Assembly (NCBI GenBank): GCA_902810715.1
Contig: CADDYS010000002.1
Location: 1 to 64,000 of the forward strand
Direction: 5' to 3'
DNA length: 64,000 nt
From: a bacterium
GTDB taxonomy: Bacteria > Actinomycetota > Aquicultoria > Aquicultorales > Aquicultoraceae
Below, in pieces: positions 1 to 64,000 of this stretch. The translations under genes and the position numbers were made by a program. Under the pieces are notes generated by a model, which saw nothing but the letters and a program-made list of their open reading frames with translations, did not search any database and had not been told where the DNA came from. Each line of letters starts with the position of its first letter. The first letter of the stretch is position 1.

Positions 1-2
1 TG

Positions 3-71
3 CAGTATATCGAGCAACAAGGACACGAGCCCCCGGATGCAGATTTTAAGATCGATGGTGAGGAGCTTTAG
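3..71 (+). CDS. 3' end of an unidentified gene
   Basis: An open frame enters from the left edge and stops at TAG 69-71, giving a 22-residue tail that is acidic and ends GEEL. It is not hydrophobic, so it does not look like the membrane C-terminus of CdsA, which often precedes dxr. Too short to assign. It could also be a chance open frame. Confidence 0.4.
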   Translation, partial: QYIEQQGHEPPDADFKIDGEEL

Positions 72-145
72 TCGGCTTGCAGCCGATAACAAAGCTACCG
101 GCTTATAGCCGGTAGTAGTTTACTTCTTTAGGCCGCAGGCCTTTT
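72..145. repeat. Three consecutive hairpins after the first gene
   Basis: Three perfect stem-loops follow the partial gene: TCGGCT/AGCCGA (72-86), CTACCGGCT/AGCCGGTAG (95-115) and AGGCC/GGCCT (130-141), the last followed by TTTT. The middle one is flanked by GTAG on the other strand, as in REP elements. The third could act as an intrinsic terminator. They separate the upstream gene from dxr. Confidence 0.6.
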
Positions 146-234
146 ATAGTTTATAGGCTGATATAGTATATGGTATTGCTAACAATGATAAAATGTTAAT
201 ACCATTATCTGGTAATGCTGAAAGGATAGTAAGT

Positions 235-1410
235 TTGAAAAACATTGCCATATTAGGCTCGTCAGGCTCAATCGGGCTGCAGACCATAGACGTGGTGAAG
301 AGATTTCCCGACAGGTTCCGTGTGATCGGGCTGGCGGTCCATCGCAATATAAAAGTCCTTGAAGAGCAAATAGCTGAGCTAAAGCCAAAAATGGTTGTTA
401 TAGCGGACGAGCAGGTTGCAAGCGGGGTTAAGAAGAACTATAGCGGGGTTGAGGTGCTGCCCGGTATGGAGGGGCTGGAAAGTTTGGCGGCGCATCCCGA
501 AGTCGATATCGTCATAAATGCTCTCGTGGGGTCGGTGGGTTTAAGGCCGACGCTATCTGCCCTAAAAGCCGGAAAGGCACTTGCGCTTGCAAACAAGGAA
601 TCAATGGTTGCAGGCGGTGCGATAGTAAAAAGAATGCGAAATGAGGGCGGGGCCACAATACTACCGGTAGATAGTGAGCACAACGCAATCTTTCAGTGCC
701 TGGCGGGTGAGAAGCAAGACGAGGTTAAAAGGTTGATAATTACCGCATCGGGCGGCCCGTTTAGGGGTAGAACCTTTAAAGAGCTTGAATCGGTTACGGT
801 AGAAGAAGCCCTGGCGCACCCGCGTTGGACGATGGGCCCAAAGATCACGATCGACTCGGCAACGCTTATGAACAAGGGCTTAGAGGTAATTGAGGCGCAC
901 TGGCTGTTTGATATCCCTTACGAGAAGATAGACGTTTTGGTTCACCCGCAAAGCATAATCCACTCAATGGTGGAGTTCGAAGACGGCTCGATTAAGGCCC
1001 ATCTTGGACAAACAGATATGCGCATACCAATTCAATACGCGTTGTCCTATCCCGATCGTTTGGATTCACCGCTCCCGCCGCTGGATTTCATTGAGCTGGG
1101 AAAGCTTACCTTTGAGGCGCCCGATACAAAGAACTTCCCGTGCCTGGGATATGCGTTTGAGGCTATAAGGCTGGGTAAAACCTATCCGGCTGTGCTAAAT
1201 GTGGCTAACGAGGAAGCGGTAGCGGCGTTTCTAGATAAGAAAATAAAGTTTACGGATATATCAGACATCGTCCAGGCAGTTATGGACAAGCACATGCCGG
1301 AAGATGAGACCGACTTGGGTATAATATTGGAAGTAGAGGATTGGGCGCGGGCAGAAGCAAGACAAATAATTAACCTGAAAAGGGGTGGGTCCAAATCATT
1401 TATATCCTAG
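235..1410 (+). CDS. dxr: 1-deoxy-D-xylulose-5-phosphate reductoisomerase
   Basis: Catalyses the NADPH-dependent conversion of DXP to MEP, the committed step of the MEP isoprenoid pathway, in the cytoplasm. The N-terminus carries the dinucleotide-binding GSSGSIG. Family signatures follow in order: LANKES, SGGPFRG, MNKGLEVIEAH and VHPQSIIHSMVEF. The start chosen is TTG 235, preceded by AAAGGAT with 8 bases of spacing; this gives 391 residues, normal for the family. An in-frame ATG at 193 would add 14 residues that look unrelated. First gene of a tight block with rseP, ispG and proS; its end overlaps the proposed start of rseP. Confidence 0.95.
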   Translation: MKNIAILGSSGSIGLQTIDVVKRFPDRFRVIGLAVHRNIKVLEEQIAELKPKMVVIADEQVASGVKKNYSGVEVLPGMEGLESLAAHPEVDIVINALVGSVGLRPTLSALKAGKALALANKESMVAGGAIVKRMRNEGGATILPVDSEHNAIFQCLAGEKQDEVKRLIITASGGPFRGRTFKELESVTVEEALAHPRWTMGPKITIDSATLMNKGLEVIEAHWLFDIPYEKIDVLVHPQSIIHSMVEFEDGSIKAHLGQTDMRIPIQYALSYPDRLDSPLPPLDFIELGKLTFEAPDTKNFPCLGYAFEAIRLGKTYPAVLNVANEEAVAAFLDKKIKFTDISDIVQAVMDKHMPEDETDLGIILEVEDWARAEARQIINLKRGGSKSFIS

Positions 1411-2480
1411 CGGCTATAGTTGGTCTTGGCGTAATAATATTCGTTCACGAAGGCGGCCATTTCACGGCCGGCAAGTTAATGGGATTAAAGGTAAAGGAGT
1501 TTATGTTTGGGCTGCCGGGCCCGCGTCTGTTCTCTTTCAGGTGGGGCGAGACGGAGTACGGCGCGACGATGATCCCGTTTGGCGGGTATGTAAAGTTTGC
1601 CGGTGTCGAGTCTGAGCTGCAGTTGGAGGAAGACGAAGAGGATAAAGACACCCCGCCCGAGCGAAAATACGACACGCAACCACGCTGGAAAAAAGCGATC
1701 ATAATGTTTTCCGGGCCGCTTATGAATATGGTCTTTGCGGTAGTTATCTTTGCCTTGATGTTTATGGTGCAGGGGGCTGCCGAGAGCACCAATATGCTTG
1801 GCAATATTGTAAAGAACAGCCCAGCAGACCATGCGGGTTTAAAGAAGGGCGACAGGGTAGTATCAATTGATGGCAAACGCGTTGAAAACTGGGAAGGCCT
1901 TACAAACCAATTAAAAGATAAACCGGGAAAACAGATAACAATTGTGGTTAAACGCGGCGGCCAAACGCTTACCGAAAGGCCGGTGCTGGATAAAAGAGAC
2001 GGGCGCGGTGTTTTAGGCGTATATCCAAGCTCTGAGGTTCAATATAAAAGGCTACCTCCACATTTAGCGATATACCGGGGATTTACAGGTACGGTCGACC
2101 TTACGAAATTCATGGTCGTAACGATATATAATCTTATTGTGCATAAGCCCGCCGTTCTCGCAAAAGAAGGCACAGGCCCGGTCGGTATCGTGTACGCGTC
2201 GGCAAAGGTCTTTAAGCAAAGCTTCTGGGAATTCATGTGGCTCCTCGCGATTATTACAATAAATATAGGAATAGTGAATCTTCTGCCAATACCCCCGCTT
2301 GATGGCGGAAGGCTTGCTATCCTTGGCTTGGAAGGCTTAGTTCGGGGGCCGCTGAACAAAAAGGTTATCTTAGCAATAAACGCGATCGGTATGGCGTTAT
2401 TGCTTGCCGTTATGGTATATTTTGTGTTCTCTGATATAACTAAGATAATTCAGGGGTCTTTGATCCCCGGTGGTGGTTAA
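1395..2480 (+). CDS. rseP: RIP zinc metalloprotease RseP/RasP (site-2 protease)
   Basis: Membrane-embedded protease that cleaves anti-sigma factors and remnant signal peptides. The active site HEGGH is at about residues 18-22, inside the first hydrophobic segment. A PDZ domain follows near residues 120-210, and the second zinc-site motif PPLDGGR is near residue 300. The first ATG (1479) lies after HEGGH, so it cannot be the start. The in-frame stop is TAA 1371-1373, and no ATG, GTG or TTG occurs between it and HEGGH. AAGGGGTGG at 1380-1388, followed by 6 bases, points to ATC 1395 (or ATT 1398) as initiator; 361 residues result. Overlaps the dxr end by 16 bases. ispG follows with no gap. Confidence 0.9.
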   Translation: MIYILAAIVGLGVIIFVHEGGHFTAGKLMGLKVKEFMFGLPGPRLFSFRWGETEYGATMIPFGGYVKFAGVESELQLEEDEEDKDTPPERKYDTQPRWKKAIIMFSGPLMNMVFAVVIFALMFMVQGAAESTNMLGNIVKNSPADHAGLKKGDRVVSIDGKRVENWEGLTNQLKDKPGKQITIVVKRGGQTLTERPVLDKRDGRGVLGVYPSSEVQYKRLPPHLAIYRGFTGTVDLTKFMVVTIYNLIVHKPAVLAKEGTGPVGIVYASAKVFKQSFWEFMWLLAIITINIGIVNLLPIPPLDGGRLAILGLEGLVRGPLNKKVILAINAIGMALLLAVMVYFVFSDITKIIQGSLIPGGG

Positions 2481-3551
2481 ATGGCTGCTAATACAAGACG
2501 GATTGAAATAGGCGATGTTGTAATCGGCGGCGGCAACCCCGTCGCTGTTCAATCGATGGCAAACAAAAAGACCGATGATATTAAAGCCACGGTTGAGCAA
2601 ATAAGAAACCTTGAAGAAGCGGGTTGTGAGTTGGTCCGCGTTGCGGTCCCGGGCCGTGAGGCGGTAGAGGCGCTTCCGAAGATAAAAAAAGAGATAAGTA
2701 TCCCGTTGATCGCCGATATACATTTTCACTGGGAATATGCGGTTGGGGCGATTGAGGCCGGTGTGGATAAAATCCGCATCAACCCGGGAAACATCGGCAG
2801 TGAGAACCTCGTAGCAAAGATTATCGAGAAGGCCAAGGATTTCGGCACTGCAATCAGGATAGGCGTTAATTCGGGGTCGCTACATCCCAAGTACTCGAAA
2901 GAAGAAGACGCGCCGGCGGCGCTGGTTAAAAGCTGCCTTGAGTACGTAAGGTTCTGTGAGGCGATGGATTTTCACAACGTTGTCCTCTCTGTTAAATCGT
3001 CTTCGGTTGTTGACTCGATAAAGGCATACCGTATGCTGGCAGAGCAAACGGATTATCCGCTTCATCTAGGGATCACAGAGTCGGGCTCGTTGATGTCGGG
3101 AACCGTAAAATCGGCGGTTGGCCTCGGCGTACTTCTTGCGGATGGGGTGGGAGACACGATAAGGGTGTCGCTCTCCGCCGACCCCGTGCATGAGGTTCAA
3201 GTGGCCTATCAAATATTGCAATCCCTGGGTTTAAGGTTCTACGGCCCGGAGATAATATCATGCCCGACGTGTGGCCGCTGCGATATAGACATGATACCGG
3301 TGGTTGAGGAGATCGAAAAACGCCTTATGTCGGTAAAAACCCCGCTTAAAGTAGCGATTATGGGTTGCATCGTTAACGGCCCCGGAGAGGCGAAAGGCGC
3401 TGACATCGGCATCGCCGGCGGCAAGAGTGAAGGAATCCTTTTTAAGGGTGGTAAGGCCATACGCAAGGTTCCCGCCAAAGACATGGTAGGGGAACTGATG
3501 GGTGAGATAGAGAAACTGATAGAAGACGTTAAGGAAAAAGAGAGCCAATAG
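2481..3551 (+). CDS. ispG: 4-hydroxy-3-methylbut-2-enyl diphosphate synthase (flavodoxin/ferredoxin)
   Basis: Converts MEcPP to HMBPP, the penultimate MEP-pathway step, using a [4Fe-4S] cluster. The 356 residues match the short bacterial form: a TIM-barrel half, then an iron-sulfur domain with CPTCGRC near residue 260 and GCIVNGPGEAKGADIG near residue 295. The ATG abuts the rseP stop, so translation is probably coupled. Sharing an operon with dxr puts two enzymes of the same pathway together. The final codons and stop (SQ, then TAG) fall inside an AGCCAATAG tandem word that continues into the spacer. Confidence 0.96.
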   Translation: MAANTRRIEIGDVVIGGGNPVAVQSMANKKTDDIKATVEQIRNLEEAGCELVRVAVPGREAVEALPKIKKEISIPLIADIHFHWEYAVGAIEAGVDKIRINPGNIGSENLVAKIIEKAKDFGTAIRIGVNSGSLHPKYSKEEDAPAALVKSCLEYVRFCEAMDFHNVVLSVKSSSVVDSIKAYRMLAEQTDYPLHLGITESGSLMSGTVKSAVGLGVLLADGVGDTIRVSLSADPVHEVQVAYQILQSLGLRFYGPEIISCPTCGRCDIDMIPVVEEIEKRLMSVKTPLKVAIMGCIVNGPGEAKGADIGIAGGKSEGILFKGGKAIRKVPAKDMVGELMGEIEKLIEDVKEKESQ

Positions 3552-3640
3552 CCAAGTAGCCAATAGCCAATAGCCAATGATAGTTACTTACCCTCATCCT
3601 TTGATTTTCTTCCGGATTCTGACTCCTGACTTCTGCATTT
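3543..3640. repeat. Word-like tandem repeats after ispG
   Basis: AGCCAATAGCCAAGTAGCC and further copies of the 7-base word AGCCAAT run from within the last codons of ispG to about 3579. A second patch of TCTGACTCCTGACTTCTG-type words lies near 3616-3636. The same two kinds of words recur at 20.9 kb and 23.6 kb. No coding capacity is seen. Function unknown. Confidence 0.6.
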
Positions 3641-3699
3641 TATTATATAATAGATTATTACTTATAGGTTGAGGTCTAAGGGGCCAGCTGGAGGAACAA

Positions 3700-5430
3700 A
3701 TGCGATTTTCAGAGCTTTACGCACCTACGTTAAAAGAAAGCCCTGCCGAGGCGGAAGTTATAAGCCACAAGCTACTTTTACGGGCGGGCATGATAAGAAA
3801 AGTAGCGGCGGGTGTCTACACATTTTTGCCGCTTGGCTATAGGGTAATACGAAAGATAGAGCAAATCATCCGCGAAGAGATGAACCGGGTTGGCGGGCAA
3901 GAAATATTGATGCCTGTGATACAACCCGCAGATGTCTGGAAGCAAACCGGCCGCTGGGACCAATACGGCCCTGAGATGATGAGACTTGAAGATAGGCATG
4001 GGAGAGAATTTGCGCTGGGGCCGACTCACGAGGAGCTTGTAACGGCACTTGTCATGGACGAGCTGAGGTCGTATAGGCAATTGCCGCTTACGCTATATCA
4101 AATCCAGGTGAAATTCAGAGACGAGATAAGGCCCAGGTTCGGTCTCATGCGCGGGCGCGAATTCATCATGAAGGATGCGTATAGCTTCAACGCAAACATT
4201 GAGCAACTTCAGGCATCGTACAGCAATATGTACGATGCTTACTCGCGCATATTTACGAGATGCGGGTTAAATTTCCGGGCTATCCAGGCCGCCACCGGTC
4301 TTATAGGTGGAAAGGTGTCTCAAGAATTCACGGTTCTCGCAGAATCCGGCGAGACCACGGTCCTCTATTGTGACGCATGTAATTATGCGGCGAGCGATGA
4401 GATAGCAACAACGAGATTGCCGGAGCCATCCACTGAAGCGATAAAGCCATCGGAAGTAGTCGACACACCCGGGGTAAAGAGTGTAACCGAGGTCTCGACC
4501 TTCCTTAATGTGCCCGAGACAAAGATAGTAAAGACCCTTATTTATAAATATGGCGCAAGGGAGATTGCCGCCGTTTTAATCAGAGGCGACAGAGATGTAA
4601 ACGAAGAGAAGTTATCGGCTTTGTTGGGGACCACGGACTTTCACTTGCTGGCCGGAATCGAGTGGGGAGACTATCCCGAGCTGGTACAGGGCTATGTCGG
4701 CCCTGTCGGTCTTAAAGGAGCAAGGCTTATTGCGGATAATGAGATATCGGTTATGAGAAACTTCGTCGTTGGCGCAAATAAAACCGGTGCCCACATAATA
4801 AGCGTTAATGTAGGCGATGATTTCCAGGTGCAGGAGTGGGCGGATGTTAAGTTGGTAAAAGCCGGTGACAGGTGCCCGGAGTGCGATGGAACTCTTCTAG
4901 CTACTAGAGGAATCGAGGTCGGCCAAATCTTCCAGCTTGGGACCAAATACAGCGATGCATTTGGCGCAACTTTTGTCGATGAGGATGGGGAAGTAAAGCC
5001 GTATATAATGGGAACTTACGGAATAGGCGTAAGCCGTACTGCGGCATCCGCGATAGAGCAACACCACGACGACAACGGGATAATCTGGCCAATATCGATT
5101 GCACCTTATGAAGTCTCGGTCTTGGTTCTTAATTACGACAGAGAAGAACAAAAAGAGATCGGCGACAGGATTTATGGAGGGCTAGAGGAGAGAGACATAG
5201 AGGCATTACTCGATGATAGGATAGAATCTGCGGGGAAAAAGTTTGCCGACTCAGACCTGGTAGGCTTCCCGCTTCAGGTAATCGTAGGAGCGCGGACGAT
5301 AAAGAGTGGAAACATCGAGGTAAAAGTAAGGGCAACGGGCGAGCGAATGGAATTTCCGCTTGAGCAAGCGGTTGATAAGATAGCAGGTACGGTAATACGG
5401 ATGCGCGAGAGCTTGAAGCTGGAGGCGTAG
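3700..5430 (+). CDS. proS: Prolyl-tRNA synthetase (bacterial type with editing insertion)
   Basis: Charges tRNA-Pro. The 576 residues have the bacterial ProS layout: class II motif 1 around residues 40-75 (GYRVIRKIEQIIREEMNRVG), motif 2 near residue 140 (FRDEIRPRFGLMRGREFIMKD), an editing (INS) domain between about 225 and 400, motif 3 near 440 (MGTYGIGVSR) and an anticodon-binding domain at the end. A clear GGAGG sits 7 bases before the ATG. Follows ispG after a 148-base spacer with word repeats; the glycosyltransferase ATG directly follows the stop. Confidence 0.97.
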   Translation: MRFSELYAPTLKESPAEAEVISHKLLLRAGMIRKVAAGVYTFLPLGYRVIRKIEQIIREEMNRVGGQEILMPVIQPADVWKQTGRWDQYGPEMMRLEDRHGREFALGPTHEELVTALVMDELRSYRQLPLTLYQIQVKFRDEIRPRFGLMRGREFIMKDAYSFNANIEQLQASYSNMYDAYSRIFTRCGLNFRAIQAATGLIGGKVSQEFTVLAESGETTVLYCDACNYAASDEIATTRLPEPSTEAIKPSEVVDTPGVKSVTEVSTFLNVPETKIVKTLIYKYGAREIAAVLIRGDRDVNEEKLSALLGTTDFHLLAGIEWGDYPELVQGYVGPVGLKGARLIADNEISVMRNFVVGANKTGAHIISVNVGDDFQVQEWADVKLVKAGDRCPECDGTLLATRGIEVGQIFQLGTKYSDAFGATFVDEDGEVKPYIMGTYGIGVSRTAASAIEQHHDDNGIIWPISIAPYEVSVLVLNYDREEQKEIGDRIYGGLEERDIEALLDDRIESAGKKFADSDLVGFPLQVIVGARTIKSGNIEVKVRATGERMEFPLEQAVDKIAGTVIRMRESLKLEA

Positions 5431-6090
5431 ATGGTTAAAAAGCCGGGTAAGATAACTGTTGTCGTGCCGGCATATAACGAAGAGAAGCAAATCGCAGCTG
5501 TTCTGGATGTCTTGACCAAGGTAGAGATAGTTGATGAGATAATCGTCGTAAACGATGGATCAAGAGATAAGACATCTGAGATAGCAAAATCATACGGCGT
5601 CAGGGTAATAGATCGCGAAGGAAACGGCGGAAAAGGGGCCGCAATGAAAACCGGCATCGAATCAACCGATGCCGACATAATCGCCTTTATTGACGCCGAC
5701 CTGATCGGGTTAAAGCCCGAGCATATCGAGAATCTTATTAATCCCCTTATAAACGACCCCGACGTAATGATGACGGTCGGCAAGTTCTCGGGTGGGCGTC
5801 TTTCTACCGACCTTGCTCAGGCGATCGTACCGTCGATATCGGGTCAGCGCGTGTTCAGAAGAGAGTTCCTCAAGGGTCTACCCGATCTTGAGGATGCGGG
5901 CTTTGGCGTTGAGATTGTGATCACACATCACGCAAAAAGCAACAGGTTTAAAGTGGAAGAGGTCTTAATCCCCGAAGTAAGCCAGGTAATGAAAGAGGAG
6001 AAACTCGGAGTGGTTAAGGGGCTTAAGGCGAGACTTAAGATGTACGGCGATATCGCCAAGCAGATAACGCATAAAAAGGGAGATATATAG
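5431..6090 (+). CDS. Family 2 glycosyltransferase (GT-A fold)
   Basis: Cytoplasmic nucleotide-sugar-dependent transferase, acceptor unknown. The 219 residues begin with a classical GT2 fold: VVVPAYNEEKQI (about 10-21), IIVVNDGSRDKT (about 38-49) and the metal-binding FIDADL (about 85-90). There is no membrane segment. The length and motifs resemble glucosyl-3-phosphoglycerate-synthase-like or dolichyl-phosphate-sugar-synthase-like enzymes, but nothing fixes the substrate. It starts right after the proS stop and probably shares its transcript. Confidence 0.85.
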   Translation: MVKKPGKITVVVPAYNEEKQIAAVLDVLTKVEIVDEIIVVNDGSRDKTSEIAKSYGVRVIDREGNGGKGAAMKTGIESTDADIIAFIDADLIGLKPEHIENLINPLINDPDVMMTVGKFSGGRLSTDLAQAIVPSISGQRVFRREFLKGLPDLEDAGFGVEIVITHHAKSNRFKVEEVLIPEVSQVMKEEKLGVVKGLKARLKMYGDIAKQITHKKGDI

Positions 6091-6294
6091 CTAAAGCTCT
6101 TTTATGGCCATCGTATCAAATGGGCATGCCGCAACGCACTTTGCACATCCATAGCAAAGATTTGTATCAACAGCAACCGGTTCGTCCTCATCAAATCTAT
6201 AGATAGCTTTTGTAGTACAAGCCTTCTGAGCTAAGCACTTCTTACAATATTTGCAATTATCGAATTTAACAGTAGCTCTGATCAATTCCCTCAA
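6091..6294 (-). CDS. Small 2x[4Fe-4S] ferredoxin-like protein
   Basis: A 67-residue protein with two cysteine groups: C14-x2-C-x2-C-x5-C and, near residue 47, C-x2-C-x2-C-x3-C followed by P. The second is a canonical [4Fe-4S] motif; the first has a longer last gap. Likely an electron carrier. The start TTG 6294 overlaps the ATPase stop; TTG 6285 is an alternative. It sits at the 3' end of the ArsR-ATPase unit, so it may be co-expressed with metal export. Convergent with the glycosyltransferase, with no gap. Confidence 0.8.
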   Translation of the reverse strand: MRELIRATVKFDNCKYCKKCLAQKACTTKAIYRFDEDEPVAVDTNLCYGCAKCVAACPFDTMAIKEL

Positions 6295-8486
6295 ACCTTT
6301 CCAAACATTCTGGACTTTGCAAAAAGTCTCATCCCGTTTAATATAACCAATACCGCGATTCCCGTGTCGGCGAAAACCGCCATCCAGAGCGTTGCAAGGC
6401 CGGCGATACCGAGCGCGATAAAGGCGAGCTTTACTGCAATGGATGCTGTCACGTTTTGCTTGATAATCCGAAGCGACCGGCGGCTGAGTTTCATGGTGTA
6501 TGGCAGGTTGGATAGCTCATCGGCCATAAGCGCGATATCGGAAGTTTCAAGCGCGATATCCGAGCCGATCGCGCCCATTGCGATGCCGACATCGGCGCGG
6601 GAGATCGCGGGCGCGTCGTTTACTCCGTCGCCGACCATGGCGACTTTACCGTACTTCTGCGAGATAGACTCGATGGCCGTGACCTTCTCCTCCGGCAAGA
6701 GTTCGGCCTGGTAATCATCGATACCAACCTGCGACGCTATCTCGCGGGCTGTTTCAGCGTTATCGCCGGTAAGCATAACGATGTTTGAAATACCTATCTC
6801 GCGAAGCTGCCTTACGGCTTGGCGTGCGTCTGCACGCAACTTATCCGCCACGGCGACGATCCCGAGCAGTTTGTCCTCGGTGCCGAGCATGAAGACGGTT
6901 TTTCCTTCTTTTTGCATGGCCGAGACCAGAAGTTCAACATCCGCGTCGTATACTTTAAGCTCCGAGAAAAGCTTTGGGTTGCCGACATAGTAGGGCATAT
7001 TGTTTATCTCGGCCTTAAGGCCGAGCCCGGGCATAGACTTAAAGTTGCCCGGCTCAAGAGGATCGAGACCTCTCTTCTTAGCATAGTCGATGACCGCGTC
7101 GGCCAGGGGATGACCCGACCTGGCTTCGATTGAACTTGTGATCGTTAGGATATCGTTCTCTTCATATCCATTTAACGGGACGATATCGGTTACAGAAAGG
7201 ATACCGGATGTGAGCGTGCCCGTCTTGTCAAAGACAACTGTTGAAACCTGTCCGGCCTGCTCTAGGTGAGAGCCGCCTTTTATAAGGACGCCGCTTCGCG
7301 ATGCCGCCCCGATGGCCGATGCAACCGATACCGGTGTCGAGATAACCAGTGCGCATGGGCAGGCTATTACCAGAAGAACAAGTGCCCTGTATATCCAGGT
7401 TATAAACGGCAGGCCAAGAATAGGCGGTATAACGGCGATCAAAAACGCCATCGCGATGACTACCGGTGTATAGTAGGCCGAGAACCTATCGATAAATCTC
7501 TGCGACGGGGCCTTCTTGGATTGCGCCTCCTCAACAAGATGTATTATATGAGACAGGGTTGTATCCTGAGACCGCTTGGTCGATCTAACCTCGATGTATC
7601 CTTCATGGTTCAGGGTTCCGGCATATACGGGATCACCGGGGATTTTTGTAATAGGCATCGACTCGCCGGTGATGGCCGACTGGTTTATCGATGTGTGCCC
7701 GAAGGCGATTTCACCGTCAACCGGTATACGCTCGCCGGGCTTTACAACCACAACCTCGCCGATGTGGACATCCTCGATCGGAACAAGTATGACGTCGCCA
7801 TCCCTTTTGACCGCAGCCTCACTGGGCGCAAATTCAAGCAGAGAGCGGATTGCGTGTCGTGTTTTATCCATTGTATACGCCTCAAGCATGGTGCCGAAGG
7901 CAAAGAGGAACATAACGGTGGCCGCCTCTGTCCACTGGCGCAAAATAACCGCGCCGATAACGGCGATCGTCATCAAGACGTTTATGTCAAAAACGCGCGA
8001 CATAAGCGATGAGACCGAGCTTCTTGCCGGCCTGTAGCCGGTGATGACAACCGTGACAAGTAGCAGGGCGATGCTGAAAATATTATCGCCGAAGATAAGC
8101 TCGGTAATGCCTCCAATCGCAAGGGGAAGGGAGGAAATGATAACCGTGAGGGCACGCTTGTCTGAGAGCCAGAAGGACCTTTTTGAAGTCTCCGGCAGGA
8201 CAGCACCCTCAAGATCCGCAGTATAGCCGCTTGATCCACCTACCCCATAGCCGAAGTCCTCAACTTTAGAGAAGATTTTCTCCCTCTTGCTAACAGCCGG
8301 GTCATATTCGATATACAGGTTGGATGCGGTGAAGTTAACCGTGGCGGATTTAACGCCCGGTATCTTCTGAATAGCCTTCTCAACCTTTAGGGCGCAATCC
8401 GGGCAATCAAGGCCCGATATGGGGAGGGTCTCTTCATGTGTCTGATGTGGTTCGGTACGCTTGCTCTCAGTAGTCATAAATATCAC
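6291..8486 (-). CDS. Heavy-metal translocating P1B-type ATPase (Zn/Cd/Pb class)
   Basis: ATP-driven efflux pump for divalent soft metals in the cytoplasmic membrane. Domains: an N-terminal HMA metal-binding domain with GLDCPDCA near residue 25, membrane helices, the intramembrane CPC motif in LVIACPCALVIS near residue 380, the phosphorylation site DKTGTLTSG near 420, SGHPLADAV near 465 and GDGVNDAP near 620. CPC with this regulator fits the ZntA/CadA class rather than copper exporters. It begins with GTG 8486 overlapping the regulator's TGA (translational coupling); ATG 8477 is a possible alternative. 731 residues. Confidence 0.93.
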   Translation of the reverse strand: MIFMTTESKRTEPHQTHEETLPISGLDCPDCALKVEKAIQKIPGVKSATVNFTASNLYIEYDPAVSKREKIFSKVEDFGYGVGGSSGYTADLEGAVLPETSKRSFWLSDKRALTVIISSLPLAIGGITELIFGDNIFSIALLLVTVVITGYRPARSSVSSLMSRVFDINVLMTIAVIGAVILRQWTEAATVMFLFAFGTMLEAYTMDKTRHAIRSLLEFAPSEAAVKRDGDVILVPIEDVHIGEVVVVKPGERIPVDGEIAFGHTSINQSAITGESMPITKIPGDPVYAGTLNHEGYIEVRSTKRSQDTTLSHIIHLVEEAQSKKAPSQRFIDRFSAYYTPVVIAMAFLIAVIPPILGLPFITWIYRALVLLVIACPCALVISTPVSVASAIGAASRSGVLIKGGSHLEQAGQVSTVVFDKTGTLTSGILSVTDIVPLNGYEENDILTITSSIEARSGHPLADAVIDYAKKRGLDPLEPGNFKSMPGLGLKAEINNMPYYVGNPKLFSELKVYDADVELLVSAMQKEGKTVFMLGTEDKLLGIVAVADKLRADARQAVRQLREIGISNIVMLTGDNAETAREIASQVGIDDYQAELLPEEKVTAIESISQKYGKVAMVGDGVNDAPAISRADVGIAMGAIGSDIALETSDIALMADELSNLPYTMKLSRRSLRIIKQNVTASIAVKLAFIALGIAGLATLWMAVFADTGIAVLVILNGMRLFAKSRMFGKV

Positions 8487-8881
8487 TTCACGTTTTCAAT
8501 CATCGACAAATTTATCGGCTCGCGAAATTCCTCTTCCACATGGCTTATACACTCGGTTATGAGACGGATGATATGGTCGTCATCCAGGGAGTAATAGACC
8601 ATTTTTGCGGATTTACGCCGCTTTACAAGCCGGAGGTCTTTTAGTTTTCTAAGCTGATGAGATACGGCGGATTGGCTCATGCCGACAACTTCGGCAATTT
8701 CACAGACACAAAGCTCGCCGCCTAAAAGTGCAAGCACGATTTTTACCCTCGTGGGATCGGAGAGCACCTTAAACGTGTCGGCAAGTCTGTCAACCGCAAT
8801 GTTGGGCACAAGACCGGCTTTGACTTTCTCTACCTTGGTTTTATCAAACTTGGATTCTCCACAAATCTCATCGATTGCCAT
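8483..8881 (-). CDS. ArsR/SmtB-family metal-sensing repressor
   Basis: Winged-helix repressor of 132 residues that releases DNA when it binds metal. The alpha3 region reads ELCVCEIAEVVGMSQSAVSHQLRKL, with the ELCVC metal site typical of CadC/SmtB. The alpha5 region near residue 110 has DDDHIIRLITECISHVEEE, matching the D-x-H...H-x2-E zinc site of SmtB/ZiaR/CzrA. Having both sites suggests a Zn/Cd/Pb sensor. Directly upstream of and coupled to the ATPase gene, with a matching palindromic operator in its promoter. Confidence 0.92.
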   Translation of the reverse strand: MAIDEICGESKFDKTKVEKVKAGLVPNIAVDRLADTFKVLSDPTRVKIVLALLGGELCVCEIAEVVGMSQSAVSHQLRKLKDLRLVKRRKSAKMVYYSLDDDHIIRLITECISHVEEEFREPINLSMIENVK

Positions 8882-8896
8882 AGCAAACCCCCGCTA

Positions 8897-8918
8897 TATA
8901 TGAATATATGTTCATATA
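8897..8918 (-). promoter_or_regulatory. ArsR-family operator upstream of the metal ATPase unit
   Basis: Perfect inverted repeat TATATGAA (8897-8904) and TTCATATA (8911-8918) around six bases, 16 bases before the repressor start. The core on the minus strand, ATGAACATATATTCAT, matches the form of known SmtB/CzrA-type operators. It implies autoregulation of repressor, pump and ferredoxin. Confidence 0.85.
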
Positions 8919-8972
8919 CAACATTATATCGGAAATTTATCCCAGGTCAATTAATATTTTAGGGTTCAGGGA

Positions 8973-8995
8973 GTAGCGCAGGGCTTTAGCCCTGC
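8973..8995 (+). repeat. REP-like hairpin, GTAGCGCAGGG type
   Basis: GTAG followed by GCAGGGC-TTTA-GCCCTGC, a perfect stem with a 4-base loop. The GTAG foot is typical of REP elements. It lies between the 3' end of the cysteine desulfurase gene and the regulator promoter and might also serve as a terminator. Different in sequence from the GTAGTTGC family elsewhere in the window. Confidence 0.6.
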
Positions 8996-9002
8996 TAATT
9001 GG

Positions 9003-10163
9003 CTACGCAACTCTATTCTGCTTCTCCAGAAGCGATTCGTAACGTGAGGATATGAAATCAACGATATCGTCGATATCCGCCTCTGTAGTCCATTTGCCGA
9101 GGCTAAAGCGGATGGAGCAGGGGGCGCAGTTTTCAGGAACGCCCATAGCCTCAAGCACATGCGAGACTTTACAGATACCTTCGTTACATTCAGATAGCGG
9201 CGTGGCGGCAACTTCAGGTGCTGCGGAAAGTAGGTCTGGGGCGACGACGCCGGGAAAGCTTAAGTTAAGCGTATTTGGCACGCGATCCGTCGGGTGGCCG
9301 TTAAGCTTAACGGCCGGTATGTCGGAGATAAACATCTCAAATAGCCTCTGCATAAGCTTAAATGTGTGGTTTCTCATCTCGTCAAGCGATTCGGTGACCA
9401 ATTGGCAGGCCCTGCCCAGGCCAACGATGGGGGCAACAGCCTCAGTGCCGGCCCTGAGGCCAAACTCCTGGCCATTGCCTCCGATAAGCGGGTCTATTTC
9501 AGTACCGTCTCTGATATAAAGGGCGCCAATGCCTTTGGGAGCGTAAAATTTATGGCCCGCTATAGTCAGCAAGTCAACACCAAGGTCGTCTACATTGACA
9601 GGAATTTTGCCGATGGTCTGCGCGGCATCGGTATGAAAATATATGCCGAGTTCTTTGGCAAACTCGCCGATCTCCTCAATAGGCTCGATCGTCCCGACCT
9701 CATTATTCGCATGCATTATCGAGATTAAAATCGTCTCTTCTCTAATCGCATCGCGAACATTGTCGGGGGAAACCACGCCATATTCATCGACCGGAACAAT
9801 AGTTAGTTCAAAGCCCTGGGTTGTTAAGTACCGGCACGGTTGAAGAAGAGATAAGTGCTCGATACTGCTTGTTATGATGTGGTTGCCATGGTGGCGGTTC
9901 GCGTAAGCGATTCCTTTTATTGCAAAGTTGTTGGACTCCGTTCCGCCGCTCGTAAAGACAATCTCATGCGGGGCGCACCCGATACACTCGGCAATACTTG
10001 CCCGCGCAAGCTCAACGGCCTCTCTCGATTTGTAGCCGTACCAGTGTTTGCTTGAGGCGTTCCCAAAATACTCGCTTAAGTATGGACGCATCTCCTCGGC
10101 GACGGCCGGGTCTACCGGGGTTGAGGCGTTATAATCTACATATATCGGCAATTTATTACGCAT
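9003..10163 (-). CDS. Cysteine desulfurase (NifS/IscS-like, PLP-dependent)
   Basis: Removes sulfur from cysteine as a persulfide for Fe-S clusters or thiolated products. The 386 residues show DYNASTPVDP at the N-terminus, FTSGGTESNN, HTDAAQTIGKIPVN, the PLP-lysine region IAGHKFYAPKG near residue 205 and a catalytic loop SECNEGICKVSHVLEAMG near residue 325. The loop differs from the usual SSGSAC, so the exact subfamily is uncertain. Start ATG 10163 has AGGAG five bases upstream; it overlaps the lpd stop by 8 bases, so the two are coupled. No iscU-like gene is adjacent. Confidence 0.9.
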   Translation of the reverse strand: MRNKLPIYVDYNASTPVDPAVAEEMRPYLSEYFGNASSKHWYGYKSREAVELARASIAECIGCAPHEIVFTSGGTESNNFAIKGIAYANRHHGNHIITSSIEHLSLLQPCRYLTTQGFELTIVPVDEYGVVSPDNVRDAIREETILISIMHANNEVGTIEPIEEIGEFAKELGIYFHTDAAQTIGKIPVNVDDLGVDLLTIAGHKFYAPKGIGALYIRDGTEIDPLIGGNGQEFGLRAGTEAVAPIVGLGRACQLVTESLDEMRNHTFKLMQRLFEMFISDIPAVKLNGHPTDRVPNTLNLSFPGVVAPDLLSAAPEVAATPLSECNEGICKVSHVLEAMGVPENCAPCSIRFSLGKWTTEADIDDIVDFISSRYESLLEKQNRVA

Positions 10164-11550
10164 AAAGTCTCCTGGAAAATATAGCTCCTCCATTTGCGTC
10201 CCGGGCGGCCTCGCTCACCAGCTCTGAGAACGTAGGATGCGTATGGATTACGTAACCAAGGGCGGATGCGGTCATCCCCTGGTACATAGCAACCGCAACC
10301 TCATGTATGAGATCGGTCGCACGTTCTCCGATAATATGGATGCCGATAATCATATCCGATACCGCATCGGCGACAAGCTTAGCCATCCCGACGATCTCAC
10401 CGGATGCATGGGATATCCCCAGGCTGCGGAGCAAGACGGTGCCGGTTTTAACGTCTCTGCCGGCGGTTCTTGCCTGCTCCTCGGTAAGGCCGACGCTTCC
10501 AATTTCGGGATAGGTAAAGATGCCGCTCGGTATTACCGTGTAATCCATTAGGAAATGATTGCCCAGCGCATTCCCAACGGCGACCTTGCACTCCGCCGAG
10601 GCAACATGCGCAAGCATCGGGTTTCCGATAACATCACCGACCGCAAAAACGCCGGGTATGTTTGTCATCATCTGTTCATTAACTTTTATTGCTCCATCAG
10701 GCAAAATAGAAAGGCCGGTATTTTCCGCTGAAAGACCATCGGTTGACGGACGCCGCCCAACCGAGACCAGGCATATATCGGCCGATATATCCGTTCCATC
10801 GGCCAACGTCACTGTTACCTTATCGGCGACTTTAGTCCCCACTATCTGGCTGTTGGTCAGGATATCGATACCTTCCTTTTTAAACTCCCGGTTAAGAACG
10901 GCGACTATATCTTCGTCCACATTCATAAGCAGGCGGGGCAAAGCTTCAATGATCGTGATTTTAGTTCCCAATGCGGAGAAGATTGAAGCAAACTCGCATC
11001 CGATATAGCCTCCGCCGATAATAATCATCGACTCAGGCAGGCTATCGAGCGAGAGAAGCTCGTCGCTTGACAAAACCTTTTCACCGTCAAAAGGGAGAAA
11101 CGGGAGATTCTTAGGTTTTGACCCGGTGGCGACAATAATGCTTTGGGCATGGATTGTCTTTTCACCGCCTGCACCGCTTACCTTTAAGACGTTCTTGTTG
11201 ACAAAGCTGGCTTGGCCCTTAATGACCTCGGCACCGCTGTTCTCAACCAGCTTTATGAGCCCTTTTTTCTCAATATCTACAACACTTTCCTTGCGGTCAT
11301 TTAGCTTTTGAAATATGGCGGTTACAGGTCCTTTTAAATCGATTCCAAAATCGGCCGCACGCCGGGTATTTCTAAGCTGCTTGGCCGATGCGACAAGAGT
11401 TTTAGTTGGGATACACCCCTTATTCAAGCAAACGCCCCCAAAATCGCCCTTTTCTATGACGGAAGTGGGGAAGCCCTCTCTTGCCGCCTTAATAGCGCCA
11501 ACGTAACCCGCAGGGCCGGAGCCGATAATGGCAATTTCATACCGCTGCAT
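10156..11550 (-). CDS. lpdA: Dihydrolipoyl dehydrogenase
   Basis: FAD-dependent disulfide oxidoreductase that reoxidises dihydrolipoamide of 2-oxo-acid dehydrogenase or glycine-cleavage complexes. FAD site IIGSGPAGYVGAIKA at the N-terminus, redox-active disulfide GGVCLNKGCIPTK near residues 38-50, NAD site IIGGGYIGCEFASI near 175 and the catalytic His-Glu pair in HTHPTFSE near 440. GTG 11556 is possible, but ATG 11550 has GAGGT 8 bases upstream. 464 residues. It overlaps the cysteine desulfurase; no lipoyl-enzyme gene is in view, so the partner complex is unknown. Confidence 0.93.
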   Translation of the reverse strand: MQRYEIAIIGSGPAGYVGAIKAAREGFPTSVIEKGDFGGVCLNKGCIPTKTLVASAKQLRNTRRAADFGIDLKGPVTAIFQKLNDRKESVVDIEKKGLIKLVENSGAEVIKGQASFVNKNVLKVSGAGGEKTIHAQSIIVATGSKPKNLPFLPFDGEKVLSSDELLSLDSLPESMIIIGGGYIGCEFASIFSALGTKITIIEALPRLLMNVDEDIVAVLNREFKKEGIDILTNSQIVGTKVADKVTVTLADGTDISADICLVSVGRRPSTDGLSAENTGLSILPDGAIKVNEQMMTNIPGVFAVGDVIGNPMLAHVASAECKVAVGNALGNHFLMDYTVIPSGIFTYPEIGSVGLTEEQARTAGRDVKTGTVLLRSLGISHASGEIVGMAKLVADAVSDMIIGIHIIGERATDLIHEVAVAMYQGMTASALGYVIHTHPTFSELVSEAARDANGGAIFSRRLYA

Positions 11551-11556
11551 AATCAC

Positions 11557-11868
11557 ACACCTCGAGATTTAGGGGAACAGTTAGTTAATACATACCCGAA
11601 GCTAGAGACTAGAAACTAGAGACTGGATACCGGATTGAGAAAGAAGAGAGAGAAAGATAATATTATGAAGGGTTGTGTCACTAGCTATAGAATTATTTAA
11701 ATAGGCATAGCTACAAACTATCGCGCATACAAGTTGAATTAAGGTAGTAAAATATATAATGTAGTTAGAGGATATAGCACTGGGGGCTAGATTGTGGTGT
11801 CAGACCGTAGATTCTCTTATCTAGTTTCTAGTATCAAGTATCTAGTTTCTAGATAGGATTGACATAGT
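11557..11868. other. Intergenic region between lpdA and the K+ channel, word repeats inside
   Basis: No credible gene. It holds the divergent promoters plus two patches of short words: CTAGAGACTAGAAACTAGAG at 11602-11624 and ATCTAGTTTCTAGTATCAAG at 11819-11854. The second is largely the reverse complement of the first, so the two could pair across about 200 bases. AT-rich stretches between them (for example 11660-11700) may contain promoters, but none is unambiguous. Confidence 0.55.
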
Positions 11869-12861
11869 GTGGACCTGCTTAGACGGTTAAGACTTGCGCT
11901 AGGGCTTTTTGTTTTAGTAGTAGGAACAGGTATAGTAGGATACGTAGCAATTGAAGGCTGGTCTTTTAGAGATGCCGCCTACATGACAATCATAACCATT
12001 ACAACGGTTGGGTTCAGCGAGGTGCACCCGCTGGATGCAGCGGGCACGTATTTTACGATGTTCCTGGTATTGGCAGGTGTGGGCACGGCGTTTTATTTAT
12101 TCGCATCAATTGCAGAATTTATGATCGAGGGGCATTTATCCGGAATATTGACGGTGAGAAGAGTGGAAAGAGAAATTAATAAACTAGAAAATCACTACAT
12201 ACTATGCGGCTACGGGCGAGTAGGAGAAAACGTAGCGGAAGAATTTGTATCGTCGGATGCGACCTTTGTGATAATTGAAAGCAACCCGGACAGGGTTGAG
12301 GAGTGCCGCCAAAAGGGATACCTGTGTATAGAAGGCGATGCATCGAGCGACGAGGTGTTGCAAAAAGCCGGGCTTGAAAGAGCGCGCGGACTTGTGGCGG
12401 CAGTAGACAACGACGCGGACAACGTCTTTGTAACCTTAACCGCTAGAGTTTTAAATCCTAACATAGACATCGTTGCAAGAAGCATCCTGGAGGAGTCGCG
12501 TGAGAAGCTGTTAAGGGCAGGAGCAACCAAGGTAGTATCGCCGAGCCTTATCGGGGGGCGGAGAATGGCTGCAATTTTGCTAAGGCCGCTCGTATCCGAT
12601 TATCTGGACGTGGTTTCCTACGGTGACGATGTTGAATACAGGCTTGAGGAGCTAGATGTAAGCGAAAGGTCAGCCTGCAAGGGAAAGACTCTTGGTGAGG
12701 CAAACATAAGAAGAAGAACCGGCGCGGTAATCCTTGCGATAAAGAAAAAGACGGATGAGTTTAACACGTCGCCAACAGCAGAAGCTATGCTTGAAGAAGG
12801 CGACAGCGTAGTCATCCTCGGCACGAGGAAGCAACTCGACGAAGTACAGAAGATCTTTTAA
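11869..12861 (+). CDS. Two-TM potassium channel with RCK (TrkA-N/TrkA-C) domains
   Basis: MthK-like ion channel. Residues 1-90 form two membrane segments around the pore loop TITTVGFSEVHP, whose TVGF is the K+ selectivity filter. A Rossmann-type RCK domain follows from about residue 105 (YILCGYGRVGENVAEEF, then IEGDASSDEVLQKAG), and a TrkA-C regulatory domain occupies about 245-330. Starts at GTG 11869 with AGGA 8 bases upstream; 330 residues. Apparently transcribed with apt, 19 bases downstream, though the functions are unrelated. Confidence 0.92.
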   Translation: MDLLRRLRLALGLFVLVVGTGIVGYVAIEGWSFRDAAYMTIITITTVGFSEVHPLDAAGTYFTMFLVLAGVGTAFYLFASIAEFMIEGHLSGILTVRRVEREINKLENHYILCGYGRVGENVAEEFVSSDATFVIIESNPDRVEECRQKGYLCIEGDASSDEVLQKAGLERARGLVAAVDNDADNVFVTLTARVLNPNIDIVARSILEESREKLLRAGATKVVSPSLIGGRRMAAILLRPLVSDYLDVVSYGDDVEYRLEELDVSERSACKGKTLGEANIRRRTGAVILAIKKKTDEFNTSPTAEAMLEEGDSVVILGTRKQLDEVQKIF

Positions 12862-12880
12862 ACTATATTGGGAGGTCATT

Positions 12881-13393
12881 GTGGATCTAAAAAGCTATGT
12901 TAGGGACATACCGGATTGGCCGAAAGAAGGCGTTGTCTTTAAGGATATAACGCCGCTACTTGGAAACAGGGATAGCTTTAAGTACGCGATAGACGCGATA
13001 GCCGATCATTACAAGGGCAAGCAGATAGACATGATTCTGGGTGCGGAGGCGCGCGGATTTATAATAGCAAGCGCCCTGGCTTATAGAATGGGTTGCGGCT
13101 TTATCCCGGCAAGAAAACCCGGGAAACTGCCTTACAACACGCTGAGTGCGGAGTACGAGTTGGAATACGGTACCGACTCGCTTGAGATGCACGAGGACGC
13201 GATTAAACCAAATGAAAGGGTCCTGGTCGTTGATGATGTGATAGCGACCGGTGGCACTGCCGCTGCAAAGGTGAAGCTGGTTGAGCAATTGGGCGGCGAA
13301 GTAATAGGAATCGCGTTTTTAATTGAGCTGGCCTTCTTAAACGGCAGAGACAAGCTAAACGGGTACGATGTGTACTCGTTGATAAAGTACTAA
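12881..13393 (+). CDS. apt: Adenine phosphoribosyltransferase
   Basis: Purine salvage: adenine plus PRPP to AMP. The 170 residues cover the family from IPDWPKEGVVFKDITPLL at the N-terminus to the PRPP-binding VLVVDDVIATGGTA near residue 115. Start GTG 12881 is preceded by GGGAGG. An intrinsic terminator follows the stop. Apt, adenine deaminase (24.6 kb) and class III reductase genes in the same window give a partial picture of purine recycling. Confidence 0.96.
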   Translation: MDLKSYVRDIPDWPKEGVVFKDITPLLGNRDSFKYAIDAIADHYKGKQIDMILGAEARGFIIASALAYRMGCGFIPARKPGKLPYNTLSAEYELEYGTDSLEMHEDAIKPNERVLVVDDVIATGGTAAAKVKLVEQLGGEVIGIAFLIELAFLNGRDKLNGYDVYSLIKY

Positions 13394-13403
13394 AAACAAA
13401 AAT

Positions 13404-13428
13404 AACCCCCTCCTCGGGGGTTATTTTA
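13404..13428 (+). terminator. Intrinsic terminator after apt
   Basis: AATAACCCCC, loop TCCTC, GGGGGTTATT then TTAAT: a 10 bp stem with a U-rich tail 10 bases after the apt stop. The A-rich 5' flank means it could also serve the convergent small gene. Confidence 0.9.
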
Positions 13429-13455
13429 ATACACAAGTGCTTAATACCCTATGTA

Positions 13456-13719
13456 TTAAGCGGTCTTCTTAGCCCTCGTGATAAGGTCATGGACGGTCGC
13501 TCCGCCTAGCAGGCCGGCCATATGGGTGGTCAGGTTCGAAGCCAACCATTCATGTAACCCATCTGCTGAGCTAAAATTCTTACCCTGAATCATGGGCTTG
13601 AACTCGCTCATAAAATCCTGTGGGAAGTTGTTCTGCTCTAGAGCCCTAATTACGTCATCACCCGATGCTGGATACGAAAGACCATCAATTATGTTGTCGA
13701 GATTATATGTCATCGGCAT
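13456..13719 (-). CDS. Small conserved-looking protein, possibly DUF2795-like
   Basis: 87 residues, soluble, no cysteines. The middle (LSYPASGDDVIRALEQNNFP) resembles the start of DUF2795 domains, where YPA is followed by a helix; the match is by eye only. A GGA/LLGG stretch near the C-terminus suggests a second small helical part. Start ATG 13719 has AAGGAGG 8 bases upstream; the longer GTG 13728 start would lie within that site. Function unknown. Monocistronic, convergent with apt. Confidence 0.7.
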   Translation of the reverse strand: MPMTYNLDNIIDGLSYPASGDDVIRALEQNNFPQDFMSEFKPMIQGKNFSSADGLHEWLASNLTTHMAGLLGGATVHDLITRAKKTA

Positions 13720-13871
13720 CGACGTCACCTCCTTATCGAATTATCAATATGAGATTACCCAGAATGGTTGTTTTAAACATAATTATTCGACCTGATGGAC
13801 TAATTGCTTTTTAGCTAAGCAAGTGATATAGATTTTACTGTAGGCAAAAATGACCATATTTGGGGAATGAT

Positions 13872-15590
13872 ATGAAAGTCCTTCTATCTGGGAACGAGGC
13901 CATTGCCCACGGCGCACACGCTGCCGGAGTAACTATAGCTACAGGCTACCCGGGAACCCCCAGTACAGAAATACTGGAAACGCTGTCGAGGTACGAAGAG
14001 GTCGACGCATCATGGGCCCCCAACGAAAAGGTCGCCCTTGAAGTTGGTATAGGGGCATCACTGGGCGGCGCGAGGGCGCTTGTGACCATGAAGCACGTGG
14101 GTCTAAACGTAGCCGCAGACCCGCTGTTTACGCTGGCCTATACGGGTGTTAATGGTGGAATTGTTATCATATCTGCAGATGACCCGGGAATGCACAGCTC
14201 ACAAAACGAGCAGGACAACCGGTATTACGCAAAGGCCGCCAAGGTGCCGATGTTTGAGCCGAGCGACAGCGAGGAGGCGGCATTCCTTGTGGATGAGGCC
14301 TTTAAGATAAGCGAGAATTTTGATATACCGGTCATTGTAAGGACGACAACGAGGGTAAACCATTCCAAATCCCTGGTGGATGTAGATATCGAGCGGGTGG
14401 TTAAAGAGACGGGATACGAAAAAAATGCCAAGAAATACGTAATGATCCCGGCAAACGCTAAAGAACGCAGAAGACTTCTTGAAAGTAAACTCGATGCGCT
14501 TGCCGAGTTCAGCGAGGGATTTTCCGGGAACCGCGTAGAGTGGGGAAGCCGGCATATCGGTTTTATAACGAGCGGCATATCATACCAGTATGTGAAGGAA
14601 CTTTATCCCGACGCCTCGGTTTTAAAGCTAACCATGACTTATCCACTGCCCAGACGGCTGATATCGGAGTTTATAGGCCAGGTAGACGAGGCGATTGTTG
14701 TTGAGGAGCTGGATCCCTACCTTGAAGACCAAATCAAGGCCTGGGGACTACAGGTAACCGGCAAGCAATATATCCCAAACATAGGCGAGCTTAGCCCGGA
14801 TATTATTGCACTGGGATTGGGCAGCAAAGACGAAGAAGTGGAACCGTCAGGTGAGGATGAACTACCGGCGCGACCGCCGGTACTTTGCGCGGGCTGTCCG
14901 CATCGCGGAGTCTTTTACGTGCTGCGCAGGTTAAAGCTTATCGTAACCGGCGACATCGGCTGCTATACGCTGGGCGTTCTGCCGCCGCTTGAGTCGATGG
15001 ATACCTGCATATGTATGGGCGCAAGTATCGGAAATGCTATGGGGATTCAAAAAGCAACAGGCAGAAAAGACGTCGTCGCAGTAATCGGGGACTCAACATT
15101 TATCCATTCGGGGATAACGCCACTTATCGATATCGTATACAATCAGGGAGTATCAACTGTAATTATTCTCGATAACCGCACTACGGCAATGACGGGTCAG
15201 CAGGATCATCCGGGAACAGGGACCACACTAAAGGGAGCCGAAAGCCGTGAACTTAACTTAGAAAAACTTGTTAGAGCAATAGGCGTCGAGTCGGTCCGGG
15301 TGGCCGATCCGTATAACCTGAAAGCCGTTAAGCAGGTTATAAAAGAGGAGATCGAAAAGGAAGAGCCATCGGTTATTATATTCAGGCGGGCATGTCTGCT
15401 GGTTGAAAAATCAAACGCCGCACCTTTTGCCGTAAACGAGAAATGCAATGGCTGTAAGGTATGCCTAAAGCTGGGTTGCCCGGCTATATCGTGGGAAGAT
15501 AACAAAGCGGTTATTGAACCCTCGCAATGCACGGGCTGTGAGGTTTGTGTCCAGCTTTGTAAGAAGGACGCTATTGTGAAGTATCAATAA
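13872..15590 (+). CDS. iorA: Indolepyruvate ferredoxin oxidoreductase, alpha subunit
   Basis: Oxidative decarboxylation of arylpyruvates (from Trp, Phe, Tyr) to aryl-acetyl-CoA with reduction of ferredoxin. The N-terminal pyrimidine-like domain contains GNEAIAHGA and TGYPGTPSTEI. The TPP-binding half has CAGCPHRGVFYVL near 340, GDIGCYTLG, and GDSTFIHSGI with DNRTTAMTGQQDHP. Two [4Fe-4S] motifs end the protein: CNGCKVCLKLGCP and CTGCEVCVQLC. Start ATG 13872 has GGGGA 5 bases upstream; TTG 13860 is less likely. 572 residues. Followed by iorB. Confidence 0.95.
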   Translation: MKVLLSGNEAIAHGAHAAGVTIATGYPGTPSTEILETLSRYEEVDASWAPNEKVALEVGIGASLGGARALVTMKHVGLNVAADPLFTLAYTGVNGGIVIISADDPGMHSSQNEQDNRYYAKAAKVPMFEPSDSEEAAFLVDEAFKISENFDIPVIVRTTTRVNHSKSLVDVDIERVVKETGYEKNAKKYVMIPANAKERRRLLESKLDALAEFSEGFSGNRVEWGSRHIGFITSGISYQYVKELYPDASVLKLTMTYPLPRRLISEFIGQVDEAIVVEELDPYLEDQIKAWGLQVTGKQYIPNIGELSPDIIALGLGSKDEEVEPSGEDELPARPPVLCAGCPHRGVFYVLRRLKLIVTGDIGCYTLGVLPPLESMDTCICMGASIGNAMGIQKATGRKDVVAVIGDSTFIHSGITPLIDIVYNQGVSTVIILDNRTTAMTGQQDHPGTGTTLKGAESRELNLEKLVRAIGVESVRVADPYNLKAVKQVIKEEIEKEEPSVIIFRRACLLVEKSNAAPFAVNEKCNGCKVCLKLGCPAISWEDNKAVIEPSQCTGCEVCVQLCKKDAIVKYQ

Positions 15591-15624
15591 GCCTGTATGG
15601 CAAGTTATCTAAGCGGAGATTTAT

Positions 15625-16221
15625 ATGGCAAGCGATGTTAAAAATATATTGATAGTAGGGGTTGGAGGGCAGGGAATAATACTGGCCGCTGATGTCCTGG
15701 CCCAGGTACTTGTTAGCACGGAATATGACGTCAAGATGGCCGAGGTACACGGCATGAGCCAGCGCGGCGGCAGCGTTAATACGATGATAAGGTTTGGGAC
15801 AAAGGTGTACTCTCCGGTTATCGAAAAGGGTAAGGCAGATTATATAATCGCTTTTGAACAGCTTGAAGCGCTTCGCTGGAGCGGTTACTTAAAACCCGGC
15901 GGCACGCTTATCATGAACAGCGAGAAAATAAAGCCGCTGCCCGTTCTTCTTGGAAACGCCGAATATCCCGCCGACATAGTCGAGCGGCTAAAACAAAAAA
16001 ACATAGATCTGATCGAAGTTGAGGCCGATAAGCTTGCAGAAGAAGCCGGAAGCAAGAAAGCGGCAAACATAGTTCTTTTAGGGTGCCTTGCAGGCTTTTT
16101 GCCGATAGGGAAGGAAGTTTGGCACAGCTACATAGAGCGCAGGGTGCCGCCGAAAACGATTGAGATAAACAAGAAAGCTTTTGATATAGGATATGGTCTG
16201 CTGGTCAAGGCGGCCGATTAG
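15625..16221 (+). CDS. iorB: Indolepyruvate ferredoxin oxidoreductase, beta subunit
   Basis: Gamma-domain partner of IorA, 198 residues. It starts with ILIVGVGGQGIILAADVLAQ (the family's glycine-rich N-terminus) followed by EVHGMSQRGGSVNTMIRFG, the signature of the 2-oxoacid:ferredoxin oxidoreductase gamma domain. Separated from iorA by 34 bases. The separate alpha and beta subunits are the archaeal/anaerobe arrangement, unlike the fused aerobic enzymes. Confidence 0.95.
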   Translation: MASDVKNILIVGVGGQGIILAADVLAQVLVSTEYDVKMAEVHGMSQRGGSVNTMIRFGTKVYSPVIEKGKADYIIAFEQLEALRWSGYLKPGGTLIMNSEKIKPLPVLLGNAEYPADIVERLKQKNIDLIEVEADKLAEEAGSKKAANIVLLGCLAGFLPIGKEVWHSYIERRVPPKTIEINKKAFDIGYGLLVKAAD

Positions 16222-16326
16222 GCAGAGTAGTTCATATTTGTCATCCTTACTTGAAAGGAGGCGAAAAATTAGAGCTTTTATACGTTTTAAAACTCATTTA
16301 CTAGCATGATTTAAGGAGGCATGAAT

Positions 16327-17517
16327 ATGCGCAAATGGATTGTTTTAGCACTGGTCTTATCCTTAGCGTTGTTTGCGCTGGGCTGCCAGGGGGCGACAAA
16401 GCAGACGGCAAGCTCCAGCAGCACGGTGGAGGCGAAAAAGGAAGCTTATAAAATCGGAGCAATCGTATCTGTAACAGGGCCGGCATCGCCGCTTGGAGCA
16501 CCGGAGAAAAACACCCTCTTGTTGGAAGTTGATAAGATTAATAAAGCCGGCGGTATTAACGGGCATAAGGTAGAGATTTTAATTGAGGATGATCAGAGCG
16601 ACCCGAAAAACGCCGTAACGGCGGTCAGCAAGCTACTAAGCGAAGGCGTTATCGCAATAATCGGTGGGACAACCACTCCGAGCAGTATGGCTATTAAGCC
16701 GGAGATCGCAAAGGCTAAAATCCCACAGATGGCAATGGCCGCGGGCATCCCAATTACCGCTGCACCGGACGAATGGGTATTTAGAACCGCACAGAGTGAC
16801 GCGGTAGCGGTGCAGAAAGTCATCGACTACATGGTCAAGACTATGAAGATAAAGAAATTCGCAATCTTAAGCGATCAGAATTCTTTCGGCCAGAGCGGTA
16901 CCGAAGAGTTAAAGAAGCTTGCGCCAAAAGCCGGTCTTGAAATCGTCGAAGTACAAAGCTATAAGACGGAAGATACCAATATGACGGCACAGCTTACAAA
17001 GATAAAGGGAACAAAAGCGGAAGCTCTTGTAGTTTGGGGAACCAACCCCGGTCCGGCTCAGGCCGCAAAGAACATGAAAGAGCTTGGAATAACAATCCCG
17101 TATATCGGAAGCCACGGTATCTCGAATAAGACCTTTATTACCCTTGCAGGGCCGGCGGCAGAGGGCGTTGTCTTCCCGGCCGGAAGGGCCCTTGTTCCAA
17201 GTTCTGCAAAAGGCGCGCAGGCCGAGGTTATCAACAAATTTATGAGCGGCTACAAAGCAAAATACAAAGATAACCCAAACACATTTGCAGGACATGCCTA
17301 TGATGCGATTAACATACTTGCAGATGCATTGAAGACGGCCGGTAGCAACAACGAGAAACTAAGAACCGAAATCGAAAAGACGACCGGCTTTGTCGGAATC
17401 AGCGGTATTTTTAACTATACTCAGAAAGACCACGACGGCACAACATTAAACGATATGGTTATGGTCGAAATCAAGGACGGCAAGTGGATTGAGAAAAAGG
17501 CGACCGAGAAAAAATAA
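16327..17517 (+). CDS. livK: Branched-chain/aromatic amino acid ABC transporter, substrate-binding lipoprotein
   Basis: Extracytoplasmic receptor of a Liv-type importer. A lipoprotein signal peptide of 19 residues ends FALG-C20, followed by a Ser/Thr-rich linker and a type I periplasmic-binding fold (IGAIVSVTGPASPLGAPEK, IEDDQSDPKNAVTAV, IIGGTTTPSSMAI). ATG 16327 is the better start because AGGAGG lies 7 bases before it, while ATG 16321 is only 1 base away from it. A second AAAGGAGG at 16254-16261 has no start codon after it. 396 residues. Ligand not certain: the neighbours iorAB and paaK favour aromatic or branched amino acids. Confidence 0.92.
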   Translation: MRKWIVLALVLSLALFALGCQGATKQTASSSSTVEAKKEAYKIGAIVSVTGPASPLGAPEKNTLLLEVDKINKAGGINGHKVEILIEDDQSDPKNAVTAVSKLLSEGVIAIIGGTTTPSSMAIKPEIAKAKIPQMAMAAGIPITAAPDEWVFRTAQSDAVAVQKVIDYMVKTMKIKKFAILSDQNSFGQSGTEELKKLAPKAGLEIVEVQSYKTEDTNMTAQLTKIKGTKAEALVVWGTNPGPAQAAKNMKELGITIPYIGSHGISNKTFITLAGPAAEGVVFPAGRALVPSSAKGAQAEVINKFMSGYKAKYKDNPNTFAGHAYDAINILADALKTAGSNNEKLRTEIEKTTGFVGISGIFNYTQKDHDGTTLNDMVMVEIKDGKWIEKKATEKK

Positions 17518-17520
17518 GAA

Positions 17521-18402
17521 ATGCATTTTGACCAGTTCTTACAATACCTGATAAGCGGAATAACCAGCGGGAGCATTTACGCCCTTATAGCATTGGGATT
17601 CACCCTAATACATAACTCCACGAAACTTATAAACTTTGCGCAAGGTGAATTCGTAATGCTTGGGGGCTTAATTGCGATATCTCTATACTCCGCAGCAGGG
17701 CTACCCCTCATCATTGCGATTCCTATATCAATTATACTTGTAGCCATAGTAGGTATTGTTTTTGAGCGGCTGGCGATTCGGCCACTGAGAAACTCATCCA
17801 ATATTACCTTAATAATAGTTACTGTCGGCGTTTCAATCCTATTAAAAAATGTAGCCATGATACTCTGGGGAAGGGACCCCCAGTCGCTGCCGGCCTTCAC
17901 GGGGGATAAGCCCATAGCATTATTCGGGGCCACAATAACACCGCAAGCTCTCTGGGTAATAGCGGTAACAGTCATAACAGTCGTGCTTCTTCAGGTATTT
18001 TATAAGAGATCGATTGTAGGGAAGGCGATGAAGGCAAGCGCCATAAATCCGCCGGCGGCAAACCTGATGGGGATTAACACGTCAAATATTGTGATGCTGT
18101 CGTTTGCGATGAGCGCGGGCTTCGGAGCTATGGCTGGTGTCCTCATAACGCCCATATCAATGACCGGCTACTCAGTAGGCGGGTTTCTCGGGTTGAAGGG
18201 GTTTGCCGGAGCGGTTCTCGGCGGACTGGACAACCCAGTCGGGGCAGTCCTCGGCGGCGTCGTTTTGGGAATAATCGAGTCGCTTAGTATCGGCATAATC
18301 GACTCGGGATACAAAGATGCGGTTGCGTTCTTTATCCTCCTCTTAGTCCTTTTTATAAGACCGAGCGGTATTCTAGGCGATAAAGTAAGGGAGAAAGTGT
18401 AA
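17521..18402 (+). CDS. livH: Liv-type ABC transporter permease LivH
   Basis: Inner-membrane permease with about eight hydrophobic helices over 293 residues. The N-terminus (YLISGITSGSIYALIALGFT, then LINFAQGEFVMLGG) and the C-terminal GFAGAVLGGLDNPVGAVLGG loop, which contacts the ATPases, are typical of LivH. It starts 3 bases after the livK stop and overlaps livM by one base in TAATG. Confidence 0.95.
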   Translation: MHFDQFLQYLISGITSGSIYALIALGFTLIHNSTKLINFAQGEFVMLGGLIAISLYSAAGLPLIIAIPISIILVAIVGIVFERLAIRPLRNSSNITLIIVTVGVSILLKNVAMILWGRDPQSLPAFTGDKPIALFGATITPQALWVIAVTVITVVLLQVFYKRSIVGKAMKASAINPPAANLMGINTSNIVMLSFAMSAGFGAMAGVLITPISMTGYSVGGFLGLKGFAGAVLGGLDNPVGAVLGGVVLGIIESLSIGIIDSGYKDAVAFFILLLVLFIRPSGILGDKVREKV

Positions 18403-19406
18403 TGGTTGCGGTAAGGGCGCTGCTAAAGACAAGGCGTACAGGGCTTGCTCTGTATGGCACTGCGATGGCGCTCCTACCGCTCATGTTCTCCAACGATTAT
18501 TACGTAAAAGTGCTGATTATTCTGGGAATAAACATCCTGATAGTTTTAGGATTAAATTTGCTCATGGGATACGCGGGACAGGTCTCGATAGGGCATGCTG
18601 CGTTTTACGGCATGGGGGCGTATGCCTCGGCTATTGTAACGACAAAATACGGTATGTCTCCCTGGTTCGGATTACTGGCTTCAATAATTCTTGGGGGGAT
18701 AGTTGCATATGGGATCGCAATTCCAACGCTAAGGCTTAAAGGGCACTACCTCGCAATGGCCACGCTCGGGTTTGCGGAGATTGTGCACGTTTTGTTTCTT
18801 CAGTTAAAAGATATTACCGGGGGCACAGACGGTATCTCCGGCATATCCACCTTATCGATTGCCGGGTTTTTGTTCGACAGCCCTCAAAAGCTATATATAC
18901 TGGTTTGGATTGTTGTCATGGCCGGGTTGATTATATCGATAAACCTTGCGAACTCGCGGGTGGGCCGGGCATTAAGAGCCGTTCATGGAAGCGAGATAGC
19001 TGCGGCATCCATGGGGATTGATACCGCAAAGTATAAAATCCAGATATTTGTCCTAAGCGCTGTTTTTGCATGTATCGGCGGGAGCCTGTACGCACATATG
19101 GCAGGTTTCGTAAGCCCGGACTCATTTACGCTGGGCGTCTCGATTACTTTGGTGACTATGGTTGTGTTAGGGGGAATGGCTAACGTTTGGGGGGCGATTA
19201 TCGGTGCGTCAACGTTAACTATCCTGGAGGAGTATCTCAAGGGCTACGAGGACTTTAACATGGTTATCTTCGGCTTGATACTTGTACTGGTTATGGTATT
19301 TATGCCGCAGGGTCTATATGGTGCCGGTACGAGGGTTATAGGTTTAATAAAGCGCAGGTTTAAATTAATACCCGATACGGCAGGTGAAGAAAGTGCCGCT
19401 TCTTGA
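18402..19406 (+). CDS. livM: Liv-type ABC transporter permease LivM
   Basis: Second permease, 334 residues, many membrane helices. It contains LLMGYAGQVSIGHAAFYGMGAY near residue 55, TLRLKGHYLAMATLGFAEI near 110 and the coupling-loop region SEIAAASMGIDTAKYKI near 190, all characteristic of LivM. The ATG overlaps the livH stop; its own 3' end overlaps the start of livG, so the five genes form one translationally linked operon. Confidence 0.95.
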   Translation: MVAVRALLKTRRTGLALYGTAMALLPLMFSNDYYVKVLIILGINILIVLGLNLLMGYAGQVSIGHAAFYGMGAYASAIVTTKYGMSPWFGLLASIILGGIVAYGIAIPTLRLKGHYLAMATLGFAEIVHVLFLQLKDITGGTDGISGISTLSIAGFLFDSPQKLYILVWIVVMAGLIISINLANSRVGRALRAVHGSEIAAASMGIDTAKYKIQIFVLSAVFACIGGSLYAHMAGFVSPDSFTLGVSITLVTMVVLGGMANVWGAIIGASTLTILEEYLKGYEDFNMVIFGLILVLVMVFMPQGLYGAGTRVIGLIKRRFKLIPDTAGEESAAS

Positions 19407-20163
19407 GGTAAAAAATCTATGCAAGCAGTTTGGCGGTTTAACCGCTGTTGATAATGTGGACTTTAGGGTTTATACAGATCAGATAAAAGCGATTATCGGC
19501 CCAAACGGGGCCGGTAAGACTACGGTGTTTAATATGCTGACCGGGGTTGATAAGCCGACGTCCGGGAAAATCGTTTTTGAGGGAATTGATATCTCGGGAA
19601 AGAAGCCCCATGTTATTACGGGGCTCGGCATATCGAGAACCTTCCAAAACACCCAGATATTTAAAAACATGAGCGTTGTTGAAAACGTAATGGTGGGTCG
19701 GCATATAAGGACGAAAAACGGGATGCTAAAGTGCATGATAGGGTTACGATCGGCACGTATCGAGGATTCTGAGAGCATGGATAAAGCGTGTTCTCTTCTA
19801 AAGCTTGTTGGGATGGAGAAAAAGGCGAATAAATCTGCAGATGACCTTCCGGTTGGTGAGAGACATCTTCTTGAAATTGCAAGGGCGCTTGCAACCGAGC
19901 CCAAACTATTGTTGCTTGATGAGCCGGCCGCAGGATTAAACAACGAAGAGACGGGAAAACTTGCCGAGGTCATTTATAAGATAAGGGGCGGCGGAGTAAC
20001 GGTTCTGCTCGTCGAGCACGATATGAGCTTAGTCATGGATATATCAGACGAGGTGGTCGTTTTGAACTTTGGCGAAAAGATCGCCGAGGGTCCTCCGCTT
20101 CTTATACAACAGGATGGGCAGGTAATCCAGGCATATCTCGGGCAGGCGGTAGAACATGCTTAA
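19393..20163 (+). CDS. livG: Liv-type ABC transporter ATP-binding protein LivG
   Basis: Nucleotide-binding subunit, 256 residues. Walker A GPNGAGKT near residue 37, Q-loop region GISRTFQNTQIF, Walker B LLLLDEPAAGLN near residue 175, switch histidine in LLVEHDM. The signature loop reads LPVGERHLLEIARAL rather than LSxGQ, which is unusual although LivG proteins often vary here. Start GTG 19393 has AGGTG six bases upstream; GTG 19384 is an alternative. Both overlap livM. Confidence 0.93.
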   Translation: MPLLEVKNLCKQFGGLTAVDNVDFRVYTDQIKAIIGPNGAGKTTVFNMLTGVDKPTSGKIVFEGIDISGKKPHVITGLGISRTFQNTQIFKNMSVVENVMVGRHIRTKNGMLKCMIGLRSARIEDSESMDKACSLLKLVGMEKKANKSADDLPVGERHLLEIARALATEPKLLLLDEPAAGLNNEETGKLAEVIYKIRGGGVTVLLVEHDMSLVMDISDEVVVLNFGEKIAEGPPLLIQQDGQVIQAYLGQAVEHA

Positions 20164-20896
20164 CGTGAGCGGTTTAAATGTTGCATACGGCCACGTCCAG
20201 GTATTAAGGGGAATTAGTATTTACGTTAACGAGGGCGAGATAGTGACGGTAATCGGATCGAACGGGTCCGGCAAGTCGACGCTTCTTAAGGCGATATCCG
20301 GCATTGTTAGAGCAAACGCCGGAGAGATAAAGTTTAACGGCAGACATATCGAGCGGAATCCCGCTGAGAAGATAGTATCGCACGGCATATCCCAAGTGCC
20401 GGAGGGGCGCCAACTTTTCGGCGAACTAACGGTTTTAGAAAACCTGCAACTTGGAGCATATCTAAGATATCGGAAAAGGGGCGGGTCAAAGGCCGAAATA
20501 GTAAGAGATCTGGAGTTCGTTTACACGATGTTTCCGGTTTTAAAGGATCGCGTGGGCCAACCGGCCGGGACGCTCTCAGGAGGAGAGCAGCAGATGCTTG
20601 CGATCGGCCGGTCGCTAATGTCTCGGCCGAAGATGCTTCTGCTGGACGAGCCTTCTATGGGGCTTGCGCCTATAATCATCCAGAACATTTTCGAAACTTT
20701 GAAGGACCTTCGTGAAAAAGGACTCACCCTTCTGCTCGTTGAGCAGGATGCGTTTGTCGCGCTTGAGCTTGCGGATCGCGGATATGTTTTACAAAACGGT
20801 TCCGTTGTTCTTCACGACACCGGCAGTAATCTTCTAAATAATGAAGAGGTAAGAAACATCTACTTCGGGCAGCGAAAAACTAGGGGAAGCCAATAG
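20156..20896 (+). CDS. livF: Liv-type ABC transporter ATP-binding protein LivF
   Basis: Second ATPase, 246 residues. Walker A GSNGSGKST, Q-loop ISQVPEGRQLFGELTVLENL (LivF-specific), signature LSGGEQQMLAIGRSLM, Walker B LLLDEPSMGLAP, and LLVEQDA with glutamine replacing the switch histidine, normal for LivF. The ATG overlaps livG by 8 bases. The last codons (SQ, TAG) lie within an AGCCAATAG word, the same as at the end of ispG. Confidence 0.95.
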   Translation: MLNVSGLNVAYGHVQVLRGISIYVNEGEIVTVIGSNGSGKSTLLKAISGIVRANAGEIKFNGRHIERNPAEKIVSHGISQVPEGRQLFGELTVLENLQLGAYLRYRKRGGSKAEIVRDLEFVYTMFPVLKDRVGQPAGTLSGGEQQMLAIGRSLMSRPKMLLLDEPSMGLAPIIIQNIFETLKDLREKGLTLLLVEQDAFVALELADRGYVLQNGSVVLHDTGSNLLNNEEVRNIYFGQRKTRGSQ

Positions 20897-20954
20897 CCAA
20901 AAAGCCAATGGAAATACTAAATCTTATTGGCTCTTGCCTATTGGCTGCTTGGCT
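20888..20954 (+). terminator. Hairpin built from AGCCAAT words after livF
   Basis: AGCCAATAGCCAAAAAGCCA (20888-20907) faces ATTGGCT...TTGGCTGCTTGGCT (20926-20954). Several registers of pairing are possible, giving a long imperfect stem that starts inside the livF 3' end. It has no clear U-run, so termination is an inference. Confidence 0.55.
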
Positions 20955-21027
20955 GGCAGGTAGAGTTTAAAGGGGTAAGAGGGTTATTAAAGACCTGAAT
21001 AGTTCAAGTGAAGGATAGGGTTAGAAA

Positions 21028-22326
21028 ATGATATGGAATCCTGAATATGAGTGCATGGACAGGCAAAAACTAAAAGAGCTCCAGCTTAAGCGGTTGCAGG
21101 CATTGATAAGGTGGGTCTACAACGAAGTGCCTTTCTACCGGGAAAGGCTGGAAGAGGCGGACGTTAAAATCTCAGATATTAAGACCCTGGAAGACATCCA
21201 GAAACTTCCATTCACCACAAAAGACGACCTTCGCGATAACTATCCGTTCGGAATGTTTGCGGTCCCGATGGAGAACGTGGTCAGGGTGCATTCATCTTCT
21301 GGGACGACGGGAAAGCCGATTGTTGTCGGCTATACGAGAGCGGATATTAATACATGGTCTGAGTTAACCGCAAGGATAGCGACGGCCGGCGGGGCGACCG
21401 CAAAAGATATTGCACAGATGTCGTTCAGTTACGGTTTGTTTACCGGAGGATTTGGTATGCATGCCGGCCTTGAAAGAATCGGCGCGTCGGTTGTTCCGGT
21501 CTCAACAGGAAATACCGAGAGGCAGATTATGTTGATGAAAGACTTTGGCACGACGGTTCTGGTTTGCACGCCATCTTACGCGCTTCATATCGCGGAAGTT
21601 GGCGAAGATATCGGCGTCGATTTCTCTAGACTTCCGCTAAGAGTCGGTTTGTTCGGGGCTGAAAGATTCAGCGAGAAAATGAGGCAGGAGATCGAGTCGA
21701 AGCTTCATATATCGGCGACGGATAACTACGGTTTAACCGAGGTAATCGGCCCGGGTGTCGCCGGCGAGTGCGGGCACAAGGATGGTCTTCACATCAACGA
21801 AGACCACTTTTTAGTCGAGACGATCGACCCGGATACCGGAGAGCAGCTTGAGCCGGGAAATGAAGGGGAGCTGGTGTTTACAACACTGACAAAAGAGGCG
21901 TTTCCGGTTATCAGATACAGGACTCGCGATTTGACAAGGCTTATGACGGAGCCTTGCGCTTGCGGAAGAAGCCTGGTACGGATGGAGAAAGTAAAGGGAA
22001 GAACAGACGATATGATTATCGTAAGGGGTGTAAATATCTGGCCGTCCCAGATAGAGAGCGTACTTTTTGAGATCGAGGGAATCGAGCCGCATTATAAAAT
22101 AATAGTGGATAGACACGGGTCGATGGACGTAATCGAAGTCCTGGTAGAGATGTCAAGTGAGATATTTCCCGGAGGAATGAAAGAACTTGTCGCTTTTGAG
22201 CGCAACATAGAGGAAAAACTTCAAACCGTGCTGGGGATAAGGGTAGATGTAAGACTTGTAGAGCCTAAGTCTCTGGATAGAGCAAGTGGAAAATCACAGA
22301 GAGTTGTAGATAAAAGAGACCTTTAA
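21028..22326 (+). CDS. paaK: Phenylacetate-CoA ligase
   Basis: Activates phenylacetate (or another arylacetate) with ATP and CoA. Typical PaaK length of 432 residues; P-loop-like [15 protein letters not shown] near residue 92, [18 protein letters not shown] near 235, RTRDLTRLM and [30 protein letters not shown] near 310-345, all typical of the ANL subfamily. In archaea and anaerobes such ligases commonly accompany IOR, where they can run with aryl-acetyl-CoA from the oxidoreductase (in reverse, giving ATP). That role is inferred from iorAB-liv-paaK order. Confidence 0.93.
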
Positions 22327-22340
22327 AGATATATTCTATA

Positions 22341-22390
22341 GTAGTTGCCCGATTCATCGGGCGCAAAGTAGTTGCCTGATTTATCAGACG
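22341..22390 (+). repeat. Two tandem GTAGTTGC REP elements
   Basis: GTAGTTGCCCGATTCATCGG (from 22341) with a CCCGAT/ATCGGG stem, then at 22368 GTAGTTGCCTGATTTATCAG. The stem bases differ between copies but still pair (CCGAT/ATCGG versus CCTGAT/ATCAGG). They lie between paaK and the next gene. Confidence 0.85.
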
Positions 22391-22414
22391 TAAATTGTAA
22401 TAAGGACGATTTAG

Positions 22415-22897
22415 ATGATGCACGAGGCCAAAAGCTCAAAGCACGACAAGATCGATGTGGACGATACCGAAAACTCAGGTCGGAACAAGGTCGTAAAAAA
22501 CGCGATAGCCTGGGTTATTTTAATTGTGGTCGGTACAATGGTATGGAAAATGGCCGCGCCGGTGCTGCCCAAGAAGCCACACGAAAAGATAGCGAATGAA
22601 GCCACCGAGACGGCTTCTAACTCCGCCGGAAGCGAGAAATCCACAAAGGATAAAAACTCAAACAAAGGGACAGGGAATATTAGTTTGCCCTCAGGAGCAG
22701 ACAGGGTCCAGGTTGTTGCGAGCGCGCTAAATGTAAGGGCGGAGCCTGATCTAAAAAGCGATAAAGTAACAGTGCTAAGCAAGGGAACAATTGTGCAGGT
22801 TTTGGACAGAAGCGGACAGTGGGTCAAAATAAAAACAGCGCAGGGCAATGTCGGCTATATAAAGGCGAGCCCGGAGCTTATAAGAGCGGCTCCGTAA
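22415..22897 (+). CDS. Membrane-anchored SH3-domain protein
   Basis: 160 residues: a charged cytoplasmic N-terminus (1-28), one membrane helix (about 29-50, AIAWVILIVVGTMVWKMAA), a Ser/Lys/Asn-rich linker to about 85, then a bacterial SH3 (SH3_3) domain with the usual SALNVRAEPDLKSDKVTVLSKGT and QWVKIKT...GYI pattern. Such domains often bind peptidoglycan outside the membrane. Partner unknown. Confidence 0.85.
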   Translation: MMHEAKSSKHDKIDVDDTENSGRNKVVKNAIAWVILIVVGTMVWKMAAPVLPKKPHEKIANEATETASNSAGSEKSTKDKNSNKGTGNISLPSGADRVQVVASALNVRAEPDLKSDKVTVLSKGTIVQVLDRSGQWVKIKTAQGNVGYIKASPELIRAAP

Positions 22898-22936
22898 GTT
22901 ATACGGCGGAAGAAGCAAAAGACGTAAGGGGAATTG

Positions 22937-23359
22937 ATGTATCGCGAGGATAAGGAAAAGAGCAAACTATTAGGTATCGCTGGAGACTATTATCGGGTAC
23001 GCGCACTCAATGTATACGAGGAGCTACCGGCCGACTTAGAGTGGCAGAAAGATGTACTTTACAGGGCGTCGAAGGCCTATCCAAGCAAACTAAAGGTAAC
23101 GTGCCGGATACAGGTGCTGACGCAGGACAAAACGGTACATGAAATAGCAAATCTAAGCAGTAGGAAAAGGGCAAAAAAAAGGCTACGAAAAGTTAAAGAG
23201 GATCTGCGCGAGCTGACGAAGACGGAGTTTGACGAGAAGTACAAGATAATCGACACAAGTGACTACAGCAACGATATGGTAAGTTCTACCAACAACCTGA
23301 TGATGCCGAATACGATATACTTCACGGGGCTTAAGGATACTTCAAATGAGAACTTGTAA
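22937..23359 (+). CDS. Hypothetical basic protein
   Basis: 140 residues with no recognised family. It opens with a charged helix and an RVRALNVYEELP strand-like region, and has a strongly basic centre (SSRKRAKKRLRKVKEDLREL, about 75-94) that could bind nucleic acid or form a coiled coil, then an Asn/Ser-rich tail. ATG 22937 has AGGGG five bases before it; TTG 22934 is the alternative. A good ribosome site and even codon use suggest it is real. Confidence 0.6.
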   Translation: MYREDKEKSKLLGIAGDYYRVRALNVYEELPADLEWQKDVLYRASKAYPSKLKVTCRIQVLTQDKTVHEIANLSSRKRAKKRLRKVKEDLRELTKTEFDEKYKIIDTSDYSNDMVSSTNNLMMPNTIYFTGLKDTSNENL

Positions 23360-23425
23360 CTGCGGCAATGCTTCGAGTCTGGAGCGCCGCCTTAGAAGGG
23401 AAGGGCAACTTTGTGAAGAGCGAAA

Positions 23426-23515
23426 GTAGTTGCCACATTTATGGGGCGCACCTGTAGTTGCCACATTTATGGGGCGCGGAGTAGCTTTAACCGTTTTGAC
23501 TCAAGTGCGCGCCCG
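23426..23515 (+). repeat. REP tandem plus conserved linker
   Basis: Two copies of GTAGTTGCCACATTTATGGG (23426 and 23454), then GGAGTAGCTTTAACCGTTTT and a GCGCGCC segment. The second REP and its linker recur, reverse-complemented, at about 51590-51647, so this is one composite unit of about 60-90 bases present at least twice. Confidence 0.8.
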
Positions 23516-23523
23516 AGTCAGAG

Positions 23524-23563
23524 ACAAGAAACAAGAAACAAGAAACAAGAAACAAGAAACAAG
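23524..23563. repeat. 7-base tandem repeat (ACAAGAA)n
   Basis: About five to six perfect copies of ACAAGAA. No spacers, so not a CRISPR. Resembles the other word-like patches of the window and may arise by replication slippage. Confidence 0.85.
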
Positions 23564-23627
23564 ATATTACTATACATCCTAGACCTGACTGTCTGTTCTC
23601 TGTTATCTGACTTCTGATTTCTGATCC

Positions 23628-23662
23628 GGGCAACTACACCGCCTGATAAATCAGGCAACTAC
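23628..23662 (-). repeat. Inverted GTAGTTGC REP copies
   Basis: GGGCAACTAC (23628-23637, truncated) and a full minus-strand REP at 23640-23662 with the CCTGAT/ATCAGG stem. Same family as at 22341. Confidence 0.8.
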
Positions 23663-23726
23663 CTGGCTCGGTGAATAGAGAAACTGCCCAATTGCAAAAC
23701 CCCAGATTAACATAACATATATTATG

Positions 23727-23829
23727 GTAAGTAATGTTTCTAGGTGATTTCCGTTACTTAGGCAAGTCTGCGGGTGCAATGCGTCGGCGTTTTGCACCCG
23801 CAGAAGCTTTTAGTTTGCCTCTTTTTTTT
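23727..23829 (+). ncRNA. Candidate structured small RNA or orphan terminator
   Basis: Three nested or consecutive helices: TAAGTAA with TTACTTA (about 23727-23759), AGGCAA (23760-23765) with TTGCCT (23815-23820), and inside it a perfect 13 bp stem TCTGCGGGTGCAA/TTGCACCCGCAGA (23767-23779, 23792-23804) with a 12-base loop. CTTTTTTTT follows at 23821. There is no gene directly upstream (the nearest ends 370 bases before), so a stand-alone transcript is plausible; the TATATTAT at about 23710 could be its -10. No Rfam family was recognised by eye. Confidence 0.5.
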
Positions 23830-24030
23830 GTTGATTCTTCTAGCTTTTCATTCGCCTTATTTATCTTTTTATTAAGCTTAATCCCTACTTAAAAGCTCCT
23901 ACTATACCTGCGCTAACTTACTCTTGTCTACATATTAAGTCTTATAAAGCCCAAAATTAGGCTTCATCATTTGCCCCAGGAGCGACGAAAAAAGTATCGG
24001 TAATATATTTGTATGTTGCTACAGGTTGTG

Positions 24031-24061
24031 CAAGTGCGCGCCCGATAAATCTGGTAACTAC
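24031..24061 (-). repeat. Inverted REP with GCGCGCACTTG extension
   Basis: On the minus strand: GTAGTTACCAGATTTATCGG followed by GCGCGCACTTG. The same extension follows the REP at 57513. Confidence 0.8.
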
Positions 24062-24116
24062 CGGATAATTTTTTGCATAACAAGGGCAAATTATGGATAT
24101 TAATAAGTAAACGGCA

Positions 24117-24572
24117 ATGATGGCTATGAAAACGATTGAAAAGACGATCAAGATAGATGCCCCGATAGATGTTGTATTTGCGACTTGGGCGAATTATACA
24201 AGCTTTCCAGCAATTACCAGTTACGTGATTATGGCCGAGCGTGTGACTAACAGACACTCGCATTGGCTTGTCGATATACTCGGCTACCGTATCCAATTTG
24301 AAGCCGAGCTTGACCAACTAAAGCCAAATAAATTTATCTCATGGCATTCCGTAACCAGTATTCACCACTTCGGTTCGGTATACTTCTCGCAGGATAGCAA
24401 ATATACGCAGGCCACCCTTCGCCTGCTGTTTGAGATCGATAACCTGGCTATTGATCTTGTAGATGACCTGGATATCGCCTGGAATGAATTCGATGGAGTA
24501 TTTGAGGATATATTGGATAGCTTTAAGAAATACGTCGAGCAGATGTGGTGGCAAGTCGCAGCGGTAATATAA
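24117..24572 (+). CDS. SRPBCC (START-like) family protein
   Basis: 151 residues with the helix-grip pattern of polyketide cyclase/START-like proteins: TIEKTIKIDAPIDVVFATWANY at the N-terminus (strand then helix), a central W-x-V...E-A-E-L region, and a long C-terminal helix FDGVFEDILDSFKKYVEQMW. These bind hydrophobic ligands; the ligand is unknown. The ribosome site is weak; ATG 24117, 24120 or 24126 may be used. Convergent with ade, 10 bases apart. Confidence 0.8.
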   Translation: MMAMKTIEKTIKIDAPIDVVFATWANYTSFPAITSYVIMAERVTNRHSHWLVDILGYRIQFEAELDQLKPNKFISWHSVTSIHHFGSVYFSQDSKYTQATLRLLFEIDNLAIDLVDDLDIAWNEFDGVFEDILDSFKKYVEQMWWQVAAVI

Positions 24573-24582
24573 TTGAAATCCC

Positions 24583-26307
24583 CTACACAAACAGGTTTAC
24601 CAACTCGCCTATCGAGACATCCACCAATCCCTTATCGGTAATTTTTAGCTTTGGAACAGTAGCTAATGTAATAAATGAAAGAGCCATGAATGGATCGCTT
24701 GGCTTGGTGCCAAGCTCCTTGGCTACCTGCTGCAGGGCCTTTAGCTTGTTGTAAACTTCTTTACCCTCTTCCTCCGACATCAACCCGGCTATGCGAAGCG
24801 GCAGCGATGCCAGCACCTCGCCGTTATCTACCACAACCAATCCTCCCTGCATATCGATTACGGTGTTTACAGCCATAGCGATATCTTCATCTTCTACGCC
24901 AACAACCACGATATTGTGCGCATCGTGCGCCACGCTTGAGGCAATAGCTCCCGAGTGCAGTCCAAATCCTTTAACCAGCCCGACAAAAAGTTTAACCTCA
25001 TGGCTATACCTGTTAACAACTGCGATCTTTAGCAGATCCGCCCGCCGGTCACTTACAATCATCCCGTTAACCGTCGGGGTCGCAACAACCTCTTCCCCGG
25101 TAACTACCTCATCGGGCACGATCTTAATGGCCCTAACCCGTTTTCTCTTGGCCGTAAGCGCGAAGTCATCGGGCTTAACCTTTGACGTGAGGATGCTGTT
25201 TTCCAGGCTAACAGGCGGTTTGTATTCTTGAACGTATTGGAAATCCTGGCCTACATCGTAGATAATTACCCCGTTTTTAACCACTGTTCTTATATACACC
25301 TCGGTCAAGTCCTCAAGAATTAGAAGGTCGGCTATCCTGCCCGGGACTATCGCTCCCCTATCGTGAAGCCCGTAGTGCTGGGACGGGTTAATGCTGACCA
25401 TCTGGAGCACCAGCCTTATATCGGCACCCTTGACTATCGCCTTGCGTACGATACTGTCGATATGGCCGTGCTCAATAACATCGGTAAGGCTTAAGCCATC
25501 GGTAACCAGGGCCATGTTGCGAGCCGCCATATAGTTGGCTGCCGGAAGCAGTTTGTCTAAATTCTTTGCAACAGAGCTTTCTCTAACCAGCAGAAACATG
25601 CCTTTACCAATTTTCTCCAGACCTTCGGCAAGCTCGGCCGTCTCATGGTCCGATGTCGGTCCGGTTATGAGATAGGCGTTAAGCCTTTTCCCTTTGAGTT
25701 CCGGTGCGTGGCCGTCTATGATATCATGTTGTGCAACCAGTATCTTCTCGAGAACCGACGGACGACCGGCCATTATCCCTGAGACGTCCATCACCTCTCC
25801 AAGCCCGATAAAAGCGGGGTCGGATAGCAGCATCGCGATCTCGTCTTTACTGATGCCGGCCCCTGTTGTCTCGATATCCGGCGAAACCGAGGGAACGCTG
25901 GAAGGAGCCATAAAAAAGAAATCGATGGGGACATCGCGGGTGGCCCTCAAGAGGTAATTAATACCGGTTATACCGGCAATATTGGCGATTTCATGGGGGT
26001 CGGCAATGCAGGTTGTCGTACCGTGTTTTATAAGCTCAATGGCAAGCTCCTCGGGCCTTAACATCGATGTTTCTATGTGCATATGGGCGTCGATAAAGCC
26101 CGGGATTATGATTGAGCGCGAGACGTCACGCTCATACGAGCCCTTGTACCTGCCGACGCCTGCAATTACGCCGCGGTGGATAGCAATATCCACAGTCTCA
26201 AAAGCACCGGTAAACACGTTAACGATCTCGGCGTTTTTCAACACAAATTCGGCCGGCTCAATACCGCGCGCCACCTGAATTAACTCATAAAGCTCCCCGT
26301 AGTCCAT
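24583..26307 (-). CDS. ade: Adenine deaminase (amidohydrolase)
   Basis: Deaminates adenine to hypoxanthine in purine salvage. 574 residues: amidohydrolase metal site GFIDAHMHIETSML near residue 60, HGTTTCIADPHEIANI near 90, IDGHAPELKG near 195, GLSLTDVIEHGHID near 285, and a C-terminal AdeC domain with SSVAHDAHNIVVVGV. The frame runs further upstream to 26520, but those residues are basic filler overlapping dut; ATG 26307 (MDYGELYELI) matches the family start. Downstream of dut. Confidence 0.93.
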   Translation of the reverse strand: MDYGELYELIQVARGIEPAEFVLKNAEIVNVFTGAFETVDIAIHRGVIAGVGRYKGSYERDVSRSIIIPGFIDAHMHIETSMLRPEELAIELIKHGTTTCIADPHEIANIAGITGINYLLRATRDVPIDFFFMAPSSVPSVSPDIETTGAGISKDEIAMLLSDPAFIGLGEVMDVSGIMAGRPSVLEKILVAQHDIIDGHAPELKGKRLNAYLITGPTSDHETAELAEGLEKIGKGMFLLVRESSVAKNLDKLLPAANYMAARNMALVTDGLSLTDVIEHGHIDSIVRKAIVKGADIRLVLQMVSINPSQHYGLHDRGAIVPGRIADLLILEDLTEVYIRTVVKNGVIIYDVGQDFQYVQEYKPPVSLENSILTSKVKPDDFALTAKRKRVRAIKIVPDEVVTGEEVVATPTVNGMIVSDRRADLLKIAVVNRYSHEVKLFVGLVKGFGLHSGAIASSVAHDAHNIVVVGVEDEDIAMAVNTVIDMQGGLVVVDNGEVLASLPLRIAGLMSEEEGKEVYNKLKALQQVAKELGTKPSDPFMALSFITLATVPKLKITDKGLVDVSIGELVNLFV

Positions 26308-26389
26308 GTGTAGATTATTCCTAAGCCACACTGTTTTTAACAACGTGCTTTGATGTGTTTTAGTATTTTCACTGGCTGTTTGGCTGTCT

Positions 26390-26821
26390 TTAAATGCCGG
26401 TGCTACCAAACCCCCCTGCCCCGCGTATGGTCTCGTCCAACTCTTCAACCAAGTTAAACTTGACCTGCTCAACCTTTTGGATGACAAGCTGGGCGATTTT
26501 ATCCCCCTTCTTAACCTCAAAGGGCTCCGTTTTATCGGTGTTAATAAGGATAACCCCGATTTCTCCCCTATACTTGCTATCTATGAGTCCAGGTGTATTT
26601 ACAAGGCTGATGCCGTACTTTAGCGCGAGGCCGCTTCTTGGTTGCACAAATCCCGCATAGCCAATTGGGATGGATACGCTTACACCTGTTGGGATAAGGG
26701 CCCTCTCGCCCGGCGGTATCGTTTGATCGATCCTGCTTCTTAGGTCGCAGCCCGCATCACCCTCGTGGGCATACTTGGGAACCGGTAAGTCTTTATCAAG
26801 CAGTTTGATGTTGATTTGCAA
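26390..26821 (-). CDS. dut: dUTP diphosphatase (dUTPase)
   Basis: Hydrolyses dUTP to dUMP, protecting DNA and supplying dTMP precursor. All five trimeric-dUTPase motifs are present in 143 residues: YAHEGDAGCDL, PTGVSV, PRSGLALKYGISLVNTPGLID, YRGEIGVILIN and the C-terminal RGAGGFGSTG arm. TTG 26821 is chosen because GGAGG lies 8 bases upstream and the family begins at this point; the longer frame to 26890 has no ribosome site. Confidence 0.95.
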   Translation of the reverse strand: MQINIKLLDKDLPVPKYAHEGDAGCDLRSRIDQTIPPGERALIPTGVSVSIPIGYAGFVQPRSGLALKYGISLVNTPGLIDSKYRGEIGVILINTDKTEPFEVKKGDKIAQLVIQKVEQVKFNLVEELDETIRGAGGFGSTGI

Positions 26822-26975
26822 GTGCTCTGCCTCCTTGTTTTCGTATGCCGGCTTGTCCTGATAAAAATATGTTAGCAGAAAGCAGTACATGTCTGCATCT
26901 TAATCACTGTTTTGCCTGATAATCAGATATGCGCCTTATAAAATAAAATTTAGTGAAAAATATAACATATTTTTG

Positions 26976-27003
26976 TTGACATTAGTTAACGAACGCTTAT
27001 AAT
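26976..27003 (+). promoter_or_regulatory. Consensus sigma70-type promoter of the multiheme cytochrome
   Basis: TTGACA (26976-26981), 16 bases, TATAAT (26998-27003): both hexamers are perfect. The predicted start near 27010 is about 13 bases before the leader stem and 220 bases before the cytochrome ATG. Confidence 0.85.
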
Positions 27004-27009
27004 AAATAT

Positions 27010-27231
27010 AAGTACATATAATAGTGCCGCTGAATTTATCTATCGCCATACGGATGGGTGCCGTTACTGGGGCTAAGTTATAGATACAGCGGCACTTAGA
27101 ACTATCGCTGTTAGGCTGAATATATAGTCGTAGCACCTCTCGCTCCTTTAATTTTAGTATTTCATCTTAGTCGGTATTCCACGCTCCTTTAAATTTCATA
27201 TTTATCCTGTAACGAAAGGAGGTGAAAACAA
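27010..27231 (+). promoter_or_regulatory. Structured 5' leader with Shine-Dalgarno sequester, upstream of the cytochrome
   Basis: A 10 bp stem AGTGCCGCTG (27023-27032) / CAGCGGCACT (27087-27096) stacks, after a one-sided 4-base bulge, on TATCTAT (27037-27043) / ATAGATA (27080-27086). Inside is a short hairpin ACGG/CCGT (27050-27064). Downstream, CTCCTTT occurs twice (27143-27149 and 27184-27190) and is an exact complement of AAAGGAG in the ribosome site (27215-27221). The second copy extends pairing through CAC/GTG. This looks like a translation-controlling leader; the class is not recognised. Confidence 0.65.
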
Positions 27232-29622
27232 ATGAAAAAGGCTTTAATTATCTTGATGGCTGTTGCGATGTTGTTTGCCATGACCAGTTTAGCACTCGCC
27301 ACAGATATCACCCCTAACACGTATAGCCTGAATGGTGCCAATGGTATAGCCACTGGTGCTAAGGACTGGGGTGAAAAGATCCAGGGTACTAACACGTACT
27401 TTAACCCGATAACCGGGGCAACCGTAACTCTTCCGACCTATGACGGTCTCGGAAATAGCACGCACCCGTATGGTACCTGGAACAGCCCGTATACCTATGG
27501 AATCGATGGTTACAACTACAACGATGCCCAGGATTATACGGCTGATGGCACCCAGACGGGCGTGGGAGACCATAAGGTATTCCCGGTTCCAACACCGTTC
27601 CAGGGGTTATTTGGGACGAGCGTTGAGACAACCCTTACAGCGAACTTCACCTCTGGTCCACATGGTGGTTATCTTACGACTACTCATAGATGCCGTGAGT
27701 GCCACGCAGTCCACCGTGCAGCAGGTAAGTTCAAATTGATGAGGGCCAACACCAGGTTTGAGGCATGTGATTGGTGCCATGGTACCGGTGCAGGCTCTGG
27801 ATTTAACATCCAGATGGACAGCGATGATGCCTACACCACGGAGTACAATACCGGCCACACCATGGGCTTCGGTATCCAGAGCGGTAAGTGGAAAGCTCCA
27901 GATGATACCTATCCGGCGTTTACACCAAACTACTGGTTGGGTGGATTCTCTTGCTTTGACTGCCACAGCCCGCATGCTAACCCGCAGAGGATCATGGGTT
28001 ATGACCAGAACGGTAAACCGATCGAGTCAGTGGTCAAGCTGGAAACCGGCGAGGTCTATAACATTGGTAACCCGGGCCACGACATGTTCACGGCGGGCGG
28101 CAATGGTTTCGCAGATGCATCTAAGGGCGATGGCACGTACTGGGCAGTAGGACTCGGTGGTCCGCTTCCGAAGTCGAAACCATACTACCTAGCCGGTAGC
28201 TGGCTTCTGCTTAAGGACCCAGACCGCGAGTTGGCAACCACTACCGAGACCGGGCTAATGCCCGATGTCTACTCCTTGCAAAAGGCTATGACCGGTAGCA
28301 ATTGGGGTAAGCAATATCCAGATGGCAATTGGTACCTGTATGAAAGTCCTCTAACTCAAGACTCAGCTATAGGAACCATTACTGCTGGACAGGAGATTCC
28401 AGACACTGTTGATGATACTCTAAAAGAGTTTACTGGATCAAAGGACTATCCGGTCAATAAGATTCCAACTGACTGGAACAACCCACTCGCCAGTGCGGTT
28501 ATACTTGACAACACCAACCTGTTTGGGATGATTTATCCACCTGATGCCGACGGCAGCATTGCGGATAGTGCCGGTTTTGGCAATCTCTTAGGCTACAATG
28601 TGCGTAATCCGGTCTGTAGGTCGATTATGCTAAGTGAGTTCTGTACCGATTGCCATGATGGTAACGCCGGACTGCATACCACAGCAGCCCCGCTCTTCAG
28701 CGAGGACCGTGCTCTGAGGGATCAGACACAAACAGGCACAGATACTGCTGGTCCGATCACCGGTAATACCACTAATTGGAAGGGCGAGTATGACATTGGC
28801 TACGGCCACGATACGGCTCCTCGTCATTGCGGTCGAGCAATGAGGTTCAACCCAGAGGACAGTGTTGATTCAGGTCCACATTGCCGCAACTGCCATAAAG
28901 GCTCAAGCGGTTGTGGCGGATGCCACAACACCGACCCGATGCAAGACTTACACATTACTACTACGGACACTGCTCTGGCGGCTAATAACGGCCGTGCCGC
29001 GGTTACGTATTTGTTTGCATCGATGTTTGATATGGGCAACCAAATGACTACGGTCCCAGACCCGTATTTCCCAAATTGGCCGGGTTATAATCAAACTATG
29101 GGTAATACAGATACTCCTTATGCGGGCTACTTCTACCCGTACAGCACGTACGATCTGGAAAAGACCAGCAATGGCTATGACAACCAGATCGCGATGGCGC
29201 TTGTTAACGTAGGCAATACGGGCACCGGCGTCGTTGGCATGCTCAAGAACTCACGTACGGTTTCCTGGAGTGACTGGAGAGGTTCCCCGGGCATAGCAAC
29301 CAAGTCCTGCTCTGACGACGGCCTAAGCTGGCCGCACAGAACCCTTGGCTGGAAGATGCTGAAGGATGACCTGTTCGGTATTGACGTAACCGGCAGCACC
29401 AGCGGCGGGTCAACAGTCATCGGCCCAGGAGAGACAAGGTCGATGGAAGGCGGTTCGCTGGGTGGCAACAAGGCGCACGACATCGATAGCGTTTGCTTGG
29501 ATTGCCACAACCCGACAATCTGGAACGCTGGTCAGGTGCAAACCGCAGCCGGACATGTTGATGACCCGAACAATCCAAATGATAACTTAAATGACGAGCT
29601 TCTCCTAAGAGGCTTGCCGTAA
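27232..29622 (+). CDS. Secreted multiheme c-type cytochrome (seven CxxCH)
   Basis: A 796-residue exported electron-transfer protein. Signal peptide of about 23 residues (MKKALIILMAVAMLFAMTSL then ALA). CxxCH heme sites: CRECH (about 154), CDWCH (179), CFDCH (241), CTDCH (471), CRNCH (550), CGGCH (561) and CLDCH (754). The first pair fits the doubled CXXCH domain (CRECHAVH...L...CDWCH). Hemes are clustered and separated by a long heme-free Gly/Tyr/Asp-rich stretch (250-470), suggesting a surface or extracellular role in respiration of an external acceptor; no membrane anchor follows. Strong AAAGGAGGTG site. No cytochrome-maturation genes are in the window. Confidence 0.92.
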   Translation: MKKALIILMAVAMLFAMTSLALATDITPNTYSLNGANGIATGAKDWGEKIQGTNTYFNPITGATVTLPTYDGLGNSTHPYGTWNSPYTYGIDGYNYNDAQDYTADGTQTGVGDHKVFPVPTPFQGLFGTSVETTLTANFTSGPHGGYLTTTHRCRECHAVHRAAGKFKLMRANTRFEACDWCHGTGAGSGFNIQMDSDDAYTTEYNTGHTMGFGIQSGKWKAPDDTYPAFTPNYWLGGFSCFDCHSPHANPQRIMGYDQNGKPIESVVKLETGEVYNIGNPGHDMFTAGGNGFADASKGDGTYWAVGLGGPLPKSKPYYLAGSWLLLKDPDRELATTTETGLMPDVYSLQKAMTGSNWGKQYPDGNWYLYESPLTQDSAIGTITAGQEIPDTVDDTLKEFTGSKDYPVNKIPTDWNNPLASAVILDNTNLFGMIYPPDADGSIADSAGFGNLLGYNVRNPVCRSIMLSEFCTDCHDGNAGLHTTAAPLFSEDRALRDQTQTGTDTAGPITGNTTNWKGEYDIGYGHDTAPRHCGRAMRFNPEDSVDSGPHCRNCHKGSSGCGGCHNTDPMQDLHITTTDTALAANNGRAAVTYLFASMFDMGNQMTTVPDPYFPNWPGYNQTMGNTDTPYAGYFYPYSTYDLEKTSNGYDNQIAMALVNVGNTGTGVVGMLKNSRTVSWSDWRGSPGIATKSCSDDGLSWPHRTLGWKMLKDDLFGIDVTGSTSGGSTVIGPGETRSMEGGSLGGNKAHDIDSVCLDCHNPTIWNAGQVQTAAGHVDDPNNPNDNLNDELLLRGLP

Positions 29623-29694
29623 AAGTCGTCATAACTTACAAAGACTACTTACAAGCAACTTACAAGAATTGCTTACAAATAACATAAAACAAAC

Positions 29695-29726
29695 AAGAGG
29701 CCCGTTATCAAACGGGCCTCTTCCTG
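29695..29726 (+). terminator. Intrinsic terminator after the multiheme cytochrome
   Basis: AAGAGGCCCGTT, loop ATC, AAACGGGCCTCTT: an 11-12 bp stem followed by CCTGTC, about 75 bases after the stop. The stem is strong; the T-run is short. Confidence 0.8.
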
Positions 29727-29796
29727 TCATCATTTAAAGTTTCCCTCGTTATCTTGCTTATTCCTAGGGTAAAGATAAAAACGGAGGTGCATTTTT

Positions 29797-30033
29797 ATGA
29801 AACCGGAGGAGCTTAGCTTTGACCAGTGTATGCAGGAGCCCGGGGTATATTACAATCCCGATAACGGCATAATCATAAAGATAAGCAGGGTTTCGCCTCT
29901 TATGTATAACCAGGAGCAGCTTGCAAGGGGAAAGAAAGGCGGCGAGCCCTCCTCAATATGCTATAAGGTGTCGGATGACCCCGGGCTAAATGATGACGAG
30001 GTCGAGGCAATAATAAGGGCAAAGCAACTTTAA
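29797..30033 (+). CDS. Small hypothetical protein
   Basis: 78 residues, soluble, two cysteines, ending in an acidic helix (DDEVEAIIRAKQL). GGAGGTG lies 9 bases before ATG 29797. No family recognised. It is convergent with the cysteine-rich gene and separated from the cytochrome by a terminator, so probably independent of it. Confidence 0.65.
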   Translation: MKPEELSFDQCMQEPGVYYNPDNGIIIKISRVSPLMYNQEQLARGKKGGEPSSICYKVSDDPGLNDDEVEAIIRAKQL

Positions 30034-30040
30034 AGGATGT

Positions 30041-30415
30041 TTATAAAGAATCGTATTCGAGGGCCCGCTCACGGGTCATGGTTCTCATAAACTTGCCGTA
30101 TTGGCAGGAGGATATGCAGTAAAGCGCACAATATCCTTGCTCAAGGCAGTATATTGGCTTGCTGCCAAGCTCGTCTATCTTATCACCCATTAACTCGCGA
30201 AGGTACATCACGGTTTCTTCCCTGGATTCTTCCCTATGAAACGCCTGCAGAAGATCCACAACCGAGCATTTTTGGTGACAACTATCGAGGCAATAACGTG
30301 TTTCACTGCAGGAACTGACAGTTGTCTTAAGCTTCTGCCATTCCTCATCGGAGAGATGCTCTATATATAGAATAGCGGTTTCAATATCCGTCAACCTGAT
30401 CGACCTGCCATTCAA
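30041..30415 (-). CDS. Cysteine-rich protein with duplicated C-x5-C-x3-C-x3-C motif
   Basis: 124 residues, no recognised family. Eight cysteines form two tetrads of identical spacing, C-x5-C-x3-C-x3-C: CSETRYCLDSCHQKC near residue 35 and CLEQGYCALYCISSC near residue 89. They are joined by a helical stretch. The tetrads could bind two zinc ions or iron-sulfur clusters. The start is TTG 30415, with a weak ribosome site. It follows nrdG on the same strand after about 40 bases, so a link to anaerobic nucleotide reduction is possible. Confidence 0.65.
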   Translation of the reverse strand: MNGRSIRLTDIETAILYIEHLSDEEWQKLKTTVSSCSETRYCLDSCHQKCSVVDLLQAFHREESREETVMYLRELMGDKIDELGSKPIYCLEQGYCALYCISSCQYGKFMRTMTRERALEYDSL

Positions 30416-30456
30416 CGGTTATGAACCAATTTTAGCATACTCCGGGGAGTATTTCA

Positions 30457-31197
30457 TCAGCCACGCAAGTAAACCGGCAAGGATTTGGAGGCCTCCTGTG
30501 CCAAATCCGCTAGAAAATCTTTATTGTATGGCTTTATCTCGCCCGCAGAAGGCTCTAGCGTGACTTTTGGGTTGTATTGCTGAAGGTGGTAGCGTTTTGC
30601 ACCGGCTTTGGCCAGGTATTCGGCTATTTGCAGCACATCTTCACGCTCAACAAACGTTGGGACGGCGGTAGTTCTAAACTCAACCTCGAGGTTGCTTTTT
30701 GATTCAGCCTCTATCAAAAGATCGATGGACTGTTTGACCTTTTCAGACATGTCGGGTTGCTGCGTGGCCAGCGGGTATTTACTAAAACTTGTCTTAATGT
30801 CAAGGGCGACCGCATCTATTAGCTTATCGTCGATGAGCGACTTTAGCATCCTGGGTTGTGTCCCGTTAGTGTCAAGCTTTATCTGAAGACCGAGCCCTTT
30901 TATAAAGCGCGCAAGCTCAGGGAGTTTGCTGCTTATGGTGGGCTCTCCGCCGCTTATGCAAACGCCGTCGACCCATCCCCCCTTGGACGTAAGGGCGTCT
31001 TTAAGCATATCCTGCGGTATATCGGGAAGATTTTTATGGTCTAAAACCAGCGAGGCGTTGTGGCAAAACGGACAGCGGAAGTTGCAATTGCCTAAAAAGA
31101 TCGTGGTGACAAGCCGCCCTTCCCAATCCAGCATACTTAACGGGACAAAACCCTTGATACCAAATGACATAACCGCAGCATCTTCTTTTACAGCCAT
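30457..31197 (-). CDS. nrdG: Anaerobic ribonucleotide reductase activating enzyme (radical SAM)
   Basis: Generates the glycyl radical on NrdD using SAM and a [4Fe-4S] cluster. 246 residues; cluster motif CNFRCPFC near residue 38 (C-x3-C-x2-C), then CISGGEPTISSKLPEL, the SAM-binding GGEP motif near 85. Longer than classic E. coli NrdG (about 154), resembling the PflA-like NrdG2 form. ATG 31197 overlaps the end of the redoxin gene; GGGAGG is 10 bases upstream. Confidence 0.9.
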   Translation of the reverse strand: MAVKEDAAVMSFGIKGFVPLSMLDWEGRLVTTIFLGNCNFRCPFCHNASLVLDHKNLPDIPQDMLKDALTSKGGWVDGVCISGGEPTISSKLPELARFIKGLGLQIKLDTNGTQPRMLKSLIDDKLIDAVALDIKTSFSKYPLATQQPDMSEKVKQSIDLLIEAESKSNLEVEFRTTAVPTFVEREDVLQIAEYLAKAGAKRYHLQQYNPKVTLEPSAGEIKPYNKDFLADLAQEASKSLPVYLRG

Positions 31198-31433
31198 TTT
31201 GAAATAGCCTCCCTGCTCGGTACCTCGCCTCTCCAGGAGGCAAGCTCCTGGCCGCCCCCGTCGGTTACGATGATAGATGGTGTCGACATAACTCCATAGA
31301 ACGCTGCTTCCGCCAACCCATCAACTTCATCTATGTTGAAAAGTTCCGCCTTGGGGCTATCAGCGACAAGCGCCTTGGCCGCAGGGCACTTTGCACAGTT
31401 TTCCTTCCAGAACAATTTGATTTTCTCCGACAT
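31188..31433 (-). CDS. Thioredoxin/glutaredoxin-fold protein of the nrd cluster
   Basis: 81 residues. IKLFWKENCAKCPAAKALV gives a C-x2-C active site near residue 14 at the end of the first strand, and STPSIIV carries the cis-proline. ATG 31433 has GGAGG 8 bases upstream; the longer ATG 31448 start would precede that site. Position between nrdD and nrdG suggests it is the electron donor to the reductase, as NrdH-like redoxins are for the formate-independent class III enzymes. This is inference from context. Confidence 0.85.
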   Translation of the reverse strand: MSEKIKLFWKENCAKCPAAKALVADSPKAELFNIDEVDGLAEAAFYGVMSTPSIIVTDGGGQELASWRGEVPSREAISKWL

Positions 31434-31457
31434 TCTTGCTTCCTCCATTGCTACATA

Positions 31458-33650
31458 TCATTGTCCGTTGCCCGACACGCTTGTCTCGGCGACAAGCCCG
31501 GTTCTTATCCTGTCTCTTAACTCGCCGGTTTTGCCCTTATTCCAGGTCGGGATCTTTGAGTAGTACCCCACGATGCGGGTTATCCCGTAGACTTCTGCCG
31601 ATCCGCAATTCGGGCAGGTTTCATGAAGTCCCCTTGATGTGCGCCTGCAGGAATCGCAGACGGTAAACTCGGGGCTAAACGCGATTTGCTCGGCACGCGT
31701 TGTCCTAAACGTCTTCAGGACAAAGTTCTCAATTGATTTTGGTGAGGGCTCTTTCTCACCCAGCCAGATGTGGATGATGGCCCCGGCCTCGATTAGCGGA
31801 TGGAAGAGACTTTGCTTTCTTACCCTCTCGACATAGTCGACGTCTGCCTCAACCGAGACATGGATGCTGTTGGTATAGTAATACTCGTTTGTATCGAGGT
31901 TTCCTTTGATAACGCGCCTTGTTTGCTCCGGGTAATATTTCATGTCGAGCTTGGCAAGGCGGTAGCCGGATGACTCTGCAGGGGACTCCTCCAGGACCAT
32001 CTTGATCCCGTATTGGTCCGAGAGCTGTCTGCACTTTAGATTCATATGCGAGATAACCCTTAGGCCGAACTTTAAAGCCTCGTCGGATTCGTGAAGCTCC
32101 ATGCCTTTATGAATCTGGACCATCTCATTTAATCCAAGAAGCCCGCAGAGGTAGGTCAATCTATCCATCCTCAGGTACGTCTCACCATCCCTTGCCATGC
32201 TAAGCATGGCAAGCGGACCGTTGTGCCCAAGCTCCATGAGCTCGCCGATAAAGTGTTTCTTCTGGACGTGGGCCTTGGCGACCAGCTCCATCGTCTTATT
32301 CAGCTCGGCAAAGATAAGCTCGTCGTTGCCATGCGCCTTATACGCGATCCTGGGCAGGTTGATGGTCACGTTCTGTAGTGCCGAGAAGCGCATCTTCTCG
32401 GGTGCCCTGGCCTCTTCCAGGTCCTGCTCCCCAAGTTTCAGTTTGAGGCGGCAGCACTGGCTGACGGTGACCGCGTCGCCACGGTCAAAGACAAAGTATG
32501 TGATGCCCTGCTTGGATGCGACAAGGCATGCGAGATCGAGAAATTCCTGCCAGCCGTCCGTTTTGAAGAATTCCTCGTTGATGTGAAGAAGCGGTTTTGG
32601 AAATACGAATGTCTTGCCGTTTGCATCACCCTCAAGGTAAACCTCAAACATAGCCTTGAGGAACGCCTGTGCCTCTTTCTCATATTCCCTGTACGTCTTC
32701 CCAGTATACTCGCCGCCGGGGCCGATGGCCTGGGTATCGGCAAAGTGTCTTGGGATATTCCAGTAAAGGTTGAAATCGGTAAAGGTAACTTGTGAGCCCC
32801 TGGCTCCGGCGAGTTGGTTGAACTCGTATATCAACATTTGCGCGAGCTGCCTGATCTCGTCAAAGGTCTTATCGACCAGGTAAGGCGCAAAGAACATATT
32901 AACTGCTTCCCAGCCAACCGCACCGGCATAGTGGGCCTGCAGACTTGAGGCCATCTTTACCATGTGCCCGATTAAAACCTCCGGGTGCTTTGCCGGTCTT
33001 GAGGTGCTGGTTATATTAGGAAGGGATATCCCGTATTTCTTTATATATTCAAGCGAATGACCGCCGCAGTAAGGACGAATAATAAAACCGAGATCATGTA
33101 GATGTATATCGCCCATGAGGTGAGCCAGGGCTACATCCTCGCTGAACACCTTTCTTAAGGCGAACTCCTTAAGGATAGTCTCAGCAAGGGTTAAGTTTAT
33201 GGATTCAGGATTATGAGTGGTGTTGCTGTTCTCCTTGTTTGGATTCATAATGATCTCCTCGACGTCAAACATTGGTAAGCCGAGGTGGGAGTGTTTTTTG
33301 TGCATCATCGTCAGGTTTCTCTGAAGGAGCTCGAGGTCGACAAGCTCTCTGATGATACTGGTGGTGATAGAGCTGAAGTTGCTCTCAAAAATCTTGCGCT
33401 CAACAGCGCTTGCAATATCGTTGGCCAAGCTCTCGCTGGCCTCCGTTTCTTTGACGAGGGAGTCAACAATTTTTGACTTGTCCCAAATATTTATCTCCGA
33501 TTTCGAAGTTGTGCTTACGAGCAGGGCGATATCGGTTGCGTCACCCTCTTCACGATAGGTCTTTACTACGTTGATGATTCTTTTGGGTAAGGCTTTACTA
33601 TCTATTCTAACTTCTGCTTCAGAATCTGCCGCGACTGTTAATTTGGGCAT
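31458..33650 (-). CDS. nrdD: Anaerobic (class III) ribonucleoside-triphosphate reductase
   Basis: Makes dNTPs by glycyl-radical chemistry. 730 residues: ATP-cone allosteric domain in the first about 100, reductase barrel with HLHDLGFIIRPYCGGHSLEY near 190, a zinc-binding CDSCRRTS...CPNC near 660-680, and the glycyl radical loop RIVGYYS with Gly near 695. The oxygen sensitivity of this enzyme fits an anaerobic host. GGAGG lies 12 bases before ATG 33650. The order nrdR-nrdD-redoxin-nrdG is coherent. Confidence 0.95.
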   Translation of the reverse strand: MPKLTVAADSEAEVRIDSKALPKRIINVVKTYREEGDATDIALLVSTTSKSEINIWDKSKIVDSLVKETEASESLANDIASAVERKIFESNFSSITTSIIRELVDLELLQRNLTMMHKKHSHLGLPMFDVEEIIMNPNKENSNTTHNPESINLTLAETILKEFALRKVFSEDVALAHLMGDIHLHDLGFIIRPYCGGHSLEYIKKYGISLPNITSTSRPAKHPEVLIGHMVKMASSLQAHYAGAVGWEAVNMFFAPYLVDKTFDEIRQLAQMLIYEFNQLAGARGSQVTFTDFNLYWNIPRHFADTQAIGPGGEYTGKTYREYEKEAQAFLKAMFEVYLEGDANGKTFVFPKPLLHINEEFFKTDGWQEFLDLACLVASKQGITYFVFDRGDAVTVSQCCRLKLKLGEQDLEEARAPEKMRFSALQNVTINLPRIAYKAHGNDELIFAELNKTMELVAKAHVQKKHFIGELMELGHNGPLAMLSMARDGETYLRMDRLTYLCGLLGLNEMVQIHKGMELHESDEALKFGLRVISHMNLKCRQLSDQYGIKMVLEESPAESSGYRLAKLDMKYYPEQTRRVIKGNLDTNEYYYTNSIHVSVEADVDYVERVRKQSLFHPLIEAGAIIHIWLGEKEPSPKSIENFVLKTFRTTRAEQIAFSPEFTVCDSCRRTSRGLHETCPNCGSAEVYGITRIVGYYSKIPTWNKGKTGELRDRIRTGLVAETSVSGNGQ

Positions 33651-33846
33651 ATCTTACATTTACCTCCTCTTGAACCACTACTTTGAACACTTTTAAGACT
33701 CGCTTTGCCTCTGCTTGGCTATGTACGATGCTACGAACCAAATAACCATCTACCAGTGCTATGAACGTATGTTTAATTACTGTTTTTATTGGTATTTAAT
33801 TCCTGCGGCTTGTGTGCCAACTTTGCTGTCACTGCTACAACCGGAA

Positions 33847-34293
33847 CTAGATCAACTTTTCCAACTCTTGTGTGAACTCTTCAAGATCTTTGAACTCCTT
33901 GTAAACAGAGGCAAAGCGAATATAAGCTACTTTGTCAATTTCCTTTAAAACTTTCAGAACTCGATCGCCTAATTCTTTAGATGTTACTTCGTGTTGAAAC
34001 TCATTGCGTAAGCTGCCTTCAATATCGTCTACGATTTGTTCTGCTTTTTCCCGATCCACCTGCCTTTTTACGAGTGCGCGCAATATACCCTCTAGAAGTT
34101 TAGTTCTACTGAATGGTTCGCGCTCCCCGTTTTTCTTAATCACCGTAAGCGGTATTTCTTCAACTTTCTCAAAGGTTGTAAATCGCTTACCACATTCGAG
34201 ACACTCACGTCTTCTCCGCGTAACCCCGCTCGTCTCGTTGAGCCTCGAATCGACAACCTTTGAATCGTTAAACCCGCAGTAAGGACACTTCAA
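33847..34293 (-). CDS. nrdR: Transcriptional repressor NrdR
   Basis: Represses ribonucleotide-reductase genes in response to ATP/dATP. 148 residues: zinc ribbon MKCPYCGFNDSKVVDSR...CLECGKRFTTFE (two C-x2-C pairs), then an ATP-cone (VIKKNGEREPFSRTKLLEGI onwards). It lies about 200 bases upstream of nrdD on the same strand and carries paired NrdR boxes in its own promoter, so both genes may be controlled together. Confidence 0.95.
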   Translation of the reverse strand: MKCPYCGFNDSKVVDSRLNETSGVTRRRRECLECGKRFTTFEKVEEIPLTVIKKNGEREPFSRTKLLEGILRALVKRQVDREKAEQIVDDIEGSLRNEFQHEVTSKELGDRVLKVLKEIDKVAYIRFASVYKEFKDLEEFTQELEKLI

Positions 34294-34313
34294 TTTAACA
34301 CCTTATTAACGAG

Positions 34314-34334
34314 TTATCCACAAACTTATCCACA
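34314..34334 (+). promoter_or_regulatory. Two perfect DnaA boxes upstream of nrdR
   Basis: TTATCCACA at 34314-34322 and 34326-34334, direct repeats 12 bases apart. The second overlaps a NrdR box. They lie 20-40 bases before the nrdR start, in its likely 5' untranslated region, rather than at an origin (no dnaA/dnaN nearby). Confidence 0.7.
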
Positions 34335-34383
34335 ACATATTGAGTGTGTAGCAATAGTATACCACTACATATGGTGGAGTTAA
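34330..34383 (-). promoter_or_regulatory. nrdR promoter with paired NrdR boxes
   Basis: Minus-strand boxes CCACCATATGTAGTGG (34362-34377) and ACACTCAATATGTTGTGG (34330-34347) match the NrdR pattern ACACTATATATAGTGT in layout, with centres 31 bases (three helical turns) apart, as is usual for paired boxes. TTAACT (34378-34383) and TATACT (34356-34361) with 16 bases between them form the promoter around the upstream box. Confidence 0.75.
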
Positions 34384-34805
34384 ACAGATTTGGATAGAAA
34401 TTTTTGCGCCACTTGCATAACCGCAGGAAGTAGCCCCTAAAAAATTTAAATATAAGTATAAGGTGCCGTTCTTGAAAGATTGAAAGATTGAATATATTGG
34501 TAAGATGCCCATGGTAAGGTACCTGGCTTGAAAGATTGTTGAAAGATTACAAAATAGGTAGGATTTGCAATCTTTCAATCTTTCAAGCCAGGCACCCTTC
34601 GTTCGCCAGGTACCCTTCGCACCCTTCTCCTTCTTCCCCTCTTTTGACTGTATTGGCCACCGTATATTACCAGCTTCTTTAAGTTTATCACCGCTGCTGT
34701 TAAAAGAACTTGTGTTTTTCAAGCCTGCACCTTTTGTGAACCACCAACGGAATGTGCTAATATATTAGACATATTCGGTCGATATTATCTTTTAAGGATG
34801 ATTCT
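34384..34805. other. Non-coding stretch between nrdR and rrf2 promoters
   Basis: No credible gene (the minus-strand frame 34306-34722 is made of repeat words). It contains the TTGAAAGATTGAAAG repeat/hairpin block, a CCAGGTACCCTTCG/CCAGGCACCCTTCG pair near 34590-34620, and near 34750 the palindrome CTAATATATTAG, which may be a -10 or operator of the Rrf2 gene. Confidence 0.55.
34462..34596. repeat. Long imperfect hairpin of TTGAAAGATTG words
   Basis: GGTACCTGGCTTGAAAGATT (34518 to 34548) pairs with the reverse complement at 34569-34596 except for a 2-base insertion and one mismatch, a stem of about 28 bp with a 20-base loop. A third partial copy with GGTGCC and TTGAAAGATTGAAAGATTG lies at 34462-34492 in the same orientation as the left arm. 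Confidence 0.75.
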
Positions 34806-35201
34806 ATGAAACTAACTATGCAGGGAGAGTATGCGATACGGGCGATGCTGGAGCTGGCCCGCGAATACTCTAGTGGAAAACTGATATCGGCAAAAGAGCT
34901 GGCAGTTCGGCAAGATATCCCTCCAGTATTTTTAACGAAAACACTAGGCGTGCTTGCGAAAGCAGGGTTGATTGTAAACCAGAGAGGGTCTCGTGGAGGA
35001 ATCAGGCTTGCCAAAGACCCTTCCAGGATCACAATCCAAGAAGTCGTGGAAGCGATTGAGGGACCATTTAAGCTAAACATGTGCTTGGGCGTTACGGGCG
35101 CATGTGATAGAAAACCGGGTTGCAAGGTTCACCGGGTATGGCATCGCGCCCAAGAGGCGATGCTAAAGGAGCTTTCTGTAACTCTTGATAAGGTTATCTA
35201 A
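34806..35201 (+). CDS. Rrf2-family transcriptional regulator
   Basis: 131 residues. The N-terminal winged helix has MKLTMQGEYAIRAMLELA and SAKELAVRQDIPPVFLTKTL; the effector region has C-x6-C-x5-C-x2-H (CLGVTGACDRKPGCKVH) near residues 92-108, close to the [2Fe-2S]-binding site of IscR. An iron-sulfur-based redox or iron sensor is likely. Convergent with cydBA; given the neighbouring oxygen-defence genes it may sense O2, NO or iron status. Confidence 0.9.
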   Translation: MKLTMQGEYAIRAMLELAREYSSGKLISAKELAVRQDIPPVFLTKTLGVLAKAGLIVNQRGSRGGIRLAKDPSRITIQEVVEAIEGPFKLNMCLGVTGACDRKPGCKVHRVWHRAQEAMLKELSVTLDKVI

Positions 35202-35214
35202 CCAAAAAGGTTTC

Positions 35215-35257
35215 GTTCGGCGGAAATTCTCAACGAGAATTTCCGCCGAACTTTTGT
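35215..35257. terminator. Bidirectional terminator between rrf2 and cydB
   Basis: Perfect 17 bp stem GTTCGGCGGAAATTCTC/GAGAATTTCCGCCGAAC (35215-35231, 35235-35251) with a 3-base loop, then TTTTGT on the plus strand; AAACC before it gives a weaker U-tract for the minus strand. Confidence 0.92.
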
Positions 35258-35261
35258 ATCT

Positions 35262-36269
35262 TTAGTATTTCAATTCTTCATCAATCCTTGCCGGCGAAAA
35301 CAGTTTATAGTGCCAGACTTGATAGACAAGTACCACCGGAAGGAAAATTATCGTTGCCACAAGCATGATCTTTAAAGTATACGGGCTGCTTGATGTATTA
35401 AACGCCGTCAGACTGTAGGCAGGGTTAATTTTTGACGGAAACATATTTGGGAACAAGCCGATGACGCTGGTGATGACCGTCAGCAGCACAGTTAAAGACC
35501 CAGTTAGAAGCGAACCGGCAGCTTGTCCCCTGCCAAGCAACACGCGTGTTGCAAGCAGGCTGATCACTGCTAAGAGCGGAACCACAAACAGCAGCGGTAA
35601 GCCAAGGAAGTTGCTCCACAGGCTGGTGGCAAATGCAGTAGAGATTAGAAACAATACAGCCACCAAGAGCAGCGGCGGGTAAATTCTCTTTGTAATGGTA
35701 AAACCCCTTTCGCTTCCCGTCTTGTGAGCAAACCACAGGCTACCGTTGTAGGCGAAGATCAGAACGAACAGTATGCCGGTCAAAATACCGTAAGGATTGA
35801 GAAGGCTGAAGGTAGAACCATGATAGCCAGCATTATCAAGCAGTAAGCCTTGGAATATGTTGCCAAAAGCGACTCCGAACAACAGCGATACAAGAAAGCT
35901 GCCCACACTCAGTGTGGTCGCCCACGCTTTCTGCCAACTCCTGTTCTCGGACCGGTGGTAAAATTCTATGGCAACAGCCCGGAAAACCAGGGAAAGTAAA
36001 ATTATAATCAGCGGCAGGTAAAGAGAACTAAACATAACCGCGTATAGCCTGGGAAAAGCGGCAAAGGTTACCCCTCCAGCGGTAATCAACCACACTTCGT
36101 TGCCATCCCAGAAAGGACCAAGGGAGCCGATGAGCTTTTTTTGTTCATTTCGGGGTAAGAACCCGGCCAGCATCCCAACTCCGAGGTTAAACCCATCCAG
36201 GGCAAAATATATCGCCCAGACCAACCCCCACAAAAAGAACCAGACAGATGGTAGCAATGTTTCAGACAT
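35262..36269 (-). CDS. cydB: Cytochrome bd ubiquinol oxidase subunit II
   Basis: Structural partner of CydA in the high-affinity terminal oxidase. 335 residues with about eight to nine membrane helices; the N-terminus VWFFLWGLVWAIYFALDGFNLGVGML carries the conserved ALDGF motif, followed by GPFWDGNEVWLITAGGVTFAAFP. 32 bases downstream of cydA. No cydDC nearby. Confidence 0.94.
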   Translation of the reverse strand: MSETLLPSVWFFLWGLVWAIYFALDGFNLGVGMLAGFLPRNEQKKLIGSLGPFWDGNEVWLITAGGVTFAAFPRLYAVMFSSLYLPLIIILLSLVFRAVAIEFYHRSENRSWQKAWATTLSVGSFLVSLLFGVAFGNIFQGLLLDNAGYHGSTFSLLNPYGILTGILFVLIFAYNGSLWFAHKTGSERGFTITKRIYPPLLLVAVLFLISTAFATSLWSNFLGLPLLFVVPLLAVISLLATRVLLGRGQAAGSLLTGSLTVLLTVITSVIGLFPNMFPSKINPAYSLTAFNTSSSPYTLKIMLVATIIFLPVVLVYQVWHYKLFSPARIDEELKY

Positions 36270-36301
36270 AATATAACCTCCTCACTTTTTAAATCTTCCC
36301 A

Positions 36302-37672
36302 CTAGCTATTACTGGATAGAACAAACTTTGAGCGAACTACCGTTGAGGCATCTTCAACCTCATTTATGGGTTCGGGCCCATTTTTGGCATTTTTGGCTAT
36401 CAGGTAAAAATCCAGAACAACCAGCAGAGAATAAAGCATAGTCACTGCCGTTAAAGAAAACAAAACATTGCTTACTGCTACCGGGGAAACGGATTTCGCT
36501 GACGTCATCAAGTTATAAACCGTCCACGGTTGACGTCCCACTTCAGTTACCATCCAACCGAGATTTATCGCTATATAAGGCAGCGGAATGGAATAGAGCA
36601 GCAATTTTAGAAATCGAGTACTATCCAGCAGCCTGTTTTTCGCTTGCAGATACCACCCGAAAGCCGCCATGCCCAGAAAATAAATTCCCAGCAGCACCAT
36701 AATTCTAAAGCCCCAGAAGACAGGCGCAACTGGAGGCCTTTTGGCTGGCGGTATATCCTTTAAGCCCGTAACCTTTGCATTGAAATTATTGAATGCAAGA
36801 AAGCTGGTTAACCCCGGAATGCCGATCGCTTCTACAGGGTTTGACTCACTTCTTTCACTGGGGATAACAACCAGGTATGCGGGAATGCCCTGTCCGGTCT
36901 TCCATATCGCTTCCATGGCTGCAAACTTTGAAGGCTGTACCCTGGCTGTGTTCTGCCCATTAAAGTGTCCTGTAAGGGGAACGCCCAGGGCTCCGATTAA
37001 GGCAATTACGAGTGCGATGCGAAAGCTGTTTTTGAAAAACTCAACGTTTTGCTTCCGAAGCAGGTGGTAAGCAGAGATGCCAAGGACAACAAAACCGGAA
37101 AGCACATAAGCAGACAAGATCACGTGGAAATACTCATGCCAGGCGTAGCTGTTAGTTATCACAGCCGTGAAATTATTTAATTCTGCCCGGCCATTCCTGA
37201 GAACATATCCCACCGGATTCTGCATCCAGCCGTTGGCTACAATAATCCAAACCGCCGATAGGTGTGTCCCAAGTGCAACCATCCACGCTGCAAAGAGATG
37301 AGCTTTCTTTGACACCCTCTCCCAGCCAAATATCCAGATACTAATAAATGTTGATTCCAGGAAAAATGCCATCAACGCTTCGATGGCCAGCGGCGAACCG
37401 AAGATGTCGCCCATAAACTTGGAGTACTCGGACCAGTTGGTCCCAAACTGAAATTCCATTGTAAGCCCGGTTACTACGCCCAGGACGAAGTTGATGGTAA
37501 AGAGCTTTCCCCAAAATTTGGCCATACTTTTGTACCTGGTATCACCGGATCGAACATATAGCGTTTCCATCACGGCAACAAGCAATGCGAAACCGATAGT
37601 TAAAGGTACGAAAAGAAAATGAAATCCAACGGTTACGGCAAACTGTAGCCTGCTCAGCAACACAGCATCCAC
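36302..37672 (-). CDS. cydA: Cytochrome bd ubiquinol oxidase subunit I
   Basis: Heme-bearing subunit (b558, b595, d) that reduces O2 to water without proton pumping. 456 residues; N-terminal LSRLQFAVTVGFHFLFVPLTIG with the b595/d-site His, LTMEFQFGTNWSEYSKFMGDIFG, FFLESTFISIWIFGWERV with the conserved Glu, and GWMVTEVGRQPWTVYNL near 390. The quinol loop appears to be the short form. Starts at GTG 37672 with GGGGG 9 bases upstream. Confers oxygen tolerance in an otherwise anaerobic gene set. Confidence 0.95.
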   Translation of the reverse strand: MDAVLLSRLQFAVTVGFHFLFVPLTIGFALLVAVMETLYVRSGDTRYKSMAKFWGKLFTINFVLGVVTGLTMEFQFGTNWSEYSKFMGDIFGSPLAIEALMAFFLESTFISIWIFGWERVSKKAHLFAAWMVALGTHLSAVWIIVANGWMQNPVGYVLRNGRAELNNFTAVITNSYAWHEYFHVILSAYVLSGFVVLGISAYHLLRKQNVEFFKNSFRIALVIALIGALGVPLTGHFNGQNTARVQPSKFAAMEAIWKTGQGIPAYLVVIPSERSESNPVEAIGIPGLTSFLAFNNFNAKVTGLKDIPPAKRPPVAPVFWGFRIMVLLGIYFLGMAAFGWYLQAKNRLLDSTRFLKLLLYSIPLPYIAINLGWMVTEVGRQPWTVYNLMTSAKSVSPVAVSNVLFSLTAVTMLYSLLVVLDFYLIAKNAKNGPEPINEVEDASTVVRSKFVLSSNS

Positions 37673-37719
37673 AGTATTCTACCCCCTTCGATAAATAATT
37701 GATTAAACATGGAAGATTG

Positions 37720-38148
37720 CTAAAAGAATCTCTTTAGCAATCCTTCCAGTGCACGTGCATGGCGGGCCTCATCCCGGGACATCTCATCAAAGGCATCGTG
37801 GGCTTCATCGATGCCCGCTTCTTTTGCCTGGGTAGCGCTGCTCTTTTTGCCGTTACATGCCCCGGTTTCACCCCTGAGCATCATCTCCAGATTCTCCTTG
37901 GTGCTGGAGCTGATTTTTCCATTTAGCTCAGCGAAACGTGCGGCGTGCCATGCCTCTTCGAGCGCAAATACTTTTAGGGATTCAGCGATTTCAGGATAGC
38001 CCTCTCTTTGTGCTTGGCGTGCCATCGCGAGATAAAGACCAATCTCCTTAGTCTCACCGCCAAAATTCTTTTCCACCGCCTCTTCAACAACCGTTCCTTG
38101 CGCTACACCAAGCTTGTTTTCATTAATAATCTCCATCATAGTATCCAT
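37720..38148 (-). CDS. Rubrerythrin-like diiron protein without rubredoxin domain
   Basis: 142 residues of ferritin-like four-helix bundle. Diiron ligands appear as E-x-x-x-Y in [19 protein letters not shown] (E-x2-H) near 70 and [13 protein letters not shown] (E-x2-H) near the C-terminus. The rubredoxin-type Cys4 domain is missing, so an external electron donor is needed. Likely peroxide reduction. Start ATG 38148 has AAGGAGG five bases upstream. Next to cydAB and Rrf2. Confidence 0.88.
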
Positions 38149-38237
38149 CTCATCCTCCTTGTTATTAACGGAGCTTAACACTCCGTGCACTTAAAAGTTT
38201 AGCTTTTTGCAAATAAATAGGATATATAAGACCGAAA

Positions 38238-38257
38238 TTGTACTATTTAGTATACAA
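38238..38257 (-). promoter_or_regulatory. Dyad upstream of the rubrerythrin gene
   Basis: TTGTACTATTTAGTATACAA, an imperfect inverted repeat with TTGTA/TACAA arms, about 90 bases before the start. A plausible operator for a redox regulator such as the nearby Rrf2 protein; only one copy was seen in the window. Confidence 0.4.
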
Positions 38258-38369
38258 GAAATTTATCTAATGGTCAAGCACCTGAAAGCAATTTTTAAAA
38301 CACGGCTTTTCTTAAACGAAACACAGGATCGCCTATAAACAGGAACGGATGACTTGGATATCAAATGAG

Positions 38370-38399
38370 CGAACTTATGTTTGCACGAACATATTTTTG
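38370..38399 (+). promoter_or_regulatory. Two LexA boxes in the lexA promoter
   Basis: CGAACTTATGTTTG (38370-38383) and CGAACATATTTTTG (38386-38399) match the CGAAC-N4-GTTYG SOS box of Gram-positive bacteria. The second lies between TTGCAC (38381) and TATATT (38403), so LexA would block its own promoter. Confidence 0.85.
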
Positions 38400-38468
38400 T
38401 GTTATATTAGACCTGTGTTAGCTTGTGCCTACTTTAGAGGCTTGCAGATGCTCTTCAAGGAGGGAAAT

Positions 38469-39089
38469 ATGTTCCAGGATAATTTAACTGACCGCCAGCG
38501 GCAGATACTGGATTTTATTCTTGCTGAAATCAATAGAAAAGGATATCCCCCCTCGGTTCGGGAGATCGGCCAGGCGGTTGGTCTGACATCGAGTTCAACG
38601 GTGCATAGCCACCTGGCCGCCCTTGAGCGCAAGGGCTATATAAGGCGCGATCCGACAAAGCCAAGAGCTCTTGAGGTGATGGACTTTCGCCTCACCAACA
38701 AAGGTATAAGCCCCGATAAGGTTAAGAATGTGCCTTTGGTGGGGCGTGTGGCCGCCGGCACCCCCCTCTTTGCGCAAGAGAACATTGAAGACAACTTCGC
38801 ACTACCCGCTGAAATCGCCGGCGAGGATGCCTTTATGCTAAAAGTTAAGGGTAGCAGCATGATTGAGGCCGGTATCTTAGACGGCGATTTTTTAATCGTT
38901 AGACAGCAGGCAACGGCCGATGATGGGGATATAGTCGTCGCCTTAATCGATGATGATTCGACGGTAAAGAGGTTTTACAAGAAACGCGACCGCGTGATCC
39001 TGAAGGCGGAAAATAAGTCGATGGAGCCGATTATAGTGCGGGATGTTAAGATACTAGGCAAGGTCGTCGGCTTGATCAGACAATTTTAA
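38469..39089 (+). CDS. lexA: LexA repressor
   Basis: SOS repressor that self-cleaves on RecA filaments. 206 residues: winged helix [20 protein letters not shown] with recognition helix [16 protein letters not shown], the Ala-Gly cleavage site in VAAGTPLF, catalytic Ser in [10 protein letters not shown] and Lys in DSTVKRFY. The frame runs upstream to 38349, but ATG 38469, 4 bases after AGGAGGG, fits the family and lies after the promoter. Confidence 0.96.
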
Positions 39090-39105
39090 CTCAACTGCTG
39101 AAGGG

Positions 39106-40389
39106 TTAGCGCACGATGAAGGATGAATACTCGCCGGTGCTTTCCTCGGGCAGGTCTACAATAATATCGGTGCCTTCTGCGGTATGATTCTCTGAGAGGA
39201 TAAGCCCCAGGCTATATAGCCTTTGAATTAACTCGCCGCGCGTATAAGGGATCAAGAGGCGCAGACGCACCATCCCTTTTCGCATGGTCTCATCGATGGC
39301 TTCTCTTAAAGCATCCAGGCCGCTTCCCTCTTCCGCCGATACCTGGACGGCGTCGGGATAAACTTTGCTCAGGCGCAGCCGGTCGGTCTTGTTGACTAGA
39401 TCGATTTTGTTAAGGACTAGAATCTGCGGTTTATCATCTGCTTCGAGTTCTTCTAAAACATCCTCGACCGCCTTGATTTGCCCCTCAAGCTGCGGGTGAC
39501 TTGCATCGACAACGTGAAGGAGCAGATCGGCCATCCTTACCTCATCCAGCGTTGATCTAAAAGCTGCGACCAACTGGTGCGGCAGTTTCTTGATGAACCC
39601 GACGGTATCTGAGACGACGACCTCTCTTCTGTGATGATCGAGATTTAATTTTCGGGTTGTTGAGTCAAGCGTGGCAAAGAGCTTGTTTTCGACCAGTACA
39701 TCCGCGCCGGTAAGCGCATTTATCAAAGTGGATTTGCCCGCGTTCGTGTATCCGACGAGCGCAACGCTATGTACTCCCTGCTTCTGCCGTTTCTTTCTTT
39801 GGGTTGAGCGGTTTTGTTTCAGCTCCTCTAGCTCTCTTGTAAGTCGCTGGATGCGCTTTCTCATGAGCCGCTTGTCGGTCTCAAGCTGGGTTTCACCGGG
39901 GCCACGCAAGCCGACACCGCCGACACCCTGGCGCTCTAAGTGCTGCCACATACCTCTAAGCCTTGGTAGAAGATAGTTTAGCTGGGCCAGCTCGACCTGG
40001 AGCTTACCTTCGGCCGAGTGTGCATGCTGGGCGAATATATCTAGAATGATTCCGGTGCGGTCGATGATTTTGACTTTGGAAATGATGCCTTCGAGATTTC
40101 TCTGCTGCGATGGAGTGAGGTCGACATCAAAAATTACCAAGTCGGCATGCTCGGTCCTTGCGAGTTGCATGATTTCTTCGGCCTTTCCAGGGCCGATGAA
40201 TGTGCGCACGTTGGGTTTCTCAAGACGCTGCATCGTGCGATCGACTACTTCGGCACCCGCCGTTTGGACTAGCTGCTCAAGCTCATTTAAGGACTGCTCG
40301 GCATCCCACTCGGACTCGTTTCCAAGCTGTACCCCGACGATGACAGCCCGCTCAATCCTTTTTATGTCGTTCTCATGTAGATCTTTGAT
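39106..40389 (-). CDS. hflX: GTPase HflX
   Basis: Ribosome-associated GTPase that splits stalled ribosomes. N-terminal HflX domain (RAVIVGVQL..., then FIGPGKAEEI), coiled-coil linker (RLTRELEELKQNR) and a G domain with GYTNAGKSTL (G1), DTVGFIKKLP (G3) and NKIDL (G4). From ATG 40233 the protein would lack the first conserved 50 residues. No ATG, GTG or TTG occurs between the upstream in-frame TAA and that region; ATC 40389, 8 bases after AGAGGGG, gives a normal 427 residues. Confidence 0.9.
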   Translation of the reverse strand: MKDLHENDIKRIERAVIVGVQLGNESEWDAEQSLNELEQLVQTAGAEVVDRTMQRLEKPNVRTFIGPGKAEEIMQLARTEHADLVIFDVDLTPSQQRNLEGIISKVKIIDRTGIILDIFAQHAHSAEGKLQVELAQLNYLLPRLRGMWQHLERQGVGGVGLRGPGETQLETDKRLMRKRIQRLTRELEELKQNRSTQRKKRQKQGVHSVALVGYTNAGKSTLINALTGADVLVENKLFATLDSTTRKLNLDHHRREVVVSDTVGFIKKLPHQLVAAFRSTLDEVRMADLLLHVVDASHPQLEGQIKAVEDVLEELEADDKPQILVLNKIDLVNKTDRLRLSKVYPDAVQVSAEEGSGLDALREAIDETMRKGMVRLRLLIPYTRGELIQRLYSLGLILSENHTAEGTDIIVDLPEESTGEYSSFIVR

Positions 40390-40497
40390 ATTTTTCGCCC
40401 CTCTGTCCTTGCTTTTATATTTTATCGCAAAATTTTGTGTGGCATATGTAGATTACAAAAACAGGGACAATAAAACAATCCATAACAGGTTGTAAAA

Positions 40498-40531
40498 CTG
40501 CAGCACGGCAGCACTGCAATACTGCAACACC
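40498..40531. repeat. CTGCA word repeat
   Basis: CTGCAGCACGGCAGCACTGC then AATACTGCAAC: imperfect repeats of CAGCACTGCA between dapL and hflX. Same style as the other word patches. Confidence 0.5.
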
Positions 40532-40535
40532 GCTC

Positions 40536-41693
40536 TTAGAGCGAATCCTTAATTCTCTCTAAAGCCTCGGCAAGACGATCGTCTTTAACGCTCAGGCAGA
40601 TCCTGATGAAGCCCTCACCCGATGGGCCATACGCATTTCCGGGCGCAACGATGACACCGGCGCTATCAAGCACATGGGTTGCGAAGCTTGCGGAGGTGTA
40701 ACCATCTGGCACTTTCGCCCATATATATATCGTCGCCTTTGGCTTATGTGCTCTGAGTCCGATTTTATCCAGTGCTTCCATTACCATATCGCGACGGCGA
40801 GTATAGATATCGCACATCTCATTAATGATATCCTGTGGACCCTCAAGTGCCTCGATTCCGGCATACTGTATGGCGTTAAATATGCCTGAGTCGATGTTGG
40901 TCTTTACCCTTCCTAATGCCTCGATGACTTTAGCGTTACCACAAGCCCAGCCGATACGCCAGCCGGTCATATTATATGTCTTTGAGAGTGAGTGAAACTC
41001 GATACCTACGTCTTTTGCCCCCGGGAATTGGAGGAAACTCGGGGCGACATAGCCATCGAAGGTTATCTCGGAGTACGGATTATCATGCGCAACAATGACC
41101 TGGTTTTTATCCGCCCAGGATACCAGGTCTTTGAAGAAATCATCTGTGGCTATTGCCGAGGTTGGGTTATTTGGATAATTAAGCACGATCATCTTGGCGT
41201 CTTTGGCCGTATTCTCATCGATTGAGTCTAAATCGGGCAAAAAGTCGTTTTCTTCAAGAAGCGGAGTGTGAACTGGATTTACGCCGGCCAGGATCGTACT
41301 AGTATTATATGCGGGATATCCAGGGTCGGCGATCAGCGTTGTATCGCCTGGGTCAAGAACGGCGAAGTTTAGATGCGCGATACCCTCCTTTGATCCTATA
41401 AGGGGCAGTACCTCCGTATCTGGGTCTAGGTCGACATCAAAGCGTTTCTTATACCATTTGGCTATGCTTTGTCTAAATGCGGGCATGCCAAAATATGATG
41501 GATAGCGGTGGTTTGCCGGGTTGTTGGCCTGCTCACATAGCTTATTGATGATGTTTTGTGGGGTTGGCTCAACGGGGTCGCCGATACCCAGGCTTATTAC
41601 ATCGACGCCCTGGGCCCTTTTCTCGTCAACCCTTTTATCGATTTCTGCGAACAGATACGGTGGAAGATTGTCAATCCGCCTTGCCAGTTTCAT
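40536..41693 (-). CDS. dapL: LL-diaminopimelate aminotransferase-like class I aminotransferase
   Basis: PLP enzyme converting tetrahydrodipicolinate directly to LL-DAP for lysine and peptidoglycan. 385 residues; [64 protein letters not shown], the PLP lysine in [16 protein letters not shown] near 235 and RICLS. The SKEGIAH and DPGYPVY-type motifs favour DapL over aspartate aminotransferase. dapF lies two genes downstream, supporting the DAP role. Ribosome site GAGGAGG. Confidence 0.88.
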
Positions 41694-41886
41694 TATAAGT
41701 TTTGCCTCCTCTAGAGTTTAAGTAATGGCTGAGGTGATTAGCCAAGATAATATTTTTAAAACTATCATATTTTAAGCAGGTAATGCTAGTCATAATTAGA
41801 AAAATTAGGAAATGGCTGATGCAAGGTTAAAGCAAGGACGATGAGAACAGATCGTATCGTGAGGATTAATCTACATTTGGATGATT

Positions 41887-42204
41887 TTAGGTCTCGATAA
41901 TTATGTCGTTATCCTGGACGACAACACTATATGCTTGTTCCGGCTTCTGTGCGGGCCCGTGCATGACATGGCCGTTGGTTACATCAAACTGGCTGCCGTG
42001 ACATGGGCAGGTTACAATGTTGCCATTAAGCCTACCTTTGGATAGCGTGCATCCCTTATGTGTGCAGATGTTGTGGATTGCATAGTAATTGCCGTCCACG
42101 TTTGCAAGCAGTGTTGCCTGGCCATCCACTTTCACCTGTGTCATTTTACCTGGTTCGAGACTTCCTACTTCAGCTACCTTTTCCTGGCCCACAAGAACCT
42201 CCAT
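41887..42204 (-). CDS. Rieske [2Fe-2S] ferredoxin-type protein
   Basis: 105 residues, soluble. Cluster motifs CTHKGCTL (C-x-H form: ICTHKGC) near 43 and CPCHGSQFD near 62; FDVTNGHVMHGPA follows, as in non-oxygenase Rieske ferredoxins. Partner unknown. Six bases downstream of dapF, so co-transcribed, although the function is unrelated to lysine synthesis. Confidence 0.92.
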   Translation of the reverse strand: MEVLVGQEKVAEVGSLEPGKMTQVKVDGQATLLANVDGNYYAIHNICTHKGCTLSKGRLNGNIVTCPCHGSQFDVTNGHVMHGPAQKPEQAYSVVVQDNDIIIET

Positions 42205-42210
42205 AAAATT

Positions 42211-43062
42211 TTAGTTGGTTAGCCACATAATGTCAAACGATCCTATGAACACCCGATTTGCGGGGCCTTCTAGAATAACATGGTTATCCTCTCTCCAGCT
42301 TATCTTGAGGTCTCCGCCGGGGAGATGGATGGTAGCAGAACGGTCGGTTTTATTATTTAAGGTGCAGGCTACAAGAGTTGCGCAGGCACCGGTGCCGCAG
42401 GCCAGCGTTTCACCGCAGCCCCGCTCCCAGACGCGAAGGTCAATCTCGTTTCGGTTAAGAACGTGCGCAAACTCAACGTTGGTTTTCTGTGGGAAGTTCT
42501 CGCTTATCTCGATCTTTGGACCAAGCGTATTAACCGGAGCGGTATTAACGTCGTCGACGAAAATAACGCAATGCGGGTTTCCCATTGAAACACAGGTTGC
42601 GTCAAAGGTGGTACCGTCAACGGAGAGCGGCTGGTTTATAAGATTTTCAGTTGTAGCCTTAACCGGTATCCTGTGCGATTCCAGAATCGGTTCGCCCATA
42701 TCTACCCTGGCCCCAATAACTTCGCTGCTATCGAGCACTAGCTCTACGGTCTTTATGCCCGCCCGTGTCTCGATATCAATCATCGTCCTGTCGGTTAGTC
42801 CTTCATCATACAGGTATTTTGCAAAACAGCGGATGCCGTTTCCGCACATCTCGGCGATTGAGCCGTCAGAGTTATAAAAATCCATGAAGAAATCGGCTAT
42901 TTTTGATGGGCGCACGAACATTAACCCATCCGAGCCAATACCAAAATGGCGGTCACAAAGTCTTGCAATTTGTTCCCGGCTCAGGCTGATTGCGCCATCC
43001 ATATTATTTACGATAATAAAGTCGTTTCCTATACCCTCGTATTTCGCGAAACTAATTTGCAA
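42211..43062 (-). CDS. dapF: Diaminopimelate epimerase
   Basis: Interconverts LL- and meso-DAP. 283 residues with both catalytic cysteines: MCGNGIRCFAKY near 73 and CGETLACGTGACA near 218. N-terminal FAKYEGIGNDFIIVNN is typical. Starts with TTG 43062, GGGAG 7 bases upstream. With dapL gives the last two DAP steps. Confidence 0.96.
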   Translation of the reverse strand: MQISFAKYEGIGNDFIIVNNMDGAISLSREQIARLCDRHFGIGSDGLMFVRPSKIADFFMDFYNSDGSIAEMCGNGIRCFAKYLYDEGLTDRTMIDIETRAGIKTVELVLDSSEVIGARVDMGEPILESHRIPVKATTENLINQPLSVDGTTFDATCVSMGNPHCVIFVDDVNTAPVNTLGPKIEISENFPQKTNVEFAHVLNRNEIDLRVWERGCGETLACGTGACATLVACTLNNKTDRSATIHLPGGDLKISWREDNHVILEGPANRVFIGSFDIMWLTN

Positions 43063-43088
43063 TTTCTATCTCCCTTTGCTGCCATCCA

Positions 43089-43159
43089 GGGATTGCTTCG
43101 CTACGCAATGACAAGTGCATGTTTGTCATTGCGAGCCTGAAAGGCGACACGGCAATCTC
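43089..43159. repeat. TGTCATTGCGAG-type dispersed palindromic element
   Basis: GGGATTGCTTCGCTACGCAA and its near-complement at the other end (TGTCATTGCGAG...GGCAATCTC) form a 70-base hairpin between dapF and miaA. Elements of this wording are found between genes in many unrelated bacterial genomes. Probably non-coding and mobile or formerly mobile. Confidence 0.75.
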
Positions 43160-43164
43160 ATGAA

Positions 43165-44112
43165 CTATGAACCAATAAAGCAATCTTTCTTAAGTTTATC
43201 AACTATATCATCGACAACCTTATCAATGGATTTATCCGTAACATCAATCCATTTTATTCGCGGATCGGCCCTAAACCAAGTGAGCTGTCTTTTTGCGTAT
43301 TGCCTGGTACGGGCCTTGATATTTTCAACGGCCTCCTCGAAGGACTCCTCACCTTTTAAATAGCCGATTAATTCTTTATACCCTATGGCCTGCTGGGAAG
43401 TCAAAAACCCTTCATAGCCGTGGGCTACTAAGTCCTTTACCTCATCAAGCAGGCCGGCGCTAATCATCTTATCTACGCGCTCGTTTACGCGCCTTCGCAA
43501 CAGCTCACGATCTACGGCCAGACCAAACATCTCAAGGTTATAGATGGACTCGCGGTTTGTCCACTCCCGATGAAACTCCGAAAAGGGCCTGCCGGTTAGT
43601 TCAATCACCTCGAGTGCCCTTATAACCCTGCGCACGTTTTTGGGATGCACGATATCGGCCGACGCCGGGTCCTTTTGAATCAGTTCTTCATAAAGAGCCA
43701 CTGCACCCTCTTTCTCCGCCCTTTCTTCAAGCTGCCTACGTACTTTGGATGCCGTCTCGCCGGCCGGAAAATCCAACTTGTCGATTACCGCGCGCACGTA
43801 CAGGCCTGTTCCGCCCACCAGGATGGGGATTTTGCCCCGCCCCGCTACTTTGCCTATCTTCTCTCTTGCGATTCTCTGGTACTCGGCGACGCTGAAGGGT
43901 TGCGAGGGGTCAATAATATCGATGAGATAGTGGGGCACGCCCTGCATTTCTTCTGGGGTGATTTTGGCGGTGCCGATATTCATGCCTTTATATACCTGCA
44001 TCGAGTCGGCGGAGATCACCTCCCCACCGATACGTTTTGCAAGCTCAACCGCAACGTTGCTTTTACCCGTTGCAGTGGGGCCTACAATAGCTATAAGTTT
44101 TGTTTTTGAGAT
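43165..44112 (-). CDS. miaA: tRNA dimethylallyltransferase
   Basis: Adds DMAPP to A37 of UNN-reading tRNAs. The P-loop GPTATGKS (residues 9-16), ISADSMQVYKGMNIGTAK, GGTGLYVRAVID, RRVIRALEV and RQYAKRQLTWFR are all present. The first GTG in frame (44019) lies after the P-loop. Between the upstream in-frame TGA and the P-loop there is no ATG, GTG or TTG; ATC 44112, 6 bases after AGGTGG, gives a normal 315-residue protein beginning with SKTKLIAIVG after the initiator. miaB lies two genes away. Confidence 0.9.
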   Translation of the reverse strand: MSKTKLIAIVGPTATGKSNVAVELAKRIGGEVISADSMQVYKGMNIGTAKITPEEMQGVPHYLIDIIDPSQPFSVAEYQRIAREKIGKVAGRGKIPILVGGTGLYVRAVIDKLDFPAGETASKVRRQLEERAEKEGAVALYEELIQKDPASADIVHPKNVRRVIRALEVIELTGRPFSEFHREWTNRESIYNLEMFGLAVDRELLRRRVNERVDKMISAGLLDEVKDLVAHGYEGFLTSQQAIGYKELIGYLKGEESFEEAVENIKARTRQYAKRQLTWFRADPRIKWIDVTDKSIDKVVDDIVDKLKKDCFIGS

Positions 44113-44133
44113 ATTGCACCACCTATCACTTAC

Positions 44134-44299
44134 ATGTCATCCTGAGCGTGTGAGCCGAAGCCCTGAGCGAAGTCAAAGGGGTAGCGAAATCGAAGGATCT
44201 AAGTTATACTCTGTACCCTTGGGTGTTCTTTCAGTCGTTAGCAAAGATAAAGAAATTAGAAATATATAATTGAGATTCTTCGACTCCGGCTCTGTCATT
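44134..44299. repeat. TGTCATCCTGAGCG-type dispersed repeat pieces
   Basis: TGTCATCCTGAGCG...GAAGGATCT (44134-44200) and GAGATTCTTCGACTCCGG...GTCATTC (44271-44299), wording common to intergenic repeats in many bacteria. The first piece supplies sequence next to the miaA ribosome site; the second runs into the 3' end of the Memo-AMMECR1 gene. Confidence 0.65.
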
Positions 44300-45683
44300 C
44301 ATACCTAGTAACCCTAAACCTATACAGCTCAACCTCTTCATTCAGCCCAATTCCGGCTTTTTGTTTGGCGATGGCTATCTGCTCATCAGCCGTATTCACA
44401 CCCTCGATGTTTGGCAAGAGTAATCCCGTGTTATAGCCACGCCTTACAATGACTCCGTAGACCTTGGGGTCTAGCATTAACTCGGATGAGACTTTCTCGG
44501 GTTCGTCCAGGATATCTACCGAGTACGTAAGCCGTGGCACCTCATCGACGGTTACCGCCCTAAACCTCGGATCGGCCGTTGCTGCCTGGATGGCATTTGC
44601 CATAATCTCCTCGGCAAGGGTGGCTTGCGTCGGTTGGATTGTCCCCACGCATCCTCTCAAATTTCCATCTATCTTAATGCAGACAAACGCACCCGCTCTT
44701 TTATCAAGCAAGTCGGAGGGCGTATCCGGGGGCGGGTCAACCGGATGCCCAAGCTCGTAAAATTTCTCAAGGCTATACCTGGCAAGTTTAATCGGCGCGT
44801 TTGGCTCGGGCTCTTTAGGCGGCAAGTCCTCTATCTCTATAGTATATAAGTCTCTTGCGGCGGATATGGTTTTGGGATAGACCGTCGAGATCATGTATCC
44901 CACGCCAAAGGGGGCCTCGTAGGATAACACCTTCGTGCGGATGTCTTGGTTGTTGAACGCCCCGACAAGCGTGTATATTGAGCGAAGGCCGCACTCACCC
45001 GCCGCCTCAATTAGCGATGGGTCAAGCTCTCCCAGCTCATCGAAGTAGCCGGTGTCAAATATCTCCTCGATTTTTGCGTCAAAATCAACCGCTCTCGGGT
45101 TGTATCCTGCCGGCGCGCCGGGGACCAGCCTGTGGGATAGGTCACCGCTTGCGATAAGTGCGACTCTCTTGCCGGTGGCATTTGCCGCCTGCTGGATCGC
45201 AATCCCCAGCGTGTAATGCTCATCAAAGCCGCCGTAGCTTATCGCAATCGAGACAATCGGGATATCTACCCGCTTTTGCAGGTAGTAAAGAGGAACCATT
45301 ACCCCGTGGTCAAGCTCGTTTGCGCCCATGAGATCGGCAAATTCCGAGCCAATCTTAGTTATAGATAGCCGGTAGTCGTTTGCGGCCTTAGTGAATGCGT
45401 CTATAAACGCAAGGTCGCACCGGACAGAGAATTTAACATTAAACGCACCGAAGTTGGCGAAGGAGCCGGTAAGACCCGGGCTTGCCTTGATCGCGATGCT
45501 GTCGGCAAAACCCGGGCTGTGTGGGGATATAAATACCAGCGTCTCGGGCTCGGCCTGTGCAACTTCCTCGGCAATATCAAGCATCGCCTGAGTGGTAGAC
45601 GTCACCTTGATTAGATTTTCTCTTCCGACCTCCGGAATAATAATCGGTGGATGAGGCACAAGGCAGCCGATAACGATAGGCAT
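44295..45683 (-). CDS. AmmeMemoRadiSam system protein: Memo/LigB-like domain fused to AMMECR1
   Basis: 462 residues in two parts. Residues 1-270: LigB/Memo-like fold with LVPHPPIIIPEVG, FISPHSPGF, NELDHGVMVPLYYL and ALIASGDLSHRL, the metal-ligand-type motifs of the family. Residues about 290-462: AMMECR1 domain with GAFVCIKIDGNLRGCVGTI and ANAIQAATADPRFRAV. These proteins co-occur with a radical SAM enzyme in many prokaryotes, but the reaction is unknown; no radical SAM partner of that type lies in this window (miaB is unrelated). ATG start, directly downstream of miaB. Confidence 0.88.
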   Translation of the reverse strand: MPIVIGCLVPHPPIIIPEVGRENLIKVTSTTQAMLDIAEEVAQAEPETLVFISPHSPGFADSIAIKASPGLTGSFANFGAFNVKFSVRCDLAFIDAFTKAANDYRLSITKIGSEFADLMGANELDHGVMVPLYYLQKRVDIPIVSIAISYGGFDEHYTLGIAIQQAANATGKRVALIASGDLSHRLVPGAPAGYNPRAVDFDAKIEEIFDTGYFDELGELDPSLIEAAGECGLRSIYTLVGAFNNQDIRTKVLSYEAPFGVGYMISTVYPKTISAARDLYTIEIEDLPPKEPEPNAPIKLARYSLEKFYELGHPVDPPPDTPSDLLDKRAGAFVCIKIDGNLRGCVGTIQPTQATLAEEIMANAIQAATADPRFRAVTVDEVPRLTYSVDILDEPEKVSSELMLDPKVYGVIVRRGYNTGLLLPNIEGVNTADEQIAIAKQKAGIGLNEEVELYRFRVTRYE

Positions 45684-45694
45684 TTTTCCTCCAA

Positions 45695-47023
45695 TTAGTT
45701 CAACGATAAGACTTCTTTTAGTTTACCTTTTAAGAACCAAGTATGCGCCTCAGTTATGTTAATGATCGCCTCTTTATGGATTAGGTCGGCCGGGCCCGGG
45801 AAATTTACAACCTTGTTGGTGCGCGTGCGCCCGGTTAGCATGTCACGGTTTTTCTTGCTTACAGCTTCTACAAAAACTTCAATATCCCTACCGACTAGCT
45901 CCATATTTTTCTCTAAACTTATCCTGTTTTGCAATTTGACCAGCCTGTCGAAGCGGTCGGCCTTTACAGGGGCCGGTATTTGGTTATCCATCTTGGCGGC
46001 AAGTGTCCCCTCGCGCGGCGAGAATATAAACGTAAATGCCGAGTCGTAGCGCGCTTTTTCCACTACGTCGAGCGTGTGTAAAAAATCCTCCTCGGCCTCG
46101 CCGGGGAAGCCGACCATAATGTCCGTGGTTAGACTTACCCCGGGGATTGCCGCGTAAATCTTCTCAACCGTCTTTAGGTAGTCCTCTTTTGTATATTTTC
46201 TGTTCATGGTTTTAAGGATGGCATTTGAGCCCGCTTGTACCGGAAGATGAATATGCTCGCAGATTTTGTTGCTGCCGGCAATCGCCCCAATAATATCGTC
46301 GGTCAAGTCCTTTGGATGCGATGTCGTAAACCTGATGCGGCGAAGCCCCTTGATTTTCTCAAGCTCAAGCAGGAGTCTTGCAAACTTGCTTTTCTTGTAA
46401 ATATCGCGCCCATACGAGTTTACGTTTTGCCCAAGAAGCGTTATCTCAACGACGCCGTCTGCAACGAGTCGCTCAACTTCAGCAAGGATATCCTCAACCG
46501 GCCGGCTGAGCTCTCTGCCCCGCGTGTGCGGCACGATACAGTAGGTGCAGAAGTTGTTGCATCCGATAATAATGGGAACCCATGCATGGTGTTTCTCCTC
46601 ACGCATACCGGGAAGCGTGGTCGGCATGACCTCTATTGCATCGGTGATCTCGCAAATCGCCTGTCTTCCCTGTTCGACAGACTCAATCATGTGCCCGAGA
46701 TTCGGCATGTTGTGCGTGCCGAAGACGATATCGGTATGCGGGGCCTTCTTAAAAATAAGCTCCCGCTCTTTTTGCGCGACACAGCCGCCAACCGCGATAA
46801 TAAGCTCGGGCTCGGCTTTTTTGCGTGCCCGCAGGTTATTGAGGTTGCCGAAAAAGCGTTCCTCAGCGTGCTCGCGAACTGTGCAGGTGTTAAATATAAT
46901 GATCTGGGCATCCTCGGGGCTGCCGGCCTGCATATAACCGCGCTCACGCAATAGTCCCGCTACGCGCTCAGAATCATGCTTGTTCATCTGGCATCCGAAC
47001 GTGGTGATGTGGAATTTCTTCAT
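45695..47023 (-). CDS. miaB: tRNA-2-methylthio-N6-dimethylallyladenosine synthase
   Basis: Radical SAM methylthiotransferase acting on i6A37 made by MiaA. 442 residues: N-terminal UPF0004 domain with GCQMNKHDSE, NTCTVREHAEERFFG and VGGCVAQ (three cluster cysteines), the SAM cluster CNNFCTYCIVPHTRG near 155, and a C-terminal TRAM domain. YCIVPHTRGRE and the LPVQAGSNAIL motif identify MiaB rather than RimO. Confidence 0.96.
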   Translation of the reverse strand: MKKFHITTFGCQMNKHDSERVAGLLRERGYMQAGSPEDAQIIIFNTCTVREHAEERFFGNLNNLRARKKAEPELIIAVGGCVAQKERELIFKKAPHTDIVFGTHNMPNLGHMIESVEQGRQAICEITDAIEVMPTTLPGMREEKHHAWVPIIIGCNNFCTYCIVPHTRGRELSRPVEDILAEVERLVADGVVEITLLGQNVNSYGRDIYKKSKFARLLLELEKIKGLRRIRFTTSHPKDLTDDIIGAIAGSNKICEHIHLPVQAGSNAILKTMNRKYTKEDYLKTVEKIYAAIPGVSLTTDIMVGFPGEAEEDFLHTLDVVEKARYDSAFTFIFSPREGTLAAKMDNQIPAPVKADRFDRLVKLQNRISLEKNMELVGRDIEVFVEAVSKKNRDMLTGRTRTNKVVNFPGPADLIHKEAIINITEAHTWFLKGKLKEVLSLN

Positions 47024-47060
47024 GCGAGTATTTTAGCAAATGCGCAGCAGAAATACAGGT

Positions 47061-47885
47061 CTACCTCCTTTTGTTAGCAGCTAGCTTGAGCATATTCACG
47101 ACTTCGTCCGGCACATTTACACTTCCCAACCTGAGACCGTTGGTGGATACTGGGCCATGGTCATCCGAGCCGCCTGTAACTATCAGGCCGTACTTTTTAG
47201 CGAGCTTTAGGTAGTGCTCTGTTTGCTCAGGCGTATGCTCTGCGTGGTAAGCTTCGATGCCATTCAACCCCATCTTGATAAAGTCCGGGATGTGCTCATC
47301 AATCCGGGCAAGTCCGGGGTGTGCAAAAACCGCTACCCCACCGGCCTCATGAATTATTGAGATAGCTTTCTCGGTTGGATAGACGAGTTTTTCGATAAAG
47401 CAGAGTGCCCCGCGCTTTAGGTATTTGTTAAAGGCATCTCCGATATCCTGAACGTAGTTTTTGGCAAGAAGTGCCCGGGCTATATGGGGGCGGCCCACGG
47501 ATGCCGTACCGGCAATCTCAAGAACATCCTTAAAGGTTACACCGAGGCCCTGTCTTCTAAGGCATTCGACAATGTTTTGTGCGCGCTCAACACGCGCCTC
47601 CCTTAAAATCCCCAGGTAATCTTTAAGTTTTTTGCTTCTATAAGCAATAAAATAGCCGAGAATGTGAACATCTCGGCTATTATACTTTGAACTAAGCTCG
47701 ATTGCCGGTATTATCTCGATCCCTAACTGAACTCCGTATGCTAAAGCCTCGCTTATTCCCTTGACTGTATCGTGGTCGGAAATAGCGATGGTCTTCAAAC
47801 ACAAGCTGGCTGCGAGTTCCACAACCTGCCCTGGGCTCATACTGCCGTCGGACGCGGTCGTGTGTACGTGTAGGTCGACCGGCAT
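47061..47885 (-). CDS. PHP-domain phosphoesterase
   Basis: 274 residues. PHP metal motifs: DLHVHTTASDGS at the N-terminus, ISDHDTVKG, FAHPG near 195 and GGSDDHGP near 245. The family includes RNase AM/nucleoside 3',5'-bisphosphate phosphatases (YciV/TrpH type), the likely role here. ATG 47885 gives the standard N-terminus; a TTG at 47912 would add nine residues and overlap spoVS. Confidence 0.88.
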   Translation of the reverse strand: MPVDLHVHTTASDGSMSPGQVVELAASLCLKTIAISDHDTVKGISEALAYGVQLGIEIIPAIELSSKYNSRDVHILGYFIAYRSKKLKDYLGILREARVERAQNIVECLRRQGLGVTFKDVLEIAGTASVGRPHIARALLAKNYVQDIGDAFNKYLKRGALCFIEKLVYPTEKAISIIHEAGGVAVFAHPGLARIDEHIPDFIKMGLNGIEAYHAEHTPEQTEHYLKLAKKYGLIVTGGSDDHGPVSTNGLRLGSVNVPDEVVNMLKLAANKRR

Positions 47886-47898
47886 ATCAGCTCTAGGT

Positions 47899-48159
47899 TT
47901 ACCTCGGCTCAATAATCAACTTAATAGCGGTGCGTTCCTCGCCGCTGATTAAGATATCGGTGAATGCAGGAACGACTACGAGATCTAAACCGCTCGGTGC
48001 AACAAAACCTCTTGCGATCGCTATAGCTTTAATTGCTTGGTTTAAAGCTCCTGCGCCAATTACCTGGATTTCGGCTCCGCCACGTTCTCTTAAAACGCCG
48101 GCTAGAGCACCAGCAACAGAATTTGGACTAGACTTTGATGAAACCTTTAGTACTTCCAT
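47899..48159 (-). CDS. spoVS: Stage V sporulation protein S family (SpoVS, Alba-like)
   Basis: 86 residues. MEVLKVSSKSSPNSVAGALA, then QVIGAGALNQAIKAIAIARG and PAFTDI are nearly invariant in SpoVS. The protein has an Alba-like nucleic-acid-binding fold. It is found in sporulating Firmicutes but also in non-spore-formers such as Thermus and some actinobacteria, so it does not prove sporulation. A strong ribosome site (AAGGAGGATAAA) precedes it. Lies near rny, as in Bacillus. Confidence 0.95.
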   Translation of the reverse strand: MEVLKVSSKSSPNSVAGALAGVLRERGGAEIQVIGAGALNQAIKAIAIARGFVAPSGLDLVVVPAFTDILISGEERTAIKLIIEPR

Positions 48160-48259
48160 TTTATCCTCCTTGGCGGCGTATCTTTGGTTATAACACGCCT
48201 CTCATATCAAGTTCGACACTACTGTTCTAGTTCCTGCTAAATTATAACATATTATGGAA

Positions 48260-49345
48260 TTAATTTCCTTTCGATTGTACCTTAATCGTTACCTTAAGAC
48301 AATCTTTCTCTGCTTTTACCTCGGGAGTCTCGGATAACTCCATAAAATACTTATCTGCTATAGCCCTAAAACTGTCACTAATAATTCCAGATAGCTGTCT
48401 TAAATCTTCTTGCGAGATCCGCCTTGCAAGAGGCTCAGACCTTAAAAGATCAACTTTTCTTTCTGGCTCTTTGCGCTCTTTTTGATTGCTGAGCGTATCG
48501 AGCATAGGTTTTAAAGGATCGACCCTGCCGCTCATAATCCGCTGTGTGTTTCTAACCGAGACCTTAAGCCCCAGCCTTCGCTCGGCTACGTCGGCTAAAA
48601 TAGCCGCGGATTTAGCCTGGCTTACCGACCGCCATATCTTGTAATCCTGGGATTTACTCCCGTCGTCGCTGTTCTTATCCTGCGCGCACAGATAATACAT
48701 TGTTGCTAAAATCTCAGACGGCGAACCCAGGTAAATCTCTAGGTCCTGGTGGTCGAGGTTAAATTCGAGCACCGTTCTTATGATATTATGCGGCCCTCGT
48801 ATAATTATCGGCTCACCTTTGCGATACTTTATAGTCGGATACGTGGACTGGTCTTTTCTCTCCGTTAACAACCCTGTGCTTGTTTGTACCCTGAACACGC
48901 TACCTCTGCCAGGCGTAGAAAACACAAGCTCAACATCATCTGCCACCTGCTTTATAGAGAAAAGCGCCATCCCCCTACCGTGGATTCCGTAGCGATCGGT
49001 AATGACGTTTTCCAGCTTAGATGTTACCCGGGGCTCGAATATCAATTCATGCAATTCGGCCGGGATGCCCCAGGCATCATCAATAATCGATACTTTTCGG
49101 ATAAGGTTATCTTCTTTCGTGGAGGCGATAAAAATCCTGGACGCACCCGCGTCGCGCGAGTTCCGCATCATCTCTAAGACAATATCTTCCATGGATTGGA
49201 TGTCGTGCTTGGCCTGGCGTCGCTCAGCCTCGCTTGTGTTCAGGCGGACGAAACCCTGGCCGAGGTCTTCCTCAATTTTGAGGTACTGCTCTCCGGTTAG
49301 GTTGGCTACGAAGTTTAGCAACGAACTGTTTTTGGTCTCTGACAT
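48260..49345 (-). CDS. GHKL-fold ATPase of unknown function
   Basis: 361 residues. The first half is a HATPase_c domain: N-box IVLEMMRNSRDAGASRIFI near 52-70, G1 DDAWGIP near 92, G2 GIHGRGMALFSI near 118. There is no DHp/H-box histidine, receiver or MutL-type transducer that can be recognised; the second half is charged and novel by eye, ending in a strand-rich KVTIKVQSK. Such stand-alone ATPases next to spoVS/rny may act as regulators or chaperone-like switches. Function not assigned. Confidence 0.75.
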   Translation of the reverse strand: MSETKNSSLLNFVANLTGEQYLKIEEDLGQGFVRLNTSEAERRQAKHDIQSMEDIVLEMMRNSRDAGASRIFIASTKEDNLIRKVSIIDDAWGIPAELHELIFEPRVTSKLENVITDRYGIHGRGMALFSIKQVADDVELVFSTPGRGSVFRVQTSTGLLTERKDQSTYPTIKYRKGEPIIIRGPHNIIRTVLEFNLDHQDLEIYLGSPSEILATMYYLCAQDKNSDDGSKSQDYKIWRSVSQAKSAAILADVAERRLGLKVSVRNTQRIMSGRVDPLKPMLDTLSNQKERKEPERKVDLLRSEPLARRISQEDLRQLSGIISDSFRAIADKYFMELSETPEVKAEKDCLKVTIKVQSKGN

Positions 49346-49668
49346 ATAAAACCTAGCGTAAGTACCGCATATACTGTCTATATTGTGCTGTGCAAAGGTT
49401 GTTTTGTCAATTGAAAAATACGTGGATAAATCAATTGTTTACAATATTTTCCTACTCTTAAGGGTGAAGGGAGACAGTCCATAGCTCCTAAGAAAACATT
49501 TCTTCTGCCAAAGTGTTTTCTTTCTTAAATTACCCACTTTCAGTGGGTCGGGTGCTCGCAATGGCAACTTATACGACAAATCATAGTATGGTTGACAGTG
49601 CACTAGGGACTGGAAGACGAAAAGGGCCGAGACAAGCTCGGCCCTCACATTTTTACTGTGGACTGTTG
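49346..49668. other. Intergenic region between rny and the GHKL ATPase
   Basis: Contains the rny terminator (49624-49644), a 9 bp hairpin AAGAAAACA/TGTTTTCTT (49490-49498, 49514-49522) and an AT-rich part upstream of the ATPase gene with possible promoter hexamers (TTGCAC and TATATG on the minus strand, about 49366-49393). No gene seen. Confidence 0.55.
49620..49644 (-). terminator. Intrinsic terminator of rny
   Basis: Minus strand: GGGCCGAG, loop CTTGT, CTCGGCCC then TTTT. An 8 bp GC-rich stem 25 bases after the rny stop. Confidence 0.88.
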
Positions 49669-51210
49669 TTATTTCGCGTACTCAACTGCTCTGTGCTCTC
49701 TAATCACAATAACTTTAATTTGGCCTGGATATTCAAGCTCAGCTTCGATCTGCTTTGCCACGTCGCGCGCAAGCATTGCGGCTCTGGCATCGTCGATATC
49801 ATCAGGCTTTACCATGATGCGAAGCTCACGGCCGGCCTGCATGGCATAGCATTTCTCAACGCCCTGGTAAGACTCGGCAATTGTCTCGAGCTTCTCAAGC
49901 CGCTTGACGTAGCTCTCAAGCGTCTCTCGTCTTGCACCGGGCCTTGCGCCGGATACCGCATCTGCCGCCTGAACGAGGACCGCCTCAACTGAATTCGGCT
50001 CGGTGTCGCCGTGGTGCGCCTCGATTGCGTGAACAACGCTTGCCTGCTCATGAAGTCTCTTCGCAAGCTCCGCGCCGATAACGGCATGCGGCCCCTCAAC
50101 CTCATGGTCGATGGCCTTGCCGATATCATGCAAGAGACCGGCTCTTCTTGCCAGCCTGATATCCGCGCCAAGCTCGGCCGCCATCATGCCGGCTAGATGC
50201 GCCACCTCGATGGAGTGCTGAAGCACATTCTGACCGTAGCTTGTCCGGTATTTTAATCTGCCCAGGACACGCACAAGCTCCGGATGGAGCCCGTGGATGT
50301 CGGTGTCGAATGTGGCCTGTTCACCCACCTCGCGGATATGCGCCTCTACCTCGTCGCGTGCCTTCTCATACATCTGCTCAATTCTTGCCGGATGTATGCG
50401 GCCGTCCGCAATGAGCCGCTCAAGTGCAAGCCTTGCAATCTCCCTTCTGACCGGGTCAAAGCTCGACAGTATGACCGCCTCGGGGGTGTCGTCGATGATC
50501 AGGTTGATCCCCGATAAGTTCTCAAACGCCCTGATGTTTCGGCCTTCCCTTCCGATAATCCTGCCCTTCATCTCGTCACTTGGCAGCGGGACCACAGACA
50601 CCGTGGTTTCCGCCACGTGGTCCGCCGCGCATCGCTGGATGGCAAGCGCAACAACGTTTCTTGCCCGTTTGTCGGCCTCATCCTTTGCCTTAGCCTCGAT
50701 GTCGCGAATCATCATTGCGACCTCGTGCTTAGTCTCGTCTTCAATCCTCTTCATAAGAAGCTGACGTGCTTCTCCCGCCGAGAGACCTGCAATTTGCTCA
50801 AGCAGCTTTAATTCCTTCTCATAAATCTCAGAGAGCTCGTTTTCAATTTTCGTGATTTCTCTCTCACGATCGGTAAATGCCCGCTCTTTCTTGTCCAAGT
50901 TGTTTGCCCGAGCATCAAGAGACTCTTCCTTCTGGCTTAGACGTCTCTCTACGCGCTGGATTTCATTCCGCCGGTCGCGCAAATCACGCTCTGCTTCTAA
51001 ACGCAGGGCATGAATTTCATCCTTAGCATTGATTAAAGCTTCTTTCTTTTTGGATTCTGCTTCCCTTTCTGCTTCAGAGATAATTCTTTTTGCAGCTTCT
51101 TCGGCGGAGGCAAACTTCGCTTCGGCAGTCATTTTACGTGCTACGTAACCCGCAGCTAAACCGACCGCGACTGCTGCAACAGCTACAATTACGAATACAA
51201 TCGCACTCAT
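49669..51210 (-). CDS. rny: Ribonuclease Y
   Basis: Membrane-anchored endoribonuclease that starts mRNA decay. 513 residues in the standard order: one membrane helix (1-24), long coiled coil to about 190 ([21 protein letters not shown] and on), KH domain with [21 protein letters not shown] near 215, HD domain with [10 protein letters not shown] and [12 protein letters not shown] near 330-360. GGAGG precedes ATG 51210. Preceded by its own promoter and a terminator-bearing leader. Confidence 0.97.
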
Positions 51211-51231
51211 TGTTGCCTCCTTCTTTCAAAT

Positions 51232-51254
51232 AAAAAAACCGAGCCAATGCTCGG
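51232..51254 (-). terminator. Intrinsic terminator in the rny leader
   Basis: Minus strand: CCGAGC, loop ATTG, GCTCGG then seven T. It ends only 22 bases before the rny ATG and just upstream of its ribosome site, so it can only stop transcription of rny itself (attenuation) or read-through from recX. Confidence 0.9.
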
Positions 51255-51404
51255 CAAAAATCTCTTTACTAAGGCTGATAACGGCTAGCCCGGCCGGCAA
51301 TATTCACAACAGCCGGAAGCTAACATCGTATCTCATCTTTAGTTTTGTCCAATCTATGTAAAACTAAAAGAGTCTTCTTAGTAAAGCATTTCTGCCAGTA
51401 ATCT
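51237..51404 (-). ncRNA. Candidate riboswitch-like leader of rny
   Basis: Between the promoter and the terminator, the minus-strand RNA has a closing helix CTTTACTAAG (51386-51377) / CTTAGTAAAG (51273-51264). Inside are TTTAGTTTT/AAAACTAAA, CCGGC/GCCGG with a 13-base loop, and GTTAGC/GCTAGC flanking it, a multi-branch fold. The terminator follows 9 bases after the closing helix. This is the layout of a transcription-terminating riboswitch or protein-bound attenuator; no known class was recognised. Confidence 0.6.
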
Positions 51405-51410
51405 ACATCT

Positions 51411-51439
51411 ATACTATAATTACGCCAAAATATAGTCAA
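51411..51439 (-). promoter_or_regulatory. Promoter of rny
   Basis: Minus strand TTGACT (51439-51434), 17 bases, TAGTAT (51416-51411). Predicted start near 51404, 190 bases upstream of rny. Confidence 0.7.
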
Positions 51440-51494
51440 GAAAAAGAAGTGCTGCAGTGCTGCTGAAGAAATTGTCATGGGGTTTTACGATTGG

Positions 51495-51644
51495 GTAGTT
51501 TCTCGATTTATAGAGCTATGTAGTTGCCGATTTACCTGGCCAGGTAGTTCCCCGATTCATCGGGCGCTGTAGTCGCCTGATTTATCAGGCGCGCGTTTGG
51601 GTCAAAACGGTTAAAGCTACTCCGCGCCCCATAAATGTGGCAAC
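51495..51644. repeat. Array of five GTAGTTGC REP elements
   Basis: Plus-strand REPs at 51495, 51520, 51544 (GTAGTTCCCCGATTCATCGG) and 51569 (GTAGTCGCCTGATTTATCAG), then the linker TTTGGGTCAAAACGGTTAAAG and a minus-strand REP at 51624-51644. The last two plus linker repeat, inverted, the unit at 23454-23515. Sits between rny and recX. Confidence 0.85.
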
Positions 51645-52282
51645 TTTATAAGGGATTTGCATACATCATAGACGGTGGATGAGGTGTAACCGCGGCGGAG
51701 GAGGAATTGGCTTAGGCGGCGGAAAAGCTGGTTTTTATCGAGGCCTTTGTAGGATGGAATTTTGGATTCGGCGAGCCGGCGGGCACGCTCGCATTCGTCC
51801 TCTGGCGTGCTGTTTTCTTCCAGATTTTTGGATATTATCTCGTCGGAAACTCCTTTTAGGCGTAGCTCTTGTTTAACTCGTTTTGGGCCGTAGAGCCTTG
51901 AGTCTATGCGGTTCTTTGTCCAAGACTGGGCGAAGGCATCGTCGTCGAGATACCCGAGCTGTTTTAGCTTCTCGATGGCATCATCGATTATGTCGTGTTC
52001 AAAACCGGCCTTTTTAAGGCGGTCTTCTACCTCATGTATGCTTCGTGGGCGGTAAGACAAAAGAAGGACGGCGCGGTCAATCGCACGCCGCCTCTCAAGC
52101 GAATGGATAAGCCCATCGAGTTCGTCGAGGGCGAAGTGCTGTCCCTCGTGAAGACCCAGCTCTAAAATTGTCTCGGTGTTGTAGGCCTTCCAGAACTGCC
52201 CATCAACGAAGATGGACGTTCGCCAGGACCTTTTTTCTTGTTTAGTAAGTGCTGTGATTACGTGTATTTTTTCTGGTTGCAT
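51617..52282 (-). CDS. recX: Regulatory protein RecX
   Basis: Modulates RecA filaments. 221 residues of three-helix repeats: ALDELDGLIHSLERRRAIDRAVLLLSYRPRS, EVEDRLKKAGF and LDDDAFAQSWTKNRIDSRLYGPKRVKQELRLKG (the RecX signature). Its last codons overlap the REP array (51624-51644), so the C-terminal residues derive from or adjoin a repeat. Downstream of recA with an 80-base spacer of degenerate REPs. Confidence 0.9.
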   Translation of the reverse strand: MQPEKIHVITALTKQEKRSWRTSIFVDGQFWKAYNTETILELGLHEGQHFALDELDGLIHSLERRRAIDRAVLLLSYRPRSIHEVEDRLKKAGFEHDIIDDAIEKLKQLGYLDDDAFAQSWTKNRIDSRLYGPKRVKQELRLKGVSDEIISKNLEENSTPEDECERARRLAESKIPSYKGLDKNQLFRRLSQFLLRRGYTSSTVYDVCKSLIKLPHLWGAE

Positions 52283-52291
52283 ATGTTAAAT

Positions 52292-52366
52292 TACCGCCCG
52301 ATAAATCGGCAATTAAATTTCGCCTGATAAATTGTGCAACTCCGCGCCGGATGAATCAGGCAACAC
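52292..52366 (-). repeat. Degenerate REP copies between recA and recX
   Basis: Minus-strand-type units CGCCCGATAAATCGGCAA (52295), CGCCTGATAAATTGTGCAAC (52321) and GCGCCGGATGAATCAGGCAA (52344). The GTAG feet are eroded. The last overlaps the recA stop codon region (52366). Confidence 0.7.
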
Positions 52367-53412
52367 TATTTAACTGGCTCAGGCTCGACCTCGGTTGCCG
52401 GCGTATCGTCCTCGGCCCCGCCGGATTTTACCAGCCCAACCTTTTCTCTTACCTTGGTTTCGATATCGGTTGCAATGGCGAGGTTGTCAATAAGGGTCTG
52501 CTTTGCCGACTCGCGGCCCTGGCCCAGCCTCTCCTCGCCGTATGTGTACCATGAGCCGCTTTTATTGACAATTCCATGCTCAACGGCTAAATCAAGTGTG
52601 CTTCCTGCTTTAGAGATGCCTTCCCCGAACATAATATCAAACTCGGCCTGCTTGAATGGTGGGGCGATTTTGTTTTTAACAATTTTTGCACGTACCCTAT
52701 TACCGGTAATCTCAGTGCCCTGCTTAATCGAGTCGGTCCTGCGCACGTCGATTCTGACCGATGCGTAGAACTTTAGCGCCCTACCTCCCGGAGTTGTCTC
52801 GGGGTTGCCAAACATAATGCCGATTTTCTCTCTCAACTGGTTGATAAATATTGCGGTGGTCTTCGACCTGTTTATTGAGCCGCTAAGCTTCCTTAGAGCC
52901 TGGCTCATGAGCCTTGCTTGAAGGCCAACGTGGGAGTCACCCATCTCGCCTTCGATCTCGGCCCTTGGCACGAGTGCCGCAACGGAGTCGATGACTATCA
53001 CATCGAGCGCGCCCGAGTGCACCAGCATATCGGCGATCTCTAATGCTTGCTCGCCGGTATCCGGCTGCGATATAAGAAGTTCGTCGGTGTTAACCCCTAA
53101 TCGCTTGGCGTATACCGGGTCGAGTGCGTGCTCCGCGTCTATAAACGCCGCTGCGCCCCCTGTCTTCTGGGCCTCGGCGATGATATGAAGCGCAAGAGTT
53201 GTCTTACCGGAGGACTCAGGACCGTAAATCTCTACAACTCTACCTCTCGGCACACCGCCTACTCCAAGCGCGATATCAAGCGCGAGCGCGCCCGTCGGGA
53301 TGACGGAGATATCCATCCTTGTCGGGTGCTCGCCAAGGCGCATCAATGACCCCTTGCCGTACTTTCTTTCTATTTGTTCTTTGGTTAGTTCGATTACTTT
53401 GTCTCGGTCCAT
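52366..53412 (-). CDS. recA: Recombinase RecA
   Basis: Strand exchange and SOS co-protease. 348 residues: Walker [10 protein letters not shown] near 66, [53 protein letters not shown], and the L2-loop region [28 protein letters not shown]. The C-terminus is acidic. ATG 53412 follows GGGAGGGGAC. Its promoter contains a perfect LexA box. Confidence 0.98.
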
Positions 53413-53464
53413 GTCCCCTCCCAGAGTTTTAGTTTGGCGGATAGCCGTGGAATAATCCTAATTC

Positions 53465-53493
53465 AGGTTACACGAACGTACGTTCGTTGTCAA
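53465..53493 (-). promoter_or_regulatory. recA promoter with perfect LexA box
   Basis: Minus strand TTGACA (53493-53488), 17 bases, TAACCT (53470-53465). The 17-base spacer contains CGAACGTACGTTCG (53473-53486), a perfect 14-base palindrome matching the Gram-positive SOS box. Confidence 0.93.
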
Positions 53494-53658
53494 GTGCTGA
53501 AATGTGTTTTCAAGTTTGCCCTGCTAGCGATTAGTATTTAAACCGTTTGTGCTTCTGCACAAAATGTTTGATATAAGATATGTAACCACATATATGATTA
53601 CCGAGCAAGCATAACCTTAAACAACGCTAAATATCGTTACTCCGTGCTGCGGTTAATT

Positions 53659-53707
53659 GTAGTTGTTCCATTTATGGCTTCTTTGGCCTGATAAATCGGA
53701 CAACTAC
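53659..53707. repeat. Inverted REP pair (BIME)
   Basis: GTAGTTGTTCCATTTATGG on the plus strand, linker GGCTTCTTTGGCC, then CTGATAAATCGGACAACTAC. The whole 49-base unit is almost the reverse complement of 57552-57601. The rest of 53494-53729 has only fragments of further REPs and no gene. Confidence 0.88.
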
Positions 53708-53729
53708 ATTTTATTCCCTGGCCCCTGAT

Positions 53730-54287
53730 TTATCCCGGCAACGGAACAAATCTCACCGGTTCGTACTCGGCGCCGGTTCGCTTAAGGTGGCTTTTAAATA
53801 TCGTAACACCATCGACGTTTATAACGCGACCTGAGAACTCTTCTGCCGGAACTTTAGAAAACGCCGCTACAATGAGCTTCGGGTTTTTAATTCTTGCAAG
53901 CGTGATGTGCGGTTTAAGTACCTTGCCATCGGGCTCAAACCCGAGCGGCGCCATAGCCTCCTCGATGGCCTTGCTCAGCTCGATTAACTCGTTTGCACCG
54001 TGATGTACGCCGACCCAGATCACACGGGCACGTTTTGCGCTTGGGAAAGCACCCAGCTCATCGAGGGAGAAGTAAAATTTTCTAAAGTCTGAGACCGCTT
54101 TTTCAACGGCAGCTTCAATCTCGTCAAGCTTGTCATCAGGCGTTGTTCCTAAAAACTTCAGGGTAAGATGAATGTTTTCAGGGGCCACCCACCTTGCGCC
54201 GTCTATCTCATACATCAGTGCTTCTGAAATATTAAAAAGAAGATGTTTGATTTTTAAGGGCAGCCTAATGCCGATAAAAAGTCGCAA
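53730..54287 (-). CDS. thpR: RNA 2',3'-cyclic phosphodiesterase (2H family)
   Basis: 185 residues with the two H-x-T motifs of the 2H superfamily, HLTLKFLG near residue 40 and HITLARIK near 127, and the N-terminal RLFIGIRLPLKIK. Formerly called 2'-5' RNA ligase. Starts with TTG 54287, two bases after the cinA stop. Confidence 0.92.
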   Translation of the reverse strand: MRLFIGIRLPLKIKHLLFNISEALMYEIDGARWVAPENIHLTLKFLGTTPDDKLDEIEAAVEKAVSDFRKFYFSLDELGAFPSAKRARVIWVGVHHGANELIELSKAIEEAMAPLGFEPDGKVLKPHITLARIKNPKLIVAAFSKVPAEEFSGRVINVDGVTIFKSHLKRTGAEYEPVRFVPLPG

Positions 54288-54289
54288 TG

Positions 54290-55558
54290 TTAGAAAACAG
54301 CTCCTCCGATGGCTCTAATATTATCTAAGATATAGTAGCGTAGCATGTCGAGGGCCGCGTTCGCACTTTTAAGTCTTATGATGTCCCTCGACCCGAAGAA
54401 AACATATTTATTGCTGTAGCTTGTGGTCTGGTGTGAAAGCGCGACATATATGAGACCCACGGGTTTGTCCGATGTCCCGCCGCCCGGCCCCGCGATCCCG
54501 GTTATGGCAAGGCCGATATCCGAGCCGAGTTTTTCCCTTACGCCGACAGCCATCGCAAGCGCCGTTGCGGCGCTTACCGCGCCCTGTCTCGCCAGGGTTT
54601 GCTGGGAGACATTTAGAAGATTTATTTTAGCATCGTTGCTGTAAGATATGATACCACCTATGAAATAATCTGAGCTCCCCGGTATGTCGGTTATCTTTTT
54701 TGATGTAAGACCGCCGGTGCAGGACTCCGCGAGCGAAAGTGTAAGGTCGTGCTGTTTTAGCAGCGTGCCGACGACTTCCTCAAGTGTCTCGTCGTCAAAC
54801 CCAAAAATGATCGGCCCGAGCCTCTCGATAAATCTGGCCTCAGCATTCTTGATGGCCGCCTCCGCCTCCGCTTCGCTTTGCCCCCGAGCCAGAAGCTGCA
54901 GTTGTATCTCACCGGGAAATGCGATTATCCCGACAGCCACGTTCTTAAGCGAGTCCATGATGTCTTTTACCGAGTCCTCAAGCGATGCCTCGGTGCGGGC
55001 GGTTGTACGCAAAACCCTTACCTTGTACGCCTCGTTTATGAGATACCTGGTGTTCAGCCAAGGGACTACCTCGGTCTCGATCATCTCCTCCATCTCTCTC
55101 GGCACTCCAGGTAGGGATATGACGAACTTGCCTTCCTTCTCGAGGATGATTCCCGGAGCGCTTCCAATCGTAGGTATTATCGGCTTTGCGCCGGACGGCA
55201 GATATGCCTGGCGGTAGGTTATCTCAGGCAACGGAGTGGTGCGCGGGCCATATCTTTCTTTTATGATTTCTGCGAGCCACGGCTGGTACTCAAGCTCACA
55301 TGCCAGCGCGTCGCAGATTGCTTCGCGGGTCAGGTCATCCACGGTCGGGCCCAAACCGCCCGTGATTACGACACCGTCCGCCTCTTCAAGCGACTTGCTT
55401 ATGGCCTTTGAGATGAGTTCTATGTTGTCCGGAATGCTTACCTGGCAATTGCAGGAATACCCTTCTTGGCCAAGCCTTTTTGCGATAAAAGGCGCGTTCG
55501 TGTTTACGGATAGTCCCAGCGTAAGCTCCGACCCTATGGCTATAATGTTATATTGCAT
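54290..55558 (-). CDS. cinA: CinA-family protein (competence/damage-inducible; NMN deamidase domain)
   Basis: 422 residues: N-terminal MoaB/MogA-like domain (IIAIGSELTLG, TGGLGPTVDDLTREAI) and C-terminal PncC/CinA domain (SLAESCTGGLTSKKITDIPGSS, GIAGPGGGTSDKPVGLIYVA). Probably NMN deamidase and/or ADP-ribose pyrophosphatase in pyridine nucleotide salvage. Often beside recA, as here. Confidence 0.95.
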   Translation of the reverse strand: MQYNIIAIGSELTLGLSVNTNAPFIAKRLGQEGYSCNCQVSIPDNIELISKAISKSLEEADGVVITGGLGPTVDDLTREAICDALACELEYQPWLAEIIKERYGPRTTPLPEITYRQAYLPSGAKPIIPTIGSAPGIILEKEGKFVISLPGVPREMEEMIETEVVPWLNTRYLINEAYKVRVLRTTARTEASLEDSVKDIMDSLKNVAVGIIAFPGEIQLQLLARGQSEAEAEAAIKNAEARFIERLGPIIFGFDDETLEEVVGTLLKQHDLTLSLAESCTGGLTSKKITDIPGSSDYFIGGIISYSNDAKINLLNVSQQTLARQGAVSAATALAMAVGVREKLGSDIGLAITGIAGPGGGTSDKPVGLIYVALSHQTTSYSNKYVFFGSRDIIRLKSANAALDMLRYYILDNIRAIGGAVF

Positions 55559-55574
55559 CGCCTTTACCCCTTAC

Positions 55575-56117
55575 CTAGCCGGCTGGTAAAAGCACGCCTC
55601 TTGATTTAGCAAAGTAGTCGATTCCCGACAAAACGGTCAATATCAGCGCAACAGCCATTGCCAGCCATCCTATAGATGCACCAAATATATGATAAGGAAT
55701 ATCTAGTATTATCAAGATTATAGCAGTAATTTGTGAAATTGTTTTAAGCTTGCCCCAGATACTTGCGGGGATAACTTTGTTCTCAGATAAAGCGACAAGC
55801 CGCAGGCCAGAGACGGCAAACTCACGGGCTATGATGACGACGGCAACCCAGGCGGAGAGCCGGCCCAGGTCGACGAGCGATATGAGTGCGGCTGAAACCA
55901 GAAGTTTGTCCGCGAGCGGGTCTATAAGCTGCCCGAATACGGTGACCTGTTTTTGGCTCCTCGCGATGTAGCCGTCAACCGAGTCGGTGACGGCGGCGAT
56001 GGCGAAAATCAATGCGGCGACATAGGAGCCCAACGGCTGCGGAGCCGATAGAAGAAACGCCATGAAAATCGGTACGAAGAGAATTCTTGAAATCGTTATC
56101 TTATTTGCCAGGCCCAC
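55575..56117 (-). CDS. pgsA: CDP-diacylglycerol--glycerol-3-phosphate 3-phosphatidyltransferase
   Basis: Membrane CDP-alcohol phosphatidyltransferase making phosphatidylglycerol phosphate. 180 residues with several membrane helices and the active-site motif D-G-x2-A-R-x7-G-x3-D-x3-D: TDSVDGYIARSQKQVTVFGQLIDPLADKLL near 41-70. GTG 56117 lies 7-8 bases after GGAGG and overlaps the rimO stop. Confidence 0.95.
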   Translation of the reverse strand: MGLANKITISRILFVPIFMAFLLSAPQPLGSYVAALIFAIAAVTDSVDGYIARSQKQVTVFGQLIDPLADKLLVSAALISLVDLGRLSAWVAVVIIAREFAVSGLRLVALSENKVIPASIWGKLKTISQITAIILIILDIPYHIFGASIGWLAMAVALILTVLSGIDYFAKSRGVLLPAG

Positions 56118-57459
56118 CTGCTATCCTCCCGTGAAAGTCACAGCCATCGAATTCATCGACCTGCGTCTTAACTATTTGGCCTGGTTTTATACCGCATTGC
56201 GAGTCCCCGGTGATGTAGGTATACCCATCTACTTCCGGAGCTTGCCACCAAGCTCTCCCTTCAAACAGGCTCTCTTTAGAGCCATCTTTTAAGCCGGTCG
56301 CTCTTTCGATGAGCACATTGCAAACCTTGCCCGTTCTATTTTCATTTCGCTGCCGGCTGATTGAATCCTGCAAGGCAGTCAGTTGGTGATATCTTTCTTT
56401 TACGGTTTTCCCCGACACGCGTCCGGGAAGCGCGGCGGCCTTTGTCCCCTCTTCCGGTGAGTACTCAAAAATCCCTAAGTAATCGAACTCGGCTTTCTCG
56501 ACAAACTGAACCAGCTCGTTAAAGTCGGCGGCGGTCTCGCCGGGGAAGCCCACAATAATTGATGTTCTTAAGACGATGTTGGAGATAACGCGGCGAAGCC
56601 ATGCGATAAGGGCAAGATAATCCGAGCCCGCGCCGTGGCGCCCCATTGCTCTTAGGATTTTCGGACTTGCATGCTGGATCGGGATATCCAGGTACGGGAG
56701 AACAAGTTCGTTGCCTTTCATCGCATCGATTAGCTCGTCGTTGATGAAGTGGGGCTGCAGGTAAAGGAGTCTGATCCACTCAATATTTTTAAAACCGGTA
56801 AGCGAGCCTAAAAGCTCGGTGAACCTGCTCCTGCCGTAGAGGTCGTAGCCATAGCGGCCGGTGTCCTGCGCGATGAGATTTATCTCTTTTATCCCTTGCT
56901 CATCGAGCCAGAATGCCTCTTCGATAACTTTCTCAATAGGCTTGCTTCTGAACGTGCCTCTTATCGTGGGGATTGCGCAGTACGAGCAGCGGTTGTCGCA
57001 GCCGTCTGCTACCTGCAAATAGGCATAGGGCAAATCTGAGAGGACACGCTCGGGATAGGATACAAAATCCTTTGGCGGTGCGGTTGCCCCGCCGTTTCTC
57101 AGATTATCCTTCTTAATCATCCCGGCGATGTTAAATTCCTTGGATATGCCGGCGATCAGGTCGATCTCGGGGATTTCTTTGGCAAGCTCATTGTAGTATC
57201 TCTGCGCGAGGCAGCCGGTTACGATGATCTTCTTGCGGTCTGACCGGTTTTTAAGTTCAGCTAATTCGAGGATGGTGTTTATCGACTCTTGTTTGGCGGC
57301 TTCGATAAAGCCGCAGGTATTAACGATGATGTAATCTGCATCCAAAGGCTCCTCGGTCAAGGAGATACCGCTTTTTACCAGCGAGCCTTTTATGTGCTCG
57401 CTGTCAACGGAGTTCTTCGCGCAGCCAAGCGTAATTACCGCGGCCTTCTTTGATAAAAT
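56101..57459 (-). CDS. rimO: Ribosomal protein S12 methylthiotransferase
   Basis: Radical SAM enzyme methylthiolating Asp of S12. UPF0004 cysteines: LGCAKNSVDSE (near 10), VNTCGFIEAAKQES (near 45) and VTGCLAQRYY; SAM cluster CDNRCSYCAIPTIRG near 150; TRAM domain at the end. The first in-frame TTG (57360) follows the first essential cysteine. Between the upstream TGA and that cysteine there is no ATG, GTG or TTG; ATT 57459, 8 bases after GGGGAGG, gives a normal 452 residues. Confidence 0.92.
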   Translation of the reverse strand: MLSKKAAVITLGCAKNSVDSEHIKGSLVKSGISLTEEPLDADYIIVNTCGFIEAAKQESINTILELAELKNRSDRKKIIVTGCLAQRYYNELAKEIPEIDLIAGISKEFNIAGMIKKDNLRNGGATAPPKDFVSYPERVLSDLPYAYLQVADGCDNRCSYCAIPTIRGTFRSKPIEKVIEEAFWLDEQGIKEINLIAQDTGRYGYDLYGRSRFTELLGSLTGFKNIEWIRLLYLQPHFINDELIDAMKGNELVLPYLDIPIQHASPKILRAMGRHGAGSDYLALIAWLRRVISNIVLRTSIIVGFPGETAADFNELVQFVEKAEFDYLGIFEYSPEEGTKAAALPGRVSGKTVKERYHQLTALQDSISRQRNENRTGKVCNVLIERATGLKDGSKESLFEGRAWWQAPEVDGYTYITGDSQCGIKPGQIVKTQVDEFDGCDFHGRIAGGPGK

Positions 57460-57512
57460 GCCGTATTCCTCCCCACCAATACTCTGTCACACGCCATTTG
57501 ATAAATAATCCC

Positions 57513-57601
57513 GTAGTTGCCCGATTCATCGGGCGCGCACTTGCATAACCTGTAGTTGCCCGATTTATCGGCCAAAGAAGCCCCATAAATGGAGCAACTA
57601 C
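57513..57601. repeat. REP plus inverted REP pair (BIME)
   Basis: GTAGTTGCCCGATTCATCGG (57513), extension GCGCGCACTTGCATAACCT, then a pair: GTAGTTGCCCGATTTATCGG (57552) and, inverted, CCCCATAAATGGAGCAACTAC (57581-57601), joined by CCAAAGAAG. The pair matches the inverted pair at 53659-53707. Confidence 0.9.
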
Positions 57602-57704
57602 AACACCTTAATTATTGTGTCATTGTACTAGCAAGTTTGTAATCAGGATTATAGCAGGGTCTAGGGATAATTTCGAATTTCCGTGACGGATTGCGAATTT
57701 CGAT

Positions 57705-58625
57705 TTATGGGTTATCACTCAGTAGTTCAGAGATTGTGACCAGCTCGTAGCCGTTTTGACGGAGAAAATCGATAATCTGAGGAAGAGCCTTTGCGGTATG
57801 CCATCCCTTACCGTTGGCGTGCATCTCGATAATTGAGCCACCGCACGCGTTTTGCTTCACGGCACCGATGATATCATTGGCGGAGGAGTTGACGCTGATA
57901 TCTTTTGTCTGAACATCACACTGGACGGGCTTAAGCCCGCTTCCATAGACGGCGTTTATGGAAGCCTGGTTATATTTGCCGTAAGGGAACCTGAAATACC
58001 TGGGGGTCACCCCGGCAATGAAGTTGATGCTGTCCTGCGCTTTTGATATCTGAAGCATGACCTGCTCGCTGGATATCCCGGTAAAAAGCTTATCCGAATA
58101 AGCCTGGCTCTCAATCTCAAAGAGGTCGCTGTTGCCGATAAGCTTGGCCTCTTTGGAGTGCGACTCGGCCCACATCCCGCTCATAAAGAAGGTTGCTCTG
58201 GTGTTTGTCTTTTTTAGAATTTTAAAAATTTTATCGTCGAAACCGGTCAGGCCGCCTTCCCTTTCGTTAAGGTCAAATGTCAAGGCGACCATTCTTGAGT
58301 CCCGTGGGCCATGCTCTATAATGACGGATGCCGACGATGCCCTGCTAACTGCCGGCGTACTTCTGTGGCTTGAATAGGTCTGATGTGAAATATTCGGTGC
58401 GCTTGAAAGAGGTTTTTGCATGCGGTACTTGGTACGATCAAGTTTGCCTTGGGTATTTGAGCCCGCTACATGCGCCTTTTTCTCCCCCGCCACGTGTAAG
58501 TGATTCTCCGTCCCACGGTGGTCTATGAAATATGACGGGAATGCGCCAATTAAAATCCCCAGCATTATAGTTGTAAACAAGCCTATTAAAAACTTCGAAC
58601 CCTCGCCCAATAATCCCTCATCCAA
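57705..58625 (-). CDS. Membrane-anchored polysaccharide deacetylase-like protein, catalytic motifs altered
   Basis: 306 residues: N-terminal membrane helix (11-34), Ser-rich linker to about 110, then a NodB-fold domain: VALTFDLNEREGG, ATFFMSGMW, FRFPYGKYNQASINAVYGSG, DVQTKDISVNSS and SIIEMHANGKG. In active deacetylases motif 1 is TFDD and motif 2 is H-(S/T)-x3-H; here they read TFDL and ESQAYSDKLF, so the metal-binding His pair is missing. MT3 and MT5 remain. It may be a binding protein or have altered chemistry. Confidence 0.8.
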   Translation of the reverse strand: MDEGLLGEGSKFLIGLFTTIMLGILIGAFPSYFIDHRGTENHLHVAGEKKAHVAGSNTQGKLDRTKYRMQKPLSSAPNISHQTYSSHRSTPAVSRASSASVIIEHGPRDSRMVALTFDLNEREGGLTGFDDKIFKILKKTNTRATFFMSGMWAESHSKEAKLIGNSDLFEIESQAYSDKLFTGISSEQVMLQISKAQDSINFIAGVTPRYFRFPYGKYNQASINAVYGSGLKPVQCDVQTKDISVNSSANDIIGAVKQNACGGSIIEMHANGKGWHTAKALPQIIDFLRQNGYELVTISELLSDNP

Positions 58626-58835
58626 TCGTACAAGTTATAAACATAGTTCCGGTTGCTATTAGAATGCTAATATAGCAAACCAGTACAGCCAATACATATT
58701 AATATTAGCAACCTTTGAATTGCTTTTCTACCAGAATGAGGGATTTTTTTACTTACTTCCTGCTTCCATCTAATAACAGTAGATAAAACCGAACTATACA
58801 GTAAAATAGATAGTGATTAAGTAAAGCGGGGCCGC

Positions 58836-59870
58836 ATGATGTTTGGTATAGATCACTCTCACGAGCATAATCTTGGACATTCCCATGAACATGGACACGA
58901 TCACGGTGCCCATGGACATACGCACGGTGCTATTGATCCTACTATCTATACCACCGAGCGAGGTATTTGGGCGATAAAATGGTCTTTCGTTGGATTATCG
59001 ATAACCGCCATATTTCAGGTTTTTGTTGTTTTACTATCTGGAAGCGTTGCCCTTCTGGCAGATACGATTCATAACTTCGGTGATGCGGCTACCGCTGTCC
59101 CGCTATGGATTGCCTTTGCCCTCGCCAGGCTAAAACCGACTAAACGCTTTACATACGGGTATGGGCGTGTTGAAGATTTAGCGGGTATCACCATTGTTCT
59201 TATTATCCTTATAAGCGCCGTTGTTGCCGGTTATGAATCCATTAACAGGCTTTTTCATCCGCAAATTGTGAGTCACGTTTGGGCGATCATTGCTGCCTCG
59301 ATTGTCGGCTTTATTGGTAATGAAGCGGTAGCGGTGTTTCGCATTAGAGTTGGGAAAGAAATCGGGAGCGCCGCGTTGATCGCAGATGGATACCATGCCC
59401 GCGTTGATGGCTTGACAAGCTTGGCTGTTCTCTTTGGTGCAATCGGAGTACTCCTTGGCTATCCGCTTGCCGACCCCATTATCGGACTTTTAATCACGGT
59501 TGCTATTGCCCGCATCGTATGGGATTCCGCAAAGGCAGTGTTTTCACGGCTTCTGGACGGGGTTGATCCCGAGGTAACGGATGAGATAAGACATGCCATT
59601 AGCCATGTACCAGGTGTAAAGGATATTACCGAGGTTCGCATAAGATGGTTGGGTCATCGGCTTCGTGCTGAGGTAAATGTCGCTGTTGATCCAAACCTTT
59701 CAGTCGAAGAGGGGCATGAGATTGCAATAGAGGTCCAGCATCAACTTTTGCATCATTTAAACTATCTCTCAAGTGCTACAGTTCATGTCGATCCTACCGA
59801 TTCTTCCGGTGAAGCATATCATCACATAGAAGAGCACGAGCACGATAATTTGCCCATTCACTCACATTAG
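58836..59870 (+). CDS. Cation diffusion facilitator (CzcD/ZitB-like Zn/Cd exporter)
   Basis: 344 residues: His-rich N-terminus (HSHEHNLGHSHEHGHDHG), six membrane helices, metal site residues HNFGD in helix 2 and ADGYHARVD in helix 5, a cytoplasmic C-terminal domain (ISHVPGVKDITEVRIRWLGH) and a His-rich tail. Exports divalent metals in exchange for protons. Together with the P1B ATPase this is a second metal-efflux route in the window. Confidence 0.94.
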   Translation: MMFGIDHSHEHNLGHSHEHGHDHGAHGHTHGAIDPTIYTTERGIWAIKWSFVGLSITAIFQVFVVLLSGSVALLADTIHNFGDAATAVPLWIAFALARLKPTKRFTYGYGRVEDLAGITIVLIILISAVVAGYESINRLFHPQIVSHVWAIIAASIVGFIGNEAVAVFRIRVGKEIGSAALIADGYHARVDGLTSLAVLFGAIGVLLGYPLADPIIGLLITVAIARIVWDSAKAVFSRLLDGVDPEVTDEIRHAISHVPGVKDITEVRIRWLGHRLRAEVNVAVDPNLSVEEGHEIAIEVQHQLLHHLNYLSSATVHVDPTDSSGEAYHHIEEHEHDNLPIHSH

Positions 59871-59901
59871 ACTGTTGTGTTAGGGAGGATCAATCCAGTT
59901 A

Positions 59902-61812
59902 TCATGTCTCCGTTCTCGAAGCCAGGGGCATCTCAGGCTTAACTTCTACCTCCTGGGTAACCGTGCCTTCAACGAAACCGGGCATACGCCGCGAGTCTTT
60001 GGTTAGTGTTTCACGGTAGAGCCGCACCATGCCGGCAACGGAGACGACTCCAATCACGTGGCGATTTTGCGAAAGTGCTTGTGCCTCCAACACTGGCGCC
60101 CATCTCAACCTGTTGGACGTTAACTCTTCGAGGGCTTCATCCAGAGTCTCGTCAGCGTGGATGACTACCACACGTCGACTCATCTCCTCTCCTACGCGCT
60201 TCTCGGCCTGCTCGGAGGTGCTCAGCCGCCTGATATCGGTTTTGGTGAGGACGCCTATAAGTTCTCCCTGTTCGTCCAGCACAGGAGCACGGCGCAGGTT
60301 GCGAGAAGATAGGCTCTCACTCGCCTCAGCGACTGTTTGCGTCTCGCGCAGATGTACCAGGACAGGCTCCATCGCCTGCCGAACGGACAGCGTCGAAAGT
60401 AAGGGAAAGGTAAATTGGAGCCGGTGTGCCGGTGAATCCGCACGTGTCTCAAGCTGGCTTGTGTAGATTGTATTCTTGCCGGCAATGAGGTAAGAGAGGC
60501 TGACGGCAATCATGGCTGGGGCAAGCAATGACAGGTTGCCTGTCATCTCGGCGACCATCAGCATGACGGCAATTGGAGCATGGGCAATACCTCCGAAGAG
60601 CGCCATCATTCCCACAATCACAAACGGGGCAGGTGTCGGCGGGATTCCGGGGACAACATGGTAGCCGAGCCGCCAGAGCAGCGCCCCCGTCATGCCGCCG
60701 ATAACCATCCCCGGCCCGAAGATACCACCGGACCCACCAGAGCCGACAGATAGCCCCGTCGTGAGAATCTTTGCAAATGGCAACAAAAGAATCACCCAGA
60801 GCGGAAGCGAGAGCAAACCCGATCCCATACTAAGTTGTACCCAGCCATAGCCCATGCCAAGAGCCTGTGGGAGAACAAGACCGATCAGGCCCACTCCAAG
60901 GCCACCAATAGCTGGTTTGATCCAATTTGGTAAGTGCAATCGGTGAAAGAGGTGCATGCTGCCATAAAAACCACGGGCATAAAGCCATCCAATGAGACCG
61001 CAGAGAATCCCTAAGATCACGTAGTAGATCAACTGTGGAGGCGAGGTAAACGCCAGGTTCGCTGGGGTAGCAAAAATCGGATCCCAGCCCGACCAGGCAC
61101 CAAAGATGCTGTAACCTACAATCGAAGAAATGAGTCCCGGAATAAGTGCCTCAACCTCCAAGTCGCTTTTATAGAGAATCTCTGCTGCCAGGATCGCTCC
61201 TCCAAGCGGAGCACGGAAGATGGCGCCGATGCCTGCGCCAATCCCTGTTGCCAGGGCAATACGTCGATCTTGCATATCCAGGTGCAAAAGATTGGCCAAG
61301 ATCGATCCGAAACCTGCACTGATTTGCGCAGCGGGCCCTTCACGCCCGGCAGACCCGCCTGTGCCGATGGTAATAGCGGAAGCAACGAGCTTAACGAGCG
61401 GGATACGCGCTCGAACAGACTTACCTTGATGGAAGGCAGCGATGGCAGCGTCGGTTCCATGCCCCTCTGCTTCCGGTGCCAGACTAAACACGATGATCCC
61501 TGCAATCAGCCCGCCAACAGTGGTGATGATGGGCAATAACCAGGGTCGAGCTGCGGTCCAGAACGGCATGACGAGCGATTTACCTTCTCCTGCGGGGTCT
61601 GGAGGCAGATACCCGACGATTCTTCCCAGAAAGAGACCCGTTGCTAGATGAATCGCGGCATAAAAGGCAATGGCCCCAATACCCGCAATGATGCCGATTA
61701 AAGTACTGATGAACACCCACTTGAGAAGATAGCGTGGACTCTCAAAGCTGCGTATCAATCGGTGCATGGGAAAGATTAACTGCCTCAGTGAACGAACTAA
61801 GAATGATAACAT
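59902..61812 (-). CDS. ClC-family chloride channel/transporter with CBS domains
   Basis: 636 residues. Membrane part to about 430 with GTGGSAGREGPAAQISAGFGS (contains the gating Glu in GREGP) near 150 and GSGGSGGIFGPGMVIGG near 350; two CBS domains at about 460-590 (RQAMEPVLVHLRETQTVAEA and GEEMSRRVVVIHADETLDEA). The filter GSGIP is not evident in its usual place. ATG 61812 is 6 bases after AGGAG; upstream TTG codons are alternatives. Confidence 0.93.
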   Translation of the reverse strand: MLSFLVRSLRQLIFPMHRLIRSFESPRYLLKWVFISTLIGIIAGIGAIAFYAAIHLATGLFLGRIVGYLPPDPAGEGKSLVMPFWTAARPWLLPIITTVGGLIAGIIVFSLAPEAEGHGTDAAIAAFHQGKSVRARIPLVKLVASAITIGTGGSAGREGPAAQISAGFGSILANLLHLDMQDRRIALATGIGAGIGAIFRAPLGGAILAAEILYKSDLEVEALIPGLISSIVGYSIFGAWSGWDPIFATPANLAFTSPPQLIYYVILGILCGLIGWLYARGFYGSMHLFHRLHLPNWIKPAIGGLGVGLIGLVLPQALGMGYGWVQLSMGSGLLSLPLWVILLLPFAKILTTGLSVGSGGSGGIFGPGMVIGGMTGALLWRLGYHVVPGIPPTPAPFVIVGMMALFGGIAHAPIAVMLMVAEMTGNLSLLAPAMIAVSLSYLIAGKNTIYTSQLETRADSPAHRLQFTFPLLSTLSVRQAMEPVLVHLRETQTVAEASESLSSRNLRRAPVLDEQGELIGVLTKTDIRRLSTSEQAEKRVGEEMSRRVVVIHADETLDEALEELTSNRLRWAPVLEAQALSQNRHVIGVVSVAGMVRLYRETLTKDSRRMPGFVEGTVTQEVEVKPEMPLASRTET

Positions 61813-61975
61813 CAACAACTCCTCTATGATAAACCAGACAGAATCTGCCGGGCTACCACGCTCGCTTGCCTGGTGATACTTTGCTTAGGCCATCCCAACA
61901 CACGCGCTGACAAGACATACGACTCGGTAATAAAGGGGGACGCTGCTACGGCTACTACGGATAATTTAGATACCT

Positions 61976-62944
61976 TTAATCTTGGAATAGTTCGCCCTCA
62001 CCTTTTTCCAACCTTATTATGTCATAGATGGTCGAGGGGGCAACACCTAGGACCTGAGATAGCACCCTTGGCGATGTGCCAAGCCTTTTAGTCGCATTAA
62101 AAACAGCTGCTGCTCTTGCTTTTGAGACGACTTTTCTTCTGGAGCCTGAGCAAAGCTCAGGTAAGCTTAGGTTGTAGTGGGTAGCCACTCTATCAAGGAG
62201 CTCTTTTAAGAGGCTATCTTCTTGCGCCCCTTTATCACCCTTGTCGATATCTTTTAAAATAGCCTCTACAAATAGCCCTGAGCCTAATATTCTCTCATCA
62301 TATGCTTGGAGATCTCTTTTTGACTCTGGGTCAAGTTTTGCAAGACTTCTTTTTAAACCTCCGCCAAGAAGATGAGCCTGTCGACCTAAAGCGACGCCAC
62401 CCTCCATGAACTCTTTCAAGCTCTGCCGCGCTCCTTTAAGGTTGCCCCCGAAGTTGAGAAGGACCTCGTCTACCTCCATGAATGAGTACTTTGTCCGCCC
62501 CATTAAAGCTGAGTACCCGGTATAGGGATAGAGGACAAGTCTATCTAAGTCAGAGATGATACCAGCTCTAACCGGATTTAGATGTATGTAGCGGATAAGT
62601 TCTAAAAAATAAGTGTCTTCCTCAACAGCAAAGGATTTGTACCGATTTTGAAATAGGTGTCCTGCTCGCCTGTGTTTGCGATTAAAATAGATAGCGTATC
62701 CAGTTAGAAGACGCCTCATAAAAGTAGGTAGAGCCATCTTAAGAGGCCTAACGAGTAGGTGCACGTGGTTTGGCATTAGAGCAAAGCCATATACTTTCAT
62801 ATCCTCTGCCCCGGCAAGGCTAGAGAGCCGACTCAAGAGTTCTTTGAAGTCAGCGTCGCCTCTAAATATCTCTTTTCTCTCTATCCCCCGAAATATTACG
62901 TGGTAGATCAACCCCGGGATGTCTAGCCTTGGTAGCCTTGGCAT
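61976..62944 (-). CDS. REP-associated tyrosine transposase (RAYT, Y1/HUH)
   Basis: 322 residues. Y1 transposase domain to about 180: PGLIYHVIFRGIERKEIF, HUH motif NHVHLLV (His60, His62), a candidate nucleophile in TGYAIYFNRKHRRAGHLFQNRYKS (Tyr83 or Tyr86), and FLELIRYIHLNPVRAG, all typical of RAYTs. The C-terminal about 70 residues form a DnaA-C/Trp-repressor-like helix-turn-helix (RAAAVFNATKRLGTSPRVLSQVLGVAPSTIYDI). RAYTs bind and cut REP hairpins at a GTAG foot. The start codon lies in the loop of such a hairpin. Confidence 0.93.
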   Translation of the reverse strand: MPRLPRLDIPGLIYHVIFRGIERKEIFRGDADFKELLSRLSSLAGAEDMKVYGFALMPNHVHLLVRPLKMALPTFMRRLLTGYAIYFNRKHRRAGHLFQNRYKSFAVEEDTYFLELIRYIHLNPVRAGIISDLDRLVLYPYTGYSALMGRTKYSFMEVDEVLLNFGGNLKGARQSLKEFMEGGVALGRQAHLLGGGLKRSLAKLDPESKRDLQAYDERILGSGLFVEAILKDIDKGDKGAQEDSLLKELLDRVATHYNLSLPELCSGSRRKVVSKARAAAVFNATKRLGTSPRVLSQVLGVAPSTIYDIIRLEKGEGELFQD

Positions 62945-62957
62945 AAGCCAAGACTAC
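62932..62957. repeat. REP-like hairpin over the RAYT start codon
   Basis: GTAGCCTTGGC, loop ATAA, GCCAAGACTAC: stem of 10 pairs with one mismatch and GTAG on both strands' feet. The transposase ATG (62944-62942) is in the loop and adjacent stem. Confidence 0.75.
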
Positions 62958-63196
62958 CCTTAGGGTAAAAACTTGTCAATCAACTGTGCTTATATGTAAG
63001 TGGTTAGATTATCCAACGTAACAATCGTAGCAGCGTCCCCTTTATTCCATAGCTATACCCCATAGCAATAGGCAGAGATAAGGAAAACCGCCCTACAAAG
63101 CAGTTTTTTCATATATAGCTGTGCACTCAAAATTGCATCCCCGGATTTGCGTTTATTCAAAATTCTAGAAGAAATTGCCAATCTAATAGCTTAGAT

Positions 63197-64000
63197 CTAT
63201 TCTTGCTTCTTTTTAGTCTCTGTCTTTTTTGCGATCTTTTTCTTTGCTATCTGGGCAGCTTCCAATGCTACTTTATCAAAATCATCAATTAGGCTTTTTG
63301 CTTCATTCTTCTTATACTCATCAAAGTGTTTTTGGGCTATTTCTACTGCCAGCTCATGTGACACCCTGCCAGCATCGGTTAGAATATCTCTGTCGTTTAG
63401 CTTTAAAAAGCCGTCTAGTTTTTCGATCCAGTCCTTCATATACATTGGTATTCGGCGCATGGCCTGACCTTCAGCAAATATAAGATATTGCTCAACAAGG
63501 TTGTTAAGAGCTAAAAGTTCCTGTTCGTTTAAATAGTTTTTTGCAATCGTTATGTCCTCTTTGCGCGGCTTTGTCCCTCGCCATGAAGTAAGTCCCATAA
63601 ATGGCTTCGTGCTGTCCGCGCGGGAGCTTATAATCTCGGGGGCGGTTTGGCCGGTAATAGCATAGTGGACTTTGTTTTGCACCGTCTTAAAAAACAGAAT
63701 ACTTTGCTCATCAGTCGGATCATAGTCAACACTGGTTGCATAAATATCGGTAATCTTTCTATAAAAGCGCTTTTCAGAAGTGCGGATATCCTGAATGCGA
63801 AGCAGTAATTCTTCGAAATAATCAAAGGGTAGATCCGGGTTTTTTAATCGTTCATCGTCTAATACGAACCCTTTGACGATGTATTCTCGAATACGAGCGG
63901 TTGCCCATTGACGAAAGGCAGTTGCAATAGAACTCTTAACACGGTAACCGACAGAGATGATGAGATCAAGATTATAGAAATTTGTTTCATAGGTTTTGCT
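63197..64000 (-). CDS. RhuM-family protein, 5' end outside the window
   Basis: 267 residues visible. The edge-side part (SKTYETNFYNLDLIISVGYR) is the core of the RhuM/Fic-associated domain, followed by TAFRQWATARIREYIVKGF, LLRIQDIRTSEKRFYRKITDIYATSVDY and a Lys-rich tail. RhuM proteins are widespread in accessory regions, often with restriction or toxin-antitoxin genes; the biochemical role is unknown. The frame is open to position 64000; a GTG at 63682 is internal. Confidence 0.9.
   Translation of the reverse strand, partial: SKTYETNFYNLDLIISVGYRVKSSIATAFRQWATARIREYIVKGFVLDDERLKNPDLPFDYFEELLLRIQDIRTSEKRFYRKITDIYATSVDYDPTDEQSILFFKTVQNKVHYAITGQTAPEIISSRADSTKPFMGLTSWRGTKPRKEDITIAKNYLNEQELLALNNLVEQYLIFAEGQAMRRIPMYMKDWIEKLDGFLKLNDRDILTDAGRVSHELAVEIAQKHFDEYKKNEAKSLIDDFDKVALEAAQIAKKKIAKKTETKKKQE

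Follow-up and report, generated by a model that had tools for sequence, protein, structure and literature searches.

In many bacteria, mRNA decay begins with RNase Y, an enzyme whose level needs to be set tightly. To our knowledge, the control of this enzyme outside Bacillus is largely unknown. In Bacillus subtilis, RNase Y autoregulates by mRNA cleavage, cutting its own 5' UTR (PMC10303841). The same gene is thus under leader control there as at the locus described here: the B. subtilis 5' UTR, at 164 nt, is of similar length, it is transcribed from a sigma-A promoter, and RNase Y cuts AU-rich sequence within it (PMC10303841). A further parallel is offered by RNase E of Enterobacteria, where a decay-initiating endonuclease is likewise controlled by a structured element in its mRNA leader, the hairpin of the rne 5' UTR. 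The rny leader that we analysed, in a window of 64,000 nt (the whole stretch of DNA under study) from an uncultured class of the phylum Actinomycetota, is a new RNA family without an Rfam entry, of a known kind in which an RNase gene is controlled by its leader. No description of an rny attenuator was found in the open-access literature.

The features of the locus are collected in Table 1. The product of the regulated gene scored well above the 454-bit cut-off of its RNase Y model, and RNase Y was found in 88 of 100 relatives; of the 36 class genomes covered, 35 encode it. The promoter that had been predicted upstream of the gene was borne out and is of sigma-70 type; transcription is expected to start near 51404, upstream and not downstream of the terminator, leaving a leader of about 190 nt between promoter and rny. 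A promoter scoring at least 9 out of 12 lies just upstream of the 5' arm of the leader's closing helix in 28 of 29 leaders examined, and over the 29 leaders the distance from the -10 box to the start of the arm is 6-34 nt (median 14). Together, these scores and the short spacing place the 5' arm at the beginning of the transcript or close to it. The intrinsic terminator and its U run (U6) also held up, although the run is followed after 9 nt, not 12 as had been claimed, by the Shine-Dalgarno sequence. Using the 54 window ORFs of at least 120 aa as the background, we found that rny alone has a U-tract terminator in the 90 nt upstream of it. Between the U run and the rny start codon there are only about 21 nt, too few for another promoter to fit between terminator and gene.

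Table 1. Coordinates of the rny leader and its surroundings in the window.
Feature	Position	Strand	Remarks
recX	52282-51617	minus	upstream neighbour of rny, same strand
sigma-70 promoter	51411..51439	minus	-35 TTGACT, 17 nt, -10 TAGTAT
P1a 5' arm	51388..51396	minus	GGCAGAAAU; near RNA 5' end, antiterminator strand
P1b 5' arm	51377..51386	minus	CUUUACUAAG; the 10-bp helix
P2 hairpin	51338..51368	minus	stem UUUAGUUUU/AAAACUAAA; covaries in class
AUAGAUU	51351..51357	minus	conserved, mostly unpaired, P2 loop; putative G/A cut site for RNase Y (or RNase E/G)
variable region	51274..51337	minus	lineage-specific hairpin, sequence not conserved
P1b 3' arm	51264..51273	minus	CUUAGUAAAG
P1a 3' arm	51253..51261	minus	AUUUUUGCC; GCC 51255-51253 common to terminator
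intrinsic terminator	51232..51255	minus	GCCGAGC-AUUG-GCUCGGU, then U6
Shine-Dalgarno of rny	51216..51222	minus	AAGGAGG
rny start	51210	minus	
rny (regulated gene)	49669..51210	minus	RNase Y, 513 aa; NCBIfam equivalog TIGR03319, 772 bits
second terminator	49622..49646	minus	3' of rny

Since a second terminator follows rny, the attenuator probably governs this gene alone. Directly 3' of rny lies a gene for a protein that we called by eye as GHKL-ATPase-like (49345..48260, minus), and this adjacency seems to recur in the class (relatives L014, L016 and L018). The data suggest that the gene order recA-recX-rny-ATPase is conserved in the class.

The predicted multibranch fold, closed by a perfect 10-bp helix (P1b), was recovered in our analysis. 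The leader was more stable than shuffled sequences at both lengths folded (z = -3.5 for 201 nt and -3.2 for 133 nt), and none of 200 shuffles was equally stable. Missed by the original prediction was the continuation of this helix beyond a 1x2 internal loop as a 9-bp helix, P1a, whose last three bases, GCC, also begin the terminator stem. The two structures are therefore mutually exclusive, as expected of an attenuator, and the RNA 5' end and the 3' strand of the terminator compete for the same three bases. Folding of the window leader up to the U tract gave P1a pairing probabilities of 0.88-0.99 and left the three shared terminator pairs at 0.01-0.12; when the leader was cut at AUAG/AUU, the same three pairs rose to 0.92-1.00. 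Removing everything up to AUAG, or the 5' arm alone, gave 0.89-1.00. Across 21 class leaders, the mean computed probability of the shared terminator pairs was about 0.17 intact versus about 0.93 cut, with leaders lacking the AUAGAUU motif cut at a fixed point. These computed values make read-through the predicted default of an intact leader and loss of the 5' end the OFF signal that would restore the terminator.

We assessed whether this structure is maintained in relatives, as conservation together with covariation is decisive for the element being real. A lack of covariation would have spoken against the predicted RNA; instead, covariation exceeded every shuffled and slid control. The class alignment comprised 25 distinct class-wide rows and 31 pairs, was fitted to the structure and included a few mis-aligned rows. 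In it, 90.8% of pairing cells could pair versus 80.4% after shuffling, 20 of the 31 pairs had changed on both sides (shuffled mean 8.9), and the covariation score was 0.248 versus 0.112 (0.04-0.10 in slid registers). None of 500 shuffles matched the alignment on any of these three measures, and in the P2 stem two-sided changes were seen in 8 of 9 pairs. Because of the structure-fitting and the mis-aligned rows, P1a was retested on 33 hand-delimited, gap-free sequences from several classes, where it scored 0.546 versus 0.186 (0 of 500 shuffles), with all nine pairs altered on both sides somewhere and no slid register above 0.20. Arms chosen by hand for their pairing bring a bias towards pairing, and this was addressed by two blind searches. 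In one, the terminator-side arm was matched to its best contiguous partner, which in 22 of 29 leaders proved to be the 5' arm picked by hand (combined p ~2e-16, relatedness ignored); in the other, duplexes were folded with shuffled upstream sequence as the control, and most class members gave p <= 0.05.

Compensatory changes thus maintain the secondary structure, and they extend into the bases over which the two folds compete. The shared GCC pairs with the 3' strand of the terminator in 100% of cases, and a change in terminator sequence is usually accompanied by a change in the 5' arm. For example, a terminator of ACCCC/GGGGU occurs with a GGUA arm (G022), an arm starting GGUU stands opposite AGCC (G019), and in a leader with AAGC/GCUU (G012) the shared bases move together.

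The covariance search proposed with the original prediction was run with a model (R1) for which nine leaders from the family of the window served as input; in most of the class its top score fell immediately upstream of rny. Matches outside the family often reached E < 1e-5, while the remaining matches elsewhere were weak, with E above 0.02. A class-wide model (R2) was searched against 397 phylum genomes. Its 35 matches at E up to 0.01 all lie upstream of rny, as judged by coordinates or, in two unfamiliar genomes, by tblastn. One of these (G029) lies at a contig end, where the frame continues into the rny start and rny is split between contigs. In these 397 genomes, R2 was seen before no gene other than rny. 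The element thus occupies the 5' UTR of an RNase gene and has been conserved together with that gene, as would be expected of an autoregulatory leader of the rne/rny type. Given the covariation, the conserved upstream promoter and the placement of every R2 match before rny, a conserved cis-acting attenuator RNA dedicated to rny, as originally claimed, is strongly supported. In the window, no Rfam 15 family reached its gathering score, and no riboswitch family was among the weak matches. The best sub-threshold match, AbsR28 (RF02606; 22.5 bits against a gathering score of 50, E = 0.005), contained many non-standard pairs and was absent from the leaders of nine relatives, and we regard it as a chance match.

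Having established the competing folds, we turned to the loop of P2. Of the 26 non-redundant leaders from the class, 18 contain ATAGAT (2.7 expected, p = 6e-10) and one contains its reverse complement; in the 18 leaders with the motif, AUAGAUU has a mean unpaired probability of 0.70, against 0.35 for the leaders. It is missing in a few class members (G033 and G016, and G003, which has AUAAAUU). We rejected it as a universal signal of rny leaders, as a mostly Bacillota comparison set was not enriched (7 versus 8.4 expected). Pseudoknot pairing of the motif elsewhere was also rejected, its complement AATCTA occurring in none of the 26 class leaders. In the window's family the motif is overlapped by UACAUA (51360..51355, minus), which we take to be the recognition sequence of Bacillus EndoA/MazF. 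A MazF/EndoA site was nevertheless set aside, as UACAUA covers the motif in this family but not in most of the rest of the class, which mostly has UAUAUAGAUU. In most of the family, the 5' arm of P1 also contains a three-codon ORF, AUG-CUU-UAC-UAA (51389..51378, minus). It has no ribosome site, there is no AUG in G001, and much of the class either differs here or lacks the ORF; its conservation in the family is better explained by P1 pairing.

RNase Y favours cutting on the 3' side of G, at a GA step with U on the upstream side (PMC11780869); its preference for G has also been reported elsewhere (PMC4608709), and the cut is positioned by downstream structure (PMC11321564). AUAGAUU fits this preference, with a putative cut between G and A. 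The consensus of RNase Y is weak, and a single G/A site is therefore poor proof; moreover, the motif fits the RNase E/G consensus, RN/WUU, equally well.

We propose that the rny leader is a terminator/antiterminator attenuator for which cleavage of the nascent leader by RNase Y is the most likely trigger, resulting in negative feedback, and we give this proposal as a whole about an even chance of being correct. The RNA would begin at the sigma-70 promoter, and its first bases, GGCAGAAAU, would pair with AUUUUUGCC some 140 nt downstream, occupying the GCC with which the terminator stem begins. As long as the 5' end is intact and base-paired, the terminator could form no more than a 4-bp stub and polymerase would read through, so that the default would be ON. 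Were the 5' arm lost or held away, the GCC would join the terminator and rny would be OFF. The likeliest cause of such a loss would be an RNase Y cut at the exposed AUAG/AUU in P2 of the nascent leader, which would detach the 5' arm and cause premature termination, feeding back negatively on rny; as an alternative to detachment by the cut alone, cleavage may admit a 5' exonuclease. We infer this feedback from a gene that encodes an endonuclease that would be expected to cut a site such as AUAG/AUU, from the preferences of RNase Y and from its self-cutting in Bacillus.

Several observations weigh against triggering by RNase Y. The time available to a membrane-bound nuclease on nascent RNA would be a matter of seconds, the motif is lost or altered in the class members listed above and is not enriched in Bacillota leaders, and it would serve RNase E/G as well, an enzyme also encoded by 31 of the 36 class genomes (PF10150). 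The RNase E/G of the class is short, about 500 aa (e.g. G000:C47:1368-2171). This second enzyme raises the alternative that another nuclease is the sensor, either RNase E/G cutting at AG/AUU or RNase III acting on the roughly 20-bp P1 duplex that P1a and P1b form together, which would couple the level of RNase Y to other decay enzymes. The fit to RN/WUU and the long duplex speak for such a sensor, but three (G002, G005 and G030) of the five class genomes without a PF10150 match have both leader and motif, and the internal loop that interrupts P1 argues against RNase III; we consider this alternative distinctly unlikely. A ligand riboswitch, in which a small molecule, metal ion or nucleotide bound at P2 or the junction would strengthen or weaken P1, with a ligand tied to RNA turnover, would account for the compact junction, for AUAGAUU being conserved and unpaired, and for an expression platform of the kind usual in riboswitches. 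About 7 nt of conserved unpaired sequence is small for a ligand pocket, however, and neither the lack of Rfam riboswitch matches nor the restriction of the element to rny in the 397 genomes, never before a metabolic gene, favours this reading, which seems unlikely to us. The option of a ligand-sensing RNA in the original prediction was thus neither strengthened nor overturned by an element that precedes rny only and no metabolic gene. The other option, self-control of RNase Y analogous to but structurally unrelated to that of rne, is the better-fitting of the two, with the part played by RNase Y itself remaining putative.

The terminator might also be a fixed brake, with P1 chiefly hiding the 5' end and stabilising the mRNA without any switching. 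Pairing of the 5' end shields RNA from 5'-dependent decay, and the start of the 5' arm 6-24 nt past the -10 box in nearly all leaders, at the RNA end or close to it, would suit this role. Stability alone, however, leaves unexplained why the arm overlaps and covaries with the first bases of the terminator, as it does the conserved U tract and the placement of the promoter, and we regard a fixed brake as quite improbable. The presence of recX upstream on the same strand further raises the question of whether the hairpin belongs to recX, with rny transcribed from its own downstream start. The stretch between U run and start codon is too short for a promoter, and the promoter conserved upstream of the leader, together with the covariation of P1 with the terminator, leaves this reading a negligible chance; we rejected it on spacing and promoter.

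The overlap between 5' arm and terminator is also seen in other deep Actinomycetota lineages (G037, G038, G063, G076, G077, G099, L103, L104 and L110, the last with arms GGCUUUAGGCU/AGCCUAAAGCC). A few rny leaders of Bacillota (L119, L107 and L142) plausibly have it too. In several leaders outside the class the computed balance favours the terminator, and those of G038, G063, G099, G049 and G077, from other classes, fold to the terminator even when intact, which weighs against the proposed mechanism. A terminator-like hairpin lies upstream of many Bacillota rny genes (L105, L106, L109, L111, L112, L116, L119, L137, L141, L147, L152, L153, L160 and L168), often with a recurring stem of CCGAG...CUCGG or GACCGA...UCGGUC. 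Terminators rarely keep their sequence, which makes such a recurring stem unusual. A wider rny attenuator in Bacillota is possible. Many Bacillaceae rny leaders (L127, L131, L158, L164, L166, L169 and others) have a conserved GUACAUGCCGACA-like segment before AGCAAGAGGAGGUGA. More tentatively, and with confidence that falls short of even, we suggest a nuclease-sensing attenuator in which the transcript's own 5' end would be the antiterminator and attack on the nascent leader by the encoded enzyme would be read as a signal to terminate, in an arrangement before rny that may be ancient and common to deep Actinomycetota and some Bacillota.

The competition of three strands (GGC, GCC and GGY) provides a concrete and testable switch, which can be disrupted and then rescued with compensatory changes, and if RNase Y is the trigger, it would be a feedback loop turning cleavage of the nascent transcript into transcription termination. 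This differs from rny of B. subtilis, where control involves the 5' UTR and early ORF and occurs by mRNA cleavage and RNase J1 trimming, mostly via the ORF, and where the word "terminator" appears nowhere in the paper (PMC10303841); at the present locus, by contrast, a covarying antiterminator overlaps a terminator. It also differs from rne, where binding to the hairpin speeds mRNA decay, as the rny leader has an unrelated structure and the anatomy of transcription attenuation. In that anatomy it resembles terminating riboswitches and attenuators: P1 uses bases of the 5' strand of the terminator, the two folds are exclusive, and a U-tract terminator precedes the gene. Unlike terminating riboswitches, the rny leader has no known ligand, serves a single gene family and draws its competing strand from the very 5' end of the transcript.
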